From the NCBI GenBank assembly GCA_021806645.1, contig JAJZQX010000003.1:1-64000 (forward strand): a stretch of DNA of 64,000 nt. Reading direction: 5' to 3'. Shown here piece after piece: positions 1 to 64,000 of the stretch. Within the stretch, counting starts at the first letter, position 1. Every line of letters begins with the position of its first letter. The notes under the pieces were generated by a model that worked only from the letters and a program-made list of their open reading frames with translations, was not told the origin of the DNA and did no database searches. Made by a program: the position numbers and the translations under genes. Source of the DNA: Myxococcales bacterium. GTDB lineage: Bacteria; Myxococcota; Myxococcia; Myxococcales; Anaeromyxobacteraceae.

Positions 1-183
1 CGCCGGCGCGGCGGGCGGGGGCGGGGCGAGAAGCGCGAAGGCGCGCCCGGCCAGGCGCCGGCTGGCGCTGGAGCGCTGCAGCCGGGCGGCGAAGGCGCCG
101 CGGGTGGCGACGGCGGGGCCGGGGCGCTCCCCCCGGCGGCACCGGACCGCGGCGAACCTGACCCGGCCGCGGGCGGGGCGTGA
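1..183 (+). CDS. Possible C-terminal tail of an upstream gene (partial)
   Basis: A reading frame is open from the left edge to a TGA at 181-183. It encodes a Gly/Ala/Pro-rich low-complexity tail and nearly all third codon positions are G or C. It ends 14 nt before the next start codon, which would fit an operon. Nothing in it identifies a family, and open frames are common by chance in DNA this GC-rich, so the call is tentative. Confidence 0.35.
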   Translation, partial: RRRGGRGRGEKREGAPGQAPAGAGALQPGGEGAAGGDGGAGALPPAAPDRGEPDPAAGGA

Positions 184-197
184 TCCAGGAGGTGGGC

Positions 198-1115
198 ATG
201 CGACGCGGCCGGAGCGGGGTGCGGCTGGCGCTCACGCTGGCTGCCGCGGTGGTGGGCATGGCCTGCCAGCGAACCCCACCACCGAGCGTCACCGGCGTGA
301 GGGTTGGCGCCGCGCTCTCCGACGCCGTCGGCGAGGTGGGGCTCTCCGGCGCCGCCGTCGAGGCGGTGACCCGCACGGCGCTGGCGGAGGCCGGCTTCCG
401 GCTCCAGCCGGGCAAGGTGCGGGCCTTCAAGGCGCGGATCGACGTGGTGGCGCTGCGCGTCGCCGCGGGCGCCGGCGGCCAAGGGCTGCAGGCCGAGCTG
501 GCGGTGGAGGTGGAGCTGGCGCCCTCGCAGGGCGACGAGCCGCCACACAAGGAGACCGGGCGCGCCACCGAACGGGTGGGCGCCGGTGGTCCCGCCCCGG
601 CCGTGCGCGCCGCCCTGGCCAGCGCGGTTGGCGAGGCGGTCAGGGCGCTCCGCGTGAGCGTGGCCGCCGACGTGAAGACCAACCAGGCGCTCATCGCCGA
701 CCTGGCCTCGGCCGACGCCCGGGTCCGCGGCCAGGCCGTGCAGGCGCTCGGCGAGCGCGGCGTCAAGGCGGCGGTCCCGCGGCTCATCGAGCGGCTGCGC
801 GACGCCGATCCCAAGGTGGCTCACCGGGCGGTGGGGGCGCTGGCGCAGATCAAGGATCCCCGTGCCGTGCCGGCCCTGATCGACCTCTGCCGCGGCGGTG
901 ACTCGGCGCTGACGCTCCAGATGGCCCGGATCGTCGCCGACATCGGCGGCCGCGACGCCCAGGGCTGGCTGCTGGTGCTGGAGGCGGCCCACCCCGACCC
1001 GCGAGTCCGCGAGACCGCGGCCGAGGCGCTCGACGACCTTCGCCGGGCCGAGCCGGCGCCAGCCCCGGTGCCGAGCACGTCCGCGGCCCGGGCCCCGGGG
1101 GAGGCGCACCGATGA
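198..1115 (+). CDS. HEAT-repeat lipoprotein, function unknown
   Basis: This 305-residue protein begins with a lipoprotein-type signal peptide: an Arg-rich start, a hydrophobic stretch and the lipobox VVGMAC, so it is probably membrane-anchored on the periplasmic side. The N-terminal half has no recognised family. Roughly residues 165-280 carry HEAT/PBS-lyase-type helical repeats (pattern VRGQAVQALGERG, PRLIERLRDADPKV, AVPALIDL), normally protein-binding scaffolds. The ATG at 198 is preferred over an in-frame GTG at 180 because AGGAGGT lies about 6 nt upstream of it. The stop overlaps the start of the next lipoprotein gene, so the two are probably translationally coupled. Partner and role are unknown. 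Confidence 0.75.
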   Translation: MRRGRSGVRLALTLAAAVVGMACQRTPPPSVTGVRVGAALSDAVGEVGLSGAAVEAVTRTALAEAGFRLQPGKVRAFKARIDVVALRVAAGAGGQGLQAELAVEVELAPSQGDEPPHKETGRATERVGAGGPAPAVRAALASAVGEAVRALRVSVAADVKTNQALIADLASADARVRGQAVQALGERGVKAAVPRLIERLRDADPKVAHRAVGALAQIKDPRAVPALIDLCRGGDSALTLQMARIVADIGGRDAQGWLLVLEAAHPDPRVRETAAEALDDLRRAEPAPAPVPSTSAARAPGEAHR

Positions 1116-1714
1116 ACGGACCAGAGGCCACCATGCGCACCACCAGGAGATCGTTCCTCGCCGTGCCACTGCTCGCCGTGCTGGCGGGCTGTGCCCATTC
1201 GCCCCGGAGCGGCGGCTCCACGCGGCCGGCCGACTACTACCCGCTGGCCGTCGGCTCCGAGTGGACCTGGGAAGACCAGAGCCCGCAGCTGCCCGCCGGC
1301 AGCCCCGCGCTCCGCACGGTGCGCGTGCTGGAGCGGACCGCCGACGGCTACTTCAAGGACAGCGCCCGCGGTGAGCTGCGGGTCGGCGCCTGCATCGAGG
1401 ACCGGGTGCGCTCGCTGCTGTGCGGCCCGATCGCCACCGGCACCCGCTGGAGCTCGGTCCTCACGCCGACGTCCACCGAGCGCTACGAGATCGTCGCCGT
1501 CGGCGAGCGGGTGGTGACCCCGGCCGGCACGTTCGGCGGCTGCGTCCGCGTCCGCTCCATCACGCGCGCCTCCGCCGACACCGAGCTCATCAACGAGATC
1601 AGCTACGCGCCCGGCGTGGGGCCGGTGCGCATCGAGGTCATCACGGTGCGGAAGGGGAAGGCCGTGCCCCAGTTCCGGGCGGTCCTCCGTTCACATCGCC
1701 AGGGGAGCCAGTGA
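1112..1714 (+). CDS. Putative lipoprotein, function unknown
   Basis: This 200-residue protein has a twin-Arg-like start (TTRRSFLAVPLL) and a lipobox LAGC, so it is likely an exported lipoprotein. The mature part begins with YYPLAVGSEWTWED, resembling a recurrent motif of small exported proteins of unknown function in deltaproteobacteria and myxobacteria. The ATG at 1112 overlaps the TGA of the preceding gene and has GGGGAGG about 8 nt upstream. A second ATG at 1133 is also possible and would give a more compact signal peptide. Its stop lies only 2 nt before the hom start, so it shares a transcript with hom. Confidence 0.7.
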   Translation: MNGPEATMRTTRRSFLAVPLLAVLAGCAHSPRSGGSTRPADYYPLAVGSEWTWEDQSPQLPAGSPALRTVRVLERTADGYFKDSARGELRVGACIEDRVRSLLCGPIATGTRWSSVLTPTSTERYEIVAVGERVVTPAGTFGGCVRVRSITRASADTELINEISYAPGVGPVRIEVITVRKGKAVPQFRAVLRSHRQGSQ

Positions 1715-1716
1715 GC

Positions 1717-3039
<1,323 letters not shown>

Positions 3040-3078
3040 CCTGGTCCTGCCCCCGAGGCGGGGCACGAGGGGGACAGC

Positions 3079-3537
3079 GTGGTCGCGACCGAGCTGCGCG
3101 TCATCTACGGCGACACCGACCAGATGGGCGTCGTCTACTACGCCAACTACCTGCGCTTCTTCGAGGCGGGGCGAAACGAGTTCATCAGGGCCAAGGGGCT
3201 GCGCTACCGCGACTTCGAGGCCGGCTACTCGTTGCGGCTGCCGGTGACCGAGGCCACCGTCCGTTACCAGGCGCCGGCGCGCTACGACGACCTGCTCCGC
3301 CTGGAGACCTCGCTGGAGGAGATCCGGCGCGCCTCGGCCACCTTCGCCTACCGGCTGGTCCGGGACGACGGGCTGCTGCTGGCCACGGGGCGGACCGTCC
3401 ACGCCTGCATCGACCTCGGCGGGAAGATCCGTAGGCTGCCCGATGAGCTGGTGGCGCGCCTCTCCGACGGCGAGGCGCTGGAACACGACGGAGCGAGCCC
3501 GGGGCGCCATGGCGCCGCCGGCCGCAGGGAGGATTGA
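3079..3537 (+). CDS. YbgC-type acyl-CoA thioesterase (4HBT hotdog fold)
   Basis: This 152-residue protein has the hallmark N-terminal motif of 4-hydroxybenzoyl-CoA thioesterase-like hotdog proteins: YGDTDQMGVVYYANYLRFFE at about residues 11-30, including the catalytic Asp. Such enzymes hydrolyse acyl-CoAs. YbgC homologues in other proteobacteria sit by the tol-pal genes, which are not seen here. The start is GTG at 3079. The stop precedes the next start by only 4 nt, suggesting co-transcription with the SRPBCC gene. The physiological substrate cannot be read from the sequence. Confidence 0.88.
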   Translation: MVATELRVIYGDTDQMGVVYYANYLRFFEAGRNEFIRAKGLRYRDFEAGYSLRLPVTEATVRYQAPARYDDLLRLETSLEEIRRASATFAYRLVRDDGLLLATGRTVHACIDLGGKIRRLPDELVARLSDGEALEHDGASPGRHGAAGRRED

Positions 3538-3541
3538 CGTC

Positions 3542-3982
3542 ATGGCCGAAGTCTCCAGGGAGATCGTGATCGCCTGCGCGCCGGACCGGCTCTTCGACGT
3601 GGTGGTGGACTACGCCCGCTACGCGGACTTCGTTCCGGGCATCAAGGCGTGCCGGGTGCTGCCCGGCCAGGGCGACCGGAGGGTCGAATACGAGCTCGAC
3701 CTCGGGCTGAAGCGGATCAGGTACGTGCTCCGCCACGTCGAGCAGCGGCCCACCCGGGTCTCGTGGTCGCTGGTCTCCGGCGACGCACTCAAGATCTCCA
3801 ACGGCTCCTGGGAACTCGCGCCGGAAGGGAGCGGGACGCGGGCCCGCTACTCGGTCGAGATCCAGATCGCCAAGCCGCCGTTCATCCCCCAGTCGGTCGT
3901 CGACAAGCTCACCGACGAGTTGACCCGGGTCCAGTTGCCGAAGACCCTGGAGGCCTTCAAGGCGAGGGCAGAGCGCCCGTGA
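3542..3982 (+). CDS. SRPBCC (START/Coq10/RatA-like) family protein
   Basis: This 146-residue cytosolic protein matches the polyketide cyclase / Coq10 / RatA type of START fold. It opens with SREIVIACAPDRLFDVVVDY, then YADFVPGIKACRVL, and ends with FIPQSVVDKLTDELTRVQLP. Coq10-type members bind hydrophobic ligands such as ubiquinone, while RatA has been described as a ribosome-association inhibitor; sequence alone does not separate them. The ATG at 3542 is preferred because the upstream extension is only the overlap with the thioesterase gene. Confidence 0.8.
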   Translation: MAEVSREIVIACAPDRLFDVVVDYARYADFVPGIKACRVLPGQGDRRVEYELDLGLKRIRYVLRHVEQRPTRVSWSLVSGDALKISNGSWELAPEGSGTRARYSVEIQIAKPPFIPQSVVDKLTDELTRVQLPKTLEAFKARAERP

Positions 3983-4209
3983 CGGCTCGTCGGGTGCGGC
4001 GCTTGAAGGGCCGCCGGGTGTAGGGGGATGGAGTATGATGGCGCCGCCCCGGGGTGGCGGTGTCGCTGCAAGCACCCAGGACGACGGGGGAAGTGGACGT
4101 CGCGGCCACTGGATTCGACCAGGTGAAGAGACCCGGTGGGGTCTTTCGTCTGGACAAAGGGAACGGCGGTTGCATCTTGCTGGTTGTGAGCACGGTGCGG
4201 AGCCATCGG
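3983..4209. other. 227-nt leader/intergenic region with candidate RNA structure
   Basis: No convincing gene is visible, although a frame in phase with the downstream gene stays open from 4054. The region contains a short stem CTGG/CCAG around an ATTCGA loop near 4109-4122 and a second stem AGACCC (4129-4134) / GGGTCT (4139-4144) followed by a short T-rich stretch. It could be a structured 5' leader or an attenuator for the small downstream gene. No known riboswitch class was recognised. Confidence 0.3.
4126..4146 (+). terminator. Small hairpin with T-rich flank, possible attenuator
   Basis: AGACCC at 4129-4134 pairs with GGGTCT at 4139-4144 around a GGTG loop; flanking A/T bases can extend the stem by about two pairs and TTTC follows. 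The hairpin lies downstream of the SRPBCC gene and about 65 nt before the next small gene, so it could terminate the first operon or attenuate the second. Stem length is modest. Confidence 0.3.
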
Positions 4210-4377
4210 ATGCTGGACGCGTACGTCATCGAGGAGATCAAGCGGCGCGAGCACCGGCCCGGGCGCGACGAGCGACCCGTGGCCGAGGTGCCTGTGCCGC
4301 CGCCTCCCGACCAGCGACCGGTCGATCCGGGGCCGGAGAAGCCGGCCCGTGGCGTCGTGATCATCGATCTCGACTGA
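4210..4377 (+). CDS. Small conserved-type hypothetical protein (55 aa)
   Basis: This 55-residue protein starts MLDAYVIEEIKRREHRPGRD, has a Pro-rich middle (PVAEVPVPPPP) and ends GVVIIDLD. The layout of a charged amphipathic N-terminus, a Pro-rich linker and an acidic-hydrophobic C-terminus resembles small hypothetical proteins I recall from myxobacterial genomes; that is memory, not a search. The ATG at 4210 has GCGGAG about 7 nt upstream. Longer in-frame starts (4054, GTG 4189) look less protein-like. It lies just before eno but eno appears to have its own promoter. Function unknown. Confidence 0.6.
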   Translation: MLDAYVIEEIKRREHRPGRDERPVAEVPVPPPPDQRPVDPGPEKPARGVVIIDLD

Positions 4378-4417
4378 GTGGACGCGCGCAGGCGACGCGT
4401 CGCTCCGCCGAATCAGG

Positions 4418-5795
<1,378 letters not shown>

Positions 5796-5805
5796 CCCCA
5801 GGCAG

Positions 5806-5822
5806 GGCGGGAACCTCCCGCC
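5806..5822 (+). terminator. Candidate hairpin terminator after eno
   Basis: GGCGGGA (5806-5812) and TCCCGCC (5816-5822) form a perfect 7-bp stem with a 3-nt loop, 10 nt after the eno stop. No T-run follows, so this is at best a weak or factor-assisted terminator. Confidence 0.35.
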
Positions 5823-5852
5823 AACAGAAGCGAAAGTTCTCGCCGGCGCGCG

Positions 5853-5882
5853 TTGACAACCTCGACGGGCGCCCGCTAGTTT
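5853..5882 (+). promoter_or_regulatory. Candidate sigma-70 promoter for thiC
   Basis: A perfect TTGACA at 5853-5858 is followed after 18 nt by TAGTTT at 5877-5882, placing a transcription start about 20-25 nt before the thiC ATG. That is too short for a TPP riboswitch, and the usual thi-box sequences are not present. Confidence 0.55.
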
Positions 5883-5899
5883 CACCGGCCCGAGGGTAG

Positions 5900-7285
<1,386 letters not shown>

Positions 7286-7293
7286 GCGTGGAT

Positions 7294-8220
7294 ATGGGGC
7301 CGCGCGTCACGGTCTACGAGGTCGGTCCCCGCGACGGCCTCCAGAACGAGGCGGCGCTGGTCCCCACGGCCGGAAAGCTCCAGCTCATCGGCGCCCTGGC
7401 CGACGCCGGGCTGTCCAGGATCGAGGCCACCAGCTTCGTCTCGCCCACCTGGATCCCGCAGCTGTCCGACGCCGCCGAGGTGACGGCGCACCTGCCGGCC
7501 CGGCCCGGTACCTCCTACGTGGTGCTGGTCCCCAACGCCCGGGGGCTTGGCCGGCTTCGCGAGGCGCTGGAACGGGCGCCCGGCGGGCCGCCGGTGTCGG
7601 CCGCGGTGTTCCTCTCGGCCTCGGAGACGCACAACCGGAAGAACGTCAACAAGTCGGTCGAGGAGACCTTCGCCGTCTTCGCCGAGGTGATCCCGCCGGC
7701 CCGGAAGGCCGGGCTGGAGGTGCGCGGCTACGTCTCGACCGTCTTCGGCTGCCCGTACGAGGGGGCCGTCGACCCGGGTCGCGCCGCCGAGGTGGCGCTG
7801 CGGCTGCTGGAGCTGGGCTGTGGCCAGGTCTCGCTCGGCGACACCATCGGCGTCGGCACGCCGGCCCAGGTCCGGGCGGTGCTGCGGCGGCTGCTGCCGG
7901 CCGTCCCGGCCGAGCGGCTGGCCCTCCACCTCCATGACACCCGCGGCACGGCCCTGGCCAACGCGCTGGCCGGGCTGGAGGAGGGGATCACCACCTTCGA
8001 CGCCTCGGTGGGTGGCCTGGGCGGCTGTCCGTACGCGCCGGGCGCCTCCGGAAACCTGGCCACCGAAGATCTGGTGTACCTGCTCCACGGCATGGGATAC
8101 GACACCGGTATCGACTTCGAGAGGCTGGTCGGGGCCGGTGCCCTGGCGCAGCGGCTCACCGGCCGGGAATTGCCCGGGAGGGCGCTCCGGGCGGCGCTGG
8201 CCACGCGGACGGAGGGGTGA
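7294..8220 (+). CDS. Hydroxymethylglutaryl-CoA lyase
   Basis: This 308-residue TIM-barrel enzyme cleaves HMG-CoA into acetoacetate and acetyl-CoA, the last step of leucine breakdown. It shows GPRDGLQNE near residues 11-19, LHLHDTRG near 210 with the metal-binding His-X-His, and the lyase signature SVGGLGGCPYAPGASGN near 239-255 with the catalytic Cys. Length is normal. ATG 7294 or GTG 7288 are both possible; neither has a strong ribosome-binding site, so coupling to thiC is likely. The following enoyl-CoA hydratase starts 1 nt after its stop, which supports a leucine-catabolic role. Confidence 0.93.
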   Translation: MGPRVTVYEVGPRDGLQNEAALVPTAGKLQLIGALADAGLSRIEATSFVSPTWIPQLSDAAEVTAHLPARPGTSYVVLVPNARGLGRLREALERAPGGPPVSAAVFLSASETHNRKNVNKSVEETFAVFAEVIPPARKAGLEVRGYVSTVFGCPYEGAVDPGRAAEVALRLLELGCGQVSLGDTIGVGTPAQVRAVLRRLLPAVPAERLALHLHDTRGTALANALAGLEEGITTFDASVGGLGGCPYAPGASGNLATEDLVYLLHGMGYDTGIDFERLVGAGALAQRLTGRELPGRALRAALATRTEG

Positions 8221-8221
8221 C

Positions 8222-8995
8222 ATGGAGCTGGATGTCGAGCGGCTCGGCGCCATCGAGCGATGGACCATCCTCGGGGAGTCCCGGCGCAACTCGCTGAGCG
8301 TCGCGCTGCTCCGCGAGCTGGTGGCTCACCAGGCCCGCGCCTCCGCCGACAAGGCGCTGCGGGTGGTGATCGTGACCGGCGCGGGAGACAAGGCCTTCTG
8401 CGCCGGCGCGGATCTCAAGGAGCGGGCCCGGATGGACGAAGGGGCGGTGGCCGGCTTCCACAAGACCATCCGCGCCGCCTTCGACGGGTTCGAGGCGCTG
8501 CCCCAGCCGGTCATCGCCGCCATCAACGGCGTGGCGCTGGGAGGTGGGTTGGAGCTGGCCCTGGCGTGCGACCTGCGGATCGCCGCCGAGGGGGCCGAGC
8601 TGGCGCTCCCCGAGGTCGGGCTCGGCATCATCCCGGGTGCCGGCGGGACGCAGCGGTTGCCGCGGGTCATCGGGGCCGCCCGGGCCAAGGAGCTGATCCT
8701 GACCGCCCGGCGGGTCCCCGCCGCCGAGGCGCTGGCCATGGGGCTGGTCGGACAGGTCGTGCCGGCGGCCGACCTTGGCCCCGCCGCGCTGGCGCTGGCC
8801 GAGCGGGTGGCGCGCAACGCACCCATCTCCTTGCGGCAGGCCAAGCGGGCCATCGACCGCGGCCTGGCGCTGCCGCTGCACGATGGGCTCGACCTCGAGA
8901 ACCGCCTCTACCAGGCCTGCATCCCCACCGCAGACCGGCGGGAGGCGCTCATCGCCTTCGCCGAGAAGCGCGCCCCCGTCTTCAAGGGCGAGTGA
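8222..8995 (+). CDS. Enoyl-CoA hydratase/isomerase (crotonase), probable methylglutaconyl-CoA hydratase
   Basis: This 257-residue crotonase-fold enzyme hydrates enoyl-CoA double bonds. It shows the oxyanion-hole block AFCAGADLKER near 60-70, GVALGGGLELALACDLR near 103-119 and the catalytic-Glu block PEVGLGIIPGAGGTQRLPR near 129-147. Being directly downstream of HMG-CoA lyase suggests 3-methylglutaconyl-CoA as substrate, since that hydration precedes the lyase step; a generic short-chain hydratase is the alternative. The start is 1 nt after the lyase stop. Confidence 0.9.
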   Translation: MELDVERLGAIERWTILGESRRNSLSVALLRELVAHQARASADKALRVVIVTGAGDKAFCAGADLKERARMDEGAVAGFHKTIRAAFDGFEALPQPVIAAINGVALGGGLELALACDLRIAAEGAELALPEVGLGIIPGAGGTQRLPRVIGAARAKELILTARRVPAAEALAMGLVGQVVPAADLGPAALALAERVARNAPISLRQAKRAIDRGLALPLHDGLDLENRLYQACIPTADRREALIAFAEKRAPVFKGE

Positions 8996-9089
8996 CCCGT
9001 CGACGCCCCCGAAGGGCGCGGAGACCGAAGGAACCACCGATGAGCCGTGGCGTCCTGGTGTAGAGTCCAGCCGGGAGCGGGGATTCACA

Positions 9090-10418
9090 ATGGGTGAAGG
9101 CGAACACACCATCATCGGCCGCATCGCCCGCGAGCGGCTCAACCAGATCGCCTCGCGAAAGCTCTCCGCGCTGGGCGTGCCGGTGAGGCTCGGGGCCGAC
9201 CGCGAGACGCTGGAGGGCGAGTTGGGGTTCACCGGCCGGGTGGTCCACCCGGTCTCCGGGCAGCCCATCTCGAGGTCGCGTTTCGTGGTCGGCGGCCACG
9301 ATCGGCTCAGCTTCATCGACGGACCGCTCGCGGCGCTGGGCCCGATCGACTTCTACCAGCACGATCGGCTGCCCGCCTTCGAGGCGGCGGTCGCCGCCGC
9401 GCTGGCGGCGCTCCACGGCCAGCTCGAGGAGGTGGCGGCCCGGCTCCGGGCGCTCCGGCTAGAGGTGGTCATCGACGGCGAGCGGCTCCAGCTCCGGGCG
9501 GTGGTGAAGGCTCCCGGCCACGCCTTCGAGATCCTCGGCGGCGCCGACGGGGCCCGGGTGTCGCGCGTGGCCCCGGTCGGTGGCCGGCCACAGGAGGTGG
9601 CGCCCAGCTTCCCGCCGCTCGACCTGCGGCGGTTCGGAAGCGGTGCCGAGCTGGAGGACTTCCTCGTCGCCTCGCTGCCGCAGATGGCGACGCAGCCGGC
9701 CGTCAGCCCGGCGCCCGCCGTGGCCTCCGAGCCGCCGCGGCAGCTCGAGGCCACGCCCGCGCCGCGCAACGCGCTGACGCTGGCGCGCCTGGCCCAGGTC
9801 TTCGGCGAGGAGGCGATGCTGCCGCCCAACGCCATGGTGGAGCTGGTGCAGGAGTTCCAGTTCGCCGGCACCCGCTACCGCTTCGTGGCCGCTCGCGAGA
9901 TGGGGACCCGCTTCAAGGGGCGGCTCATCGGCCCGAGTGGCGACGTCTGGGCGGACAACTTCGAGCTGTCGAACTTCCCGGGCACGAGGATGGTGGTGTC
10001 GCTGGCGCTCGGCGCGCCCTCGGCCGAGGCCGTCGGACCCGGCGAGTCCGCCGTCGACTTCAGCGGCGCCAGCGCGGCCACCGGCGAGGTGCCGCAGCAC
10101 CTGCAGCCGCATCCCGGCGAGGTCTGGGTCATGAACGTGGTGGTGGAGAACGGCGGCCCGGACGAGGTTCGTTACGTCGGAACCGACATCGACGGCAGGC
10201 CCTACGGCGCCGCCCGGGTGCTCAAGCGGCCCGACTTCGAGGCGGTCTTCACCCAGGCGCGGGGAGGCTGGCGGCTGCTCATCCAGATCGAGCAGGTGCA
10301 GGAGGGCGCCGTGCTCTACCGGCAGCTCGACCAGGCCCGGCAGCCCATTGGCGCGTCGCGAAAGATGGCCTCGGCCATCCTGGTGGCCAACTTCGTCCCG
10401 GAAGCGGCGGCCTACTGA
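9090..10418 (+). CDS. Unknown 442-residue protein between acyl-CoA genes
   Basis: I do not recognise this protein. It has no signal peptide or membrane span. Residues about 1-140 are mixed alpha/beta with a helical segment (EAAVAAALAALHGQLEEVAARLRALR). A Pro/Ala-rich linker lies near 205-230, followed by a beta-rich second half with FQFAGTRYRFVAAREMGTRF and VRYVGTDIDGRPYGAARVLK. The ATG follows GGGAGCGGGG. Its stop overlaps the meaB start as TGATG, so the two are translationally coupled, but no functional link is evident. Confidence 0.75.
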   Translation: MGEGEHTIIGRIARERLNQIASRKLSALGVPVRLGADRETLEGELGFTGRVVHPVSGQPISRSRFVVGGHDRLSFIDGPLAALGPIDFYQHDRLPAFEAAVAAALAALHGQLEEVAARLRALRLEVVIDGERLQLRAVVKAPGHAFEILGGADGARVSRVAPVGGRPQEVAPSFPPLDLRRFGSGAELEDFLVASLPQMATQPAVSPAPAVASEPPRQLEATPAPRNALTLARLAQVFGEEAMLPPNAMVELVQEFQFAGTRYRFVAAREMGTRFKGRLIGPSGDVWADNFELSNFPGTRMVVSLALGAPSAEAVGPGESAVDFSGASAATGEVPQHLQPHPGEVWVMNVVVENGGPDEVRYVGTDIDGRPYGAARVLKRPDFEAVFTQARGGWRLLIQIEQVQEGAVLYRQLDQARQPIGASRKMASAILVANFVPEAAAY

Positions 10419-11446
10419 TGAGCGCTTCCCTGGCCGAGCGGATCCTCGCCGGCGACGTGCGGGCCGCGGCGAGGCTGATGCGCGATCTCGACGATCGGTA
10501 CGCCGAGGCCGAGACCACGCTGCGCGCCCTCTTCCCGAGGACGGGCCGGGCCTGGGTGATCGGCATCACCGGCTCGCCGGGCGCCGGCAAGTCCACGCTC
10601 ACCGACCAGCTCATCGCCTCCTTCCGGCGCGCCGGGCGGACGGTGGGCGTGATCGCGGTAGACCCCACCAGCCCGTTCTCCGGCGGCGCCATCCTCGGCG
10701 ACCGGATCCGGATGCAGGACCACGCCACCGATCCCGGCGTCTTCATCCGCTCGCTGGGCACGCGGGGCCATCTCGGCGGCCTCTCCCGCTCCACCTCCGA
10801 ACTGGTGCAGGTGCTCGACGCCATGGGGAAGGACGTCATCCTGGTGGAGACGGTCGGCGTCGGGCAGGACGAGATCGAGATCGCCTCCCTGGCCCACACC
10901 GTCGTGGTGGTTGCGGTGCCGGGCATGGGCGACGACGTGCAGGCCATCAAGGCCGGCGTGCTGGAGATCGCCGACCTCTTCTGCGTCAACAAGGCCGACC
11001 ACGAAGGAGCCGACCGGACCGTCCGCGACCTGCAGGGGATGCTCGAGGTGCGGCACATCATCCAGGCCCCGCCGCCGGATCACGACGAGCACCACCACCC
11101 GGCCGGCGTGGCGACCGCGCCCGCCGCGGCCAACCAGCCGGACCCAGGCTGGGAGCCGCCCATCGTCAGGACCGTGGCGGTGACCGGGGAGGGGATCGCC
11201 GACCTGGCCGAGGCGCTGCACCGGCAGTGGAACTGGCTCGAGGCGAGCGGGGAGAAGCGGCGCCGCGAGGTGGCCCGGGCCCGGGCCGGCTTCATCGCCC
11301 TGCTCCGGGAGCGGCTGCTGGCGGGGGCGCTGAGCCGGCTGGAGGCCGAGCTGGGCCGGCTCGACGCGGTGTCGGCCCGCATCGCCGACCGCGAGGCGGA
11401 TCCCTATGCGCTGGCCGCCGAGCTGGCCGCCCGGCTCCACGCTTGA
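10418..11446 (+). CDS. meaB: MeaB/ArgK-type G3E GTPase, methylmalonyl-CoA mutase chaperone
   Basis: This 342-residue GTPase protects and reloads the B12-dependent methylmalonyl-CoA mutase. It shows the P-loop GITGSPGAGKSTL near 47-59, VDPTSPFSGGAILGDRIRM near 84-102, the switch ETVGVGQDE near 144-152 and NKAD near 191. A His-rich insertion (DHDEHHHPAG and a following Ala/Pro stretch) lies near residues 220-250, just before the conserved W-E-P-P block, and is not part of the usual core. No mutase gene is in the window. The start overlaps the preceding stop. Confidence 0.92.
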   Translation: MSASLAERILAGDVRAAARLMRDLDDRYAEAETTLRALFPRTGRAWVIGITGSPGAGKSTLTDQLIASFRRAGRTVGVIAVDPTSPFSGGAILGDRIRMQDHATDPGVFIRSLGTRGHLGGLSRSTSELVQVLDAMGKDVILVETVGVGQDEIEIASLAHTVVVVAVPGMGDDVQAIKAGVLEIADLFCVNKADHEGADRTVRDLQGMLEVRHIIQAPPPDHDEHHHPAGVATAPAAANQPDPGWEPPIVRTVAVTGEGIADLAEALHRQWNWLEASGEKRRREVARARAGFIALLRERLLAGALSRLEAELGRLDAVSARIADREADPYALAAELAARLHA

Positions 11447-11454
11447 CCCGCGCC

Positions 11455-12198
11455 ATGCCGCCGACCCCTCTCCCAGCTCTCCCGCCCGCGGAACGCGAGC
11501 TGGTGGACACGGTCGAGCAGCGAAGCGGGGTCCGCTTCCGGGCGCCGCGAACCGCGCTGGCGGCCCTGACCCACCGGTCCTACGTCAACGAGCATCCCGG
11601 CGAGGGGCTCGACGACAACGAGCGGCTCGAGTTCCTCGGCGATGCGGTGATCGACCTGGCCATCTCGCACCGGCTCATGGAACTCTTCCCGGCGGCGCGG
11701 GAAGGCGAGCTGTCCAAGATGCGGGCCTCGGTGGTGGACGAGCCGGGGCTGGCGGCCCTGGCGCGGGCCTTCGAGCTCGGCCCGCTGCTGCGGCTGGGGC
11801 GCGGCGAGGAGCTGACCGGCGGGCGGGAGAAGCCGTCGCTGCTGGCCGACGCCATGGAGGCGGTGGTCGCGGCCGTCTACCTGGAGGGCGGCCTGGCCGC
11901 CGTGCTGGCGCTGGTAGACCGGTACCTCGGGGAGGCGTTCGACCGGGCCGCCGCCGGGACGCTCGACCGCGACTTCAAGACGCAGCTGCAGGAGCTGGCG
12001 CAGAGCCGCTTCCGCCTGGCGCCACGCTACCGGGTGGTGGCCGAGCTCGGCCCCGACCACGCCAAGAAGTTCGACGTCGAGGTGGAGCTGCGCGGCGAGG
12101 TGGTGGGGCGCGCCACCGGTCGCTCCAAGAAGGACGCCGAGCAGGCCGCGGCCCGGCTCGCCATCGAGGCGCTTGCCGCCTCGCCGGACGACCGTTAG
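11455..12198 (+). CDS. rnc: Ribonuclease III
   Basis: This 247-residue double-strand-specific endonuclease processes rRNA and mRNA. The signature NERLEFLGDAVIDL is near residues 56-69, and the second acidic patch LADAMEAVVAAVYLEGG near 130-146 contributes metal-binding residues. A double-stranded RNA-binding domain fills about residues 170-240 (DFKTQLQELAQ, GRSKKDAEQAAARLAIEAL). Length and domain order are canonical. The ATG at 11455 lies 8 nt after meaB. The distant downstream era gene recalls rnc-era linkage in other bacteria, here split by two cyclophilin genes. Confidence 0.96.
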   Translation: MPPTPLPALPPAERELVDTVEQRSGVRFRAPRTALAALTHRSYVNEHPGEGLDDNERLEFLGDAVIDLAISHRLMELFPAAREGELSKMRASVVDEPGLAALARAFELGPLLRLGRGEELTGGREKPSLLADAMEAVVAAVYLEGGLAAVLALVDRYLGEAFDRAAAGTLDRDFKTQLQELAQSRFRLAPRYRVVAELGPDHAKKFDVEVELRGEVVGRATGRSKKDAEQAAARLAIEALAASPDDR

Positions 12199-12201
12199 CA
12201 T
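12173..12201 (+). promoter_or_regulatory. Candidate promoter for the exported cyclophilin, leaderless geometry
   Basis: TTGCCG (12173-12178), a 17-nt spacer and TAGCAT (12196-12201) lie inside the end of rnc. The -10 box ends 7 nt before the ATG at 12209, so transcription would begin at or next to the start codon. Both boxes match the sigma-70 consensus at four of six positions. Confidence 0.4.
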
Positions 12202-12208
12202 CGAGGCC

Positions 12209-12850
<642 letters not shown>

Positions 12851-12861
12851 CCGGAGCGACC

Positions 12862-13368
12862 ATGGCCGAAGCCCTGCACGCGACCTTCAAGACCTCCCTT
12901 GGCGACATCGTCATCCGCCTCCTCCCCGGGAAGGCGCCCAAGACCGTCGAGAACTTCCTCGGCCTGGCCGAGGGGACCAAGGAGTGGACGCATCCCACCA
13001 CCGGGAAGAAGTCGAAGACTCCGCTCTACGACGGCACGGTGTTTCACCGGGTCATCCCGGAGTTCATGATCCAGGGGGGCGACCCGGCCGCGACCGGGAC
13101 CGGCGGCCCGGGCTACCGGTTCGAGGACGAGATCGGGCCGGACAACCGGTTCGACAAGCCGTACCTGCTGGCCATGGCCAACTCCGGGCCCAACACCAAC
13201 GGCTGCCAGTTCTTCATCACCGAGGTCCCGACGCCGCACCTCAACCGCGGCCACACCATCTTCGGCGAGGTGGTGAAGGGCGGCGACCTGGTCCCCACCA
13301 TCGCCCGGGCCGGAAACAAGAAGGTGAAGCTGGAGAAGGTGATCATCACGCGCGGCGCGCTGCCGTAG
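12862..13368 (+). CDS. Cytosolic cyclophilin-type peptidyl-prolyl isomerase
   Basis: This 168-residue protein is essentially one cyclophilin domain, with FHRVIPEFMIQGGDPAATG near 60-78 and MANSGPNTNGCQFFIT. There is no signal peptide, so it acts in the cytoplasm. It is clearly a paralogue of the upstream exported protein, sharing the unusual insert TKE-x-P-T/R-TGK before the FYDG/LYDGTVFHRV block, and the pair probably arose by tandem duplication. The ATG at 12862 follows CGGAG; a GTG at 12847 overlapping the previous gene is less likely. Confidence 0.92.
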   Translation: MAEALHATFKTSLGDIVIRLLPGKAPKTVENFLGLAEGTKEWTHPTTGKKSKTPLYDGTVFHRVIPEFMIQGGDPAATGTGGPGYRFEDEIGPDNRFDKPYLLAMANSGPNTNGCQFFITEVPTPHLNRGHTIFGEVVKGGDLVPTIARAGNKKVKLEKVIITRGALP

Positions 13369-13395
13369 GGCGAATCGCCCCGTCGAGGCGGGGCC

Positions 13396-13429
13396 GGCCC
13401 GGCCGGGCGCCTCAGTGCCCCGCCGGGCC
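13396..13429 (+). terminator. Strong GC hairpin between cyclophilin and era
   Basis: GGCCCGGC (13396-13403) pairs with GCCGGGCC (13422-13429), and an inner GGGC/GCCC pairing extends the stem to about 12 bp around an 8-nt loop. No T-run follows. It lies 27 nt after the cyclophilin stop and may reduce read-through into era. Confidence 0.35.
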
Positions 13430-13449
13430 GCCGCGTGCTAGAGAGAGGC

Positions 13450-14379
13450 GTGCCTCGACACAAGCCCCAGTTCCGCGCCGGGTTCGTGGCCCTCATCGGC
13501 CGCCCCAACGTCGGGAAGTCCACGCTGCTCAACCGCGTGCTGGGGCAGCACATCGCCATCGTCACGCCACGGCCGCAGACCACCCGGACCCGCATCCTCG
13601 GCATCGTCAACGGGGAGCAGTACCAGCTCGCCTTCTTCGACACCCCGGGCGTCCACCAGGCCAGGGGGGCGCTCAACCGGCGCATGGTCGAGGTGGCCCT
13701 CTCCACGCTGAAGGAGGTGGACGCCGCCCTGCTCATGATCGAGGCCGGCACCGGGCCGGGCGGGCGGGTCGAGATCGGCGAGGGGACGCGCGCCGTCATC
13801 GAGGAGGTGGCCAGGAGCCGCACGCCGGCCGTCCTCGGCATCAACAAGGTGGACCGGGCACCGCGGGAGACGCTCCTGCCCGTGATCGAGGCCTACAAGG
13901 GCCTGCACGCCTGGACCGCCATCGTGCCCTTCTCGGCCGCGACCGGCGAGAACGTCGAGGACCTGGTGGCCACTCTGGCCGGGATCATGCCGGTCAGCGA
14001 GGCGCCGCTCTTCCCGGCCGACCAGCTGACCGACCAGGCCGAGCGCCAGCTGGCGGCCGAGTACGTCCGCGAGCAGGTGATGCTCAAGACGCGCCAGGAG
14101 CTGCCCTACTCCGCGGCCGTCGAGGTGGAGGAGTTCGACGAGTCGCTTCGCCGCGAGACCGGCGGCCTGGTCCGCATCTCGGCCATCATCCGCGTGGAGC
14201 GCGACTCGCAGAAGGCCATCGTCATCGGCAAGAAGGGGGCGCTGCTCAAGGAGATCGGCACCGCCGCGCGGCTGCGGCTGGAGCGGCTGCTGGGCGCCAA
14301 GGTCTACCTGGCCCTCACGGTGAAGGTGGACGATCGCTGGACCGAGAAGGACGCGGCGGTCCGGAGGCTGGTGACGTGA
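13450..14379 (+). CDS. era: GTPase Era, 16S rRNA/30S assembly
   Basis: This 309-residue GTPase assists 30S subunit maturation. It has GRPNVGKST near 17-25, the TTRTRI switch, DTPGVH near 64 and NKVD near 132. The C-terminal KH domain (about residues 200-300) contains VERDSQKAIVIGKKGALLKEIG, the Era-type GxxG region. The start is set at GTG 13450, giving the typical short N-terminus. GTG 13435 is a longer alternative. The stop overlaps the der start (GTGA). Confidence 0.94.
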   Translation: MPRHKPQFRAGFVALIGRPNVGKSTLLNRVLGQHIAIVTPRPQTTRTRILGIVNGEQYQLAFFDTPGVHQARGALNRRMVEVALSTLKEVDAALLMIEAGTGPGGRVEIGEGTRAVIEEVARSRTPAVLGINKVDRAPRETLLPVIEAYKGLHAWTAIVPFSAATGENVEDLVATLAGIMPVSEAPLFPADQLTDQAERQLAAEYVREQVMLKTRQELPYSAAVEVEEFDESLRRETGGLVRISAIIRVERDSQKAIVIGKKGALLKEIGTAARLRLERLLGAKVYLALTVKVDDRWTEKDAAVRRLVT

Positions 14380-15788
14380 GCGCGCGCCCCGTCATCGCCC
14401 TGGTCGGGCGCCCCAACGTCGGCAAGTCCACGCTCTTCAACCGGCTGGTGGGCCGGCGCCTGGCCATCGTGCAGGACCTCCCGGGCGTGACCCGCGACCG
14501 GAACTACGCCGACCTGGTATGGGAGGGGCGGGCGCTGTCGCTGGTCGACACCGGCGGCTTCGAGCCGGAGTCGCGCGATCGGCTGGTGGCGCAGGTCCGG
14601 CAGCAGGCCCAGCTGGCCACCGAGGAGGCCGCCGCCGTGGTGCTGGTGGTGGACGGGCGCGAGGGGTTGACCAACGTCGACCGCTCGGTGGCCGAGCTGC
14701 TGCGCCGCGGCAAGAAGCCGCTCTTCGTCGCCGTCAACAAGGTGGACACCAGCAAGACCGAGGGCGAGATCCCGCTGGCCGAGTTCTACGAGCTCGGCTT
14801 CGGCGAGGTCTTCCCGGTCTCGGCCGAGCACGGCCGCGGCACGCAGGAGCTGCTGGAGGCGATCGTGGCCGCGCTCGGGATCGAGCCGGCGCCGCCGCCC
14901 CCGGAGTTCGAGCCCTTCGACGAGGACGAGGACGAGCCGGACGAGGTGACCGAGGACCAGCGCCCCACCGGCGACATCCGCATCGCCATCGTCGGGCGCC
15001 CCAACGTCGGCAAGTCGACCTTCGTCAACGCGCTGCTCGGCACGGAGCGGTTCGTGGTCTCCGACATCGCCGGCACCACGCGCGACGCCATCGACTCGCT
15101 GGTGGTCCACGGGGGCCAGCGCTTCGTGGTGACCGACACCGCCGGCATCCGGCGCAAGGCCACCATCTCGACCACCGTCGAGAGCTACTCGGTGGTTCGC
15201 GCCATGAAGGCCATGGACGACGCCGAGGTGGTGGCGGTCATGCTCGACGCCACCGAGGCCGGGGTGGACCAGGACGCCAAGCTGCTGGCGCTGGTCCTGG
15301 AGAAGGCCAAGGCGCTGGTGGTGGTGGTCAACAAGTGGGACGTGGCCGAGAAGGAAGGCGCCACCCAGGACTGGTACCGGCAGGAGCTCGGCAAGCGGCT
15401 CCCGTTCGTCGCCTTCGCGCCGATGGTCTTCGTCTCGGCCAGGAAGGGGACGGGGGTGGGCCAGGTGCTCGAGCGGGCCGCCCGGCTGGTCGAGCAGTTC
15501 CGCGCCCGTTTCCCCACCCCGCAGCTGAACGAGCTGCTGGAGCGGGTCCAGGAGGAGCACCCGGCCCCGTCCGCCGGCGGGCGTCCCGTGAAGCTCTTCT
15601 ACATCGCCCAGGTGGCCTACGCCCCGCCCACCTTCGTCATCAACTGTGGCCGCCCCGAGGCCATCGGCGACAGCTACCGTCGCTACGTGGAGAACCGGTT
15701 CCGCCAGGCCTTCGGGCTGGAGGTGCCGATGCGGCTGGTCTTCAGGGAGCGCAAGCGGCGCAAGCGCCCACGCCGGACCAAGGAATGA
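14376..15788 (+). CDS. der: Double GTPase Der (EngA), 50S assembly
   Basis: This 470-residue protein has two tandem G domains, with GRPNVGKST near residue 10 and again near 207, and a C-terminal KH-like domain (FVINCGRPEAIGDSYRRYVENR near the end). It is required for late 50S subunit assembly. The two G domains are joined by a Pro-rich and very acidic linker (about 168-195, with EPFDEDEDEPDEVTED). The GTG at 14376 overlaps the era stop by 4 nt with GGAGG 9 nt upstream. Confidence 0.96.
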   Translation: MSARPVIALVGRPNVGKSTLFNRLVGRRLAIVQDLPGVTRDRNYADLVWEGRALSLVDTGGFEPESRDRLVAQVRQQAQLATEEAAAVVLVVDGREGLTNVDRSVAELLRRGKKPLFVAVNKVDTSKTEGEIPLAEFYELGFGEVFPVSAEHGRGTQELLEAIVAALGIEPAPPPPEFEPFDEDEDEPDEVTEDQRPTGDIRIAIVGRPNVGKSTFVNALLGTERFVVSDIAGTTRDAIDSLVVHGGQRFVVTDTAGIRRKATISTTVESYSVVRAMKAMDDAEVVAVMLDATEAGVDQDAKLLALVLEKAKALVVVVNKWDVAEKEGATQDWYRQELGKRLPFVAFAPMVFVSARKGTGVGQVLERAARLVEQFRARFPTPQLNELLERVQEEHPAPSAGGRPVKLFYIAQVAYAPPTFVINCGRPEAIGDSYRRYVENRFRQAFGLEVPMRLVFRERKRRKRPRRTKE

Positions 15789-15827
15789 CCCGCCGCGGGC
15801 CGGGGTTCCAGCTGGGTCGGCTTCCGC

Positions 15828-15856
15828 TTGACGCTGGCAGGGCTCCCACCTAGATT
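15828..15856 (+). promoter_or_regulatory. Candidate sigma-70 promoter for the YfgM/BamB-like operon
   Basis: TTGACG (15828-15833) and TAGATT (15851-15856) are separated by exactly 17 nt, 47 nt before the next start codon. Both boxes are near consensus for DNA of this composition. This is one of the better promoters in the window. Confidence 0.55.
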
Positions 15857-15903
15857 ACCGCGACTTTTCCAATGCTTGGGCGAACCGAGCCCCGAGAGGT
15901 TCC

Positions 15904-16629
15904 ATGTCGAAGAGCGCCGAACCGAGCCGCAAGGAGATGAAGCAGCCCGACCAGTTCCAGGCCGTGGCCGGGGAGGCCGCCTCGTGGCTCACCGGCCACC
16001 GGCGAACGGCGGTCATCGCCGGCGCCGTGCTGGCGGTGGTGCTGGTGGCGGTCGTGGCCGTCTCGACGTACCGGGAGCGGCGCTCGGCCGGGGCCGCGGC
16101 GCTCCTCTCCGAGGTCTACCGGAACGCGGGCGGCGAGATCAGCACCGTGCCGCTCCCCGGAGTGCCCGGACCGTTCTTCCCGAGCGACGCGGCCCGGCAG
16201 CGGGCGGTGGCGCAGGCGGCCGACAAGCTGCTGGCCGCGTATCCCGGCACCTCGCAGGCGGCGCTCGCGGCGCTGGCCAAGGGCGACGCCCACCTCCGGC
16301 TCGGCGAGTTCGACGCCGCCCAGGCCGCCTATCAGCTCTACCTCTCGACCGCGAACCGGAACGACTCCTTCCGCTTCTCGGCGCTGGAGGGGCTGGCCCT
16401 GGTCGCTGAGGGGAAGGGTGACACGGCCGGGGCGCTGGCCGGGTGGGCCCGGTTCGGCGCCGAGGTGCCCGCACAGTCCGATCGGGCCGACCTGGAGCGG
16501 GCGCGGCTGCTGGCCGCCTCCGGCAAGGTCGAGGAGGCGCGCACGCTGCTGGTCTCGTTCTCGGACGCGCACAAGGGGTCGATGCTGACCGGCGAAGCCG
16601 CCGAGCGGCTGGCCAAGCTGGGCAAGTAG
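15904..16629 (+). CDS. YfgM-like membrane-anchored TPR protein
   Basis: This 241-residue protein has a short basic cytoplasmic N-terminus, one membrane span near residues 38-56 (RTAVIAGAVLAVVLVAVVAV) and a periplasmic TPR-like domain (LAKGDAHLRLGEFDAAQAAY, LEGLALVAEGKGDTAGALAG). E. coli YfgM is an ancillary subunit of SecYEG that hands clients to periplasmic chaperones, and its gene lies beside bamB and der. Here der precedes and a BamB-like gene follows, which supports the assignment. Sequence match is by layout rather than by a diagnostic motif. Confidence 0.8.
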   Translation: MSKSAEPSRKEMKQPDQFQAVAGEAASWLTGHRRTAVIAGAVLAVVLVAVVAVSTYRERRSAGAAALLSEVYRNAGGEISTVPLPGVPGPFFPSDAARQRAVAQAADKLLAAYPGTSQAALAALAKGDAHLRLGEFDAAQAAYQLYLSTANRNDSFRFSALEGLALVAEGKGDTAGALAGWARFGAEVPAQSDRADLERARLLAASGKVEEARTLLVSFSDAHKGSMLTGEAAERLAKLGK

Positions 16630-17721
16630 ATGCTGCTCGCCCCGCTCGTCGCCCTGGCGCTCACGGCGATACCGGCCGAGGCCGGCCACATGCCGCCGGC
16701 GCCGCGGGAGATCTTCACCATCGCGTGGATGAAGCCGCTGGTCGCCGCCGAGCTGGGCGACTACCAGCCGCAGGAGCTGGGCGGCGTGGCGGTCGATCCA
16801 AGCGGCCAGTTCGCGGTGGTCGGAACCCGTGACGGGTGGCTCCATGCGCTCCACCCCGACGGCAAGCTGGCCTGGGAGTTCCAGGGGAAGGGCCCCTTCG
16901 CCGGCGAGCCGCTCATCGACGGCGGGACCGTCTACGCCGGGTGCCACGACGGCTGGCTCTACGCGCTCGACCTCGCCACGGGCGCGCTCCGCTGGAAGTA
17001 CGACGCCAAGGAGCAGCTGGGGACACGTCCCGCCCTGGTCAAGGGCCTGGTGGTGGTGGCCAGCCTGCAGGACACGGTCTTCGCGGTGGACGCCGCCAGC
17101 GGCGCCTGGAAGTGGCACCATCGCCGCGACCTGGGCGAGGGCTTCACCATCCACGGGGCCGCCTCGGTGCAGGTTGACGGGGGGCGGGTCTTCGCCGCCT
17201 ACTCCGACGGGACGGTCGCCGCCATCGACGTGGTGTCCGGGCAGATCCGCTGGGAGCAGCACGTGGCGCCGTCGGGCCGGTACCAGGACGTCGACTCGAT
17301 CTCGCTCGCCGGCGGGCGGCTCTACCTGGCCGCCTACTCGGGCGCGATCATGGCGCTCGACCTGGCGACCGGCAAGGCGCTCTGGAGCCAGCCCCACGCC
17401 AGCGCGGCCCGGGTGCTGGCCGACCGGGGCGCCGTGCTGGCGGTGGCCGGGTCGGAGGTGCTCTCGCTCTCGGAGGCGGGCGGGAAGGTCAACTGGAAGA
17501 CCCCGCTGCATGGGTCCGCCTCGGGCGCGCTTCGCCTGGCGGGGCGCTGGCTGCTGGTGCCCGCCGGCGAAGGGGGGCTTCGCTTCTACGAGGAGGCGAG
17601 TGGCCGGCTGGTCCGCGTGCTAGATGCGGGATCGGGCATCTCCTCCACGCCAGGGATCCACGGCCAGCGGGCCTACGTCCTCTCCAACGCCGGGACGCTG
17701 CTGGCGCTCGACCTGGAGTAG
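16630..17721 (+). CDS. BamB-like PQQ-repeat beta-propeller, exported
   Basis: This 363-residue protein has an N-terminal signal peptide (MLLAPLVALALTAIPAEAG) and then repeated beta-propeller blades of the PQQ type, such as GTVYAGCHDGWLYALDLATGA, GRVFAAYSDGTVAAIDVVSG and GRLYLAAYSGAIMALDLATGK. BamB is part of the outer-membrane beta-barrel assembly machine. Unlike E. coli BamB there is no lipobox Cys, so it may be soluble in the periplasm. The ATG directly follows the stop of the YfgM-like gene. Position after der and a YfgM-like gene supports the BamB call, but other PQQ-repeat proteins cannot be excluded. Confidence 0.8.
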   Translation: MLLAPLVALALTAIPAEAGHMPPAPREIFTIAWMKPLVAAELGDYQPQELGGVAVDPSGQFAVVGTRDGWLHALHPDGKLAWEFQGKGPFAGEPLIDGGTVYAGCHDGWLYALDLATGALRWKYDAKEQLGTRPALVKGLVVVASLQDTVFAVDAASGAWKWHHRRDLGEGFTIHGAASVQVDGGRVFAAYSDGTVAAIDVVSGQIRWEQHVAPSGRYQDVDSISLAGGRLYLAAYSGAIMALDLATGKALWSQPHASAARVLADRGAVLAVAGSEVLSLSEAGGKVNWKTPLHGSASGALRLAGRWLLVPAGEGGLRFYEEASGRLVRVLDAGSGISSTPGIHGQRAYVLSNAGTLLALDLE

Positions 17722-17724
17722 CAG

Positions 17725-18129
17725 GTGGCGCAGCGGTCGGTCCTGGTGGTCGCGGCGGTGATCCGCGGCCCGGCCGGCATCCTGGTCAGCCAGCGGTTCG
17801 CCGGGGCGGAGCGCGGCGGCCAGTGGGAGTTCCCGGGCGGCAAGGTGGAGCCGGGGGAGGCCGAGCCCGAGGCGCTCCGGCGCGAGATCCAGGAGGAGCT
17901 GGGCTGCGAGCTCGACGTCGGCCCGTTGCTGGCTCGCCACCGCCACCGGTACACCGACCTCGAGGTGGAGCTGGCCTTCTACGACTGCCGGCTGGCGGAC
18001 GGAGCCGAGCCCAGGGCGCTCGGCGTGGCGGCCCTGGCCTGGGCCCGGCCGGGGACGCTGGCCAGCTTCGACTTCTGCGAGGCCGACCTGCCGGTGCTGC
18101 CGGCCATCGAGGCGGCGGCGCGGGGCTGA
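17725..18129 (+). CDS. Nudix hydrolase (MutT-like)
   Basis: This 134-residue protein has an intact Nudix box: G39-x5-E45-x7-R53-E54-I55-x-E57-E58-x-G60, preceded by GGQWEFPGG. It resembles MutT-type (d)NTP pyrophosphohydrolases, which remove oxidised nucleotides such as 8-oxo-dGTP. MutT and CTP pyrophosphohydrolase cannot be separated by eye. GTG 17725 lies 3 nt after the BamB-like gene. The gene converges with the next minus-strand gene. Confidence 0.9.
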   Translation: MAQRSVLVVAAVIRGPAGILVSQRFAGAERGGQWEFPGGKVEPGEAEPEALRREIQEELGCELDVGPLLARHRHRYTDLEVELAFYDCRLADGAEPRALGVAALAWARPGTLASFDFCEADLPVLPAIEAAARG

Positions 18130-18134
18130 GCAGG

Positions 18135-18686
18135 CTACCTCCGCCTCCTCTTCTTGCCCGGGCTCTTCTTCGGCACGGCCTCACCGGCCACCACCACCAG
18201 CCACTCCAGGGGAGCGAAGCGGCGGCCGTCGGCGGCGTGCAGCTCGCGGGTGGCGGCACCGTCCACGCGGAGCCGGAGGTGCGCCCCCGGAGGCAGCGCC
18301 GCGGACGGCGCGAGCGTCAGGACGGTGGCCTGGCCGACCACCCGCGTGCCGGAGGAGGGGAGCATGGCGTCGCTGCCGTCGAGGAGCGAGAGCCGCGCGT
18401 CGGCGAGCGCGGGTGGCAGCTCCACGCGGAACGTCGCCCTGGGGTTCACGGTGGTGTCGCCACCGCCGTCGAGCGGCGTTAGGGCGGCGCCGACCACCGC
18501 CAGCGCGGCGGTCCCCTTCAGCTCCAGGATCGGTGGGGGGGCCGGGATGGTGTCGGTTGCGGTGACGTTGCCGGCGGCCGCGTTCGGGGAGGCCGCCGCC
18601 GGTGTCGCCGGCGCGGGGCCGGTCCCCTGGCAGGCGGCCAAGGCGAGGGCGAGCGCGGGAAGGGCGATGCGGTTCGACGGGCGCAT
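18135..18686 (-). CDS. Putative lipoprotein, function unknown
   Basis: This 183-residue protein has a clear signal peptide with lipobox LAAC near residue 19, followed by an Ala/Pro/Thr-rich linker. The mature part reads as a beta-sandwich-like domain (RATFRVELPPALADARLSLL, TVLTLAPSAALPPGAHLRLR), and the C-terminus is basic (KKSPGKKRRRR). No family was recognised. It is 34 nt downstream of the M3 peptidase region on the other side of a convergent junction with the Nudix gene. Confidence 0.7.
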   Translation of the reverse strand: MRPSNRIALPALALALAACQGTGPAPATPAAASPNAAAGNVTATDTIPAPPPILELKGTAALAVVGAALTPLDGGGDTTVNPRATFRVELPPALADARLSLLDGSDAMLPSSGTRVVGQATVLTLAPSAALPPGAHLRLRVDGAATRELHAADGRRFAPLEWLVVVAGEAVPKKSPGKKRRRR

Positions 18687-18720
18687 GGCAGTGAACTTAG
18701 TGCCCGACGGAGCCCCGCGT

Positions 18721-20874
18721 CTACGGCCTGGCCGGCGCCTTGGCCGGCGCTCCGCCAGGCGTGGCCGGTCCGGGCGGCGCCTTGGGCTCGGGGAAGCCGC
18801 GCCGGCGCATCAGCGCGCCCACGCCGGCGTCGCGGCCGCGGAAGGCCCGGTAGCCCTCGACCGGATCGACCGTGTTGCCCACCGAGAAGACGTGGTCCTT
18901 GAGGCGCCGGGCCACGGCCGCGTCGTAGGGACCCTTCCCCTCGGTGAAGGCCTCGAAGGCGTCGGCGGCCAGCGTGTCGGCCCAGAGGTAGCTGTAGTAG
19001 CCGGCCGAGTAGCCGTCGTCGGCGAAGAGGTGGCTGAAGTGGGGCAGGCGGTGACGCATGACGATCTGGCTGGGCATGCCGATGGCCGCCAGCGCCTGGC
19101 GCTCGAAGGCGGCCGGGTCCACCGCCGGATCGGTGGCGAGGTGGAGCCGCATGTCGACCAGCGCGGAGGCGAGGTACTCGGTGGTGGCGAAGCCCTGGTT
19201 GAAGCGGGCCGCCTTCTCGATCTTGGCGAGCAGCGCCCTGGGCATTGGCTGGCCGGTGCGGGCGTGCCGGGCGAACCGCTCCAGCAGCTCGGGGGTGGCG
19301 AGCCAGCGCTCCAGGAGCTGCGAGGGGAACTCGACGTAGTCGGAGTCGACCGACGTGCCGGAGAGCGAGGGGTAGGAGACGTTGGAGCAGAGGCCGTGGA
19401 GGGCGTGGCCGAACTCGTGGAAGAGGGTCTCGGCGTCGTCCCAGCCGATCAGCACCGGCTGCCCGGGGGCGCCCTTCACGAAGTTGGCGTTGTTGGAGAC
19501 GATGGTGGTGATCTCGCGCTCGAACCGCTCCTGGTTCCGGTAGGCGTTCATCCAGGCCCCCGAGCGCTTGCCCGGACGGGCGTACGGGTCGAAGTACCAG
19601 AGGCCGACCTGCTTGCCGGAGCCGTCGCGGACCTCCCAGACGCGGACGTCGGGGTGTGGGACCGGCACCCCGGAGGCCGGGATGAAGTGGAGGTCGAGGA
19701 GCTGGCCGGCCACCCAGAACATGCCCTGGCGGAGCTGCTCCAGCTGCAGGTACGGCTTCACCTCGTCCTGGTCGAGGTCGTACTTCGCCTTGCGGACCTT
19801 CTCCGCGTAGAAGCGGTAGTCCCATGGCTCGATGGTGAGCCTGGCTCCCTCCCGGTTGGCCACCGCCTGCATGTCGGCCACCTCCTCGCCGACCCGCGCC
19901 ACCGCGGCCGGCCAGACCGCGGCCATCAGCGCGTCGGCCCGCTCGGGCGTCCTGGCCATCGAGTCCTCGGTGCGCCAGTGGGCGTGGGTCGGGTAGCCGA
20001 GCAGGCGGGCCCGCTCGCCGCGGAGCGCCAGGATCTCGGTGACTATCTTCTTGTTGTCGTGGGCGTCGCCGTGGTCTGCGCGACTCACGAACATGCGCCA
20101 GGCCTGCTCGCGGAGCGGCCGGCGGGTGGAGGTGGCGAGGAAGGGCTCGATGCTGGAGCGGGTGTTGAGGACGACCCACTGGCCCTTCAGCCCGCGAGCG
20201 GCGGCGGCGCCGGCGGCCGCGGCCCGGTAGGAGGGCGAGAGGCCGTCGAGGTCGGCCTCCTTGTCGAGGACCAGCGTCTGCGAGCCCTCCTCGGCGAGGA
20301 CGTTCTGGGAGAAGGCGGTGAAGAGGCTGGCCAGCCGCTGGTTGACGGCGGCGACCCGCTGCTTGCCGGCGGCATCGAGCCGGGCGCCGGCGCGGACGAA
20401 GGCGTTCTGGACGTACCAGGCCAGCCGCTGCTGCTCGGGCGTCAGCCGGGCGGTGGCGCGGGTCCCGTAGACCACCTGGATGCGGGCGAAGAGCTGCTCG
20501 TCCTGGAAGACCCGGTCACGCAGGGCCGCCAGCCGGGGCGCCATCTCGGTCTCCACCACCTGGTACTCGGGCGTGCTCAGGGTGGAGCCGAACACATCGA
20601 AGACGGCCTGGACCCGATCCAGCATTCGCCCGGAACGCTCCAGCGCCGCGATGGTGTTCTCGAAGGTGGCCGGCCTGGGGTCGCTGGCGATGGCGTGGAC
20701 GTCGGCCAGCTTCGCGGCCATGGCGGCCTCCAGCGCCGGCTTGAACTGCTCCACGCGGACCTGGTCGAAGGGCGGGACGCCTCCGTACGGGCCGGCCCAG
20801 GGGGCGAGCAGCGGGTTGGCGGCGGAGGGCGTGGCGGTCAGCATGAGCGAGCAGGCGAGGGTGGAGAGCAGCAT
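18721..20874 (-). CDS. M3 family zinc metallopeptidase (peptidyl-dipeptidase Dcp-like), exported
   Basis: This 717-residue protein has an N-terminal signal sequence (MLLSTLACSLMLTATPSAA) and the M3 thimet-oligopeptidase fold. The zinc motif HEFGHALHG is near residues 460-470, followed by the conserved third-ligand region (SGTSVDSDYVEFPSQLLE). M3 enzymes cleave short peptides; Dcp removes C-terminal dipeptides. The predicted export places it in the periplasm. A Pro/Ala-rich tail follows the catalytic domain. ATG 20874 gives the signal peptide; the frame is open upstream to a TTG at 20946. The lipobox-like TLAC at residues 5-8 is too near the N-terminus to be convincing. Confidence 0.9.
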   Translation of the reverse strand: MLLSTLACSLMLTATPSAANPLLAPWAGPYGGVPPFDQVRVEQFKPALEAAMAAKLADVHAIASDPRPATFENTIAALERSGRMLDRVQAVFDVFGSTLSTPEYQVVETEMAPRLAALRDRVFQDEQLFARIQVVYGTRATARLTPEQQRLAWYVQNAFVRAGARLDAAGKQRVAAVNQRLASLFTAFSQNVLAEEGSQTLVLDKEADLDGLSPSYRAAAAGAAAARGLKGQWVVLNTRSSIEPFLATSTRRPLREQAWRMFVSRADHGDAHDNKKIVTEILALRGERARLLGYPTHAHWRTEDSMARTPERADALMAAVWPAAVARVGEEVADMQAVANREGARLTIEPWDYRFYAEKVRKAKYDLDQDEVKPYLQLEQLRQGMFWVAGQLLDLHFIPASGVPVPHPDVRVWEVRDGSGKQVGLWYFDPYARPGKRSGAWMNAYRNQERFEREITTIVSNNANFVKGAPGQPVLIGWDDAETLFHEFGHALHGLCSNVSYPSLSGTSVDSDYVEFPSQLLERWLATPELLERFARHARTGQPMPRALLAKIEKAARFNQGFATTEYLASALVDMRLHLATDPAVDPAAFERQALAAIGMPSQIVMRHRLPHFSHLFADDGYSAGYYSYLWADTLAADAFEAFTEGKGPYDAAVARRLKDHVFSVGNTVDPVEGYRAFRGRDAGVGALMRRRGFPEPKAPPGPATPGGAPAKAPARP

Positions 20875-20995
20875 GGAGGGGGAGACCTCGTTGACGGGGC
20901 GGAGGGCAGGGATGGTCTCACGACGGCGCGGACGGGCGCTGGGCAAGCGGAGAAGGGAGACGCCAGGGTCCCGGGTGTGACGGGCGGGGCGGCCC

Positions 20996-21496
20996 TCACC
21001 TCGGCCGCCGGCGCAGGTGTGGCGCTGGGCGCGTGGAGGGCTCGGTGAGCCTCTTGTCGAAGCGGAAGATGCGGGGGGTGGAGATGGAGAGCACCGTGAA
21101 AGCGGGGTGGCGCGGATTGAGGATCGCGTTGGTCTCCTCGGGGATGATGACGGAAGGGAGCTGAAGGGCGAGGGAGCGGCAGGAAGCCGCCCATGCTGCG
21201 CCGAAGGCTCTGGCGTTGGAGGAGCGCCTGGGGGCTCGCCAGTCGCTCGGGAGGATGGCCAGGGAGGGGGTCTCGACCAGGGTGTCCGGCACGTCGACGG
21301 AGAAGACGTGGTAGGGGGTCTTCAGCTGGTGGGCGTCGACGTGAACGAGGATCTCGAGCGCGGCCAGAGAGAGCGAGCTGCTGACGTAGACGACGGCGAC
21401 GCCCCTGGGGTGCCACCGGCCGCCGGCCATGAGCGAGCCCGTGCCGCTGAAGGCGGCGGTGACGGACTTGCTGGAGCTGAGCCGCCAGAAGCGCAT
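20996..21496 (-). CDS. RES-domain toxin of a RES/Xre toxin-antitoxin pair
   Basis: This 166-residue protein matches the RES domain by its start MRFWRLSSSKSVTAAFSGTG, GGRWHPRGVAVVYVSSSLSLAALE and the later conserved Ser/Asn region (SVIIPEETNAILNPRHPAF). RES toxins studied elsewhere degrade NAD+ and arrest growth. The conserved Arg, Glu and Ser positions typical of the family appear present. Its ATG overlaps the stop of the antitoxin gene (TGATG), the standard antitoxin-first arrangement. It ends close to the start of the divergent-looking peptidase gene leader but is read in the same direction. Confidence 0.88.
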   Translation of the reverse strand: MRFWRLSSSKSVTAAFSGTGSLMAGGRWHPRGVAVVYVSSSLSLAALEILVHVDAHQLKTPYHVFSVDVPDTLVETPSLAILPSDWRAPRRSSNARAFGAAWAASCRSLALQLPSVIIPEETNAILNPRHPAFTVLSISTPRIFRFDKRLTEPSTRPAPHLRRRPR

Positions 21497-21951
21497 CAGG
21501 TGTAGATGCTGAACTGGATCCGCGTGAGGACCTCGAGGACCTCGTCCGTCCCGATGTCGGTGTCGAGAAGACTGAGCGGGGTGGCGTCGTCGAGTGCCCG
21601 GTTGGGCGTCTTGAGCCAATCGAGGGCGGCCTCCCGGTCACCCAGGACGAGCTCGGCGCGAGCGGCGACACGAGCGAGGCGCATGACGCGCTCCGACTCG
21701 ATGGCGGTGAGGCGCTCTGCCTTGCGCCGGTGAAGTGTCCGTGGGCTGAGGCCGAGGGAGGTGGCCACCACGTCGAGCGTGAGGGTGAGAGCGTCGGTGA
21801 CCGTCCGGAAGGAACGGAAGGGAAGCCCGCCGCGTACCAGCTCGATGTAGTTCACGCTGCTGGCGCGCGGGGAGCCGAGGGTCTTCAGGCCGCCGAGAAG
21901 AGCCACGACGGTGGCCTGCTCCTGCGCCTGGGGTGAGAGCGTGTGTGCCAT
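21496..21951 (-). CDS. Xre/MbcA/ParS-type antitoxin (DUF2384)
   Basis: This 151-residue protein has an N-terminal helical DNA-binding part (LTLDVVATSLGLSPRTLHRRKAERLT near 58-83) and a C-terminal toxin-binding domain (VLGDREAALDWLKTPNRALDDATPLSLLDTDIG near 102-134), the hallmark of DUF2384 antitoxins. It neutralises the adjacent RES toxin and normally represses the operon. The start codon sits inside a perfect palindrome GCCATATGGC, which suggests autoregulation at the start of the gene. Confidence 0.88.
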   Translation of the reverse strand: MAHTLSPQAQEQATVVALLGGLKTLGSPRASSVNYIELVRGGLPFRSFRTVTDALTLTLDVVATSLGLSPRTLHRRKAERLTAIESERVMRLARVAARAELVLGDREAALDWLKTPNRALDDATPLSLLDTDIGTDEVLEVLTRIQFSIYT

Positions 21952-21979
21952 ATGGCGCAGATTAGTATGTCAGATGGCG
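21947..21979. promoter_or_regulatory. Candidate operator of the RES/Xre operon
   Basis: A perfect 10-bp palindrome GCCATATGGC (21947-21956) covers the antitoxin start codon. The hexamer ATGGCG occurs at 21952-21957 and again at 21974-21979, 22 bp apart (about two helical turns). Between them is an AT-rich stretch that could hold the minus-strand -10 region. The layout fits antitoxin-mediated repression, but the site is inferred only from symmetry. Confidence 0.4.
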
Positions 21980-22348
21980 GTTCGCAATGCGCAGCGCTGG
22001 CGTCGGCATGTCGGCGCTAAACGCGAAGGTCCGATAATATGTATTATGGTGACTCGGCGCGCGGGGATGTCCTCGCACGGACCTGCCGGCCGCGCGCCCA
22101 CCTGCCCTGACCCCGTCCCCTCCGGCGCCGTCAACTCGGCGTCAACTCGCCTGCGGGCCGAGGCTTCCCGGTCGGTGAACAGGCAGGTCGCCATGGCGCG
22201 CCGCGGCATGAGATCTGGCCTTGCGTACCTGGATTGGCGCCGTAATGTTCCGTTCAGCCGGTGTCTAGGATCGCGGATCCATGACGGGCCCGCGGTGCGA
22301 ACGGCCGATAGACGTCACGACCCGTGGACCCAACCCCAGGAGCCGAGC
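21952..22348. other. 397-nt divergent intergenic region
   Basis: The space separates the minus-strand toxin-antitoxin operon from the plus-strand TRAP transporter. It is visibly less GC-rich than its surroundings near 21957-22050. It contains an AT palindrome ATAATA-TG-TATTAT at 22034-22047. A plus-strand frame stays open across much of it but lacks protein-like character. No RNA gene was recognised. The promoter for the TRAP operon should lie here but no good box pair was found. Confidence 0.5.
22034..22047. repeat. AT-rich inverted repeat
   Basis: ATAATA (22034-22039) and TATTAT (22042-22047) form a perfect 6-bp inverted repeat with a 2-nt centre. A 14-nt A/T-rich palindrome is striking in DNA of this composition and may be a regulator site or an upstream promoter element for either divergent operon. 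Confidence 0.4.
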
Positions 22349-23509
22349 ATGAAGACCATGAAGACGAAGAGCGCAGGGTCTCAGCAACCGGTGAACCCCT
22401 CGCGGCGGAATTTCCTGCGCAAGGCCGTCGTCGGAAGCGCCGGGGCGGCCGTGGCCTCAGCCGCGGTGTTCCCCACCATCAACGTCGCCCAGGCTCCCAT
22501 CACCATGCGCTGGCAGAGCACCTGGCCCACCAAGGACATCTTCCACGAGTACGCCCTCGACTACGCCAGGAAGGTGAACGAGATGTCGGGCGGGCGGCTC
22601 AAGATCGACGTGCTGCCGGCCGGCGCGGTGGTGAAGCCCTTCGACCTCCTCGACGCGGTCTCCAAGGGCACGCTCGACGGCGGCCACGGCGTGCTGGTCT
22701 ACCACTACGGCAAGGCCCCGGCGCTGGCCCTGTGGGGCTCGGGCCCGGCCTTCGGCATGGACCCCAACATGCTGCTGGCCTGGCACAAGTACGGCGGCGG
22801 CAAGGAACTGCTGGGGGAGATCTACAAGGGCATCAACATGGACGTGGTCTCGTTCCCGTACGGCCCCATGCCCACCCAGCCGTTCGGCTGGTTCAAGAAG
22901 CCCATCTCCAAGGTCGAGGACATGAAGGGGCTGAAGTACCGGACCGTGGGCATCTCCATCGACATCTTCACCGCCATGGGGGCGGCGGTGAACGCCCTCC
23001 CCGGCGGCGAGATCGTGCCGGCCATGGACCGGGGCCTGCTCGACGCGGCCGAGTTCAACAACGCCTCCTCCGACAAGGCGCTGGGCTTCGCCGACGTCTC
23101 CAAGGTCTGCATGCTGCAGAGCTTCCACCAGTGCTCGGAGCAGTTCGAGATCTTGTTCAACCGCAAGAAGTACGAGTCACTCCCGCCCGAGCTGAAGGCC
23201 ATCGTCGCCACCGCGGTGGAGGCGGCTTCGGCCGACATGTCCTGGAAGGCCATCGATCGCTACTCGGCCGACTACCAGGATCTGCAGAAGAACCACGGCG
23301 TGAAGTTCTACAAGACCCCGGACTCCATCCTCAAGAAGCAGCTGCAGATCTGGGACACGGTCATCGCCAAGAAGGCCGCCACCGACCCCATGTTCAAGAA
23401 GGTGCTCGACTCGCAGAAGGCCTTCGCGGGCCGGGCGGGCCGCTGGCAGGCCGACACCCTGGTGGACATGAAGATGGCCCTGGGCCACTACTTCCCCAGG
23501 GCGAGGTAG
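22349..23509 (+). CDS. TRAP transporter solute-binding protein (DctP/TakP-like)
   Basis: This 386-residue protein has a twin-arginine signal (SRRNFLRKAVVGSAGAAVA near 19-37) and the DctP fold of TRAP solute receptors: TMRWQSTWPTKDIFHE, MSGGRLKIDVLPAGAVVKPF and the ligand-region block LPGGEIVPAMDRGLLDAAEFNN. This pattern is closest to the subfamily that binds 2-oxo acids or lactate, often dimeric and calcium-dependent. The exact ligand is inference. AGGAG lies about 6 nt before the ATG. The two permease genes follow. Confidence 0.9.
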   Translation: MKTMKTKSAGSQQPVNPSRRNFLRKAVVGSAGAAVASAAVFPTINVAQAPITMRWQSTWPTKDIFHEYALDYARKVNEMSGGRLKIDVLPAGAVVKPFDLLDAVSKGTLDGGHGVLVYHYGKAPALALWGSGPAFGMDPNMLLAWHKYGGGKELLGEIYKGINMDVVSFPYGPMPTQPFGWFKKPISKVEDMKGLKYRTVGISIDIFTAMGAAVNALPGGEIVPAMDRGLLDAAEFNNASSDKALGFADVSKVCMLQSFHQCSEQFEILFNRKKYESLPPELKAIVATAVEAASADMSWKAIDRYSADYQDLQKNHGVKFYKTPDSILKKQLQIWDTVIAKKAATDPMFKKVLDSQKAFAGRAGRWQADTLVDMKMALGHYFPRAR

Positions 23510-23599
23510 ACCGAGTCCCCGACGGCCCTCCGGCCCCAGCACGGGGCCGGGCGGCCGGGCCCTCCCCCCCCTTCCCCGCGCCAGTCCCGGAAGAGAACC

Positions 23600-24247
23600 A
23601 TGCAAAAGGTGCTTCTCGCCGTAGACAAGGTCAGCACCAGGATTGGCCAGGCCTTCTCCTGGCTCATCCTCGGGCTCACCGTGCTCATGGTCTGGGAGAT
23701 CGTGTCGCGGCGGTTCTTCGACGCGCCCCACGCCTGGGCCTTCGACGCCCAGATCCAGCTCTACGGGACCATGTTCATGATGGCCGGCGCCTACACCCTC
23801 GCCAAGGCCGGGCACGTCCGCGGCGACGTGCTGTACGGCTTCTTGCCCCCGCGCGTCCAGGCCGGGCTGGACCTCACCCTCTACGTCGTCTTCTTCCTGC
23901 CGGGCATCATCGCGCTGGCCTACGCCGGCTGGACCTTCGCCGGCGAGTCCTGGGCCATCCGGGAGCGCTCCGGCATCATGGCCGACGGGCCGTTCATCTA
24001 CCCGTTCAAGACCGTCATCCCCTTCGCCGGCGCGCTGCTGCTGGTCCAGGGGGTCGTCGAGATCGTCCGCTGCATCATCTGCCTCCGGACCGGCGAGTGG
24101 CCCTCGCGAAAGGAGGACGTCGTGGAGGTTGACGTGGAGAAGCTCAAGGAGATGGTCCACGTGAAGGACGCGGACATCGCCGCGCTCGACGAGATCGTGG
24201 TCAAGCGGGGCGAGGCGTCGTCGCACGGGAAGGGGACGCGGCCGTGA
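23600..24247 (+). CDS. TRAP transporter small permease (DctQ)
   Basis: This 215-residue protein has four predicted membrane spans (near residues 17-35, 50-68, 90-110 and 133-155), as in DctQ subunits. Typical blocks are WEIVSRRFFDAPHAWAFD and the stretch GTMFMMAGAYTLAKAGHVRGD. It carries an unusually long charged cytoplasmic C-terminal tail of about 55 residues (RKEDVVEVDVEKLKEMVHVK). Its stop overlaps the start of the large permease (GTGA), which indicates coupled synthesis. Confidence 0.92.
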   Translation: MQKVLLAVDKVSTRIGQAFSWLILGLTVLMVWEIVSRRFFDAPHAWAFDAQIQLYGTMFMMAGAYTLAKAGHVRGDVLYGFLPPRVQAGLDLTLYVVFFLPGIIALAYAGWTFAGESWAIRERSGIMADGPFIYPFKTVIPFAGALLLVQGVVEIVRCIICLRTGEWPSRKEDVVEVDVEKLKEMVHVKDADIAALDEIVVKRGEASSHGKGTRP

Positions 24248-26154
24248 AGCTGAGAAAGGAGCTCTGGTTCGGCCTCATCCTGATGGTCCTGATCGTCGTC
24301 CCGACGCTCTGGTTCATGCCGCTCTCCCACATGACCCAGGGCCACTACGGCCTGCTCATGCTGGCGCTGGTGGTGGTGGCCATCATGCTCGGCTTCCCCA
24401 CCGCCTTCACGCTCATGGGCATGGGGGTGCTCTTCGCCTGGATCGCCTACCGCTTCTCGTCCCCGGAGCTGGCCGTGCGCCAGACGCTGGACCTGATGGC
24501 CCTGCGGGCCTACGCGGTGATGACCAACGACGTGCTCATCGCGGTCCCGCTCTTCGTCTTCATGGGCTACCTGGTCGAGCGGGCCAACCTCATCGAGCGG
24601 CTCTTCAAGGGCCTGCACCTCGCCATCGGCAAGATCCCGGGCTCGCTGGCGGTGGCCACGCTGGCCACCTGCGCCGTCTTCGCCACCGCCACCGGCATCA
24701 TCGGGGCGGTGGTGACGCTGATGGGGCTGCTGGCGCTCCCGTCGATGCTCAAGGCCGGCTACAACGTAAAGCTCTCGGCCGGCGTGATCACCGCCGGCGG
24801 CACGCTCGGCATCCTGATCCCGCCGTCGGTGCTGCTCATCCTCTACGGGGCCACCGCCAGCGTCTCGGTGGTGCAGCTCTACGCCGGGGCCTTCCTCCCC
24901 GGGCTCATGCTGGCCGGCCTCTACATGGCCTACGTGATCGTCATCGCCATGATCAAGCCGGAGTGGGCCCCCATGCCCTCCGAGGCGGACACGCGGGTCG
25001 AGCTCCCGCCGCTGGCCCGGACGCTCACCGCCGGCGCCCGGCGCAAGGCGCTCCCCACGCTCCTGGCCGCCCTCGTCGGGGGTCGCAAGGACGGCGTCGC
25101 GCCGCGCGCCGTCTGGCGGCAGGTCGGGATCGCGCTCCTGCCGCTCATCGCCCTGGCGGCCGGAGCGGGCATCGTCTACCGGGGCGTGACCACGCCGGAG
25201 GTGGTGGACGCCGCCGGGCTGCAGGAGATGGGCTCCTTCGACGACGCGCCGGCCGAGGACTCGGCGGGCGTCCAGCTGCCGCCCGAGGCGAAGGCGGCGC
25301 AGCAGGCCGAGGCCGGGCGGTACGCCATCGACCGGTCGAAGCTCAGGGCCAAGGCGGCCGAGCAGGCGGCCGAAGCGGCGAAGCCGCAGGGCGAGCGACC
25401 GCCGGCCCCGCTGGCCTTCTGGATCGTCCTCGGCGTCATGGCCCTGCTCCTGATCGTCCTCTACGCCCTCCAGACCTTCGAGCGGCTCGAGATCTTCAAG
25501 ATGTTGCTGGGCTCCTTCTTCCCGCTGGCGATGCTGATCCTGGCGGTGCTCGGCAGCATCATCATGGGCTGGGCCACGCCCACCGAGGCGGCGGCCATGG
25601 GAGCCGGCGGCGGCCTGCTGCTGGCGGCGGCCTACCGCCGGCTGACGCTGGGCGTGGTGCGCGAGTCGGTGTACCTGACCGCCAAGACCACCGCCATGGT
25701 CTGCTGGCTCTTCGTCGGATCGAGCATCTTCTCGGCGGCCTTCGCCCTGCTGGGGGGCCAGGAGATCGTCGAAACCTGGGTGATCTCGCTCGACATGAGC
25801 CCCACCCAGTTCTTGCTGCTGGCCCAGCTCATCATCTTCATCCTGGGCTGGCCGCTGGAGTGGACCGAGATCATCGTCATCTTCATGCCCATCTTCCTGC
25901 CGCTGCTGAGCCACTTCCAGATCGATCCGCTCTTCTTCGGCCTGCTGGTGGCCATCAACCTCCAGACCGCCTTCCTCTCGCCGCCGGTGGCCATGGCCGC
26001 CTTCTACCTGAAGGGCGTGGCGCCGCCCCACGTCACCCTGAACCAGATCTTCGCCGGCATGATGCCGTTCATGGGGATCCAGGTCCTGGCGCTGGCCCTG
26101 CTCTACCTCTTCCCGCAGATCGGGCTCTGGCTCCCGAGCATGATCTACAAGTAG
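24244..26154 (+). CDS. TRAP transporter large permease (DctM) with central insertion
   Basis: This 636-residue membrane protein forms the substrate translocation channel. Conserved DctM blocks include LGFPTAFTLMGMGVLFA, GTLGILIPPSVLLILYGATA, GWATPTEAAAMGAGGGLLLA and FLPLLSHFQIDPLFFG. Typical DctM proteins are about 430 residues; here about 150 extra residues (near 245-395) sit between the two halves, partly hydrophilic with Ala/Lys/Glu-rich segments (AAQQAEAGRYAIDRSKLRAK). The insertion contains one or two additional hydrophobic segments. GTG 24244 overlaps the dctQ stop. Confidence 0.92.
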   Translation: MKLRKELWFGLILMVLIVVPTLWFMPLSHMTQGHYGLLMLALVVVAIMLGFPTAFTLMGMGVLFAWIAYRFSSPELAVRQTLDLMALRAYAVMTNDVLIAVPLFVFMGYLVERANLIERLFKGLHLAIGKIPGSLAVATLATCAVFATATGIIGAVVTLMGLLALPSMLKAGYNVKLSAGVITAGGTLGILIPPSVLLILYGATASVSVVQLYAGAFLPGLMLAGLYMAYVIVIAMIKPEWAPMPSEADTRVELPPLARTLTAGARRKALPTLLAALVGGRKDGVAPRAVWRQVGIALLPLIALAAGAGIVYRGVTTPEVVDAAGLQEMGSFDDAPAEDSAGVQLPPEAKAAQQAEAGRYAIDRSKLRAKAAEQAAEAAKPQGERPPAPLAFWIVLGVMALLLIVLYALQTFERLEIFKMLLGSFFPLAMLILAVLGSIIMGWATPTEAAAMGAGGGLLLAAAYRRLTLGVVRESVYLTAKTTAMVCWLFVGSSIFSAAFALLGGQEIVETWVISLDMSPTQFLLLAQLIIFILGWPLEWTEIIVIFMPIFLPLLSHFQIDPLFFGLLVAINLQTAFLSPPVAMAAFYLKGVAPPHVTLNQIFAGMMPFMGIQVLALALLYLFPQIGLWLPSMIYK

Positions 26155-26194
26155 TCAGCGCTTCGAACCGATCTCGTGGCCGGCGAGACCCGAT

Positions 26195-27076
26195 TCAGGA
26201 CGACTGGAAGGCCAGCGCCAGCCCCAGCGGGACGAAGACCAGGCTGGCGAGGTGCCCCACGAGCACGATCGAGGCCACCTTCTCCGGCTCCTGGCGATAC
26301 TCCTCGGCGATGAGGAAGTTCAACACCGCCGGTGGGAGACTGGCGAAGACGTAGAGCATCCCCAGCTGCGTGGGTCCGAGATGCAGGAACCAGCCCAGCG
26401 GCACGGCGATGGCGAGCCCGGCCAGGGGCCGCACCAGCGCCCCGGCCATCCCCACCCGCCAGCCGCTGAGGGCCGTGGCCGCCATGCGGAGGCCGAGCGT
26501 GAAGAGCATGAGCGGCACGGCCACGTCGCCCATCATCCTCAGGGTCACCACCACCCAGGCCGGGAGCGCGACGCTGGACGCGCCCAGGCCGGCCCCGCAC
26601 ACCGTGGCCACCACCATGGGCGAGAGCAGGATGCGGGCGAAGTGGGCGTCGCGCCGCACCAGCCTGGCCCCCAGGGTGAAGTGAAGCAGGTTCGAGACGA
26701 CGAACAGCGCCACCGCGGCCGGGAGGCTCTCCTCCCCGAAGGCCAGCACCGCCAGCGGCAGCCCCATGTTCCCGGAGTTGTTGAACATCATGGGTGGGAC
26801 GAAGGTGCGTGGGTCGGATCCCAGCCAGCGGGCGATGGGCCAGGCCAGCAGGCCGGAGCCCAGGACCACCGCGATGCCACCCAGGACCAGCGCTCCGTTC
26901 TGGGTGGCGTCGAAGGGCCGGGTGGCCAGCGCGCTCAGGATGAGCGCCGGCACGAACACGTCCATGTTGAGCCGGTTCAGCCCGGCGATGTCGGAGCGGC
27001 GCAGCCGGCCGTAGACGAAGCCGCCGGCGACGATGAGGAAAATCGGGAGGATGATCTGGAGGATGCGAGTGACCAT
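26195..27076 (-). CDS. AEC-family transporter (auxin efflux carrier/malate permease type)
   Basis: This 293-residue protein is highly hydrophobic with about ten membrane spans in two halves. It has the family signature around FVPPMMFNNSGNMGLPLAVLAFG (near 100-122), including the conserved N-x-G-x-x-G-L-P motif, and a matching second-half block LPPAVLNFLIAEEY. Members export or import organic acids such as malate or malonate; the substrate is not readable. The ATG at 27076 gives the usual short N-terminus MVTRILQIILPIF. It converges with the TRAP operon. Confidence 0.85.
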   Translation of the reverse strand: MVTRILQIILPIFLIVAGGFVYGRLRRSDIAGLNRLNMDVFVPALILSALATRPFDATQNGALVLGGIAVVLGSGLLAWPIARWLGSDPRTFVPPMMFNNSGNMGLPLAVLAFGEESLPAAVALFVVSNLLHFTLGARLVRRDAHFARILLSPMVVATVCGAGLGASSVALPAWVVVTLRMMGDVAVPLMLFTLGLRMAATALSGWRVGMAGALVRPLAGLAIAVPLGWFLHLGPTQLGMLYVFASLPPAVLNFLIAEEYRQEPEKVASIVLVGHLASLVFVPLGLALAFQSS

Positions 27077-27153
27077 GTGGCTGAGCCGCGATACTCGACT
27101 TCCGCGCGCCGGAATGCAAACCCTGAGTCGTTCCCGGTGAACCGGGGGTGGGC

Positions 27154-28224
27154 TCACCGCCCCGGGAAGGTCTCCTCGACCTTCGGCAGCCGGGCGGAGT
27201 TGTACCGGACCGAGGACCAGAGGGCGACGGCGATGAAGCCGGCACCGACCAGCCCGGTGACGACCTCTGGAACGTCGGCCACCGTGCCCGCCAGCATGAG
27301 GAAGGCCAGGGCCCCGATGGCGTAGAAGGCGCCGTGCTCCAGGTAGCGATAGGACGCCAGCGTCCCCTCCTCGACCAGCATCACCGTCAGGCTGCGGACG
27401 AACATGGCCCCGACGCCCAGGCCGATGGCGATGACGAAGAGGTTGCTGGTGAGCGCGAAGGCTCCGATGACCCCGTCGAAGCTGAAGCTGGCGTCCAGCA
27501 CCTCCAGGTAGAGGAAGTTCGCGGCGCTGGCCCGGTGGACGTCGCGTATCTTGTCAGGCCCCAGCTCCATCGCGGCGCCGATTCCGCCCACGCCCACGAA
27601 GGTCACCAGTCCGAAGATGCCGGCGACCAGGAAGGCGTGGGCCTCCTGCTGGGGAACCATCCGGGAGACACCGTAGATGGCCAGCATCATCAGCCCGAGT
27701 TCGACGCCCTCGATCTTCCCGAGCTTCGCCAGCCGCGACTCGATCAGCTGGATCCAGTGGACGTCCTTCTCGACGTCGAAGAAGTACTTCAGGCACACCA
27801 TGCCCAGGAAGGCTCCGCCGAACGACCCCAGCACCACGTGGGAGCTGGTGAGGATCCGCGCGTACTCGTTGGGCTCGAAGGCAGCCAGGCGGAGCGCCTC
27901 GACCGGGCTGACGCGGGCCACCAGGCTCACCACCACCAGGGGGAAGACCAGCCGCATCCCGAAGACCGCGATGGCGATGCCCCAGGTTAGGAATCGGTGG
28001 CGCCATGCCGGGGTCATGTCCATCAGCACCGTGGCATTGACCACGGCGTTGTCGAACGAGAGCGAGACCTCGAGGACGCTGAGCACCGCGACGATGAAGA
28101 CGGTCCTGGCGATGCCCGAGGCCGTGCCGTCGTAGTAGGAACCGACCGCGGCGCCGAGCAGCAGCCCTGCGACGGTTACGAAGATGGAATTCTTGAAGTA
28201 GTGGAACCGACTGGCCCCGGACAT
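27154..28224 (-). CDS. DUF475/TerC-like integral membrane protein
   Basis: This 356-residue polytopic membrane protein shows the DUF475 pattern related to TerC: VLEVSLSFDNAVVNATVL near residue 48 and EVLDASFSFDGVIGAFALT near 247, two acidic intramembrane motifs in the two halves. TerC-family proteins are linked to metal (Mn2+) export or tellurite resistance; DUF475 itself has no firmly assigned role. A candidate promoter places the transcription start at the initiator ATG, and no ribosome-binding site is seen. Confidence 0.85.
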   Translation of the reverse strand: MSGASRFHYFKNSIFVTVAGLLLGAAVGSYYDGTASGIARTVFIVAVLSVLEVSLSFDNAVVNATVLMDMTPAWRHRFLTWGIAIAVFGMRLVFPLVVVSLVARVSPVEALRLAAFEPNEYARILTSSHVVLGSFGGAFLGMVCLKYFFDVEKDVHWIQLIESRLAKLGKIEGVELGLMMLAIYGVSRMVPQQEAHAFLVAGIFGLVTFVGVGGIGAAMELGPDKIRDVHRASAANFLYLEVLDASFSFDGVIGAFALTSNLFVIAIGLGVGAMFVRSLTVMLVEEGTLASYRYLEHGAFYAIGALAFLMLAGTVADVPEVVTGLVGAGFIAVALWSSVRYNSARLPKVEETFPGR

Positions 28225-28230
28225 ACGGGG

Positions 28231-28259
28231 ATGATGGCGGCGGATGGCCCGGGGATCAA
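28231..28259 (-). promoter_or_regulatory. Candidate promoter for the DUF475 gene, leaderless geometry
   Basis: Read on the minus strand, TTGATC (28259-28254), a 17-nt spacer and CATCAT (28236-28231) lie upstream of the ATG at 28224. The -10 box ends 6 nt before the ATG, so the mRNA would start at the initiator codon. Each box matches consensus at four of six positions. Confidence 0.45.
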
Positions 28260-28271
28260 GCCTCTCGTCGG

Positions 28272-29204
28272 TCACACCTGACGCCGGGCCGCGTCCTCCT
28301 GCGGCAGCAGCGCGGCCCAGAGGAAGGCGTGGACCGGGGCCGGAAGCGCGGCGGCTCGGGCCAGTCGCATCACCGCCCCGGTCTGGTCGCCCAGCTCGGA
28401 GGGTCTCCCGGACACGATGTCCCGCTGCATGGAGGCGGTGGCCTCGGCCGGCATCCGATCGACGGCCTGGAGCGCACGGGCCACCGAGTCGGCCGGGAGG
28501 CGGACCCCTCGCGCCCGCGCCAGCGAGGCCACCTCGTTCATGGCGCCGACCAGCAGCTCGCGGCACTCTGGCCGGGTCCTGAAGACCCCGAGCGGCGAGC
28601 GGGTCACCGCCCCCACGGCGCCGAAGGGCTCGATGAAGACCAGCTTGTCCCAGAGCGCCGCGTCGATGTCGGTGGACACCTCGGCATCGACGTGCGCCGC
28701 CCGCAGCACCTCGCAGAGCGCCTCGAGCCGCTGGCTGGAGGGGCGGCCACCTCGTTCGCCCACCGTCACCCGCAAGGCCTCGCCCATGTGCTGGATGCGA
28801 CCGGGTGCCTCGACCCGGGACAGGAGGAAGCAGAGCCCCCCCGCCACCCGCCCCTCGCCGAGCGCGGCGGCCAGGTGGTCGGCCGCCTCGACGCCGTTCT
28901 CGAGGGGCACGGCCAGGCCATCGGGCACGAGGAGCTGGGCCAGGTGGGGCGCCACCTCCGGCACCTGCCATCCCTTGGTCGCCACCAGGACCACGTCGCC
29001 GGGTGGCAGCTTCGCCGGGTCGTCGGAGGCCTCGATGCGGGGGAGGTGGAAGGTGCCGCGTGGGCTCTGAACGTGGAGCCCGCCTTCTCGCATCGCCTGG
29101 AGCTGGCGGCCCCGAGCCAGGAAGGCCACCTGCTGCCCGCTCTGCTGGAGCAGGCCGCCGATGAGTCCTCCCACGCCCCCAGCACCCACGACGATGAACC
29201 GCAT
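28272..29204 (-). CDS. 2-dehydropantoate 2-reductase family protein (PanE-like)
   Basis: This 310-residue NADPH-dependent reductase has the Rossmann motif GAGGVGGLIGG at residues 7-17, the ketopantoate-reductase block VVLVATKGWQ near 72, PLENGVE near 100 and the C-terminal dimer region with ASMQRDIVSGRPSELGD, where K/E-x-x-S/D residues contribute to catalysis. PanE makes pantoate for coenzyme A synthesis. Family members can act on other 2-oxo acids, so the pathway assignment is moderate. The gene is divergent from ribA. Confidence 0.85.
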   Translation of the reverse strand: MRFIVVGAGGVGGLIGGLLQQSGQQVAFLARGRQLQAMREGGLHVQSPRGTFHLPRIEASDDPAKLPPGDVVLVATKGWQVPEVAPHLAQLLVPDGLAVPLENGVEAADHLAAALGEGRVAGGLCFLLSRVEAPGRIQHMGEALRVTVGERGGRPSSQRLEALCEVLRAAHVDAEVSTDIDAALWDKLVFIEPFGAVGAVTRSPLGVFRTRPECRELLVGAMNEVASLARARGVRLPADSVARALQAVDRMPAEATASMQRDIVSGRPSELGDQTGAVMRLARAAALPAPVHAFLWAALLPQEDAARRQV

Positions 29205-29267
29205 CGAGCACCCCCGTTGTCGGACGTGGACTTGGCCTGCCGTCCACCGACCAGAAGCGAGGCCGAT

Positions 29268-29284
29268 GTTGCCATGCTGGCAAC
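29268..29284. promoter_or_regulatory. Perfect 7-3-7 inverted repeat, candidate operator
   Basis: GTTGCCA (29268-29274) and TGGCAAC (29278-29284) are perfect inverted copies separated by TGC. The site lies in the panE-like/ribA divergent region, about 64 nt upstream of the reductase start. Symmetry and spacing are typical of a dimeric repressor site; the regulator is unknown. Confidence 0.45.
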
Positions 29285-29332
29285 ACGCTCCGCAAGGGTT
29301 GGCCTCAAGCTCCGTCGCCGTGTGGACCCGCC

Positions 29333-29345
29333 TATCCAATGGATA
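29333..29345. promoter_or_regulatory. Second inverted repeat in the panE-like/ribA region
   Basis: TATCCA (29333-29338) and TGGATA (29340-29345) flank a single A. This 13-nt near-palindrome is about 120 nt upstream of ribA, on the ribA side of the divergent region. It is AT-richer than its surroundings and could be a regulator site. Confidence 0.35.
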
Positions 29346-29463
29346 TCAGGCCTGTTCCATGGACTGGGCCGCCCTGAGACTCGCTCGCACGATCCACTTG
29401 CCGCGCCGCGCCGCGAACGGCATATCCCTCCCACGGGCCACGCCTGGTCCGGGGAGCCGAACG

Positions 29464-30135
29464 ATGAACGAGAACGTCGTGGCCATGGCGGACCGGAGCG
29501 GCCGGCGCGAGCCGCAACTCCTCGAGCTCTACGCCGACGCGCCGCTGCCGACCCACCGCGGCCTCTTCAGGACGGTGGTCTTTCGCGAGAAGCGGACCGG
29601 CCTCGAGCACGTCGCCCTGGTCAAGGGTGACGTCGGCGGCGACGCCACGCTCGTCCGCGTCCACTCCGAATGCCTCACCTCGGAGGTCCTGGGATCCCTG
29701 AAGTGCGACTGCCGCGCCCAGCTCGACCGGGCTCTCGACGCCATCGCCGCCAGGGGGCGCGGCGTGCTCCTCTACCTGCGCCAGGAAGGCCGCGGCATCG
29801 GCCTTGGCAACAAGATCCGCGCCTACGCGCTCCAGGCCCGCGGCCACGACACCTACGAGGCCAACCGGCTGCTCGGCTTCGACGACGACCTGCGCCGCTA
29901 CGACGTGGCCGCCGAGATGCTCCGGCACCTAGACGTCCGGAGCGTCCAGCTCATCACCAACAACCCGCTCAAGCTCGATGGGCTGGTCCAGGCCGGCGTC
30001 AAGGTCCGGCGGCGGGTCGCCCTGCCCTCACCCAGCAACCCGCACTCCGAGCACTACCTGCGGGTGAAGCGGGAACGGACCGGCCACCTCATCACCACCG
30101 ACGACGAGCTGGGCGTCGCCCCGACCGGCTCGTAG
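29464..30135 (+). CDS. ribA: GTP cyclohydrolase II
   Basis: This 223-residue enzyme opens GTP to the pyrimidine precursor of riboflavin. The zinc ligands are Cys70, Cys81 and Cys83 in HSECLTSEVLGSLKCDC. YLRQEGRGIGLGNKIRAYALQ near 108-128 carries the catalytic and GTP-binding residues, and the C-terminal LITNNPLKLDGL block is present. It is a stand-alone RibA rather than a RibBA fusion. GGGGAG lies about 8 nt before the ATG. No FMN riboswitch was recognised upstream. Confidence 0.95.
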   Translation: MNENVVAMADRSGRREPQLLELYADAPLPTHRGLFRTVVFREKRTGLEHVALVKGDVGGDATLVRVHSECLTSEVLGSLKCDCRAQLDRALDAIAARGRGVLLYLRQEGRGIGLGNKIRAYALQARGHDTYEANRLLGFDDDLRRYDVAAEMLRHLDVRSVQLITNNPLKLDGLVQAGVKVRRRVALPSPSNPHSEHYLRVKRERTGHLITTDDELGVAPTGS

Positions 30136-30166
30136 CCCGCGTCTAGCTGGCGGCGCCGGGCCGCGC

Positions 30167-31315
30167 TCACGGGTCGCGGAGCAGCTGCCGCGCGATCACC
30201 ATCCGCTGGATCTCGCTGGTTCCCTCGTAGATCCGCTGCACCCGGGCGTCGCGGTAGAGCTTCGCCACCGGGTACTCCTCGGTGTAGCCGTAGCCGCCGT
30301 GGATCTGGACCGCGGCGTCGACCACCCGCTGCGAGGCCTCGCTGGCGAAGAGCTTGGCCATCGAGGCGGCCTGGCCGATCGGCTCGTCCCTCTCCTTGAG
30401 CACCGCCGCGCGCAGGGTCATCAGCCGGGCGGCGTCGTGCCAGGTGGCCATGTCGGCCAGCATGAAGGCGATGGCCTGGTGCTCGGCGATGGGCTTGCCG
30501 AAGGTCTTGCGGTCGAGGGCGTATGTGCGCGCGGCGTCGATGGCCGCCCGCATGGTGCCGGTGGCCTGGGCGGCGATGCCGATGCGCCCGCCATCGAGCG
30601 CCGAGAGCGCGATGGCCAGCCCCTGGCCGATGCTCCCCAGCCGCGCCTCGTCGGGCAGCTCGACGCCGTCGAAGGCCAGCGAGACCGTCGACGAGCAGCG
30701 CTGCCCCATCTTCTCCTCGTGGCGCCCGACGCTGAAGCCAGGCATCCCCGGCTGCAGCAGGAAGGCGGTGATGCCGCGGCCCTCGCCCAGCGCCGGATCG
30801 GTCCGGGCCCAGACCACCACCACCCCGGCCACGTCGCCGCTGGTGATCCACTGCTTGGCCCCGTCCAGCACCCAGCGGTCGCCGCGCCGGACCGCGCGGG
30901 TGGAGAGCGCGGAGGGATCGCTGCCCGCCCCCGGCTCGGAGAGGCCGAAGGCGCCGGCCAGGTACTCGCCCGAGGCGAGCCTGGGCAGGTGGCGCTCCTT
31001 CTGCCCGGGCGAGCCGTACCTGGCGATGGTCTCGGCCACCATGTTGGTGACCCCGACGATGACCGCCACCGAGGCATCGGCGGCCGCCAGCTCCATCACC
31101 GAGAGGGCCGAGGCGACGGCCCCCGCCTCGGAGCCGCCGTGCTCGGCCGGGACGTTCACCGCCAGCAGCCCCAGCTCGCCGAGCCCGCGGATCAGCTGCA
31201 CCGGGAACTTCCCCGAGCGATCGTTCTCCGCCACCGCCGGGGCGATGCGGTTGCGGGCGTAGGCCCTGGCCGTGGCAGCCACGGCGGCCTGGACTTCGGT
31301 CGGCTCCAGGTTCAT
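30167..31315 (-). CDS. Acyl-CoA dehydrogenase
   Basis: This 382-residue FAD enzyme introduces the alpha-beta double bond in acyl-CoAs. It shows GAFGLSEPGAGSDPSAL near 120-136 (FAD-binding signature), WITSGDVAGVVVVWAR, the acyl-CoA dehydrogenase block RKTFGKPIAEHQAIAFMLADM near 268-288, and the C-terminal QIHGGYGYTEEYPVAKLYRD near 340-359 followed by IYEGTSEIQRM containing the catalytic Glu. It is the last gene of a four-gene operon. A strong site, GAGGGAG, precedes the ATG. Confidence 0.94.
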   Translation of the reverse strand: MNLEPTEVQAAVAATARAYARNRIAPAVAENDRSGKFPVQLIRGLGELGLLAVNVPAEHGGSEAGAVASALSVMELAAADASVAVIVGVTNMVAETIARYGSPGQKERHLPRLASGEYLAGAFGLSEPGAGSDPSALSTRAVRRGDRWVLDGAKQWITSGDVAGVVVVWARTDPALGEGRGITAFLLQPGMPGFSVGRHEEKMGQRCSSTVSLAFDGVELPDEARLGSIGQGLAIALSALDGGRIGIAAQATGTMRAAIDAARTYALDRKTFGKPIAEHQAIAFMLADMATWHDAARLMTLRAAVLKERDEPIGQAASMAKLFASEASQRVVDAAVQIHGGYGYTEEYPVAKLYRDARVQRIYEGTSEIQRMVIARQLLRDP

Positions 31316-31348
31316 CGGGCTCCCTCGGGTTGCGTCGCTCGCGGCCGC

Positions 31349-32491
<1,143 letters not shown>

Positions 32492-32547
32492 GTGGGTGGT
32501 CCTCTCTGCCGGCGCCGTCGGAGGTCGCCGCGTGGGGTGACGGGAGG

Positions 32548-33333
32548 CTACGGGGCCGGGAATCTCGCCGGGCGCTTCTCCAGGAAGGCGGCCATGCCTT
32601 CCTTCGCCTCGGCGCCGCCGAAGAGGCCGGCGAAGGCGGTGCGCTCGCCGTCGAGCGCCTGCGGGAGCGGCTGATCCGCCCCGCGCTGCATCACCTTCTT
32701 GCAGAGCGCCAACGCCGCCGGGCCGCGCGAGGCGATCAGCCTGGCCTTGGCGCGGGCGTGCTCGAGCAACTTCTCGGGCGCAACCACGTCGAGACAGAGC
32801 CCGGCGGCGCGGGCCGCGGCGGCGTCGTAGACCTCGCCGGAGAAGATCATCTCCTTGGCCCGCATCAGGCCGACGCGCCGGAGGAGCCGCTGCGTCCCGC
32901 CGAAGCCGGGGATGAGCCCGAGGTTGACCTCGGGCTGGCCGAAGCGGGCCTTGTCGCTGGCGTAGACCAGGTCGCAGGCCATGGCCAGCTCGCAGCCGCC
33001 GCCGAGGGCGAAGCCGTTCACGGCGGCGATGGTCACCACCGGCAGCGCCTCCAGCGCGTCGAGCGTCCGGTGGCCGAGTGCGGCGAAGTCGCTGGCCTCG
33101 GCCGGTCCCAGCCTGGACATGGCGGCGATGTCGGCGCCGGCCACGAAGGCCTTCTCGCCGGCGCCGGTGAGGATGACCGCCCGGACCTGGCCCGGCTCCG
33201 CCCGGGCCAGCTCCAGCGCCTGCCCGATCTCGGTCAGCGTCGCCACGTCCAGCGCGTTGAGCTGCTTCGGCCGGTTGACGGTGAGCGTGCCGACGCCGTC
33301 GGCCACCTCCCATGTGATGTTCTGGAAGGACAT
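32548..33333 (-). CDS. Enoyl-CoA hydratase (crotonase)
   Basis: This 261-residue crotonase shows AFVAGADIAAMSRLGP near 60-75, GFALGGGCELAMACDLVYA near 103-121 with the first catalytic Glu, and PEVNLGLIPGFGGTQRLLR near 131-149 with the second. It should hydrate short-chain enoyl-CoAs such as crotonyl-CoA, between the acyl-CoA dehydrogenases and the hydroxyacyl-CoA dehydrogenase encoded beside it. The ATG at 33333 is 4 nt after the upstream stop. Confidence 0.93.
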   Translation of the reverse strand: MSFQNITWEVADGVGTLTVNRPKQLNALDVATLTEIGQALELARAEPGQVRAVILTGAGEKAFVAGADIAAMSRLGPAEASDFAALGHRTLDALEALPVVTIAAVNGFALGGGCELAMACDLVYASDKARFGQPEVNLGLIPGFGGTQRLLRRVGLMRAKEMIFSGEVYDAAAARAAGLCLDVVAPEKLLEHARAKARLIASRGPAALALCKKVMQRGADQPLPQALDGERTAFAGLFGGAEAKEGMAAFLEKRPARFPAP

Positions 33334-33337
33334 GGGG

Positions 33338-34192
<855 letters not shown>

Positions 34193-34223
34193 GCGCACCC
34201 CCACCGGAAGTTCGGTTGCCCGC

Positions 34224-34252
34224 ATGTAAGAGAAGGGCCGCGTTCTTGTCAA
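34224..34252 (-). promoter_or_regulatory. Sigma-70 promoter of the beta-oxidation operon
   Basis: On the minus strand a perfect TTGACA (34252-34247) is followed after 17 nt by TTACAT (34229-34224). Transcription would start near 34217, about 25 nt before the GTG at 34192. It drives the hydroxyacyl-CoA dehydrogenase, crotonase and both acyl-CoA dehydrogenases. Confidence 0.6.
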
Positions 34253-34279
34253 CGCGTGTTTGCGCGGCGCGGCACGGCC

Positions 34280-34681
34280 TCAGTCGCCGAGCGGTGGCTC
34301 GCCAGGGCGGGCCTTCACCTCGGCCTTCACCTCAGGCCTCGGCGCGCCGGACTCGTCCGGGCGAACGCGGATCTCCGCCTTCACCTCGATGACCATCGAC
34401 GAGAGCGTCCTGGTCACCTCCCGCCGCACCGCCTCCGACTCGAAGAAGCGCCGCACCTCCTCCGAGAAGACCCGCAGCACCTCGCCCTTGGCGCCGCTGG
34501 CGGTCTGGCCCAGGTAGCCGACCAGCTCCTTGGGCAGCTTCCACTCGCGGGCCAGCTTGCGGGCCCCCTCCTCGGTGAGGAAGAGGGCGCCCATGCCGGC
34601 CATCAGCGCCTTGCGCAGGGCGTCCTGCAGTCCCTTGGCGCCGGCTTCGGTGCCCGGCTCGTCTCCGCGCGGCTCGTCCAT
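34280..34681 (-). CDS. Small helical phasin-like protein
   Basis: This 133-residue protein is predominantly helical and charged. It contains LRKALMAGMGALFLTEEGA near 23-41 and a long amphipathic helix (AKGEVLRVFSEEVRRFFESE near 64-83). The pattern resembles small phasin-like or PHA-synthesis regulator proteins. The C-terminal 35 residues are an alternating charged strand-like tail (VIEVKAEIRVRPDE, PEVKAEVKARPGEP). Function is not established from sequence. It lies between the mrp gene and the beta-oxidation promoter. Confidence 0.6.
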   Translation of the reverse strand: MDEPRGDEPGTEAGAKGLQDALRKALMAGMGALFLTEEGARKLAREWKLPKELVGYLGQTASGAKGEVLRVFSEEVRRFFESEAVRREVTRTLSSMVIEVKAEIRVRPDESGAPRPEVKAEVKARPGEPPLGD

Positions 34682-34704
34682 GGCGCCTCCCGCCGCCCTG
34701 GATA

Positions 34705-35793
34705 CTACCCCCGGGCGACGGCCTGACCAATGACCGGCAGCCGCGGGGCCTTGACCACCTGCTGGCTGACCGAGCCGGCCACCTGCTTGGCCACCTCGAT
34801 GAAGGCCTTGGCCTGCAGGCTGTCGGGGGCGCCGGCCACCACCGGGAGCCCCTTGTCGCCGCCCACGCGGATGGCCAGATCGAGCGGCACCTCGCCGAGG
34901 AAGCGGATCCCCATCTTCTCGGCGGCATCCCTGGCGCCGCCCTTGTCGAAGATGGGCGTCTCGGTCTGGCAGTGCGGGCAGATGAAGGCCGACATGTTCT
35001 CGACCAGGCCGAGGATGGGGACCGAGACCTTGTCGAACATCAGCTTGGCGCGGATGACGTCGGCCAGCGCCACGTCCTGTGGCGTCGAGACCAGCACCAC
35101 GCCGGCCGCCTTGACGTTCTGCGAGATGGTGAGCGGGATGTCGCCGGTGCCGGGCGGCAGGTCGAGGACCAGGTAGTCGAGCTCGCCCCAGTCGACGTCG
35201 CGCAGCAGCTGCAGCAGCGCGCCGGTGGCCATTGGCCCGCGCCAGATGAGCGCCTGGTCGGGGTCTACCAGGAAGCCGATCGACATCACGGCCACGCCAT
35301 GGGCGTGCAGCGGCGAGATCCGCTTCCCGTCCTTCGAGGTCGGCTTCTCGGTGACCCCGGTCAGGATCGGCACCGATGGGCCGTAGATGTCGGCGTCGAG
35401 GATCCCCACCTTGGCGCCGAGCTGCGCCAGGGCCACGGCCAGGTTGACGGCGACGGTGCTCTTGCCGACGCCCCCCTTGCCGGCGCCGACCAGGATGATG
35501 TTCTTCACCCCCGGGGTCATGGACGCGGAGGAGACGCCCGGCGCCGAGCGGACCTGCGCGCCCCAGGCGATCTTCACGGCGGTGGCGCCGGCCGACTTGA
35601 GCGCCGCCTCCACGTCCTTGCCGATGGTCTCCTTGAGCGGGCAGGCGGGCGTGGTCAGCTCGACCTTGAGCGAGACGGTGGTCCCCTCGACGGCGAGGTC
35701 CTTCACCATCCCGAGGCTGACCAGATCCCGGTGCAGCTCCGGGTCGTTCACCTTCTTGAGGGCTTCCAGCGCGCTGTTCTTGTCGATGGCCAT
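34705..35793 (-). CDS. Mrp/ApbC-type iron-sulfur carrier ATPase
   Basis: This 362-residue P-loop ATPase has an N-terminal MIP18/DUF59 domain (residues about 5-80), the deviant Walker A GAGKGGVGKST near 103-113, LDADIYGPSVPILTG near 132-146, and the cluster-binding pair FICPHC with Cys272 and Cys275. These proteins carry Fe-S clusters to apoproteins. Three-part layout and length match Mrp/NBP35 proteins. A good promoter lies so close upstream that the mRNA is probably leaderless; no Shine-Dalgarno sequence is visible. Confidence 0.94.
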   Translation of the reverse strand: MAIDKNSALEALKKVNDPELHRDLVSLGMVKDLAVEGTTVSLKVELTTPACPLKETIGKDVEAALKSAGATAVKIAWGAQVRSAPGVSSASMTPGVKNIILVGAGKGGVGKSTVAVNLAVALAQLGAKVGILDADIYGPSVPILTGVTEKPTSKDGKRISPLHAHGVAVMSIGFLVDPDQALIWRGPMATGALLQLLRDVDWGELDYLVLDLPPGTGDIPLTISQNVKAAGVVLVSTPQDVALADVIRAKLMFDKVSVPILGLVENMSAFICPHCQTETPIFDKGGARDAAEKMGIRFLGEVPLDLAIRVGGDKGLPVVAGAPDSLQAKAFIEVAKQVAGSVSQQVVKAPRLPVIGQAVARG

Positions 35794-35801
35794 GGCGGGT
35801 T

Positions 35802-35830
35802 CTTATAACCGTGGACCGCCCGGTGGACAA
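35802..35830 (-). promoter_or_regulatory. Promoter of mrp, leaderless geometry
   Basis: On the minus strand TTGTCC (35830-35825), a 17-nt spacer and TATAAG (35807-35802) precede the ATG at 35793. The -10 box, five of six consensus, ends 8 nt before the ATG, so transcription should start within about 0-3 nt of the start codon. Confidence 0.55.
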
Positions 35831-35850
35831 CGCTGGTTGGCCCCCTGGCC

Positions 35851-36969
35851 TCAAGAGCCCCGGAGCGGCAGCAGCTCCACGCCGGAGCCGGGCGGCTGGA
35901 CCCGGATCTCGGCCTCCTCGCCGGGGCGGCCGACGATGTTCACCTCCACGTCCAGGAAGCGCCGGATGACGGCCGCCGTACCATCGACGTGAGGGGTCCG
36001 GGCGCTGGCGGTGTAGCGGGTCGCCGGGACGACGCCGGGCGCCGGCTCCACCAGCCCCGCCGCCAGCAGCGCCGCCGGCAGGAGCAGCTGGTCGGCCAGG
36101 TGGGCGTCGACCGCCCCGCCGCGCTCGATGTGGTCGTGGAAGCTGGCCACGGCCTCGGCGGCGGCCCCCTCCCCGGCCCGCTCGCCGGCCCGGGTGGCGC
36201 CGTGGCCCGACTTGATCCGCTCGAAGCTGGCCACCACCAGGGTGTGGCGGCCGCGCGAGCCGCGCACCGGCAGCGCCAGCCGCTCCGCCTCCGAGGCCAC
36301 GCCGAGCGCGGTGAGCGCCTTCTGCGCGTGGGTCGCCTCGGCGACGGCGTCGGCCCAGGGCAGCCCGCCCACCATGGCCAGCACCTCCACCTCGCGCAGC
36401 ATCCCCCGGTGGCGCAGGTCGAACGGCGGCATGGGGCGCGCCGGCTCGATGCGCGCGGTGAGGACGCCGCCACCCTCGGGTTGGAAGCCGGCCGCCTGCA
36501 GGCCGAGCTCGAAGCGGAAACCGAGCCGGGCCATGGCCGGCGCCCAGACCAGCGCCAGGTCGTGGAAGCCCGGCGCGTGGTCCTGGTGGGTGGCGCCGGA
36601 GATGACCAGGGTGGATGGGCCGCCGGCCAGCGAGAGCGGCCAGCATAGCGTCTGGAGGAGCAGCGGCGCCGAGCCGGCCGTCCCGAGGTCGAAGGTCCAG
36701 TCGCCCGGCGTGACCGGCCGCCGCGGCGCGAACGAGAGCCGCTGGCCGCCCACGGTGTCGCCCGACAGCTCCGCGTCGCAGAGCCGCGCCGCCGCGCGCG
36801 CCGCCTCGACGTGCCGCGGTCGCAATCCGCGCTCGATCCGCGCCGCCCGGACGCGGGAGATGCCGAACGACCGCCCGGTGACGCAGGAGAGCGCGAGCGC
36901 GGTCCGGAGCAGCTGGCCGCCGCCCCCGCCCTGCGTGCCGTCGATCAGGATCGGCAGGTCCTCGGCCAT
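35851..36969 (-). CDS. rtcA: RNA 3'-terminal phosphate cyclase
   Basis: This 372-residue enzyme converts RNA 3'-phosphate ends to 2',3'-cyclic phosphates using ATP. It shows IDGTQGGGGGQLLRTALALS near 9-28, the conserved G-x-x-R-P/GLRPRHVEAA block near 48, QLLLPAALLAAGL and a C-terminal region around FLDVEVNI. In the nucleotidyl-transfer centre RtcA proteins use a His, and SFHDHIERGGAVDAHLADQ near 275-295 is the corresponding region. In E. coli rtcA is paired with rtcB, which is not in this window. Confidence 0.9.
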   Translation of the reverse strand: MAEDLPILIDGTQGGGGGQLLRTALALSCVTGRSFGISRVRAARIERGLRPRHVEAARAAARLCDAELSGDTVGGQRLSFAPRRPVTPGDWTFDLGTAGSAPLLLQTLCWPLSLAGGPSTLVISGATHQDHAPGFHDLALVWAPAMARLGFRFELGLQAAGFQPEGGGVLTARIEPARPMPPFDLRHRGMLREVEVLAMVGGLPWADAVAEATHAQKALTALGVASEAERLALPVRGSRGRHTLVVASFERIKSGHGATRAGERAGEGAAAEAVASFHDHIERGGAVDAHLADQLLLPAALLAAGLVEPAPGVVPATRYTASARTPHVDGTAAVIRRFLDVEVNIVGRPGEEAEIRVQPPGSGVELLPLRGS

Positions 36970-37131
36970 GCCCCCGACTCTACCGTCTTCGCACACCCGG
37001 TGGAGGGTCAGTCATCTGGAGACCCGGGCTCACCTGGAGCACCCAACCCGCCGTCCTTTCAGGATATTGTGCAGGCTCTCGAATACCCTGCCACCCCGAA
37101 ATAGCGCCGCCAGAATCCCGTATGGAATGGC

Positions 37132-37782
37132 ATGGTTGGCGCCACCACACTGCCGGTCTACGCACTCTCCCTTCCTGCCCTCGCCGAGGTCCTCCCCAAG
37201 GTGAAGGAGCTGAACCCAGACGCGCTCCTGGCACGCGCCGCCGCGCGCGGAGATCGCAAGGCCTTCGCGAGCCTCGTCGACCTCCACCGGCGGTCGGTCT
37301 ACGGGCTCGCCTTCCGGCTGCTGCGCGAGCCGGAAGAGGCCCGCGACGCCGCGCAGGAGACCTTCGTGCGGGCCTGGGGCGCCATCGGCACCTACGATGC
37401 CGCGCAACCGTTCGCCCCCTGGATCCTGCGCATCGCCCGCAACCACGCCCTCGACCAGTTGCGCCGCCGCGTCCCGGCCGGGCGGCAGGTGGCGCTCGAC
37501 GCCGAGCCGGAGGACGGCGCCCCGGTGACCGAGCTGGCCGGCGACGGCCCGGGGGCCGATGCGCTCCTGGAGAGCGCGCAGACCCGCGCGGCGCTGGAGG
37601 CGGCCGTGGCCGCCCTGCCGGTCAACTACCGCGAGGTGATCCAGCTCTTCCACGTCGAGCAGCTCTCCTACAAGGAGATCGCCGAGACGCTCGACGTGCC
37701 GATGGGGACCGTGATGACCTGGCTGTTCCGCGCGCGCGGCAAGCTGCGCGCCGCGCTCGTCGAGCAGGGGCTGGAGGGCTGA
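37132..37782 (+). CDS. RpoE/ECF-family RNA polymerase sigma factor
   Basis: This 216-residue protein has region 2 (DRKAFASLVDLHRRSVYGLAF, EEARDAAQETFVRAWGAI, WILRIARNHALDQLRRR) and region 4 (ALPVNYREVIQLFHVEQLSYKEIAETLDVPMGTVMTWLFRARGKL). This is a canonical ECF layout. An N-terminal extension of about 28 residues precedes region 2. The zinc-finger anti-sigma gene starts 1 nt after its stop, so the pair forms a standard regulatory module. The controlling signal is unknown, but the third gene suggests an envelope role. A conserved promoter was not found. Confidence 0.94.
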   Translation: MVGATTLPVYALSLPALAEVLPKVKELNPDALLARAAARGDRKAFASLVDLHRRSVYGLAFRLLREPEEARDAAQETFVRAWGAIGTYDAAQPFAPWILRIARNHALDQLRRRVPAGRQVALDAEPEDGAPVTELAGDGPGADALLESAQTRAALEAAVAALPVNYREVIQLFHVEQLSYKEIAETLDVPMGTVMTWLFRARGKLRAALVEQGLEG

Positions 37783-37783
37783 C

Positions 37784-38305
37784 ATGACCAACGTGAGCGG
37801 ACACCTGACCGAAGCGCAGGCCCAGCGGCTTCTCGAGCAGTCGCTCGACCCCGACACCGACCGTGGAGTCGAAGAGCACGCCGCCGCCTGCGCTGGGTGC
37901 GGCGCGCTGGTGGAGTCCTTCCGGGCCCTCGACGACGCCCTCGACGGCCTGACCGTCCCGGAGCTGCCGGCCGACTTCACCTCGCAGGTCATGGCCCGCG
38001 TCGACGACATCGAGCGAGCCTCGGCCCGCGAGAGGCGCTGGGCCTTCGGGATCGCCGCCGCCGTCCTGCTGGTGGCTGCCGCCAGCCTCGCCGCTGCCGG
38101 CGCCACCGGCCTCGGCAACGCCGTCAGCACCGTCTCGGAGCAGCTCGATCTCGCCGGCCGTGCCCTCCGCGTCGGCTTCGGCGTGCTGCCCGGCCTGCTC
38201 TCGGCGCTGCGGCTGCAGCTCCTGCTCGCCACCACCGCCCTCTCGCTCCCCGTCCTCTACGGCCTGTCGCGGCTCATGCCGGCGGCTCGCACGGAGTCCA
38301 TCTGA
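37784..38305 (+). CDS. Anti-sigma factor with zinc-finger (zf-HC2-like) domain
   Basis: This 173-residue membrane protein has the anti-sigma zinc motif H32-x3-C36-x2-C39 (EEHAAACAGCGALVESF), binding the adjacent ECF sigma. A membrane span lies near residues 86-106 (AFGIAAAVLLVAAASLAAAG), and another hydrophobic segment near 146-165. It would hold the sigma factor at the inner membrane until an envelope signal releases it. It overlaps no gene but is 1 nt from the sigma factor and 11 nt from the next gene. Confidence 0.9.
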   Translation: MTNVSGHLTEAQAQRLLEQSLDPDTDRGVEEHAAACAGCGALVESFRALDDALDGLTVPELPADFTSQVMARVDDIERASARERRWAFGIAAAVLLVAAASLAAAGATGLGNAVSTVSEQLDLAGRALRVGFGVLPGLLSALRLQLLLATTALSLPVLYGLSRLMPAARTESI

Positions 38306-38316
38306 ACGGAGCCCCC

Positions 38317-40065
38317 ATGCTCGCCCTCCTCGCCACGCTCTTCCTCTTCCAGGGTCAGGAAGCCGCCCCGCCGCCGCCGCCGGCACCGCCCGCGCCCGTG
38401 GCGCGACCGGTGGCGCCCGCCCCGCCCATCCCGCCCGTGCCTCCGCGGCCGCCGCGCTCGGCCACCCCCCGCGCCGACCCCGACGCCGACCTGCTTCGCG
38501 GCGAATGGCCGGCCCATCCATCGGGCAAGCGGATCACGCTGGACGGCAAGGAGACCATCGACGACGCCGTGGCCGAGATCGGCAAGGCGGCCGGCTGGAG
38601 CGTCGCCACCAACACCGGCCGGCTGGGCGACCGGATGCTGCTGCTACGGCTCCAGGACGTGCCGGTCGAGGAGGCGCTCCGCGCGGTCCTCTCCGGCTCG
38701 GGGCTGGTGGCCACGCGGCGCGGCACCATCGTGGCCGTCGCCCCTGGCTTCGGGCCCACCACGCCGCCCAGGCCGGTGCTGGTCGGCTTCGACAAGCCGA
38801 GCGGCAAGACCTTCACCGGCGACTTCGAGGACGAGGACGGCCGCGACGCGCTGCTGCAGATCGGCCGCGCCACCGGCCTCTCCATCACGCTGCCGCCCGG
38901 CAGGCACGGCAAGGTGACGGCCCACTTCAAGGACGCGCCGGTCGAGGAGGTGCTGCGCGCGGTCCTCTCGCAGTCCGGCCTCTCCGCCGAGCGCCACGGC
39001 ACCCTGGTGACGGTGAGCGGGCGAGGCGGCCGGTCGGGCCGGTTCGACTCCTTCGGCGACATCGCCGAGGAGATCGGCCGGATGACCGAGGAGGCGACCC
39101 GCACGGCCGAACGGGAGGCCCGGAGGGCGGAGCGCGAGGCGCGCCGGGCCGCGGGCGGCTCGCGCCACGACCGCGAGAGCGTCGGCGGCGACGTGGTGAT
39201 CGAGCCGGGCCAGACGGCGCGCGACGTCACCGCGGTGCGGGGCAGCGTGACCCTGCGTCCGGGCGCCGAGGGGCGCGAGGTGGTGGCTGTGCTGGGCGAC
39301 GTCAACCTCGAGGCCGGCTCGTCGGCGCGCCAGGTGGTGGCCATCGCCGGCGACGTCCACGTCGGACCAGGCGCGTGGGTGGAGCGCGACGCCGTCGCCA
39401 TCGGCGGGCGCGTGCTGATCGACCCGGCCGGTGACGTGGGCGGCCAGAAGGTGACCATCGGCGTCGGGGCCATCGGCGACGCCATCAGATCCATGAGCCT
39501 GCGCGGCCACGGCGCGACCCCGGGCGGCGGCTTCTGGGCGGTGGCCAGGTTCGTGGCCAGGTTCGGGGTCCTGCTGCTGCTCGGCTTCCTGCTCATGACC
39601 CTCTTCCCGCGCCGGATCGACGCCGTGGCTGCCTCGCTGACGGCCAACCCCGGCAAGTCGGTGCTGGCCGGCCTGCTCGGCCTGCTGGCCCAGCCGCTGC
39701 TGTCGCTCCTGCTGGTGGTGACCGTGGTCGGGATCCCGCTGCTGCTGGTGCAGGCGCTCGGGCTGGGCGTCGCCTACCTGATGGGCGTCACCGCGGTGGC
39801 GGTGCTGGTCGGGCGGGCGCTTCCGGAGGCGCTGCACCGCCAGACCGGGATCCTCCAGCTGGCCATCGGCCTCGGGCTGGTGCTGCTCGCCCTGGCGGTC
39901 CCCTTCGTCGGCTGGCTGCTCTGGGCCGCCCTGGTGATGGCCACCTTCGGCGCCGTGCTCCGCACCCGCTTCGGCCAGACGCCGGTGCTGGAGACGGTCG
40001 CGGCCTCCGTGCCGCCGATGCCGCCGCCGGTCCAGCCGCCGGTCCAGCCGCCATCGGCCGGATAG
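38317..40065 (+). CDS. STN-domain and polymer-forming/bactofilin-like membrane protein
   Basis: This 582-residue protein begins with a short hydrophobic stretch and a long Pro/Ala linker (residues about 15-55). Two tandem repeats resembling secretin/TonB N-terminal (STN) domains follow: VPVEEALRAVLSGSGLVATR near 112 and APVEEVLRAVLSQSGLSAER near 207. A charged helix (EEATRTAEREARRAEREARR) leads to a right-handed beta-repeat of the polymer-forming type (GSVTLRPGAEGREVVAVLGD, ARQVVAIAGDVHVGPGAWV). The C-terminus has four or five membrane spans and a Pro-rich tail. The combination is unusual and its role is unknown; linkage to an ECF sigma/anti-sigma pair suggests envelope homeostasis. Confidence 0.8.
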   Translation: MLALLATLFLFQGQEAAPPPPPAPPAPVARPVAPAPPIPPVPPRPPRSATPRADPDADLLRGEWPAHPSGKRITLDGKETIDDAVAEIGKAAGWSVATNTGRLGDRMLLLRLQDVPVEEALRAVLSGSGLVATRRGTIVAVAPGFGPTTPPRPVLVGFDKPSGKTFTGDFEDEDGRDALLQIGRATGLSITLPPGRHGKVTAHFKDAPVEEVLRAVLSQSGLSAERHGTLVTVSGRGGRSGRFDSFGDIAEEIGRMTEEATRTAEREARRAEREARRAAGGSRHDRESVGGDVVIEPGQTARDVTAVRGSVTLRPGAEGREVVAVLGDVNLEAGSSARQVVAIAGDVHVGPGAWVERDAVAIGGRVLIDPAGDVGGQKVTIGVGAIGDAIRSMSLRGHGATPGGGFWAVARFVARFGVLLLLGFLLMTLFPRRIDAVAASLTANPGKSVLAGLLGLLAQPLLSLLLVVTVVGIPLLLVQALGLGVAYLMGVTAVAVLVGRALPEALHRQTGILQLAIGLGLVLLALAVPFVGWLLWAALVMATFGAVLRTRFGQTPVLETVAASVPPMPPPVQPPVQPPSAG

Positions 40066-40093
40066 CCGAAGCGCCCCTGTCGCCGCAGCCGGA

Positions 40094-40136
40094 CCGCGCG
40101 TCGCTCACCTCCAAGTGGGCGACGCGCGGTACGTTT
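40094..40136 (+). terminator. Strong intrinsic-type terminator
   Basis: CCGCGCGTCGC (40094-40104) pairs perfectly with GCGACGCGCGG (40119-40129). The stem extends inward by a G-T pair and CAC/GTG, giving about 15 bp with the 6-nt loop CTCCAA. TACGTTTTC follows, supplying a short T-run. It closes the sigma-factor operon and separates it from the RHS island. Confidence 0.7.
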
Positions 40137-40172
40137 TCACCGACAGCGCATTTCGCGCTTGACTCTCCGGAC

Positions 40173-40182
40173 GGGGGGGGGG
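40173..40182 (+). repeat. Homopolymeric G10 tract upstream of the RHS locus
   Basis: Ten consecutive G residues lie between a TTGACT (40159-40164) and the Cys-rich gene. Such tracts can slip during replication. The tract falls in what would be the spacer of a promoter with TTGACT as -35 box, but the putative -10 (TACGCC) is poor. Confidence 0.6.
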
Positions 40183-40206
40183 TACGCCCATGCCCTCTCA
40201 CGCTCC

Positions 40207-40788
40207 GTGGAGTGCCACTTGCGCCATTCGACCCCGACGTCCCGGAAGCAGTTGCCCGTGTTGATTGCCGTTGCCGTAGCGGTCGCCGCGCTGCCGGGAG
40301 CGGTGAGGCCGATGCTCTCCTGCCCGCTGGAGGAGAAGCCGGTCGGCGACTGCTACAACTACACGTGCGACACCGCCTCCGGCATGTGGCTGGAGGTCGG
40401 AGTGAAGGCGAACGGGAGTTCGTGCAACGACGACCGGGCGTGCACGACCGGGGACAAGTGCACGGGTGGTGTCTGCGCTGGAGCACCGACCACCACCATC
40501 TGCTGTTCCAATGGCACCCCGATTACGACCAACGTCTGCTGCTCCGCCGGGAGCCCCTTGACGGACACCCCGTGCAACGACGGGAACGCCTGCACGCAGG
40601 CCGACGCCTGCCAGGGCGGAGCCTGCGTCGGCAGCAGCCCCATCGACGCGGCCAACTGCGCAAGCTCCGCGGGCGCCTGTCGGTTCACGACCGACCGGAC
40701 GACCTACTGCTACGACAAGGCGGGGAACGTGACGGCGACACTAGTGCGCGTCCTTGGCAATGCTTGCGTGCAGTTCACTTGTCCTTGA
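40207..40788 (+). CDS. Secreted Cys-rich protein preceding the RHS gene
   Basis: This approximately 193-residue protein has a hydrophobic signal-like segment (QLPVLIAVAVAVAALPGAV) and then a Cys-rich exported domain. Two repeats of the form CNDDRACTTGDKCTGGVCAG and CNDGNACTQADACQGGACVG resemble Cys-rich repeats common in myxobacterial surface proteins. Near the end is CYDKAGNVTATLV, reminiscent of an RHS YD repeat. The start is uncertain: GTG 40207 keeps a basic n-region; GTG 40258 and TTG 40261 are alternatives. An ATG at 40190 is in another frame and soon stops. It is 13 nt before the RHS start and may be a separated N-terminal part of the same system. Confidence 0.55.
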   Translation: MECHLRHSTPTSRKQLPVLIAVAVAVAALPGAVRPMLSCPLEEKPVGDCYNYTCDTASGMWLEVGVKANGSSCNDDRACTTGDKCTGGVCAGAPTTTICCSNGTPITTNVCCSAGSPLTDTPCNDGNACTQADACQGGACVGSSPIDAANCASSAGACRFTTDRTTYCYDKAGNVTATLVRVLGNACVQFTCP

Positions 40789-40801
40789 GTTTGGAACCCA
40801 C

Positions 40802-43800
40802 ATGCTCGAGTCCCATCGCTCATACTCAGGACAGCGGACCTTCCTGCGCCTAGCAGTGCGCTCGGTGCTTCTCCTAGCCATGAGCGCTTGGCTCAATCGT
40901 GGAAGCGCGATGGCACAGTACTGTCAGCTCCAGTACGTCGATTTCGGAGAAATCTGTTGCAGTGGCGGTTCCTGCGCATGCAAGGAGGATGTCGTCTACT
41001 GCAGCGGAGAAGTGGCGCAGGCGGCGGGTACGTGCCCGACCGGATGGAAGGCGGACGGGGACTGTCCCAAGCGCGTCGTTGGCTCCTGTGATTGGCCTTA
41101 CAACTCGAGCAATGACGCCGGGGATGGCTGCCTTGGAAACGGGGAAACCATAGCACCAGACTCCAGCCAGCCCCAGTGCACTTGCGTCGCACAGTGTGAC
41201 CATCCGTCATGCACGACGACGCCAATGCCTCGGGCACAATGTGAGCCGCTTCCCAGGCCGGAGCCGGGAATGTGCGGCACGGGGATCAACGATCAGTGCG
41301 GTGGCGATGCAGGTCAACGCTGTGCTCCGCCAACCCAAACACCCCATCAGGAGGCAACGAGCCCAGTCGACGAGATGAACCGCGGCTGCTCCGTCGGCGA
41401 CTCCGGCGGCAGCGATCCCCTCATGCTCGCCAACCGAAGCGCCGCCACCGAGCCGTTCACGGACATCTCCTTCGAGGGACTGAGGCGGTTGTCCGTCTCG
41501 CGGACCTACTCCAGCGCTGACTTCAGCGTGCGTGGAACTGGCACCCCGGGCGTCTTCGGACGCGGTTGGCACCACGACTGGGAGGGGCACGTGCGCTGTG
41601 TCAACAACGGCATCGCCTGCCAGATCGGGATGGGGCTCGGCATCTGGCTGGACTTCAAGCGGCAACAGATCTGGTCCGCCAACTCGTTCACCTATGCCAC
41701 CGTGACCGGCATCGGCGCTTACGCAGGCGAGACGCTGGACGTCTTCACCCGGGCCGAGGTGGAGGCCTTGGGTGCCGGCGGCCAGGACCTCATGCTCCGG
41801 CGAACCAACGGCGAGTTCATCCTCTACCTGGCGGACGGCCGCGAACTCCATTTCGTCCCCACCGCCAACGGCGCTGGCTGCACCAGCCCCGATAGCAACT
41901 TCTGCTTCGACGCGAACAAGAACGGCCGCGCCCGCCTGACCACGGAACTGGACCAGACCGGCCGCGCCGTCCACCTGGCGTACAACGCGCCCGGCGCGCT
42001 CCTGACCCTGACCGACGATCTCGGCAACACCCTCGCGCTCAAGAACAGCGCGACCTGCCCGGCTCGCGTCACCTCGGCGGCCGTCAACGGCGTTGACTAC
42101 CTGTCCTACGAATACCACCCCGGCTGCGACACGCTGAAGCGCGTCTTCTCGGCCGTCACGCCCGACCTCGATCTGCGATCGTACGAATACCAGTCCATGC
42201 CGGGCCCCGGGTACCTCACCAAGGTCAGGAACTCCAGGGTCAAGACGCCCCTCGGCACCTACGTCGGCGGAGACGCCATCGCCGAGTTCGGGTACGCGGC
42301 CAATGGCGACGCCACCTCGCTTATCGACCGCGAGTCGAACATCACGGTGACCTATCCCGACGCGACGCATGACCTCGCGTCCCATCTCTTTGCCGGGAGT
42401 TCCAGTTCAGTCGGCCACACTCGTGGTGGCGGCGGCAAGGCCGGCATCGTGATGAACGATGCCGCCTTCCGGTACATGAGCTGGCTGGGCCGGTTCCTCC
42501 GCTGCCATGAGGACGCCCAGCACCACGTGCGGTACTTCGAGCGCGACACCCATCACCGCGTCACCCGGGTCGCCGAGTACTCACCGGGGGCCTACAGCTG
42601 CCAGAGCACGACACCACCGGCTGCCTCCCTCGTTCCCCTCCGCGAGGAGTGGTTCGAGTACGGCGTCCAGAAGACGGTGGCCGCAGGGACCCAGTTCAAC
42701 CCCAGCACGCCGACCAGGATCACCCGGCGGTCGATTCACGCAGCGAACGCAGGCGCCGCCGCTGACCCCTTCACCTCCGAGACCTCCGACTTCGATCGGA
42801 GCTGGAAGAGCAGCGATCCAGTGGGGTATTCCTGCGGCGGCGTCGGGCTCCCCGATGGCGCCGTGGTCTGCCGGAAGCGCGTCCGGGGCTATTCGCTCGA
42901 CGGCTATGGCAACGCGGTCGCGGAGGAACACACCACCTACAACAGCTACGATTCCCGCGGCCGGCTGGTGAAGTCGCTTGGGCCGATCTACACCGCGGGC
43001 AGCGCCCCGCTCATCAACGTCGATCCCGCCGAAGAGCGCACCTACTACGCCGACACCGACGCCGACGCCAACAAGCGGGGCCGGCTCAAGACCGTCACGC
43101 GAACGGTCAACTCCAGCCTGTCACTCACGGTCACGTACGACACCTGGGGAGCGTTCGGCCCCCAGACCATCAAGGACTACAACGGCAGCGTCCCAGGTGC
43201 GGCTGGCGGCACCACCACGCTGGCATGGGACGGCCAGGGGCGCGTGGAGGGCGTACTCACGCCCGATGGCCGCCAGGTCTCGGTCCGTTACTACGACGGC
43301 CAGTGGCCGCGCCTCATCCTGCTTGGAAGCGGTGCCGTTCGGCGCTTCAGCTACGACGACAAGGGGCGCGTGATGACCATCGAGGCGCTCTCGGGTGACC
43401 CCGATGTCCCGGGCTCCACGCCAGTGGTTGGCTGGACCGAGACCCGCACCTATGATCCGGCCGGCAACGCCACCCTCATCACGCGCAAGGACGCCAACGG
43501 CGCGGTGGTCTGGAAGCGGGAGCGGACGCACGACGCCGAGCACCGCCCGGCGACGGAGGTCCACCCGGTGCTGGCGGGCGTCAGCGCCTCGTGGGCCTTC
43601 GACCCGAGCGGCTTCCTGACCTCCTTCACCGACGAGGAGGGGCGCGTCACCGGCTTCACGCCGGACGACCTCAACAGGCCCTTCGTGGTGAAGAGGTCGG
43701 GGATGAAGCCTGACGGCGTCACGCCGGTCAGCCTCGACGTCGCCACCTACGCCTACGAGCCGGCGTCGTCCTCGATCCAGTCGGTCACCGATGGTGCTGG

Positions 43801-45688
43801 CCGCAAGACCACTTACACGCACGACGACTTCGGCAACGTCCTCACCGTCACGCCCGACGCTACGACCACTCCAGGTGGCTTCACCTACGGTTACGACGCG
43901 CGCGGGAATGTGGTCTCGCGCAGCGGCGGCGACTCGCTCATCACCTACACCTATGACGGGCTCGATCGGCTCACCTCGCTGAAGGCGAAGCAGCTGACCG
44001 CCGGGACGACCACCACGTATACCTACAGCTACGACCAGCCGAATCAGTTCGGCCGGCTCTCCAGCATCACCGAGCCTGACCGGACCACCACCTTCGGCTA
44101 TGATCCCGCCGGCAGGCTCACCTCCGAGGTGGTGCAGGAGAACGGCGTGGCCAGCATGTTGACCACCAGCTACGTCTACGACGCCGACGGGGCTCTGCAG
44201 GAGGTCCACTCGCCGGCGGGGCTCAACGTCAGGTACGAGCGCGATCCGGTCACCAGGGCGATCACCGAGGTGCGGAACGTGTCGGTCAACCCGACCACGG
44301 GGACCAGGTACGCGACCGCGATCAAGCACCTGCCATCGGGGCCGCTCACCAACCTCACCTTCCCCAGCGGGGCGACCCTGGCGCACGGCTACAACGCCCG
44401 CTATGAACCGCTCGCCGTCGTCAGTGGCCCGTTCAGCGCCAGCTACACCATGAGCCCGGCCGGTGACGTCAACGCCATCGGCCCGACCACCTTCACCTAC
44501 GACTTCCTCGACCGGCTCACGGAGATGAGCCCCGGCCACGGCCCTGGCGTCACCAGCTACAGCTACCGGTACGCTGGCGACAAGGTGACCGAGGCCTGGA
44601 CCATCGAGGCGACGCCGAAGAAGGCCTTCACCTTCGCCTACGACCTCAACTCCAACCTCTCGGCGGTGACCACCTGGTCGCCGGCCACTGGCCTGGCGAC
44701 CGGCACCACCTGCCTCGTCCACGACGCCCTCAACCGGCTCACCGCGGTGGGCCCGGCGCTGGCGACCCCCGCAGCTGGGGCCGTGGCCTGCAAGACAGAG
44801 GCGGACCTCGCCAGCGTGACGGTCCGCTTCAAGTACGACGCCCGCAACCGCCGCGTGGCCCGGCAGGACGGCGCCGGGGCCTGGAAGCAGTGGGCGCTGA
44901 TGCCGGACGGGAGCCCGCTCACCGAGTTCTGGAGGCCGACCACCAGCACCGACCCCTGGTCGAAGATTCGCGAGTACGTCTGGCTGGAGGGGAAGCCGCT
45001 GGCGCAGGTGGAGTACCCCGGCCCGACGGCCAACGAGGGGTACGTCTACTCGGTGCACACCGATCACATCGGCCTGCCGCGGGCGCTGACCAGTTCGACC
45101 GGCGCGGTGGTCTGGACGGCGGCGCCGACGCGCCCCTATGGCGACGTGGCTGAGGCGACCGCCACCGACCCGGCCAACGGCCGGACCGTGGTGACCAACC
45201 TGCGGCTGCCCGGGCAGTATGACGAGCGGCTGCTCGGCAGCGTGGGGCTCCAGGGGCCGTACTACAACTGGAACCGGTGGTACCTGCCGACCATGGGCAG
45301 GTACATGGAGTTGGACCCGATCGCCTTGGGTGGGGGGTTCAACGGGCGGTATGGGCCGAACTGGTACGGGTATGCGGAGGGGAATCCGCTCCGATACGTT
45401 GATCCCTTTGGGCTGGACCGGTACGAGGCCTGCAGGAACAAGGACCTGGGCTGGCTCATGGAGAAGATTTGTCGAAAGAGCGTCGACTGGCGGTGCGGGT
45501 CTACGCCCGGTGAAGCGTACATGTGTTGTGAAGCCGATGCCTCCGATTGTCGAACGGGTGCAAGCGGGGATACTGACGCTCTTACGAAGTGCGAACTCGA
45601 GAAGGCCAAGTGCGAGTTGAGAATCAAAGGTTCCAAGCCGAACCAACCACCGAAGCCTGCCCAGCCGCTGTGCCCCGGGAGTCGATGA
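40802..45688 (+). CDS. Exported RHS/YD-repeat polymorphic toxin
   Basis: This 1628-residue protein has an N-terminal signal sequence (FLRLAVRSVLLLAMSAWLN near 13-31) and a Cys-rich region to about residue 190. A DUF6531-like entry domain (FTDISFEGLRRLSVSRTYSS near 220-239) follows, then many YD repeats such as YTYDGLDRLTSL and FGYDPAGRLTSE, building the RHS shell. The RHS-associated core (YVYSVHTDHIGLPRALTSS, YDERLL, GRYMELDPIALGG) is near 1412-1515 and ends at YVDPFGLDR. The last 90 or so residues are a variable Cys/Lys-rich tip of no recognised family. Such proteins deliver the tip as a toxin. The tip and the N-terminal part are visibly lower in GC than the core. Confidence 0.92.
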   Translation: MLESHRSYSGQRTFLRLAVRSVLLLAMSAWLNRGSAMAQYCQLQYVDFGEICCSGGSCACKEDVVYCSGEVAQAAGTCPTGWKADGDCPKRVVGSCDWPYNSSNDAGDGCLGNGETIAPDSSQPQCTCVAQCDHPSCTTTPMPRAQCEPLPRPEPGMCGTGINDQCGGDAGQRCAPPTQTPHQEATSPVDEMNRGCSVGDSGGSDPLMLANRSAATEPFTDISFEGLRRLSVSRTYSSADFSVRGTGTPGVFGRGWHHDWEGHVRCVNNGIACQIGMGLGIWLDFKRQQIWSANSFTYATVTGIGAYAGETLDVFTRAEVEALGAGGQDLMLRRTNGEFILYLADGRELHFVPTANGAGCTSPDSNFCFDANKNGRARLTTELDQTGRAVHLAYNAPGALLTLTDDLGNTLALKNSATCPARVTSAAVNGVDYLSYEYHPGCDTLKRVFSAVTPDLDLRSYEYQSMPGPGYLTKVRNSRVKTPLGTYVGGDAIAEFGYAANGDATSLIDRESNITVTYPDATHDLASHLFAGSSSSVGHTRGGGGKAGIVMNDAAFRYMSWLGRFLRCHEDAQHHVRYFERDTHHRVTRVAEYSPGAYSCQSTTPPAASLVPLREEWFEYGVQKTVAAGTQFNPSTPTRITRRSIHAANAGAAADPFTSETSDFDRSWKSSDPVGYSCGGVGLPDGAVVCRKRVRGYSLDGYGNAVAEEHTTYNSYDSRGRLVKSLGPIYTAGSAPLINVDPAEERTYYADTDADANKRGRLKTVTRTVNSSLSLTVTYDTWGAFGPQTIKDYNGSVPGAAGGTTTLAWDGQGRVEGVLTPDGRQVSVRYYDGQWPRLILLGSGAVRRFSYDDKGRVMTIEALSGDPDVPGSTPVVGWTETRTYDPAGNATLITRKDANGAVVWKRERTHDAEHRPATEVHPVLAGVSASWAFDPSGFLTSFTDEEGRVTGFTPDDLNRPFVVKRSGMKPDGVTPVSLDVATYAYEPASSSIQSVTDGAGRKTTYTHDDFGNVLTVTPDATTTPGGFTYGYDARGNVVSRSGGDSLITYTYDGLDRLTSLKAKQLTAGTTTTYTYSYDQPNQFGRLSSITEPDRTTTFGYDPAGRLTSEVVQENGVASMLTTSYVYDADGALQEVHSPAGLNVRYERDPVTRAITEVRNVSVNPTTGTRYATAIKHLPSGPLTNLTFPSGATLAHGYNARYEPLAVVSGPFSASYTMSPAGDVNAIGPTTFTYDFLDRLTEMSPGHGPGVTSYSYRYAGDKVTEAWTIEATPKKAFTFAYDLNSNLSAVTTWSPATGLATGTTCLVHDALNRLTAVGPALATPAAGAVACKTEADLASVTVRFKYDARNRRVARQDGAGAWKQWALMPDGSPLTEFWRPTTSTDPWSKIREYVWLEGKPLAQVEYPGPTANEGYVYSVHTDHIGLPRALTSSTGAVVWTAAPTRPYGDVAEATATDPANGRTVVTNLRLPGQYDERLLGSVGLQGPYYNWNRWYLPTMGRYMELDPIALGGGFNGRYGPNWYGYAEGNPLRYVDPFGLDRYEACRNKDLGWLMEKICRKSVDWRCGSTPGEAYMCCEADASDCRTGASGDTDALTKCELEKAKCELRIKGSKPNQPPKPAQPLCPGSR
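44585..45320 (+). repeat. RHS core direct repeat, copy 1 (parent gene)
   Basis: About 736 bp of the parent RHS core recur almost unchanged at 46626-47358. The repeat runs from the codons for VTEAWTIEATPKKAF to MELDPI and ends where the two tips diverge. One 3-nt gap near 44684 distinguishes the copies. Confidence 0.9.
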
Positions 45689-45690
45689 CG

Positions 45691-46182
45691 ATGTCGGCAA
45701 AGAACATATGGGTCGTGCTAGGAGCCCTGGTGGTCGGGCTGCTTGCCGGAGCCGGATCGATGGCTGCGTTGTCGGCTCGAGCGAGCAGCCTATTCCTTCA
45801 GGAGGCACGGTTTAGGTTCGCTACCGAGAGTGCCGATTCAACCAAGTTAGCATACGGATTGGGCAACTGGGCGCAGGCCGACATTCACGCTGCGTGTCTG
45901 GTTGCGCTTGAGGCAGAGACCAGGACCTTCGATGCCGAAGCAACTTGGTGGACACCGGGTTACTCGTTGTCCGGACTATGGGTAACGAAGGCAACCCGCT
46001 ACCCGGTCCCAGATCGGAAGCAGCTTCTGGCGCTCTCCCACGCGCGGCGCGGCGCGGTGATGGAAGCGGCGGGACGTCGGGACGACGCGGGGCGTGAATA
46101 CGCCCTCTCAGTGAAGTTGACTGGGAATGGGAGTGTCGCATCTTGGCGAGAGGCCGGGAAGCTAGCCTTGGGCGGGAAGTAG
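45691..46182 (+). CDS. Small membrane-anchored protein, candidate immunity 1
   Basis: This 163-residue protein starts with one membrane span (AKNIWVVLGALVVGLLAGAG near 3-22) and has a helical, probably periplasmic domain (LGNWAQADIHAACLVALEAE, LALSHARRGAVMEAAGRRDD). It follows the RHS tip with almost no gap: an ATG at 45685 overlaps the RHS stop as ATGA, and ATG 45691 has GGGAG at good spacing. Position directly after a variable tip and low similarity to anything recognised fit an immunity protein. That role is inference from location. Base composition is less GC-rich than flanking genes. Confidence 0.65.
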   Translation: MSAKNIWVVLGALVVGLLAGAGSMAALSARASSLFLQEARFRFATESADSTKLAYGLGNWAQADIHAACLVALEAETRTFDAEATWWTPGYSLSGLWVTKATRYPVPDRKQLLALSHARRGAVMEAAGRRDDAGREYALSVKLTGNGSVASWREAGKLALGGK

Positions 46183-46194
46183 ACCGAGGTCACC

Positions 46195-46533
46195 ATGGCG
46201 CGCCATCAACGCCGCTTCGCAGCTGTCCTTGTCCTGGCTGCCTTGTCCGCTTGCTCGAAGCCAGAGACCGGAGGAATCCGGGAGTCAGGTGGTGCCACCC
46301 TCCTCACCGGCCCCGTCCTCGAACAGCTCGACGCGCCGCCGTACACGTATCTCCGCTTGAAGACCACCACCGGCGAGGTCTGGGCCGCCGTCCCCACCAC
46401 CGGCGCCGTGAACCGCGAGAAGCCGGTCACCATCCGCAGCTCCGGGGCGTTCAAGAACTTCTACGCCAGCCCGGCGGCACGGCGGTTCGAGGTGCTGCAC
46501 GTGGGGACGCTGGAGCCGGCGGGGAAGCCGTGA
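46195..46533 (+). CDS. Small OB-fold-like lipoprotein, copy 1
   Basis: This 112-residue protein has a signal peptide with lipobox LSAC near residue 20. The mature part (TGPVLEQLDAPPYTYLRLKT, GEVWAAVP, NREKPVTIRSSGAFKNFYAS) resembles the small NrfJ-like/OB-fold exported proteins, based on the recurrent YTYLxLxT...E-W-A-A-V-P pattern. The same mature sequence recurs in the gene at 48130-48474, while the signal peptides differ. Its stop overlaps a GTG that opens the RHS orphan. It may belong to the toxin cassette, for example as a periplasmic accessory or immunity factor; this is speculative. Confidence 0.75.
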   Translation: MARHQRRFAAVLVLAALSACSKPETGGIRESGGATLLTGPVLEQLDAPPYTYLRLKTTTGEVWAAVPTTGAVNREKPVTIRSSGAFKNFYASPAARRFEVLHVGTLEPAGKP

Positions 46534-46597
46534 CGGCAGCTCTCCCCCGAAATCCACTTTGGGCGCCCAAAGTTGCGAAGGAGGGGCTCCGGTCGGG
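46299..46597 (+). repeat. Lipoprotein-stub direct repeat, copy 1
   Basis: This 299-bp segment recurs at 48240-48538 with only about three base differences. It covers the mature lipoprotein and the first 22 or so codons of the RHS orphan frame (VTAALPRNPLWAPKVAKEG). The copies diverge sharply at both ends, which marks recombination boundaries. Confidence 0.92.
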
Positions 46598-47861
46598 ACT
46601 TGAGGCGAAGTACGAGCGCGACCCAGTGACCGAGGCCTGGACCATCGAGGCGACGCCGAAGAAGGCCTTCACCTTCGCCTACGACCTCAACTCCAACCTC
46701 TCGGCGGTGACCACCTGGTCGGCCACCGGCCTGGCCACCGGCACCACCTGCCTCGTCCACGACGCCCTCGATCGGCTCACGACGGTCGGCCCGGCGCTGG
46801 CGACCCCCGCAGCTGGGGCCGTGGCCTGCAAGACAGAGGCGGACCTCGCCAGCGTGACGGTCCGCTTCAAGTACGACGCCCGCAACCGCCGCGTGGCCCG
46901 GCAGGACGGCGCCGGGGCCTGGAAGCAGTGGGCGCTGATGCCGGACGGGAGCCCGCTCACCGAGTTCTGGAGGCCGACCACCAGCACCGACCCCTGGTCG
47001 AAGATTCGCGAGTACGTCTGGTTGGAGGGGCGTCCGCTGGCGCAGGTGGAGTACCCCGGCCCGACGGCCAACGAGGGGTACGTCTACTCGGTGCACACCG
47101 ATCACATCGGCCTGCCGCGGGCGCTGACCAACTCGACCGGCGCGGTGGTCTGGACGGCGGCGCCGACGCGCCCCTATGGCGACGTGGCTGAGGCGACCGC
47201 CACCGACCCGGCCAACGGCCGGACCGTGGTGACCAACCTGCGGCTGCCGGGCCAGTACGACGAGCGGCTGCTGGCCAGCGTCGGCATCCAGGGGCCCTAC
47301 TACAACTGGAACCGGTGGTACCTGCCGACCATGGGCAGGTACATGGAGTTGGATCCGATTGCGCTCTGGGGGAGCTTCAACACGCCCTTCGGTGTCGCTT
47401 GGTACGGCTACGCTCGCCAAAGGCCGCTGGTCCTGATCGACAGGGCTGGCCTTGATGAAACGGACTGGTCCAACTGGGGCGGCGGAGCGCGAATCCCGCC
47501 CATCTTCTTCGGCCCGACCAACGGCAACTGGGGCGGCATGTGCTGGGGTGGCGGCCGAGCATCCTGTGACGGGAAGGGCAATGGTCCCGGGCTGCCAATG
47601 GACAGCGGAGACGACGCCTACATGGGCCATGACCTCTGCTACGGAGAGTGTTCCGGAATCGCCAACCCGAAGCTCAGGAACTCCTGCGTCTCCATGTGCG
47701 ATCGAAGCCTGATCGACGACCTCAACAAGCTCAACGAAGATCCTCGGACGTGGCCGAGGCCCCCGAGGCCAGGCACTGAAGCGGATAGCCGAAACTACTG
47801 CGACCTGGCGAAGCAGAACTTCCTCTGCTCGGGATACCCCGAGAAGTGCAAGAGGAAGTAG
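46530..47861 (+). CDS. Orphan RHS core with phospholipase A2-like toxin tip
   Basis: This 443-residue frame starts at GTG 46530 overlapping the lipoprotein stop and lacks a signal peptide and the N-terminal RHS shell. After a 22-residue stub come YERDPVT and then RHS core nearly identical to the parent protein, up to MELDPIALWG. The tip (from about residue 305) contains GNWGGMCWGGG, GPGLPMDSGDDAYMGHDLCYGEC with His367-Asp368, and CDRSLIDDLNKL. This matches the Gly-rich loop, Pro-x-Asp and His-Asp-x-C-Y motif of secreted phospholipase A2. It may be a silent cassette, an expressed fragment or the product of rearrangement. Confidence 0.8.
   Translation: MTAALPRNPLWAPKVAKEGLRSGLEAKYERDPVTEAWTIEATPKKAFTFAYDLNSNLSAVTTWSATGLATGTTCLVHDALDRLTTVGPALATPAAGAVACKTEADLASVTVRFKYDARNRRVARQDGAGAWKQWALMPDGSPLTEFWRPTTSTDPWSKIREYVWLEGRPLAQVEYPGPTANEGYVYSVHTDHIGLPRALTNSTGAVVWTAAPTRPYGDVAEATATDPANGRTVVTNLRLPGQYDERLLASVGIQGPYYNWNRWYLPTMGRYMELDPIALWGSFNTPFGVAWYGYARQRPLVLIDRAGLDETDWSNWGGGARIPPIFFGPTNGNWGGMCWGGGRASCDGKGNGPGLPMDSGDDAYMGHDLCYGECSGIANPKLRNSCVSMCDRSLIDDLNKLNEDPRTWPRPPRPGTEADSRNYCDLAKQNFLCSGYPEKCKRK
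46626..47358 (+). repeat. RHS core direct repeat, copy 2 (orphan)
   Basis: About 733 bp match parent positions 44585-45320 with few changes. Just upstream, 46609-46629 aligns with parent 44231-44254 (codons YERDPVT) instead of the sequence adjacent to the repeat, so about 340 bp of core are missing in the orphan. Confidence 0.9.
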
Positions 47862-47863
47862 CG

Positions 47864-48133
47864 ATGAATCGAATCCTCTGGCTGCTGTTCCTGACGCTCA
47901 ACGTGGCTACGTGGTTGGTCTACCGCCTCGCTTGGATGACGGACTGGTACTTCGTGGGCCAGGGCTGGCTGGCGGCAGTCAGCGTCGCTGTGGCCCTCGC
48001 ACTGGTTGCTCGCGGGCATCGAGCCAAGAGAGACGTGTTGCTCTTGGTGGTCGGCCTCGTGGTGGGCCAATGGCCCGTCTGGTCGCGGTACCTGGCGCTT
48101 GCGGTCTGGCGCTACAGGGGCTTTGCCCCATGA
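47864..48133 (+). CDS. Small integral membrane protein, candidate immunity 2
   Basis: This 89-residue protein has two to three membrane spans (ILWLLFLTLNVATWLVYRLA near 3-22, WLAAVSVAVALALVA near 35-49, VLLLVVGLVVGQW near 57-69). It starts 2 nt after the stop of the phospholipase-like tip with AGAGGAAG at good spacing and ends in an ATGA overlap with the second lipoprotein. A membrane-embedded protein next to a membrane-lipid-attacking tip is a natural candidate immunity protein. No family was recognised, so the role is inferred from position. Confidence 0.65.
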   Translation: MNRILWLLFLTLNVATWLVYRLAWMTDWYFVGQGWLAAVSVAVALALVARGHRAKRDVLLLVVGLVVGQWPVWSRYLALAVWRYRGFAP

Positions 48134-48474
48134 GTCGGCAACTCAAGGCTACTGTTTGCGCCGCAGTCCTGATTGCAATGCTGCCGGCATGCTCGAAGGG
48201 CCCGGCCCAGTCCGCCCCACTCTCCTCCCCCGGCCAGATCCTCCTCACCGGCCCCGTCCTCGAACAGCTCGACGCGCCGCCGTACACGTATCTCCGCTTG
48301 AAGACCACCACCGGCGAGGTCTGGGCCGCCGTCCCCACCACCGGCGCCGTGAACCGCGAGAAGCCGGTCACCATCCGCAGCTCCGGGGCGTTCAAGAACT
48401 TCTACGCCAGCCCGGCGGCGCGGCGGTTCGAGGTGCTGCACGTCGGCACGCTGGAGCCGGCGGGGAAGCCGTGA
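48130..48474 (+). CDS. Small OB-fold-like lipoprotein, copy 2
   Basis: This 114-residue lipoprotein has a signal peptide with lipobox LPAC near residue 21. From TGPVLEQLDAPPYTYLRLKT onward its mature region is identical to that of the gene at 46195-46533, except for silent changes. The first 37 residues are unrelated to copy 1, so the common part was copied or exchanged by recombination while the signal peptides remained distinct. ATG 48130 overlaps the previous stop. Confidence 0.75.
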   Translation: MSRQLKATVCAAVLIAMLPACSKGPAQSAPLSSPGQILLTGPVLEQLDAPPYTYLRLKTTTGEVWAAVPTTGAVNREKPVTIRSSGAFKNFYASPAARRFEVLHVGTLEPAGKP

Positions 48475-48538
48475 CGGCAGCTCTCCCCCGAAATCCACTT
48501 TGGGCGCCCAAAGTTGCGAAGGAGGGGCTCCGGTCGGG
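48240..48538 (+). repeat. Lipoprotein-stub direct repeat, copy 2
   Basis: This is the second copy of the 299-bp segment at 46299-46597, offset by 1941 nt. It ends within the RHS stub; beyond 48538 the sequence is unrelated. Confidence 0.92.
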
Positions 48539-48591
48539 GCACGACGTGGACCGCCAGCGGGACGCTGCTGCCAGGGCGACCCGCCGCGAAA
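48471..48591 (+). pseudogene. Truncated RHS stub, cassette remnant
   Basis: A GTG at 48471 overlaps the lipoprotein stop exactly as in the first cassette and opens the same 22-codon start (VTAALPRNPLWAPKVAKEG). Instead of RHS core, unrelated sequence follows and the frame ends at 48620, inside the oppositely oriented neighbour. It appears to be a remnant of a third cassette whose core and tip were lost, and it marks the right end of the island. Confidence 0.6.
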
Positions 48592-50199
48592 CTAGATCAA
48601 CACCAGCCCATCCTCGGTGAAGACCGCCGACCCGGAGAGGATGGCGTCGAGGTTCTGGGCCCGCTCCTCCGAGAGCTCCGACACCAGCTCCAGCACGGTC
48701 GGGAAGGTCATCACCAGCGCGTCGAAGTCGGCGCGCTGCAGGCGGAGCAGGGAGCCGGGGCGGCGCACCGTCACGGTGGCGGTGGCGCCGCTCTTGCGCA
48801 GGCAGCTCATCTCGCCGAACAGGTCCCCCTCGCGCAGCTGGCCCACCAGCACCTCGGTCGTCTGGGTGCGGCGGGTGACGTCCACCGCCCCCTCCAGCAC
48901 CACGTAGAGCCCGTCGGCCGGCGTCCCCTCGCGGATGATCACCTCGCCGGCGCGCACCGCCCGCTCGCGGAACTTCTCCATCACCGCCTTGCGGTCGTCG
49001 CGGCCGAAGGGGCGGAAGAGCGGGCTCACCGCCAGCGCGTTGGCCAGCAGCCGCTGCCGGTAGAAGTGGCGCAGCGAGCCGGCCAGGTGCGGGAAGCGGC
49101 CGGCCAGCGTGCGGAGCACCTCGGCCTCGATCACCAGCACCTCGGACGGCTCCTCGGCCACCACCGTGGCGTTGCGGGGCGCGCCGGAGAGGAGCGCCAT
49201 CTCGCCGAAGAACTCCCCCTCGCCGAGGTGGGCCAGCACCACCTGCTCCCCCTTCTCGTCTCGCCTCTTCACCAGGAGGCGGCCGGTGGAGACCACGTAG
49301 AAGGCGGTCCCCTCCTCCCCCTCGGTGATCACCGTCTGGCCGGCGGCCAGCCGCGCCACCGACAGCCCCCCGGTGAGGGCCACGAAGGCCTCCGGGCTCA
49401 GATCGGAGAAGATCGGCACTCGCGGCAGCCGGGCGTCGGGGCGTGGCGCGGCGGCCTGGACAACCGGAGCCCCCGGTGCCGGCTCGAACTCGGGCTCGAC
49501 CTCCAGCAGCTCCACCGCCTCGTCGTCCACCACGTCCACGTCCACCGAGAACTCCTCTTCCACGCCGGCCAGCACCGCCTCGTCGGCGGCGGCCACGATC
49601 AGGTCGAGGGCGGTCGGATGGCGCGCCGGCTCGGCGACCGGCTCCTGCAACTCGGCCGGCAGCTCGGACTGGTCGAACGGGTCCCTGGTCCGCTCCAACT
49701 CGGACGGCTCCGGTGGGACCGGCGGCGTCAGTGGCAGCGACACCCCACGCTCCACCTCCATCTCCTCGTCGCCCACCGGCTCGAGCTCGATGACCCGGTC
49801 CCGCGGGGGCGGCGGCTCGGCCAGCTTCACCGCCGCGAGGCCCATCATGGTCCGCATCGGCGGCCGCCCCGCCTCGGCGATGGAGCGCCTGGCGTAGAGG
49901 TCGGCCAGCAGCCGCTGCGTCTCGCCGTGCTCCGGATCGAGCTCGAGGATGGTCTTGCTGATGGCGATGGCCTTGATGAGCAGGCCGTCGCGCGCGAACC
50001 GCTCCGCCACGTCGGCGTAGCGCTCCACGGCCTCGGCGATCTCGCCGCCGCGCCGCAGCACGTCGGCCAGCTTCTGGCACGAGGCGACGTCGCGCGGGTC
50101 GGCGCGCACTATCTCTCGGAAGACCTCGGCCGCCTTCTCGACCTTCCCCTTCGAAGCCAGCTCGGCGGCCTTGTCCTTGAGCTTTCGGAGGTCGGCCAT
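48592..50199 (-). CDS. TPR protein with two cyclic nucleotide-binding domains
   Basis: This 535-residue protein has an N-terminal TPR-like region (AAELASKGKVEKAAEVFREI, LADVLRRGGEIAEAVERYAD) to about residue 105, then a Pro/Glu-rich acidic linker of about 140 residues. Two tandem cNMP-binding domains follow, near 265-380 (FFGEMALLSGAPRNATVVA) and 390-505 (LFGEMSCLRKSGATATVTVR). Both have the phosphate-binding cassette but with Asn or Ala at the position usually occupied by the ligand-binding Arg followed by Ser/Thr, so ligand binding is uncertain. There is no DNA-binding or kinase domain. The second ATG (50199) has AGGA at better spacing than the ATG at 50205. Confidence 0.85.
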   Translation of the reverse strand: MADLRKLKDKAAELASKGKVEKAAEVFREIVRADPRDVASCQKLADVLRRGGEIAEAVERYADVAERFARDGLLIKAIAISKTILELDPEHGETQRLLADLYARRSIAEAGRPPMRTMMGLAAVKLAEPPPPRDRVIELEPVGDEEMEVERGVSLPLTPPVPPEPSELERTRDPFDQSELPAELQEPVAEPARHPTALDLIVAAADEAVLAGVEEEFSVDVDVVDDEAVELLEVEPEFEPAPGAPVVQAAAPRPDARLPRVPIFSDLSPEAFVALTGGLSVARLAAGQTVITEGEEGTAFYVVSTGRLLVKRRDEKGEQVVLAHLGEGEFFGEMALLSGAPRNATVVAEEPSEVLVIEAEVLRTLAGRFPHLAGSLRHFYRQRLLANALAVSPLFRPFGRDDRKAVMEKFRERAVRAGEVIIREGTPADGLYVVLEGAVDVTRRTQTTEVLVGQLREGDLFGEMSCLRKSGATATVTVRRPGSLLRLQRADFDALVMTFPTVLELVSELSEERAQNLDAILSGSAVFTEDGLVLI

Positions 50200-50247
50200 C
50201 GCCATGGTCCTAGCACAGGCCGGGCGGAGGGTCCTCTTTACGCCCGC

Positions 50248-52212
50248 TCACGGGCGGTGGACCCCGGGGCGGCGCGAGGGGAGCCGCGCCAGCGCCTCGA
50301 TGGCCGCCCGCCGGACCCGGACCACGTAGTCACTCTTCAGGGCCTCCAGACCCGGCGACGCCGGCTCGTACCGGAGCAGCCCCAAGGCGTGGACCGCCGC
50401 CTCGCGCACCTCGGGCCGCTCGCTGGTGAGCAGCCTGCCGACGGGCGGCCCGGCCTCCGCCCCGGCCAGCGAGGCCACCGCCTCCACCGCTTCCGGAAGC
50501 GACGGTCCCTCTCCACGCTCCACGAAGTCGATGAGCGGCTTGACGCCGGTGGAGGCCCCGAGCCGCGACAGCGCCTGGATGGCCGCGTCGGTCGACTCGC
50601 CCTCGAGCAACCGAGCCAGACCGGTGGCCGCCTCGGCGCTCCCGGTGCGGGCCAGCGCCGGGGCCAGCTCGCTTCGCCAGGCGTCCTCGGACGGCTGCGT
50701 GCTCGCGGCGGCCCGGACCAGCGGCGGAGCCCCTGCCTCCCCCAGCCGTCCGAGCGCCCGGGCCGACGCGGAGCGGACCCCCGCGTCGGCGTCGGCGAGC
50801 CCCTTCTCCAGCGTACCGGTGGCCGCCGGCCCCAACAGCCAGCCTTGACCTTCGATGGCCCCGGCCCGGATGGCCGGCGACGGCTCGGAGAGCCCCCGCA
50901 CGACCAGCGGCGCCACCCCGTCGGCGTGAAGCCTGCCGGCGGCCGCCAGCAACGCCCCCAGCTCGGCCGCTTCGGGCGGCTCGAGGAAGGCGGGCGGATT
51001 CCTGGGGTCGGCGATGACCTTGGCGCGGGCCTCGTCGATCCGCTTGAAGAGCGACGCGACCCTCGCGCCGACGTCCTTGGCCGCACCCGGCCAGCCGGCG
51101 GTCCCTACGACGCGGGCCGCGGCGGCACGCACGGCCGGCTCTCCGCCCCGGGAGGCGAGGAGCGCCAGCATCCTGCGGCTCACCGCCTCGGCGTCGGCGC
51201 CGTCCCAGCGCAGCTCGGCCAGCGCCGCCAGCGCGGCCAGGCCGCCGGCACGGCCGATCCGGTCGAGCAGCGGCTTCACCGGGCAGGTGGCCCCCCGCTG
51301 GCGGGCCAGCCGCGCCGCCTGCATCGCCCGCGCCGGGTCCTGGCTGCGCGTGGCGACCGCGCAGAGCGCGCTTCCCGCCTCGGCCGTCTCGGGAAGCGCC
51401 GCCAGCGCCGCCATGGCCGCGGCGCCTGGCGCACCGCCTCGTTCGGCCACGCCGGCCAGGCCGGGGGCCGTGCCGGGATCGCCGAGAACCCGCAAACCAT
51501 CGGCCGCGGCCTCCGCCACGCCAGGCCCCTGGGAGGCGAGCAGCCGCTCCAGCCGGATCCGCGCCGAGCCGTCCCCCGACGCGCCGAGGCCGCGGGCCAC
51601 GCCGGCCAGCACCACCGGGTCGAGCTTGTCTCCCTCGGCGAGCAGCCCGAGCAACCTGGCCACCGCCTCGGCCCGGCCGCTGGCGCCCAGCTCCTCCGCG
51701 GCTCCGGCCCGCTCCGCCGGACCGCCACGCTCCAGCGCCACCTGGTTCCGCTCGTAGCGGAGCCGTGCCTCGACCTCGACCGCCTCGCGCAGCGAGGCGC
51801 CGATCTGCCGGAGCGCCGCCGCGATCGACGCGCGCCCGGCCGAGCTGGCCACCGCATACCCGGCCAGCAGCCGCTCCTTGCCTCCGTCCCCTGGCGCCAG
51901 TTCGGAGAGGCCGCGGGCGGCCGCGCCGGCCACGGCCGGATCGACATCGCCCAGGAGGGCGCCGAGCCCCTCGGCCGCGCGCGGACCACCCAGCTTCGGG
52001 AAGGCCTCGGCCGCGGCCTGCCGCACCTGGCTGCTCCGGTCGGCCTGGGCCAGCAGGAGCGCCGGGAGCGCCTGTCCCGGCGAGGCGCTCCCCAGCCGGC
52101 GCACGGCGGCGGCTCGCCGGCACGGATCCGGCGACTCGAGGTCGGCGCGTGACGAGCAACCGGCCGCCAGCGTGGCGGCGAGCGCGAGGGCGAGGGAGCG
52201 GTGGAGGTCCAT
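50248..52212 (-). CDS. HEAT-repeat lipoprotein, function unknown
   Basis: This approximately 654-residue protein has a lipoprotein signal peptide (MDLHRSLALALAATLAAGC) and then consists almost entirely of Ala/Leu-rich HEAT/PBS-lyase repeats, for instance CRRAAAVRRLGSASPGQALP, QVRQAAAEAFPKLGGPRAAE and EVREAAVHALGLLRYEPAS. It is likely a periplasmic or outer-membrane scaffold. It is much longer than the HEAT lipoprotein at the left edge of the window and is not obviously its paralogue. GTG 52224 is the alternative start. Confidence 0.8.
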   Translation of the reverse strand: MDLHRSLALALAATLAAGCSSRADLESPDPCRRAAAVRRLGSASPGQALPALLLAQADRSSQVRQAAAEAFPKLGGPRAAEGLGALLGDVDPAVAGAAARGLSELAPGDGGKERLLAGYAVASSAGRASIAAALRQIGASLREAVEVEARLRYERNQVALERGGPAERAGAAEELGASGRAEAVARLLGLLAEGDKLDPVVLAGVARGLGASGDGSARIRLERLLASQGPGVAEAAADGLRVLGDPGTAPGLAGVAERGGAPGAAAMAALAALPETAEAGSALCAVATRSQDPARAMQAARLARQRGATCPVKPLLDRIGRAGGLAALAALAELRWDGADAEAVSRRMLALLASRGGEPAVRAAAARVVGTAGWPGAAKDVGARVASLFKRIDEARAKVIADPRNPPAFLEPPEAAELGALLAAAGRLHADGVAPLVVRGLSEPSPAIRAGAIEGQGWLLGPAATGTLEKGLADADAGVRSASARALGRLGEAGAPPLVRAAASTQPSEDAWRSELAPALARTGSAEAATGLARLLEGESTDAAIQALSRLGASTGVKPLIDFVERGEGPSLPEAVEAVASLAGAEAGPPVGRLLTSERPEVREAAVHALGLLRYEPASPGLEALKSDYVVRVRRAAIEALARLPSRRPGVHRP

Positions 52213-52259
52213 CGGCGTGGGCACTGTCCCGCGACGCCGGAGAGCGCCGCAAGCGGAAG

Positions 52260-53303
52260 CTAGCGACCGCGCCGGGGTGGGCGGCCTGGACGAGAGGGAC
52301 GCTCCACCCGGCCGGTCCGGCTGGATGGCGGCGTTCGCTCGGGACGCCCGGCCCGGCCGGTAGGCTCCTTCCGCTCCGGACGATCGCTCCGCCTTGGCTT
52401 CCCGCTCGGCGGGTTGTTCTCCTCGAAGGCGCGCTGGTCGCCGGCATGGCCAGGGCGCCTGGTCCCCGCATGCCTGGCCGCCTGCGGCGGCGGACCGTGG
52501 CCGTGGCGCCGCCCCGCCTTGGGGAGCTCGTGGGCCATGGCCGTGCGGCCCGGCTCGCCCCCCTCCATCCCGACCGCGGCCCGCATCACCTGGACCTCCT
52601 CGGGGGTGAGGTCGCGCCAGTGGCCGGGGCGAAGCCGCGCCACCGTGATGCCGCCGAACTCCGGCCGGTAGAGCCGGAGCACCGGCAGCCCCACCGACTC
52701 GCAGAGCCGCTTCACCAGGTGGAAGCGCCCCTCCCCCACCACGATCTTGATCCAGGTGTTGGTCTCGACCTTCTCGTGGATCTCGGCGCTGAGCGCCTTG
52801 GCCGGGCCGTCCTCCAGCCGGACCCCCTCGACCATGCGCCGCAGCGCCCCCTCGTCGGGCACGCCCTTGGTCTTCACCAGGTAGACCCGCCGGTGGCCGT
52901 AGCGCGGGTGGGCCAGCCGGTTGGCCAGCTCGCCGTCGTCGGTGAAGAGCAGCGCCCCCTCGGCGTCGTAGTCGAGCCGCCCGACCGGGAAGACCCGCTC
53001 CTCGACGCCGGAGAGATAGCCGCGCGCGGTGGGGCGCCCCTGCGGATCCGAGAGCGTGGTGACGCAGCCCGGCGGCTTGTAGAGGAGGATGTAGCGCCGC
53101 TGGCCGGCCCGCTCCACCGGCTGGCCGTCCACCACCACCAGGTCGCGCCCCGGCGTGACCTTGGTGCCGAGTTCCTTCACCACCAGCCCGTTCACCTTCA
53201 CCCTGCCCGACTGGATGATCTCCTCGGCCTTGCGGCGGGAGGCCAGGCCGGCGTCGGCGAGGAACTTCTGCAGCCGGACGGTGCCGGTGGTGGGCTTGCT
53301 CAT
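52260..53303 (-). CDS. RsuA/RluB-family pseudouridine synthase with basic tail
   Basis: This 347-residue enzyme isomerises uridine in rRNA. An S4 RNA-binding domain (RLQKFLADAGLASRRKAEEI near 10-29) precedes the catalytic domain with the active-site motif FPVGRLDYDAEGALLFTDDG (Asp in GRLDYD near 112-117). The core matches RluB. The final 100 or so residues are a disordered basic tail rich in Arg, Pro and Gly (GRRHGHGPPPQAARHAG, GRPPRRGR). The start overlaps the scpB stop by 4 nt; scpB-rluB linkage is widespread in bacteria. Confidence 0.93.
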   Translation of the reverse strand: MSKPTTGTVRLQKFLADAGLASRRKAEEIIQSGRVKVNGLVVKELGTKVTPGRDLVVVDGQPVERAGQRRYILLYKPPGCVTTLSDPQGRPTARGYLSGVEERVFPVGRLDYDAEGALLFTDDGELANRLAHPRYGHRRVYLVKTKGVPDEGALRRMVEGVRLEDGPAKALSAEIHEKVETNTWIKIVVGEGRFHLVKRLCESVGLPVLRLYRPEFGGITVARLRPGHWRDLTPEEVQVMRAAVGMEGGEPGRTAMAHELPKAGRRHGHGPPPQAARHAGTRRPGHAGDQRAFEENNPPSGKPRRSDRPERKEPTGRAGRPERTPPSSRTGRVERPSRPGRPPRRGR

Positions 53304-54235
53304 GTGCTCCCCTGTTGATCGTCGGGCGCCTCGCCGTCGGACTTCCGCGCCAGGGCCGCCTCGGCCGCCCTGGAGACGGTGTCGGCCGTCTCCAGCGCCT
53401 TCTCCAGCTGGTCGAGCGCGGCGTCAGACTCGGCCTTCCTGGCGTCCAGCTCGGCGGTCAGCGCCGGGTCGGCCAGCGACTCGACCAGGCCGACGATGGC
53501 CTGCTCGGGCTGCTTCTCCACGATCTCGCGGTGTTCCTCGGAGAGCTCGTGGAACTCGCGCAGCGTCGGGAGCGAGGCCAGGTCCTTCAGGGCGAAGAAC
53601 TCGAGGAACTCGCGCGAGGTGCCGTAGAGGATGGGCCGGCCCGGCTCCTCCTTCTTGCCGAGGATCTTGAGCAGCTTCCGGTCCAGCAGCGCCTTCACCA
53701 CCGCGCCGCAGTCCACGCCGCGGATCTCCTCGACCTCGGGGCGGGTCACCGGCTGCCGGTAGGCGATGATGGCCAGGGTCTCCAGCGCCGCGCGGGTGAG
53801 CCGCTGCGGCTTCACCTTGAGGAAGCGCCGGGCGAAGGCCGAGTTGTCCGGCGAGCTGCGCAGCTGCCAGCCGCCGGCCACCTCGTGCAGCACCACGCCG
53901 CACGGCCCCTCGCGGTAGTGGCCGGAGAGCTGGTCGAGCGCCTTCTCGATCCGCTCGGTCTCCACGCCGCTGGCCTGCCGGATCTCCTCGACGGTGACCG
54001 GCTTCTCGGCCAGGAACAGCAGGGTCTCGACGATGGTCCGGACGCGGTCAACCCCGAGCCGCCTGGCGGCCCCGGCCAGCTTCTCGAACGGCTCCTCCTT
54101 CTCCTCGGCCAGGTCGATCTCGGCCGGCTCGACCTCGTCGAGCGCCGGATCGGCCTTGGCCTCCTCGGCCGCCTGCAGCTGGGCCAGCTCCTCCGCGGAG
54201 ACGCCGGGCGCGTGCGGTGGGTGCTGCTCGTTCAT
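53300..54235 (-). CDS. scpB: Segregation and condensation protein ScpB
   Basis: This 311-residue protein is a winged-helix kleisin partner that works with Smc and ScpA in chromosome compaction. The core (about 60-235) contains RTIVETLLFLAEKPVTVEEI, LTRAALETLAIIAYRQPVTR and EEIRGVDCGAVVKALLDRKL. Acidic N-terminal and C-terminal extensions of about 60 and 75 residues make it longer than the usual 180-200. Start and stop overlap scpA and rluB by 4 nt each, so the three are co-translated. Confidence 0.95.
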   Translation of the reverse strand: MNEQHPPHAPGVSAEELAQLQAAEEAKADPALDEVEPAEIDLAEEKEEPFEKLAGAARRLGVDRVRTIVETLLFLAEKPVTVEEIRQASGVETERIEKALDQLSGHYREGPCGVVLHEVAGGWQLRSSPDNSAFARRFLKVKPQRLTRAALETLAIIAYRQPVTRPEVEEIRGVDCGAVVKALLDRKLLKILGKKEEPGRPILYGTSREFLEFFALKDLASLPTLREFHELSEEHREIVEKQPEQAIVGLVESLADPALTAELDARKAESDAALDQLEKALETADTVSRAAEAALARKSDGEAPDDQQGST

Positions 54236-55119
54236 CGGTACTCCTCCGGCGAGCCGGGGAGGTCCCCGTCGCCGAGCGTGTCCTTGGCCTCGACGAGGAT
54301 CTCCGCGCCGACCGCGCCGGCCTCGTCGAAGGAGGCCTGGTAGATCCGGATCAGCTTGAGCTTGGCCATCTCCAGGATGGCAAGGAAGGTGGAGATCACC
54401 TCGGAGCGGGTGTTGGGCGCCCCCTGGTTGCCGCGCAGCAGCTCCTCGAAGCTGGCCCGGCCCTGCAGGCGCAGCACCTCCACCACCCGCGCGATGGCGT
54501 CGGTGATGGAGAGCCGGTCGCCGAAGATCTCGTGGGTGGCGTCCGGCCTGGCGTGCTTGAGGGCCCGGTCGAGCGCCTCGATCAGCTTGAAGACCGAGAC
54601 GTCGGCCAGCCCCTCCGGCCCGTCGGCCGCCGCCGGCCGCTCGGTCCGGGCCCGACGCGTGAAGACAGTCCGCTCCAGGATGTCGCGCTCCCCCAGCTCG
54701 GCGCCCGCCGCCTTGTACTTCTGGTAGACCAGCAGCCGCCGCACCAGCTCGGCGCGCGGATCGACGCCGGCCTCCTCCGGCTCGGCGTCCTCGGCCACCT
54801 CGGTGCGCGGCAGGAGCAGCTTGCTCTTCATGAGCACGAGCTGCGCCGCCATGTCGAGGAAGCCGCCGGCCACGTCGATGTCGAGCTCGCGCAGCAGCTC
54901 CAGCGTGGCCAGGTAGCTCTCGGTGATGCGGGCGATGGGGATGTCGAGCAGCTCGACCTGGTGTTCCTTGACCAGGTGGAGCAGCAGGTCGAGCGGCCCC
55001 TCGAAGGGAGGCTCGCCGGCCTTGAACGGCGGCAGCGAGATGCGGAAGGCGTCCACCGTGCGAGCCGGGGCCCCCTCGCCGGCGCCCGTGGCGCCCGTCT
55101 CGTCCCGCTGCATCGACAT
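54232..55119 (-). CDS. scpA: Segregation and condensation protein ScpA
   Basis: This 295-residue kleisin bridges the Smc heads. It shows FEGPLDLLLHLVKEHQVELL near 38-57, IPIARITESYLATLELLREL, and the C-terminal winged-helix region with NTRSEVISTFLAILEMAKLK, the usual Smc-binding end. Length is slightly above the typical 250. GGGGGAG lies upstream. It begins 29 nt after trpS and is followed with overlap by scpB. Confidence 0.95.
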   Translation of the reverse strand: MSMQRDETGATGAGEGAPARTVDAFRISLPPFKAGEPPFEGPLDLLLHLVKEHQVELLDIPIARITESYLATLELLRELDIDVAGGFLDMAAQLVLMKSKLLLPRTEVAEDAEPEEAGVDPRAELVRRLLVYQKYKAAGAELGERDILERTVFTRRARTERPAAADGPEGLADVSVFKLIEALDRALKHARPDATHEIFGDRLSITDAIARVVEVLRLQGRASFEELLRGNQGAPNTRSEVISTFLAILEMAKLKLIRIYQASFDEAGAVGAEILVEAKDTLGDGDLPGSPEEYR

Positions 55120-55148
55120 CGCCGTGGCCGCTCCCCCGCGTCGCGAGC

Positions 55149-56135
55149 CTACAGCTTCATGGCGGCGCGCACCTGCGCCATGGTCACCTGCGCCACCGCC
55201 CGGGCCTTGCCGTTGCCCACCTCCACAAGGTCGTCGAGGTCCCTGGGGCGGGCCAGCAGCGCCTCGCGCTTCGCGCGCATCCGCTCCTGATCGGGCTCCA
55301 GCCTCTCCAGCAGCTTCTTCTTGCAGTCAACGCAGCCGATGCCGGCGGTCCGGCAGTTGGCGTCCACCCAGGCCACCGTCCCGGCGTCGCTGTAGATCTT
55401 GTGCAGGTAGAAGATGCCGCAGACCTCGGGGTTGCCGGGATCCTGCCGGCGCTTCCGCTGCGGGTCGGTCACCGCCCCCATGATCTTCTTGCGGGTCGAC
55501 TCGGCCGGCTCGCCCAGCTCGATCGAGTTGTTGTAGCTCTTCGACATCTTGCGGCCGTCGGTGCCGATCACCTTGGCCGCCTCGGTCAGCACCGGCCTGG
55601 GCTCGGGAAAGACCTCGCCGTAGTGGCCGTTGAACTTGCGGACGATCTCGCGCGAGAGCTCGAGGTGGGCCACCTGGTCGGCCCCCACCGGAACGCGCAG
55701 CGCCTTGTAGAGGATGACGTCGGCGGTCATCAGCACCGGGTAGCCCAGGAAGCCGTAGAGCGCCAGGTCACGGTCGGTGAGGTTCTCGCGCACCTCCTTG
55801 TAGGAGGGGGAGCGCTCCAGCCAGCCGAGCGGCGTGATCATGCCGAGCAGCAGGGCCAGCTCGGCGGTCTCCTTCACCTGGCTCTGCACGAAGAGCGTGG
55901 AGCGAACCGGGTCGATGCCGGCGGCGATGAAGTCGACGAACATCTCCCGCTCGGCCGTCTTGATGGTCGCGGTCTGGCTGTAGTTGGTGGTGAGCGCGTG
56001 CCAGTCGGCCGAGAAGAAGAAGCAGCGGTTCTCTTCCTGCAGCCGGACCCAGTTGACGAGGGCGCCGTGCAGGTGGCCGAGGTGGAGCCGGCCGGTGGGG
56101 CGCATGCCGGAGACGACGATGGGGAGGGCGGTCAT
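55149..56135 (-). CDS. trpS: Tryptophanyl-tRNA synthetase
   Basis: This 328-residue class I aminoacyl-tRNA synthetase charges tRNA-Trp. The HIGH-type motif is HLGH at residues 18-21 and KMSKS is at 196-200. A Cys pair in CRTAGIGCVDCKKK near 270-283 resembles the cluster- or zinc-binding segment seen in some bacterial TrpRS. Length and motif spacing are normal. ATG 56135 gives the canonical N-terminus MTALPIVVSGMRPTGRLHLG. Confidence 0.96.
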   Translation of the reverse strand: MTALPIVVSGMRPTGRLHLGHLHGALVNWVRLQEENRCFFFSADWHALTTNYSQTATIKTAEREMFVDFIAAGIDPVRSTLFVQSQVKETAELALLLGMITPLGWLERSPSYKEVRENLTDRDLALYGFLGYPVLMTADVILYKALRVPVGADQVAHLELSREIVRKFNGHYGEVFPEPRPVLTEAAKVIGTDGRKMSKSYNNSIELGEPAESTRKKIMGAVTDPQRKRRQDPGNPEVCGIFYLHKIYSDAGTVAWVDANCRTAGIGCVDCKKKLLERLEPDQERMRAKREALLARPRDLDDLVEVGNGKARAVAQVTMAQVRAAMKL

Positions 56136-56152
56136 GGCGAGAGGGGCTTCCC

Positions 56153-56797
56153 CTAGGAGAGACGAAGGGCCAACCGGAACAGCATCCCGCTCAGGGCCTG
56201 GACCGGTCCGGAGATGAGGCCTCCTCCGAACCAGAAGATGCCGATGAGCAGGAACGGGGCGAACCGCTCCAGCTCGTGCCACTGGTTGCGCAGCCGGTAG
56301 GGGAGCAGCCAGGCCACGATGCGGCTGCCGTCGAGCGGCGGGATGGGGATCATGTTGAAGAGCGCCAACATGACGTTGAACGTGAGCATGTTGAGCAGGA
56401 ACATCTCGCCCATGGTGCCCCGGTCCACCAGCTCGGGAGCCACGCGCAAGCCGAGGCCGTAAGCCGCGGCCGACAGCACGGCCAGGACCAGGTTGGAGAG
56501 CGGCCCGGCGCTGGCCGACATGGCCATCCCCGCGCCCATGCTCACGTCGCGACGGAAGCGGGACGGGTCGATGGGCACCGGCTTGGCCCAGCCGAACGAG
56601 AAGAGCAGCGGCGCTATCAGCGTTCCGAGCACGTCGATGTGGGCGATGGGGTTGAGGGTGAGGCGCCCCTCGCGGCGAGCCGTGTCGTCGCCGAGCCTGG
56701 CGGCGGTCCAGGCGTGGCAGTACTCGTGGATGGAAAGAGAGATGATCCAGAGCGGCAGGAAGAGAAGCCGCGAGAGCAGCGCATCGGTCGAGAACAA
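56153..56797 (-). CDS. Site-2-protease-type (M50) integral membrane metalloprotease
   Basis: This 214-residue membrane protein has the zinc motif H24-E25-x2-H28 (SIHEYCHAW) and the second-site aspartate in PIPPLDGSRI (Asp156), as in small rhomboid-like M50 proteins. About five membrane spans are present. These proteases cut within membranes, but substrates of this subgroup are unknown. The start is TTG 56797 with AGAGG upstream; no ATG or GTG start fits. That ribosome-binding site lies in a small palindrome (CCTCT/AGAGG), which might limit initiation. Confidence 0.88.
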   Translation of the reverse strand: MFSTDALLSRLLFLPLWIISLSIHEYCHAWTAARLGDDTARREGRLTLNPIAHIDVLGTLIAPLLFSFGWAKPVPIDPSRFRRDVSMGAGMAMSASAGPLSNLVLAVLSAAAYGLGLRVAPELVDRGTMGEMFLLNMLTFNVMLALFNMIPIPPLDGSRIVAWLLPYRLRNQWHELERFAPFLLIGIFWFGGGLISGPVQALSGMLFRLALRLS

Positions 56798-56910
56798 GGG
56801 GTAACCTCTTCGAAAGAGGAGTGGTTTAGCAGCGTGGGGCGCGTGGGTCAACGCATCAGGCCACGCCTGGAAGGCCAGTCCAGGCGGGGAGTTCCAGCCC
56901 GCGCGGGCCT

Positions 56911-57807
56911 TCAGGCCCGCGGGTGGAAGCGGTCGTAGAGACGGCGCGCCTGGGTGGTGTCCACGTGGGTGTAGATCTGCGTGGTGGCCACGTCCACGTG
57001 CCCCAGCATGGCCTGCACGGCGCGCAGGTCGGCGCCGCCGGCCAGCAGGTGGGTGGCGAAGGAGTGACGCAGCTTGTGGGGCGAGATCGGCCGCCCGATC
57101 CCGGCCGCCCGGCCGTGGCGGTCGAGCAGCCTGGCGAAGCCGTGGCGGGTCATCCGCCCGCCGCGCGGCGTGACGAAGAGGTCGGGCGAGCGGCGCCCCT
57201 TGAGCAGTTGCTCGCGCGCGCCGGCCAGGTAGGCCTTGACCGCCCCGGCGGCCGGTGCCCCCACCGGCACCAGCCGCTCCTTGTCCCCCTTGCCGCGCGC
57301 CACCAGCACCCGGGTCTCCAGGTTGACGTCGTTCAGCATGAGGCCGACCAGCTCGGAGACGCGCAGGCCGGTGGCGTAGAGGAGCTCCAGCATGGCCCGG
57401 TCGCGCCGCCCCGCCGCGGTGCGCGGGTCCGGGGCCGCCAGCAGGGCGACGCACTCGGCCGGCGAGAGCGGCTGCGGCAGCTTGCGCTCGCGGCGTGGCG
57501 AGTCGATCTGGTCGGCCGGGTCGGACGGCGTCAGCTTCTCGGCCGCCAGCAGCTTGTGAAAGGTGCGGATGGCCGAGAGTGCGCGGGCCTGCGACCGGGC
57601 CGAGAGGCCGCCCTCCACCAGCGTCGCCAGGTGGTCCTGGATGTCCCGGCGCGTTACCCGGGCCCAGTCGGTGATCCCGGCCGCGGTGAGCTGATCGAGG
57701 TACCGGCGCAGGTCGTGGCCGTACCCCTCGACCGTGTTGGCGGCCAGCCCCTTCTCCACGCGGACGTGGACCAGGAAGAGATCGAGGGCGGCTTCGAGCG
57801 GGGGCAT
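56911..57807 (-). CDS. xerD: Tyrosine recombinase XerD
   Basis: This 298-residue site-specific recombinase resolves chromosome dimers with XerC at dif. The core-binding domain occupies about 1-90. The catalytic residues are all present: Arg149 (TGLRVSEL), Lys173 (RGKGDKERLV), His244 and Arg247 (HKLRHSFATHLL), His270 (LGHVDVATTQ) and Tyr279 (IYTHV). Length is exactly that of the XerD family. A stand-alone phage integrase is unlikely given its position among housekeeping genes. Confidence 0.93.
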   Translation of the reverse strand: MPPLEAALDLFLVHVRVEKGLAANTVEGYGHDLRRYLDQLTAAGITDWARVTRRDIQDHLATLVEGGLSARSQARALSAIRTFHKLLAAEKLTPSDPADQIDSPRRERKLPQPLSPAECVALLAAPDPRTAAGRRDRAMLELLYATGLRVSELVGLMLNDVNLETRVLVARGKGDKERLVPVGAPAAGAVKAYLAGAREQLLKGRRSPDLFVTPRGGRMTRHGFARLLDRHGRAAGIGRPISPHKLRHSFATHLLAGGADLRAVQAMLGHVDVATTQIYTHVDTTQARRLYDRFHPRA

Positions 57808-57872
57808 CGGTCTGACGATATCGCCCCGGGGCGTCGCGTCCAGTAACGGGCGCCGCCAGGGCTGACGCGCGC

Positions 57873-58496
57873 TCAGGTCAGCAGGTCGGAGACGTCGCCC
57901 TTGCCGACCCGGACCACCACCGGCTCCGGGCCGGAGAGGTCGATCACCGAGGAGGGCTCGTTGGCGCGGAAGCCACCGTCGAGGATCAGGTCGAGCCCGT
58001 GGCCCAGCTGCTCCTTGATGTCCTTGGCGTCGATCAGCACCTCGCCCCCCGGCGTGGCCGCCGAGGTGGAGATGACGGGGTGGCCGAGCCGCCGGACCAG
58101 TTCCAGCGCGATGGGGCTGTCGGGGATCCGGATGCCGACGGTCTTCTGCCGGTGCAGCACCAGGTCCGGCACCAGACGCGTGGCCGGCAGGATGAAGGTG
58201 AACGGCCCCGGCACCTTGCGCCGCAGCACGCGGTAGGCGGCGTTGTCGACCATGGCGTAGCGGGCGATCTCGGCCAGGTCCTGGCAGATGAAGGAGAGCT
58301 CCTGCGACCGCGGCAGCTGCTTCAGCAGGTAGATCCGCTCGATGGCCCGCTTGTCGAACAGATCGCAGCCGAGCCCGTAGTAGGTGTCGGTCGGGAAGGC
58401 CAGCAGCCCGCCGCCCGAGAGGGCCGACACGGCGCGCTCGATGACCCGTGGCTGCGGGTTGACCGGATCGATCTCGACGATGTTCGCGACCGCCAT
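57873..58496 (-). CDS. Sua5/YciO/YrdC-family protein, likely threonylcarbamoyl-AMP synthase
   Basis: This 207-residue protein has the YrdC fold signatures FPTDTYYGLGCDLFDKRAIE near 34-53, IYLLKQLPRSQELSFICQD near 55-73, and VGIRIPDSPIALELV with STSAATPGGEVLID. These enzymes make threonylcarbamoyl-AMP for the tRNA t6A37 modification. The KQLPRSQELSF block is closer to the YciO branch than to TsaC, so the exact role is not certain. A short basic start MAVANIVEIDP follows GCGGGGC. Confidence 0.85.
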   Translation of the reverse strand: MAVANIVEIDPVNPQPRVIERAVSALSGGGLLAFPTDTYYGLGCDLFDKRAIERIYLLKQLPRSQELSFICQDLAEIARYAMVDNAAYRVLRRKVPGPFTFILPATRLVPDLVLHRQKTVGIRIPDSPIALELVRRLGHPVISTSAATPGGEVLIDAKDIKEQLGHGLDLILDGGFRANEPSSVIDLSGPEPVVVRVGKGDVSDLLT

Positions 58497-58513
58497 GCCC
58501 CGCTTTTACCAGC

Positions 58514-61303
58514 TTAGCGGTCCGGGCGGGAGAGCGCGGCGCTGATGGCCTCGACCACCCGGTCCGCGACCTCCCCTTGGAGCCGGGACCCCTGCTCGGT
58601 CCGGACGTAGAAGGCGTCGGCGGCGCGATGGCCTTCGGTGGTGACGCGGGCGAGATCCACGGTGAGGCCGAGCTCGAAGAAGGTCCGGGCCAGCGTGTGG
58701 AGGAGGCCAACCCGGTCGGCGCAGAAGACGTCGACCACCGAGTGGCTGCGGGCGCTCTCGTTGTCGATGACCACCTTGACGGCCAGGCTCGGCAACGGCT
58801 TGGCCGGCAGGTTGGAGGCGCGCAGGCGCCGCTCCATCACGGCCTCGAGCGACTCCCGTCCCCCCAGGACCCGGTCGAGGTCGGTCCGCGCCGCGCGCCA
58901 GCGCGCCGCTCCGACGGGGCCCTCCTCCGGTCCTCGCAGCTCGAAGATGTCGAGCGCCCGGCCGGCGGTCGGCCCCAGCGCCGGCTCGTCCGGGGTCGAG
59001 AAGACCTCGGCGTGCTGGATGTCGATCCGGTGGGCCGCCAGCACGCCGGTGACGGTGGCCAGCAGGCCGGGACGGTCGAAGGCGGTCAGGTGGAGCTCGG
59101 AGTGGCCCAGGTCGGGCCGGTGGCGGATCCAGGCGGCCATGGCGCGCCGCCGTCCCAGCCGGAAGAGCCGCAGGTGGCGCGGCGCCTGCTCGGGCGGCAT
59201 GGTGACGTAGTAGCGGGCCGGCATGGCGTCGACGAAGCAAGCCTGCTCCGCCGCCGGGATGCCGCTGGCGTGCGCCTCGAACGCGGCGCGGGCGCGGCCC
59301 CGCCCCTCCGCCTCGGCCGTGCCAGGCTCGGGCCGCCGCTCGCCCCGCTCCAGCACCGCCCGCGTCTTCTCGAAGAGCTCGCGCACCAGCCGGGCCTTGA
59401 ACTCGGTCCAGGTGCGCGGGCCGACCGTGGAGACGTCGGCGTAGGTGAGCAGGTAGAGCTTCTCCAGCCGGTCGATGGTGCCGACCTCCTGGGCGAAGGC
59501 GTGGATCAGGTCGGGATCCGAGAGGTCGCGCCGCTGCGCGATCGAGGCCATGCGCAGGTGCTTCAGCACCAGCCACTCGATGTCGGCGGCGTCGGCCGGG
59601 TCGAGCCCCATGCGCACGCAGGCCTCGGCCGAGATCTCGGCGCCGCGCGCCGAGTGGTCCTTGCCGCTCCCCTTGCCGATGTCGTGGAGGAGGGTGCCGA
59701 GGTAGAGCGGCAGCGGCCGGGCCAGCGCCTGCATCAGCGGCGTCAGCCCCTGCTCCTGCACGTCGCCGCAGCGCAGCGCCAGCAGCCGCCGCACCGCGAA
59801 CAGCGAGTGAACGTCGACGGTGTAGACGTGGTAGACGTCGATCTGACGCCGCGCCGTGATGCGCGCGAACTCCGGCAGCACGCGCTGGAGGACGCCCAGC
59901 TCGTGCATCCGCGTCAGGAAGCGGCCGCGCGTCCCCTTGCGCGTGAAGCAGCCCAGCAGCTCGGCGTTGGTCTCGGGATCGCCGGCGGCCCCGGGCGGCA
60001 GCGCCTCGGCCGTCTCGGCCGCCTGGTCGCGCGCGTACGGGTAGAGATCGAGTCCCTCCCGGTCCGCGGCGGCGAAGAGCCGGACCAGCGCCGCGGGCGA
60101 CCGGCGCAGCACGTCCTTGTCGACGAGCGAGAGCCGGCCGCGGAAGATCTTGAACTCTCCACCTTCCAGGAAGCGGTCGGCGGTGCGAACCGGCTGGCCG
60201 CGCAGCAGCGGCACCGCCTTCTCGGCTCCGGTCATGGCGGCGGGCGGTGGGACGGTGCGCCAGCCGGTGGCCGCCTGCGGCTCGAGGCAACGGTCGACGA
60301 TGGCGTCGCAGGCCACCAGCACCGTCTTGGCGGCCAGGTAGTAGTGGCGCATGAACCGCTCCACCGCCGAGTCGTCCAGCCCGTCGGCGTAGCCCATGGC
60401 GGCCGCCACCTGCGGCTGGACGTCGAAGGTGAGCTGGTCGTTCTTGCGCCCGGAGAGGAAGTGGAGCTCGTTGCGCACCCGCCAGATGAAGTCGCGGGCG
60501 TTGCGCATCTCCCGGATCTCCCGCTCCGGCAGCAGGGCCCGGTTGAGCAGGTCGCTGATGCCGGCCACCTTGAAGCGGACCCGGGCCACCCAGAGCGCGC
60601 TCTGCAGGTCGCGCAGCCCGCCCTCCGACGACTTGACGTTCGGCTCGAGCAGGTAGAGCGAGTCGCCGAACTTCTCCCGCCGCTCGCGCATCTCGGCCAG
60701 CTTGTCGCCGAGGAACTGGTCCACCTTGGCCTGCGAGAGGCCGTGCAGCTCCTCCCGCTCCAGCGCCCGGAAGAGCGCCTTGTCGCCGGTGAGGTGGCGC
60801 AGGTCGAGCAGCGCGGTGCGCGCGGTGTGGTCCTCGCTGGCGAGCCGGTCGCAGGCCTTGAGGTCGCGCACCCCGTACCCCACCTCGAGGTTCAGGTCCC
60901 AGAGCGAGTAGAGGAACCTCTCGCTGGCCGCCTTGACGAAGGGATCCGGCGCGCCGTCGGCGTGGAGCACCAGCAGGTCGATGTCGCTGTACGGGTTGAG
61001 CTCGCTCCGGCCGTAGCCGCCCAGCGCCACCAGCGAGACCGGGGTCGGCGCCAGGGTGCGGCCGATCTCGGCGCAGGCCCGCTCCCAGAGCGAGAGGACC
61101 AGCTGGTCCATGGCGGCGCACTGGAGCCGGACGACGGTGCGGCCGCTGGCGCCGCGGCGGTGCAGGGCCTCGGCGAACCGGCGGCGCGCCGCCAGGTCGG
61201 CCTTGGCGTCGCCGGTGAGCGGCGGCAGCTCGGCCAGCCGTTCGCGGAATTCGTAGGGGGCGGGCGTGGGGAGGACGGTGCTCGGGTTGGCGCTCATCTC
61301 CAT
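58514..61303 (-). CDS. glnD: PII uridylyltransferase / uridylyl-removing enzyme
   Basis: This 929-residue enzyme senses glutamine and uridylylates or deuridylylates PII. The nucleotidyltransferase motif GGYGRSELNPYSDIDLLVL is near 95-113. An HD domain with TLLHDIGKGSGKDHSARGAE is near 540, and two C-terminal ACT domains start with FDRPGLLATVTGVLAAHRI and ADRVGLLHTLARTFFELGL. Order and length are canonical. ATG 61303 or the second ATG at 61297; a TATATC lies just upstream but no convincing -35. No glnB or glnA is in the window. Confidence 0.95.
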   Translation of the reverse strand: MEMSANPSTVLPTPAPYEFRERLAELPPLTGDAKADLAARRRFAEALHRRGASGRTVVRLQCAAMDQLVLSLWERACAEIGRTLAPTPVSLVALGGYGRSELNPYSDIDLLVLHADGAPDPFVKAASERFLYSLWDLNLEVGYGVRDLKACDRLASEDHTARTALLDLRHLTGDKALFRALEREELHGLSQAKVDQFLGDKLAEMRERREKFGDSLYLLEPNVKSSEGGLRDLQSALWVARVRFKVAGISDLLNRALLPEREIREMRNARDFIWRVRNELHFLSGRKNDQLTFDVQPQVAAAMGYADGLDDSAVERFMRHYYLAAKTVLVACDAIVDRCLEPQAATGWRTVPPPAAMTGAEKAVPLLRGQPVRTADRFLEGGEFKIFRGRLSLVDKDVLRRSPAALVRLFAAADREGLDLYPYARDQAAETAEALPPGAAGDPETNAELLGCFTRKGTRGRFLTRMHELGVLQRVLPEFARITARRQIDVYHVYTVDVHSLFAVRRLLALRCGDVQEQGLTPLMQALARPLPLYLGTLLHDIGKGSGKDHSARGAEISAEACVRMGLDPADAADIEWLVLKHLRMASIAQRRDLSDPDLIHAFAQEVGTIDRLEKLYLLTYADVSTVGPRTWTEFKARLVRELFEKTRAVLERGERRPEPGTAEAEGRGRARAAFEAHASGIPAAEQACFVDAMPARYYVTMPPEQAPRHLRLFRLGRRRAMAAWIRHRPDLGHSELHLTAFDRPGLLATVTGVLAAHRIDIQHAEVFSTPDEPALGPTAGRALDIFELRGPEEGPVGAARWRAARTDLDRVLGGRESLEAVMERRLRASNLPAKPLPSLAVKVVIDNESARSHSVVDVFCADRVGLLHTLARTFFELGLTVDLARVTTEGHRAADAFYVRTEQGSRLQGEVADRVVEAISAALSRPDR

Positions 61304-61345
61304 CCCGATATAACCCGGGCCGGTGCCCGCGCGCTCCCCGCCGGC

Positions 61346-63490
61346 TCACGGCGCGTGGGCCAGCCGCGGGTCCTGCTGGGCGGCGAAGGTGACCACCGCC
61401 CGGGCCACCGCCCCGGCCACCTCCTCCTGGTACCTCGCCGACGCCAGCCGCCGCTCCTCGCGCCGGTTGGAGATGAAGGCGGTCTCCACCAGCACGGCCG
61501 GCATCCGGGCGCCGACCAGCACGTAGAAGAGCGCGCTCTTCACGCCCAGGTCCTGCACCGCGCCCACCCGCTCCCGCACCGAGCTGGTGATCTCCCGCTG
61601 GACCTGCTCGGCCAGGCTCCGGCTGGCGTCGGTGGCTGAGCGGGCGTCGAGGTCGGTCAGGATCCGCCTGGCGTCGGACGACGCCACCGCCTCGTCGGGA
61701 TCGACGCCGTTCTCGCGCGCCGCCAGCCGCGTCGAGTACCGGTCGTCGGCCACGTTGAGCACCCACGACTCGACGCCGGCCAGGCTGCGGCGGGGGTTGG
61801 CGTTGGCGTGGATGGAGACGAAGAGATCGCCCCGCTTGCCGTTGGCGATGGCGGTCCGCTCCTCCAGCGCGACGTACCTGTCGTTGGTGCGGGTCATCAG
61901 CACCTCGAAGCCGGCCTTCCGGAGCCGGCGCTCCAGCCGCTTGGAGATGGCCAGCGTCACGTCCTTCTCGCGCACGCCGGTCGGGCCGATGGCGCCGGGA
62001 TCGAGGCCGCCGTGGCCGGCATCGACCACGATCCGCCGGACCGGGCGCCTGCTCCCCTCCCCCTCCCCGGAAGTGGCGGGCGCGCTGGCGGTGGCGCCGC
62101 CGGCAGGTGGCGGGGTGGGCGTGGCCTGGTCCCTGGCCGAGTCGCGCGCCTCCCGCTCGGCCAGCCGGATCCCCACGTCGACGATGAGCCGCGGCGGATC
62201 GTCGAGCCGGTAGAAGCGGACGTCGTCGCTCCCGGGGAGGTCGAGCACCACGCGGACCGTCTCGGCATCGTGCTGCGCCGAGCGGACCCGATCGACCTGG
62301 TCGCCCTCCACGCGGCGCGCCTGGGCCGAGCCCTCCAGCCTGGCCGGGCGGAAGTCGAGCGCCAGCCGGCGAGGCGCGCCGCCCGCCGCGGGCAGCTCGA
62401 ACCTCTGCCAGCCGACCCAGTGGTCGAGCGAGATGGCGACGCGCGTGTAGTCCTCGCCGGCCCAGGCCCTGACCTCGCCGATGCTGGCGGTGCCGGCGCC
62501 GTTGGAGCTGCCGAGCTCGAGCGCCGGGGGCGCCTTGAGGTCGGCCACCGCCGCCTCCAGTTCCGGCTCGGGCACGGGATCCAGTTCGGGCCCGGCCGGC
62601 GGTGGCGCGGGCGGCGCCGGGAGGCGGGCGGGTCCTCCCCGGGAGGGGGCGGTCGCCACCGCCGGCTTCCGCTGGCGCGGCGCCGCCGGGTGATCGTCGC
62701 CCGCCTCGCGCCGGATGGCGGCCGCGAAGCGCGCGGCGTCGCGGGCGCCCAGCCTCTGGGCCCGCCGGGCCAGCAGGAGGGCGGCGTTGCGGTCGGCCTC
62801 GTTGGCCGACCAGCGGTATAGGGCGTAGCGGGCGCGCGCCGCCTCCAGCGTGGCCACGGGAGCGTCCTTGCCGACGGCGGTCTTCAGGAGCGCCCTGATG
62901 GCCCTGTCCCACAGGTGATGGTAGCGCCGCCTCACCGGGTCGCGCATCAGCGCCTTGAGCTGCGTGCGGGCCCCCTCGAACCTGGCGCCGTGCGCCGGCG
63001 GGCGAGGCGCGACCCGGGCGGCCGGCGCGGGCGCGCGCGCGGAACTCCCCCGGGCCCGGGCCATCGCCACCGCCCCCTTCTCCTTTCGCCGCACCCCATG
63101 CGGGCGATCTTCACCCGCCTCGCGCCGGATGGCGGCACTCAGCTTCGCGGCGTCGCGGGCGCCCAGCCTCTCCGCCTTCCTGGCCAGGCGCAGCGCGGCG
63201 TCGCGGTCGGACTCGCGGGCCGACCAGCGATAGAGCGCGTAACGGGCGCGGGCCGCCCCCAGCGTCGCCACCGGCGCGTCCTTGCCGACGGCGGCGGCCT
63301 GCAGCGCCTTGATGGCCTTCTCCCAGTTCTGGTGGTAGCGCCGCTTCACCCGGTCGCGCTTCAGCGCGTTCAACCGCGCGCTCGCCGCCTCGAACCTGGC
63401 GCCGTGCGCGGGCCGGCGCTGCGCGCTCCGGGCGGCCGGCGCGGGCGCGGCCAGCAGGACCGAGAGGATCAGCGGAAGGGCGGCACCCAT
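61346..63490 (-). CDS. N-acetylmuramoyl-L-alanine amidase (AmiC-like) with duplicated N-terminal module
   Basis: This 714-residue exported protein has a signal peptide (ALPLILSVLLAAPAPAA). Two near-identical helical modules follow, about residues 28-127 and 165-262, sharing GKDAPVATL, AARARYALYRWSA and RLGARDAA; they have a TPR-like helical pattern. After a Pro-rich linker comes an AMIN-type beta domain (VRAWAGEDYTRVAISLDHWV near 325) and an Amidase_3 catalytic domain with zinc ligands in VVDAGHGGLDPGAIGPTGVR, FVSIHANAN and VLVETAFISN. It splits septal peptidoglycan during division. The N-terminal duplication is unusual. Confidence 0.92.
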   Translation of the reverse strand: MGAALPLILSVLLAAPAPAARSAQRRPAHGARFEAASARLNALKRDRVKRRYHQNWEKAIKALQAAAVGKDAPVATLGAARARYALYRWSARESDRDAALRLARKAERLGARDAAKLSAAIRREAGEDRPHGVRRKEKGAVAMARARGSSARAPAPAARVAPRPPAHGARFEGARTQLKALMRDPVRRRYHHLWDRAIRALLKTAVGKDAPVATLEAARARYALYRWSANEADRNAALLLARRAQRLGARDAARFAAAIRREAGDDHPAAPRQRKPAVATAPSRGGPARLPAPPAPPPAGPELDPVPEPELEAAVADLKAPPALELGSSNGAGTASIGEVRAWAGEDYTRVAISLDHWVGWQRFELPAAGGAPRRLALDFRPARLEGSAQARRVEGDQVDRVRSAQHDAETVRVVLDLPGSDDVRFYRLDDPPRLIVDVGIRLAEREARDSARDQATPTPPPAGGATASAPATSGEGEGSRRPVRRIVVDAGHGGLDPGAIGPTGVREKDVTLAISKRLERRLRKAGFEVLMTRTNDRYVALEERTAIANGKRGDLFVSIHANANPRRSLAGVESWVLNVADDRYSTRLAARENGVDPDEAVASSDARRILTDLDARSATDASRSLAEQVQREITSSVRERVGAVQDLGVKSALFYVLVGARMPAVLVETAFISNRREERRLASARYQEEVAGAVARAVVTFAAQQDPRLAHAP

Positions 63491-63544
63491 TCGCGCTGAC
63501 TGTCACCCCGCCCGATATCGCAGTCCACTTTTCGGCGGCGGGGG

Positions 63545-63550
63545 TATCAT
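63545..63550 (+). promoter_or_regulatory. Candidate -10 box for the ElbB-like gene
   Basis: TATCAT at 63545-63550 lies 24 nt before the ATG at 63575, a suitable distance for a short leader containing AGGAGGT. A convincing -35 was not seen at 16-18 nt upstream. Confidence 0.35.
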
Positions 63551-63574
63551 CCTCGTCTCTCCAGGAGGTCCGAC

Positions 63575-64000
63575 ATGGCGAACGGGAAGCGGGTGGGCGT
63601 GCTCCTCTCCGGCTGCGGGTTCCTCGATGGCGCCGAGATCCACGAGGCGACCTGCACCCTCCTCTCCCTCGACCGGCGCGGCGCGACGCTGGTGGCGATG
63701 GCGCCCGACAAGCCGCAGCTCCATGTGATCGACCACGTGGCCCAGAAGCCGCAGGCCGGCGCGACGCGCAACGTGCTGCAGGAGGCGGCGCGGATCGTCC
63801 GCGGCCGGATCACCCCGCTCAAGGGGGTGAATGCCGACCAGCTCGACGCCCTCATCCTGCCTGGCGGGTTCGGCGCGGCCAAGAACCTCTGCACCTACGC
63901 CGTGGACGGTGCGGCCATGAAGGTCGATCCCGACGTCGAGCGGCTGGTGCTGGCGATGCGCGCCGCCAGGAAGCCGATGGGCTTCATCTGCATCGCCCCG
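63575..64000 (+). CDS. ElbB-like DJ-1/PfpI family protein (partial, runs off the right edge)
   Basis: The first 142 residues are present. The protein has the class I glutamine amidotransferase/DJ-1 fold: VGVLLSGCGFLDGAEIHEAT near 7-26, LDALILPGGFGAAKNLCTYA near 91-110 and GFICIAP at the edge, with the nucleophilic Cys. This is the ElbB (isoprenoid biosynthesis / glyoxalase) type, recognised by the GCGFLDGAEIHE start and PGGFGAAKNL. ElbB shows glyoxalase activity in vitro, and its role in vivo is unclear. An excellent site, AGGAGGT, precedes the ATG. Confidence 0.93.
   Translation, partial: MANGKRVGVLLSGCGFLDGAEIHEATCTLLSLDRRGATLVAMAPDKPQLHVIDHVAQKPQAGATRNVLQEAARIVRGRITPLKGVNADQLDALILPGGFGAAKNLCTYAVDGAAMKVDPDVERLVLAMRAARKPMGFICIAP

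Follow-up and report, generated by a model that had tools for sequence, protein, structure and literature searches.

The 64,000-nucleotide stretch analyzed here (the window) is part of contig C6 of a 4.14 Mb, 99% complete genome from the family that includes Anaeromyxobacter. Judged by its sequence, it carries a genuine island of the RHS polymorphic toxin type, in which one cassette is displaced; this is an already-known kind of arrangement; the new element is a lineage-specific lipoprotein companion of this otherwise known weapon type. We consider it likely that the whole is a Sec-exported RHS polymorphic toxin island, of probable horizontal origin, used against related bacteria. We infer that the full-length RHS1 would be exported and present tip 1 at its C-terminus, and that imm1, as a membrane-anchored envelope protein, would shield the producer. 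RHS2, tip 2 and imm2 form a displaced cassette, probably a silent reserve that might still give immunity, and recombination in the highly similar core could fuse tip 2 to the delivering part of RHS1. The lipoprotein would be a family-specific, tip-independent RHS companion, related to a chromosomal lipoprotein encoded next to recQ. The island offers two pairs of tip and candidate immunity gene, for each of which another genus has a related pair. It also offers a lipoprotein lineage whose recurrence is confined to RHS loci, which makes it a concrete candidate for the role of surface partner.

Layout, insertion site and repeats of the island

The order from 5' to 3' is Cys-rich ORF, RHS1, imm1, lipoprotein 1, orphan RHS2, imm2 and lipoprotein 2 (Table 1). 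ORFs and translations at 40219-48474 bear out the gene order given in the preliminary description. To the left lies a conserved gene for a membrane protein, which ends at 40065, and to the right a gene for a cNMP-binding-domain protein (48592-50205, minus strand). Both flanking genes adjoin in G023, a genome of the same genus, where their stop codons are ~14 bp apart, and they are also direct neighbors in G018, G019 and G020, which belong to another genus (the empty site was established via the downstream flank gene and local tblastn). The 8.5-kb block is missing between the same two neighbors in these four relatives, and is therefore an insertion in the host lineage or has been lost repeatedly. 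The island was probably acquired horizontally.

Table 1. Coordinates of the island and its features, given as positions in the window.
Feature	Coordinates	Strand	Basis and remarks
Whole island	40066..48591	.	8.5 kb, inserted between two convergent conserved genes
Cys-rich secreted protein	40219..40788	+	ORF/translation; uncertain start codon, at most 189 aa
RHS1, full length, 1628 aa	40802..45688	+	Pfam, NCBIfam, translation
Variable tip 1, 90 aa, 9 Cys	45416..45688	+	Begins directly after core end ...VDPFGL
Candidate immunity 1 (imm1), 165 aa	45685..46182	+	N-terminal membrane segment; ATGA overlap with RHS1 stop
Lipoprotein 1	46195..46533	+	Lipobox LSAC, single OB-like domain; translation, alignment, model of close copy
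Orphan RHS2 core end, 443 aa	46530..47861	+	Translation; GTG start
Palindromic element copy 1, ~56 bp	46542..46597	+	Genome-wide copies
Variable tip 2, 135 aa, 9 Cys	47454..47861	+	C-terminus of RHS2; PLA2-like motif
Candidate immunity 2 (imm2), 89 aa	47864..48133	+	Integral membrane protein
Lipoprotein 2	48130..48474	+	Signal peptide and linker differ from lipoprotein 1
Palindromic element copy 2	48483..48540	+	3' side without RHS sequence

RHS1 consists of a signal-peptide-like N-terminal segment, a Cys-rich N-terminal region, DUF6531, YD repeats and an RHS-associated core. Matches above cut-off were obtained in Pfam (PF05593, 1.4e-36; PF20148; PF03527) and NCBIfam (TIGR01643; TIGR03696, 1.1e-12), and both the YD repeats and the RHS-associated core that mark an RHS polymorphic toxin are present. 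The signal peptide is weak, as no segment exceeds the hydropathy threshold. In Anaeromyxobacter soli SG29 (G005), too, the RHS gene has a Cys-rich secreted ORF immediately 5' of it, with no detectable sequence similarity between its product and that of the Cys-rich ORF of the island. For the latter protein, as for the immunity candidates and the lipoproteins, no curated family was found above cut-off in Pfam, NCBIfam or PADLOC, and PADLOC returned nothing for the island.

RHS2 is 90% identical to RHS1 residues 1254-1541 and has no signal peptide. Its start codon overlaps the stop of lipoprotein 1 and its frame reads through a palindromic element, to the 3' end of which the core is joined exactly (46598). 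The core opens with a short stretch similar to the YERDPVT portion of RHS genes and from there jumps ~110 residues in frame to VTEAWTI. With a partial core homologous to RHS1, no export signal and imm2 behind it, RHS2 has the composition of an orphan rhs-CT/rhsI module. The duplication noted in the preliminary description is confirmed by two repeat blocks, both far beyond chance. One is the RHS core end (44583-45340 versus about 46622-47380, ~750 bp), with identity mostly 90-100% per 50-nt window; the other is the lipoprotein 3' half plus the element (46297-46597 versus 48238-48538, 300 bp, 99% identity). In the part between the blocks the two copies are unrelated, from the tip through the immunity gene to the signal peptide of the lipoprotein.

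An RHS stub had been placed after each lipoprotein, its start overlapping the lipoprotein stop in GTGA. The overlap is present at both lipoprotein stops, but the stub was rejected: the frame that follows GTGA is a dispersed palindromic repeat. This oriented element of ~56 bp includes a perfect 18-bp palindrome (ACTTTGGGCGCCCAAAGT) and occurs seven times in the host genome. Five copies lie outside the island in unrelated contexts, with 91-100% identity (loci L003, L004, L005, L006 and L007, near position 1501). By gene names assigned by eye from translations, elements lie behind lipoproteins 1 and 2, clpX and a WD40-like gene and near rpsO/pnp, and two further copies are in or next to DUF222/HNH-like genes. 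Within L003, an HNH endonuclease-like gene spans 886-2190, and the element there occupies an open frame, either inside the coding sequence or at a break of it. G023 holds one partial copy (L063, near 907), and none was found in the other 22 family genomes with up to 2 mismatches allowed. Past copy 2 there is non-RHS sequence and then the end of the next gene. An Rfam search returned nothing, and the predicted RNA fold of the element is no better than those of shuffled sequences (z -0.02).

Variable tips and candidate immunity genes

The comparison covered 24 genomes of the family, 8 of which have this RHS type, and a search of the phylum covered 193. At about ten core ends in the family the boundary is fixed and is followed by several unrelated tips, some of them common to differing cores. 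In G009 an orphan RHS core carries, from the same boundary onward, a 36% identical homologue of tip 1, and a 37% identical imm1 homologue lies directly behind it; all three imm1 homologues found in the 193 phylum genomes are inside RHS loci. A homologue of tip 2 (61% identical) is carried by a full-length RHS protein in G005, again with an imm2 homologue (39% identical, nearly equal in size) directly behind. Each pair is known from one other genome only, that of G009 for pair 1 and G005 for pair 2, in either case of another genus. For tip 2, the phylum search found only G005 and one weak, interrupted match, and a wider search of GTDB genomes found A. soli only.

A third tip is 100% identical over the 63 aa compared between G009 and G002, and this identity on differing cores indicates recent exchange. 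Its positions are 7245-7433 in L082 and, in reverse strand orientation, 4460-4648 in L086, both from Anaeromyxobacter-group genomes.

The recurrence of pairs and the exchange of tips form the pattern predicted for exchangeable tip/immunity modules. The original reading as a polymorphic RHS toxin with an orphan cassette is supported by the RHS families, the pair recurrence, the tip exchange and the empty site, and no fixed arrangement with tips under ordinary divergence was seen in the relatives compared. The mobile unit of tip, immunity gene and lipoprotein that it proposed has to be narrowed: tip and immunity gene travel together, but the lipoprotein was found with neither pair in G005 and G009.

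Tip 1 matched no known toxin. Together, the Cys-rich character of both tips (nine Cys each) and the membrane segments of both immunity candidates suggest that the tips have targets in the envelope. Tip 2 is probably a phospholipase-A2-type membrane toxin, based on the motif GxPxDxxDxxxxHDxCY (sequence GNGPGLPMDSGDDAYMGHDLCY), in which the calcium loop and the His-Asp motif of Tox-PLA2 are both found. Tip 2 has no match in Pfam or NCBIfam, and its poor model (pLDDT 47) gave no fold match. These profile and fold results, none of them significant for PLA2, lend some weight to a different Cys-rich envelope toxin, which we regard as the less probable reading, though a substantial one. Against it, the PxDxxDxxxxHDxCY residues occur in order, and the G005 homologue retains this core (the prolines, aspartates, His-Asp and Cys-Tyr), with less strict conservation of the glycine loop; also, every sequence match in the PDB is a PLA2, although weak (E 0.8-3.5).

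We consider it improbable that the island is no weapon but a YD-repeat gene, decayed or with a housekeeping role, that underwent an ordinary tandem duplication: RHS genes of this type are patchy in the family, and several family RHS loci have transposase-like insertions and truncated cores, but the long frames are intact, unrelated tips occur at a fixed boundary and the same tip/neighbor pairs recur.

Other RHS loci were observed in the family. The host genome has a second full-length RHS gene (within locus L054, contig C25, 57000-71693), 49% identical, with a different, glycine-rich tip; downstream come a 224-aa membrane protein, an RHS-linked lipoprotein and finally a Cys-rich repeat ORF. 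In the RHS arrays of L085 (G001) and L062 (G002), transposase-like ORFs separate the core fragments, and the same conserved gene of ~583 aa comes after both arrays.

The RHS-linked lipoprotein

A two-domain lipoprotein of this type is encoded once in nearly every family genome searched, and in the inspected loci with enough flanking sequence it sits between ABC-2 transporter genes and recQ. Every extra single-domain copy that was found lies behind an RHS core end and in the same orientation: two in the window, one on host contig C25 and others in G001, G002 and G004. In G002 the lipoprotein is directly before another RHS core fragment. Of the 8 genomes with RHS genes, 4 have RHS-linked copies, against none of the 16 others (Fisher p 0.007, with genome kinship ignored). 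RHS-linked copies share the first domain and the lipobox architecture with the recQ-linked protein, whereas they have the first domain only and their own clade (five copies, support 95/93, in a short alignment with some long branches), and the residue after the lipobox Cys is Ser or Thr rather than mostly Lys.

Lacking a lipoprotein are the RHS ends of G005, G009 and G004-C142 (the G005 contig ends ~2 kb past the RHS gene). A lipoprotein fixed in every cassette, as described at the outset, is thus correct for all three RHS ends of the host genome and fails at these RHS ends of relatives; the lipoprotein is a recurrent companion of RHS loci, not a fixed one.

The lipoprotein model is a confident OB-like barrel, and its best fold matches are generic tRNA-synthetase OB domains (E 0.007), which are uninformative on function. 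The mature domains of lipoproteins 1 and 2 are the same except for one residue at the first position. Because the same mature domain stands beside two unrelated tips, a role as tip-specific antidote appears unlikely. Help in RHS display or anchoring, or hitch-hiking as a 3' homology arm, is more likely.

The second of these would leave the lipoprotein with no role in the system, its 3' half and the element being merely the downstream homology arm of cassette exchange. We take this as a serious contender, if not the favored one. It fits the position of the variable stretch, which is bounded exactly by the RHS core on one side and by the lipoprotein 3' half with the element on the other. Weak constraint on the lipoprotein in G004, G001 and G002, which would also fit, is favored by the internal stop in the G004 copy and by the comparison of the G001 and G002 copies (dN 0.067 / dS 0.107, ratio about 0.6). 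It accords less well with a separate RHS-linked clade kept in two genera, and with the fact that all three host-genome copies retain an intact frame and a complete lipobox.

A role of its own for the lipoprotein could be that of a dedicated, tip-independent OB-domain partner that anchors Sec-type RHS toxins or exports them across the outer membrane in Myxococcota. This more specific proposal is a long shot; if true, the partner lipoprotein would fill a gap in the account of how RHS proteins with a signal peptide arrive at the surface of Gram-negative cells. Very improbable is a true or second immunity protein of each cassette, for which the gene is suitably placed directly behind each candidate immunity gene and a precedent exists in the lipoprotein immunity family Imm65 (PMC3482391): the mature domains differ beside unrelated tips only by the residue at the domain start, one clade extends across genera with still other tips, and the tip 2/imm2 homologues of G005 (whose contig ends ~2 kb on) and the tip 1/imm1 homologues of G009 have no lipoprotein.

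Delivery and comparison with known systems

We found no report of a lipoprotein linked to RHS modules, or of Anaeromyxobacter RHS toxins, in the portions of the open-access literature that were covered. In SitBAI the lipoprotein itself is the toxin. Unlike in SitBAI, the island lipoprotein is constant while the RHS tip varies. The two are alike as myxobacterial polymorphic toxins with lipoproteins (PMC5562445).

The T6SS sheath gene VipB was not found in the 99% complete host genome and no PAAR or VgrG domain was found in RHS1 with Pfam; neither the T6SS nor the PAAR/VgrG link of T6SS-delivered Rhs effectors was seen. In the accessible text of PMC10433427, Rhs4 and Rhs5 of Myxococcus xanthus, both large Rhs proteins with a signal peptide, act in kin discrimination independently of T6SS, and surface display and toxin delivery by such T6SS-independent proteins in myxobacteria are called an open question. 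RHS1 resembles Rhs4 and Rhs5 in being a large myxobacterial RHS protein with a signal sequence, a polymorphic C-terminus, no apparent need for T6SS and a mobile location; these differ in size (~4000 aa) and in their location on Mx-alpha prophages, and the same portion of that source makes no mention of a lipoprotein companion or a tandem orphan cassette (PMC10433427).

Tox-PLA2 is an established domain of polymorphic toxins (PMC3482391). Tip 2 resembles the toxins described there in that a filamentous secreted protein ends in a PLA2-type motif, whereas its similarity is at the level of the motif, without statistical support.

Orphan modules that are reactivated by recombination are known from enterobacteria (PMC3150448, PMC3967940), with orphan rhs-CT recombination reported in Salmonella (PMC3967940), both sources being cited here from their accessible parts. 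According to those parts, these systems and the island have in common a main full-length gene and its immunity gene, behind which stands a displaced core end with its own tip and immunity gene; also alike are the lack of export signals in the orphan modules and a core homology that permits fusion (PMC3150448, PMC3967940). A lipoprotein is not described in the same parts of these sources, and the island RHS1 adds a Sec-type signal and a Cys-rich N-terminus.
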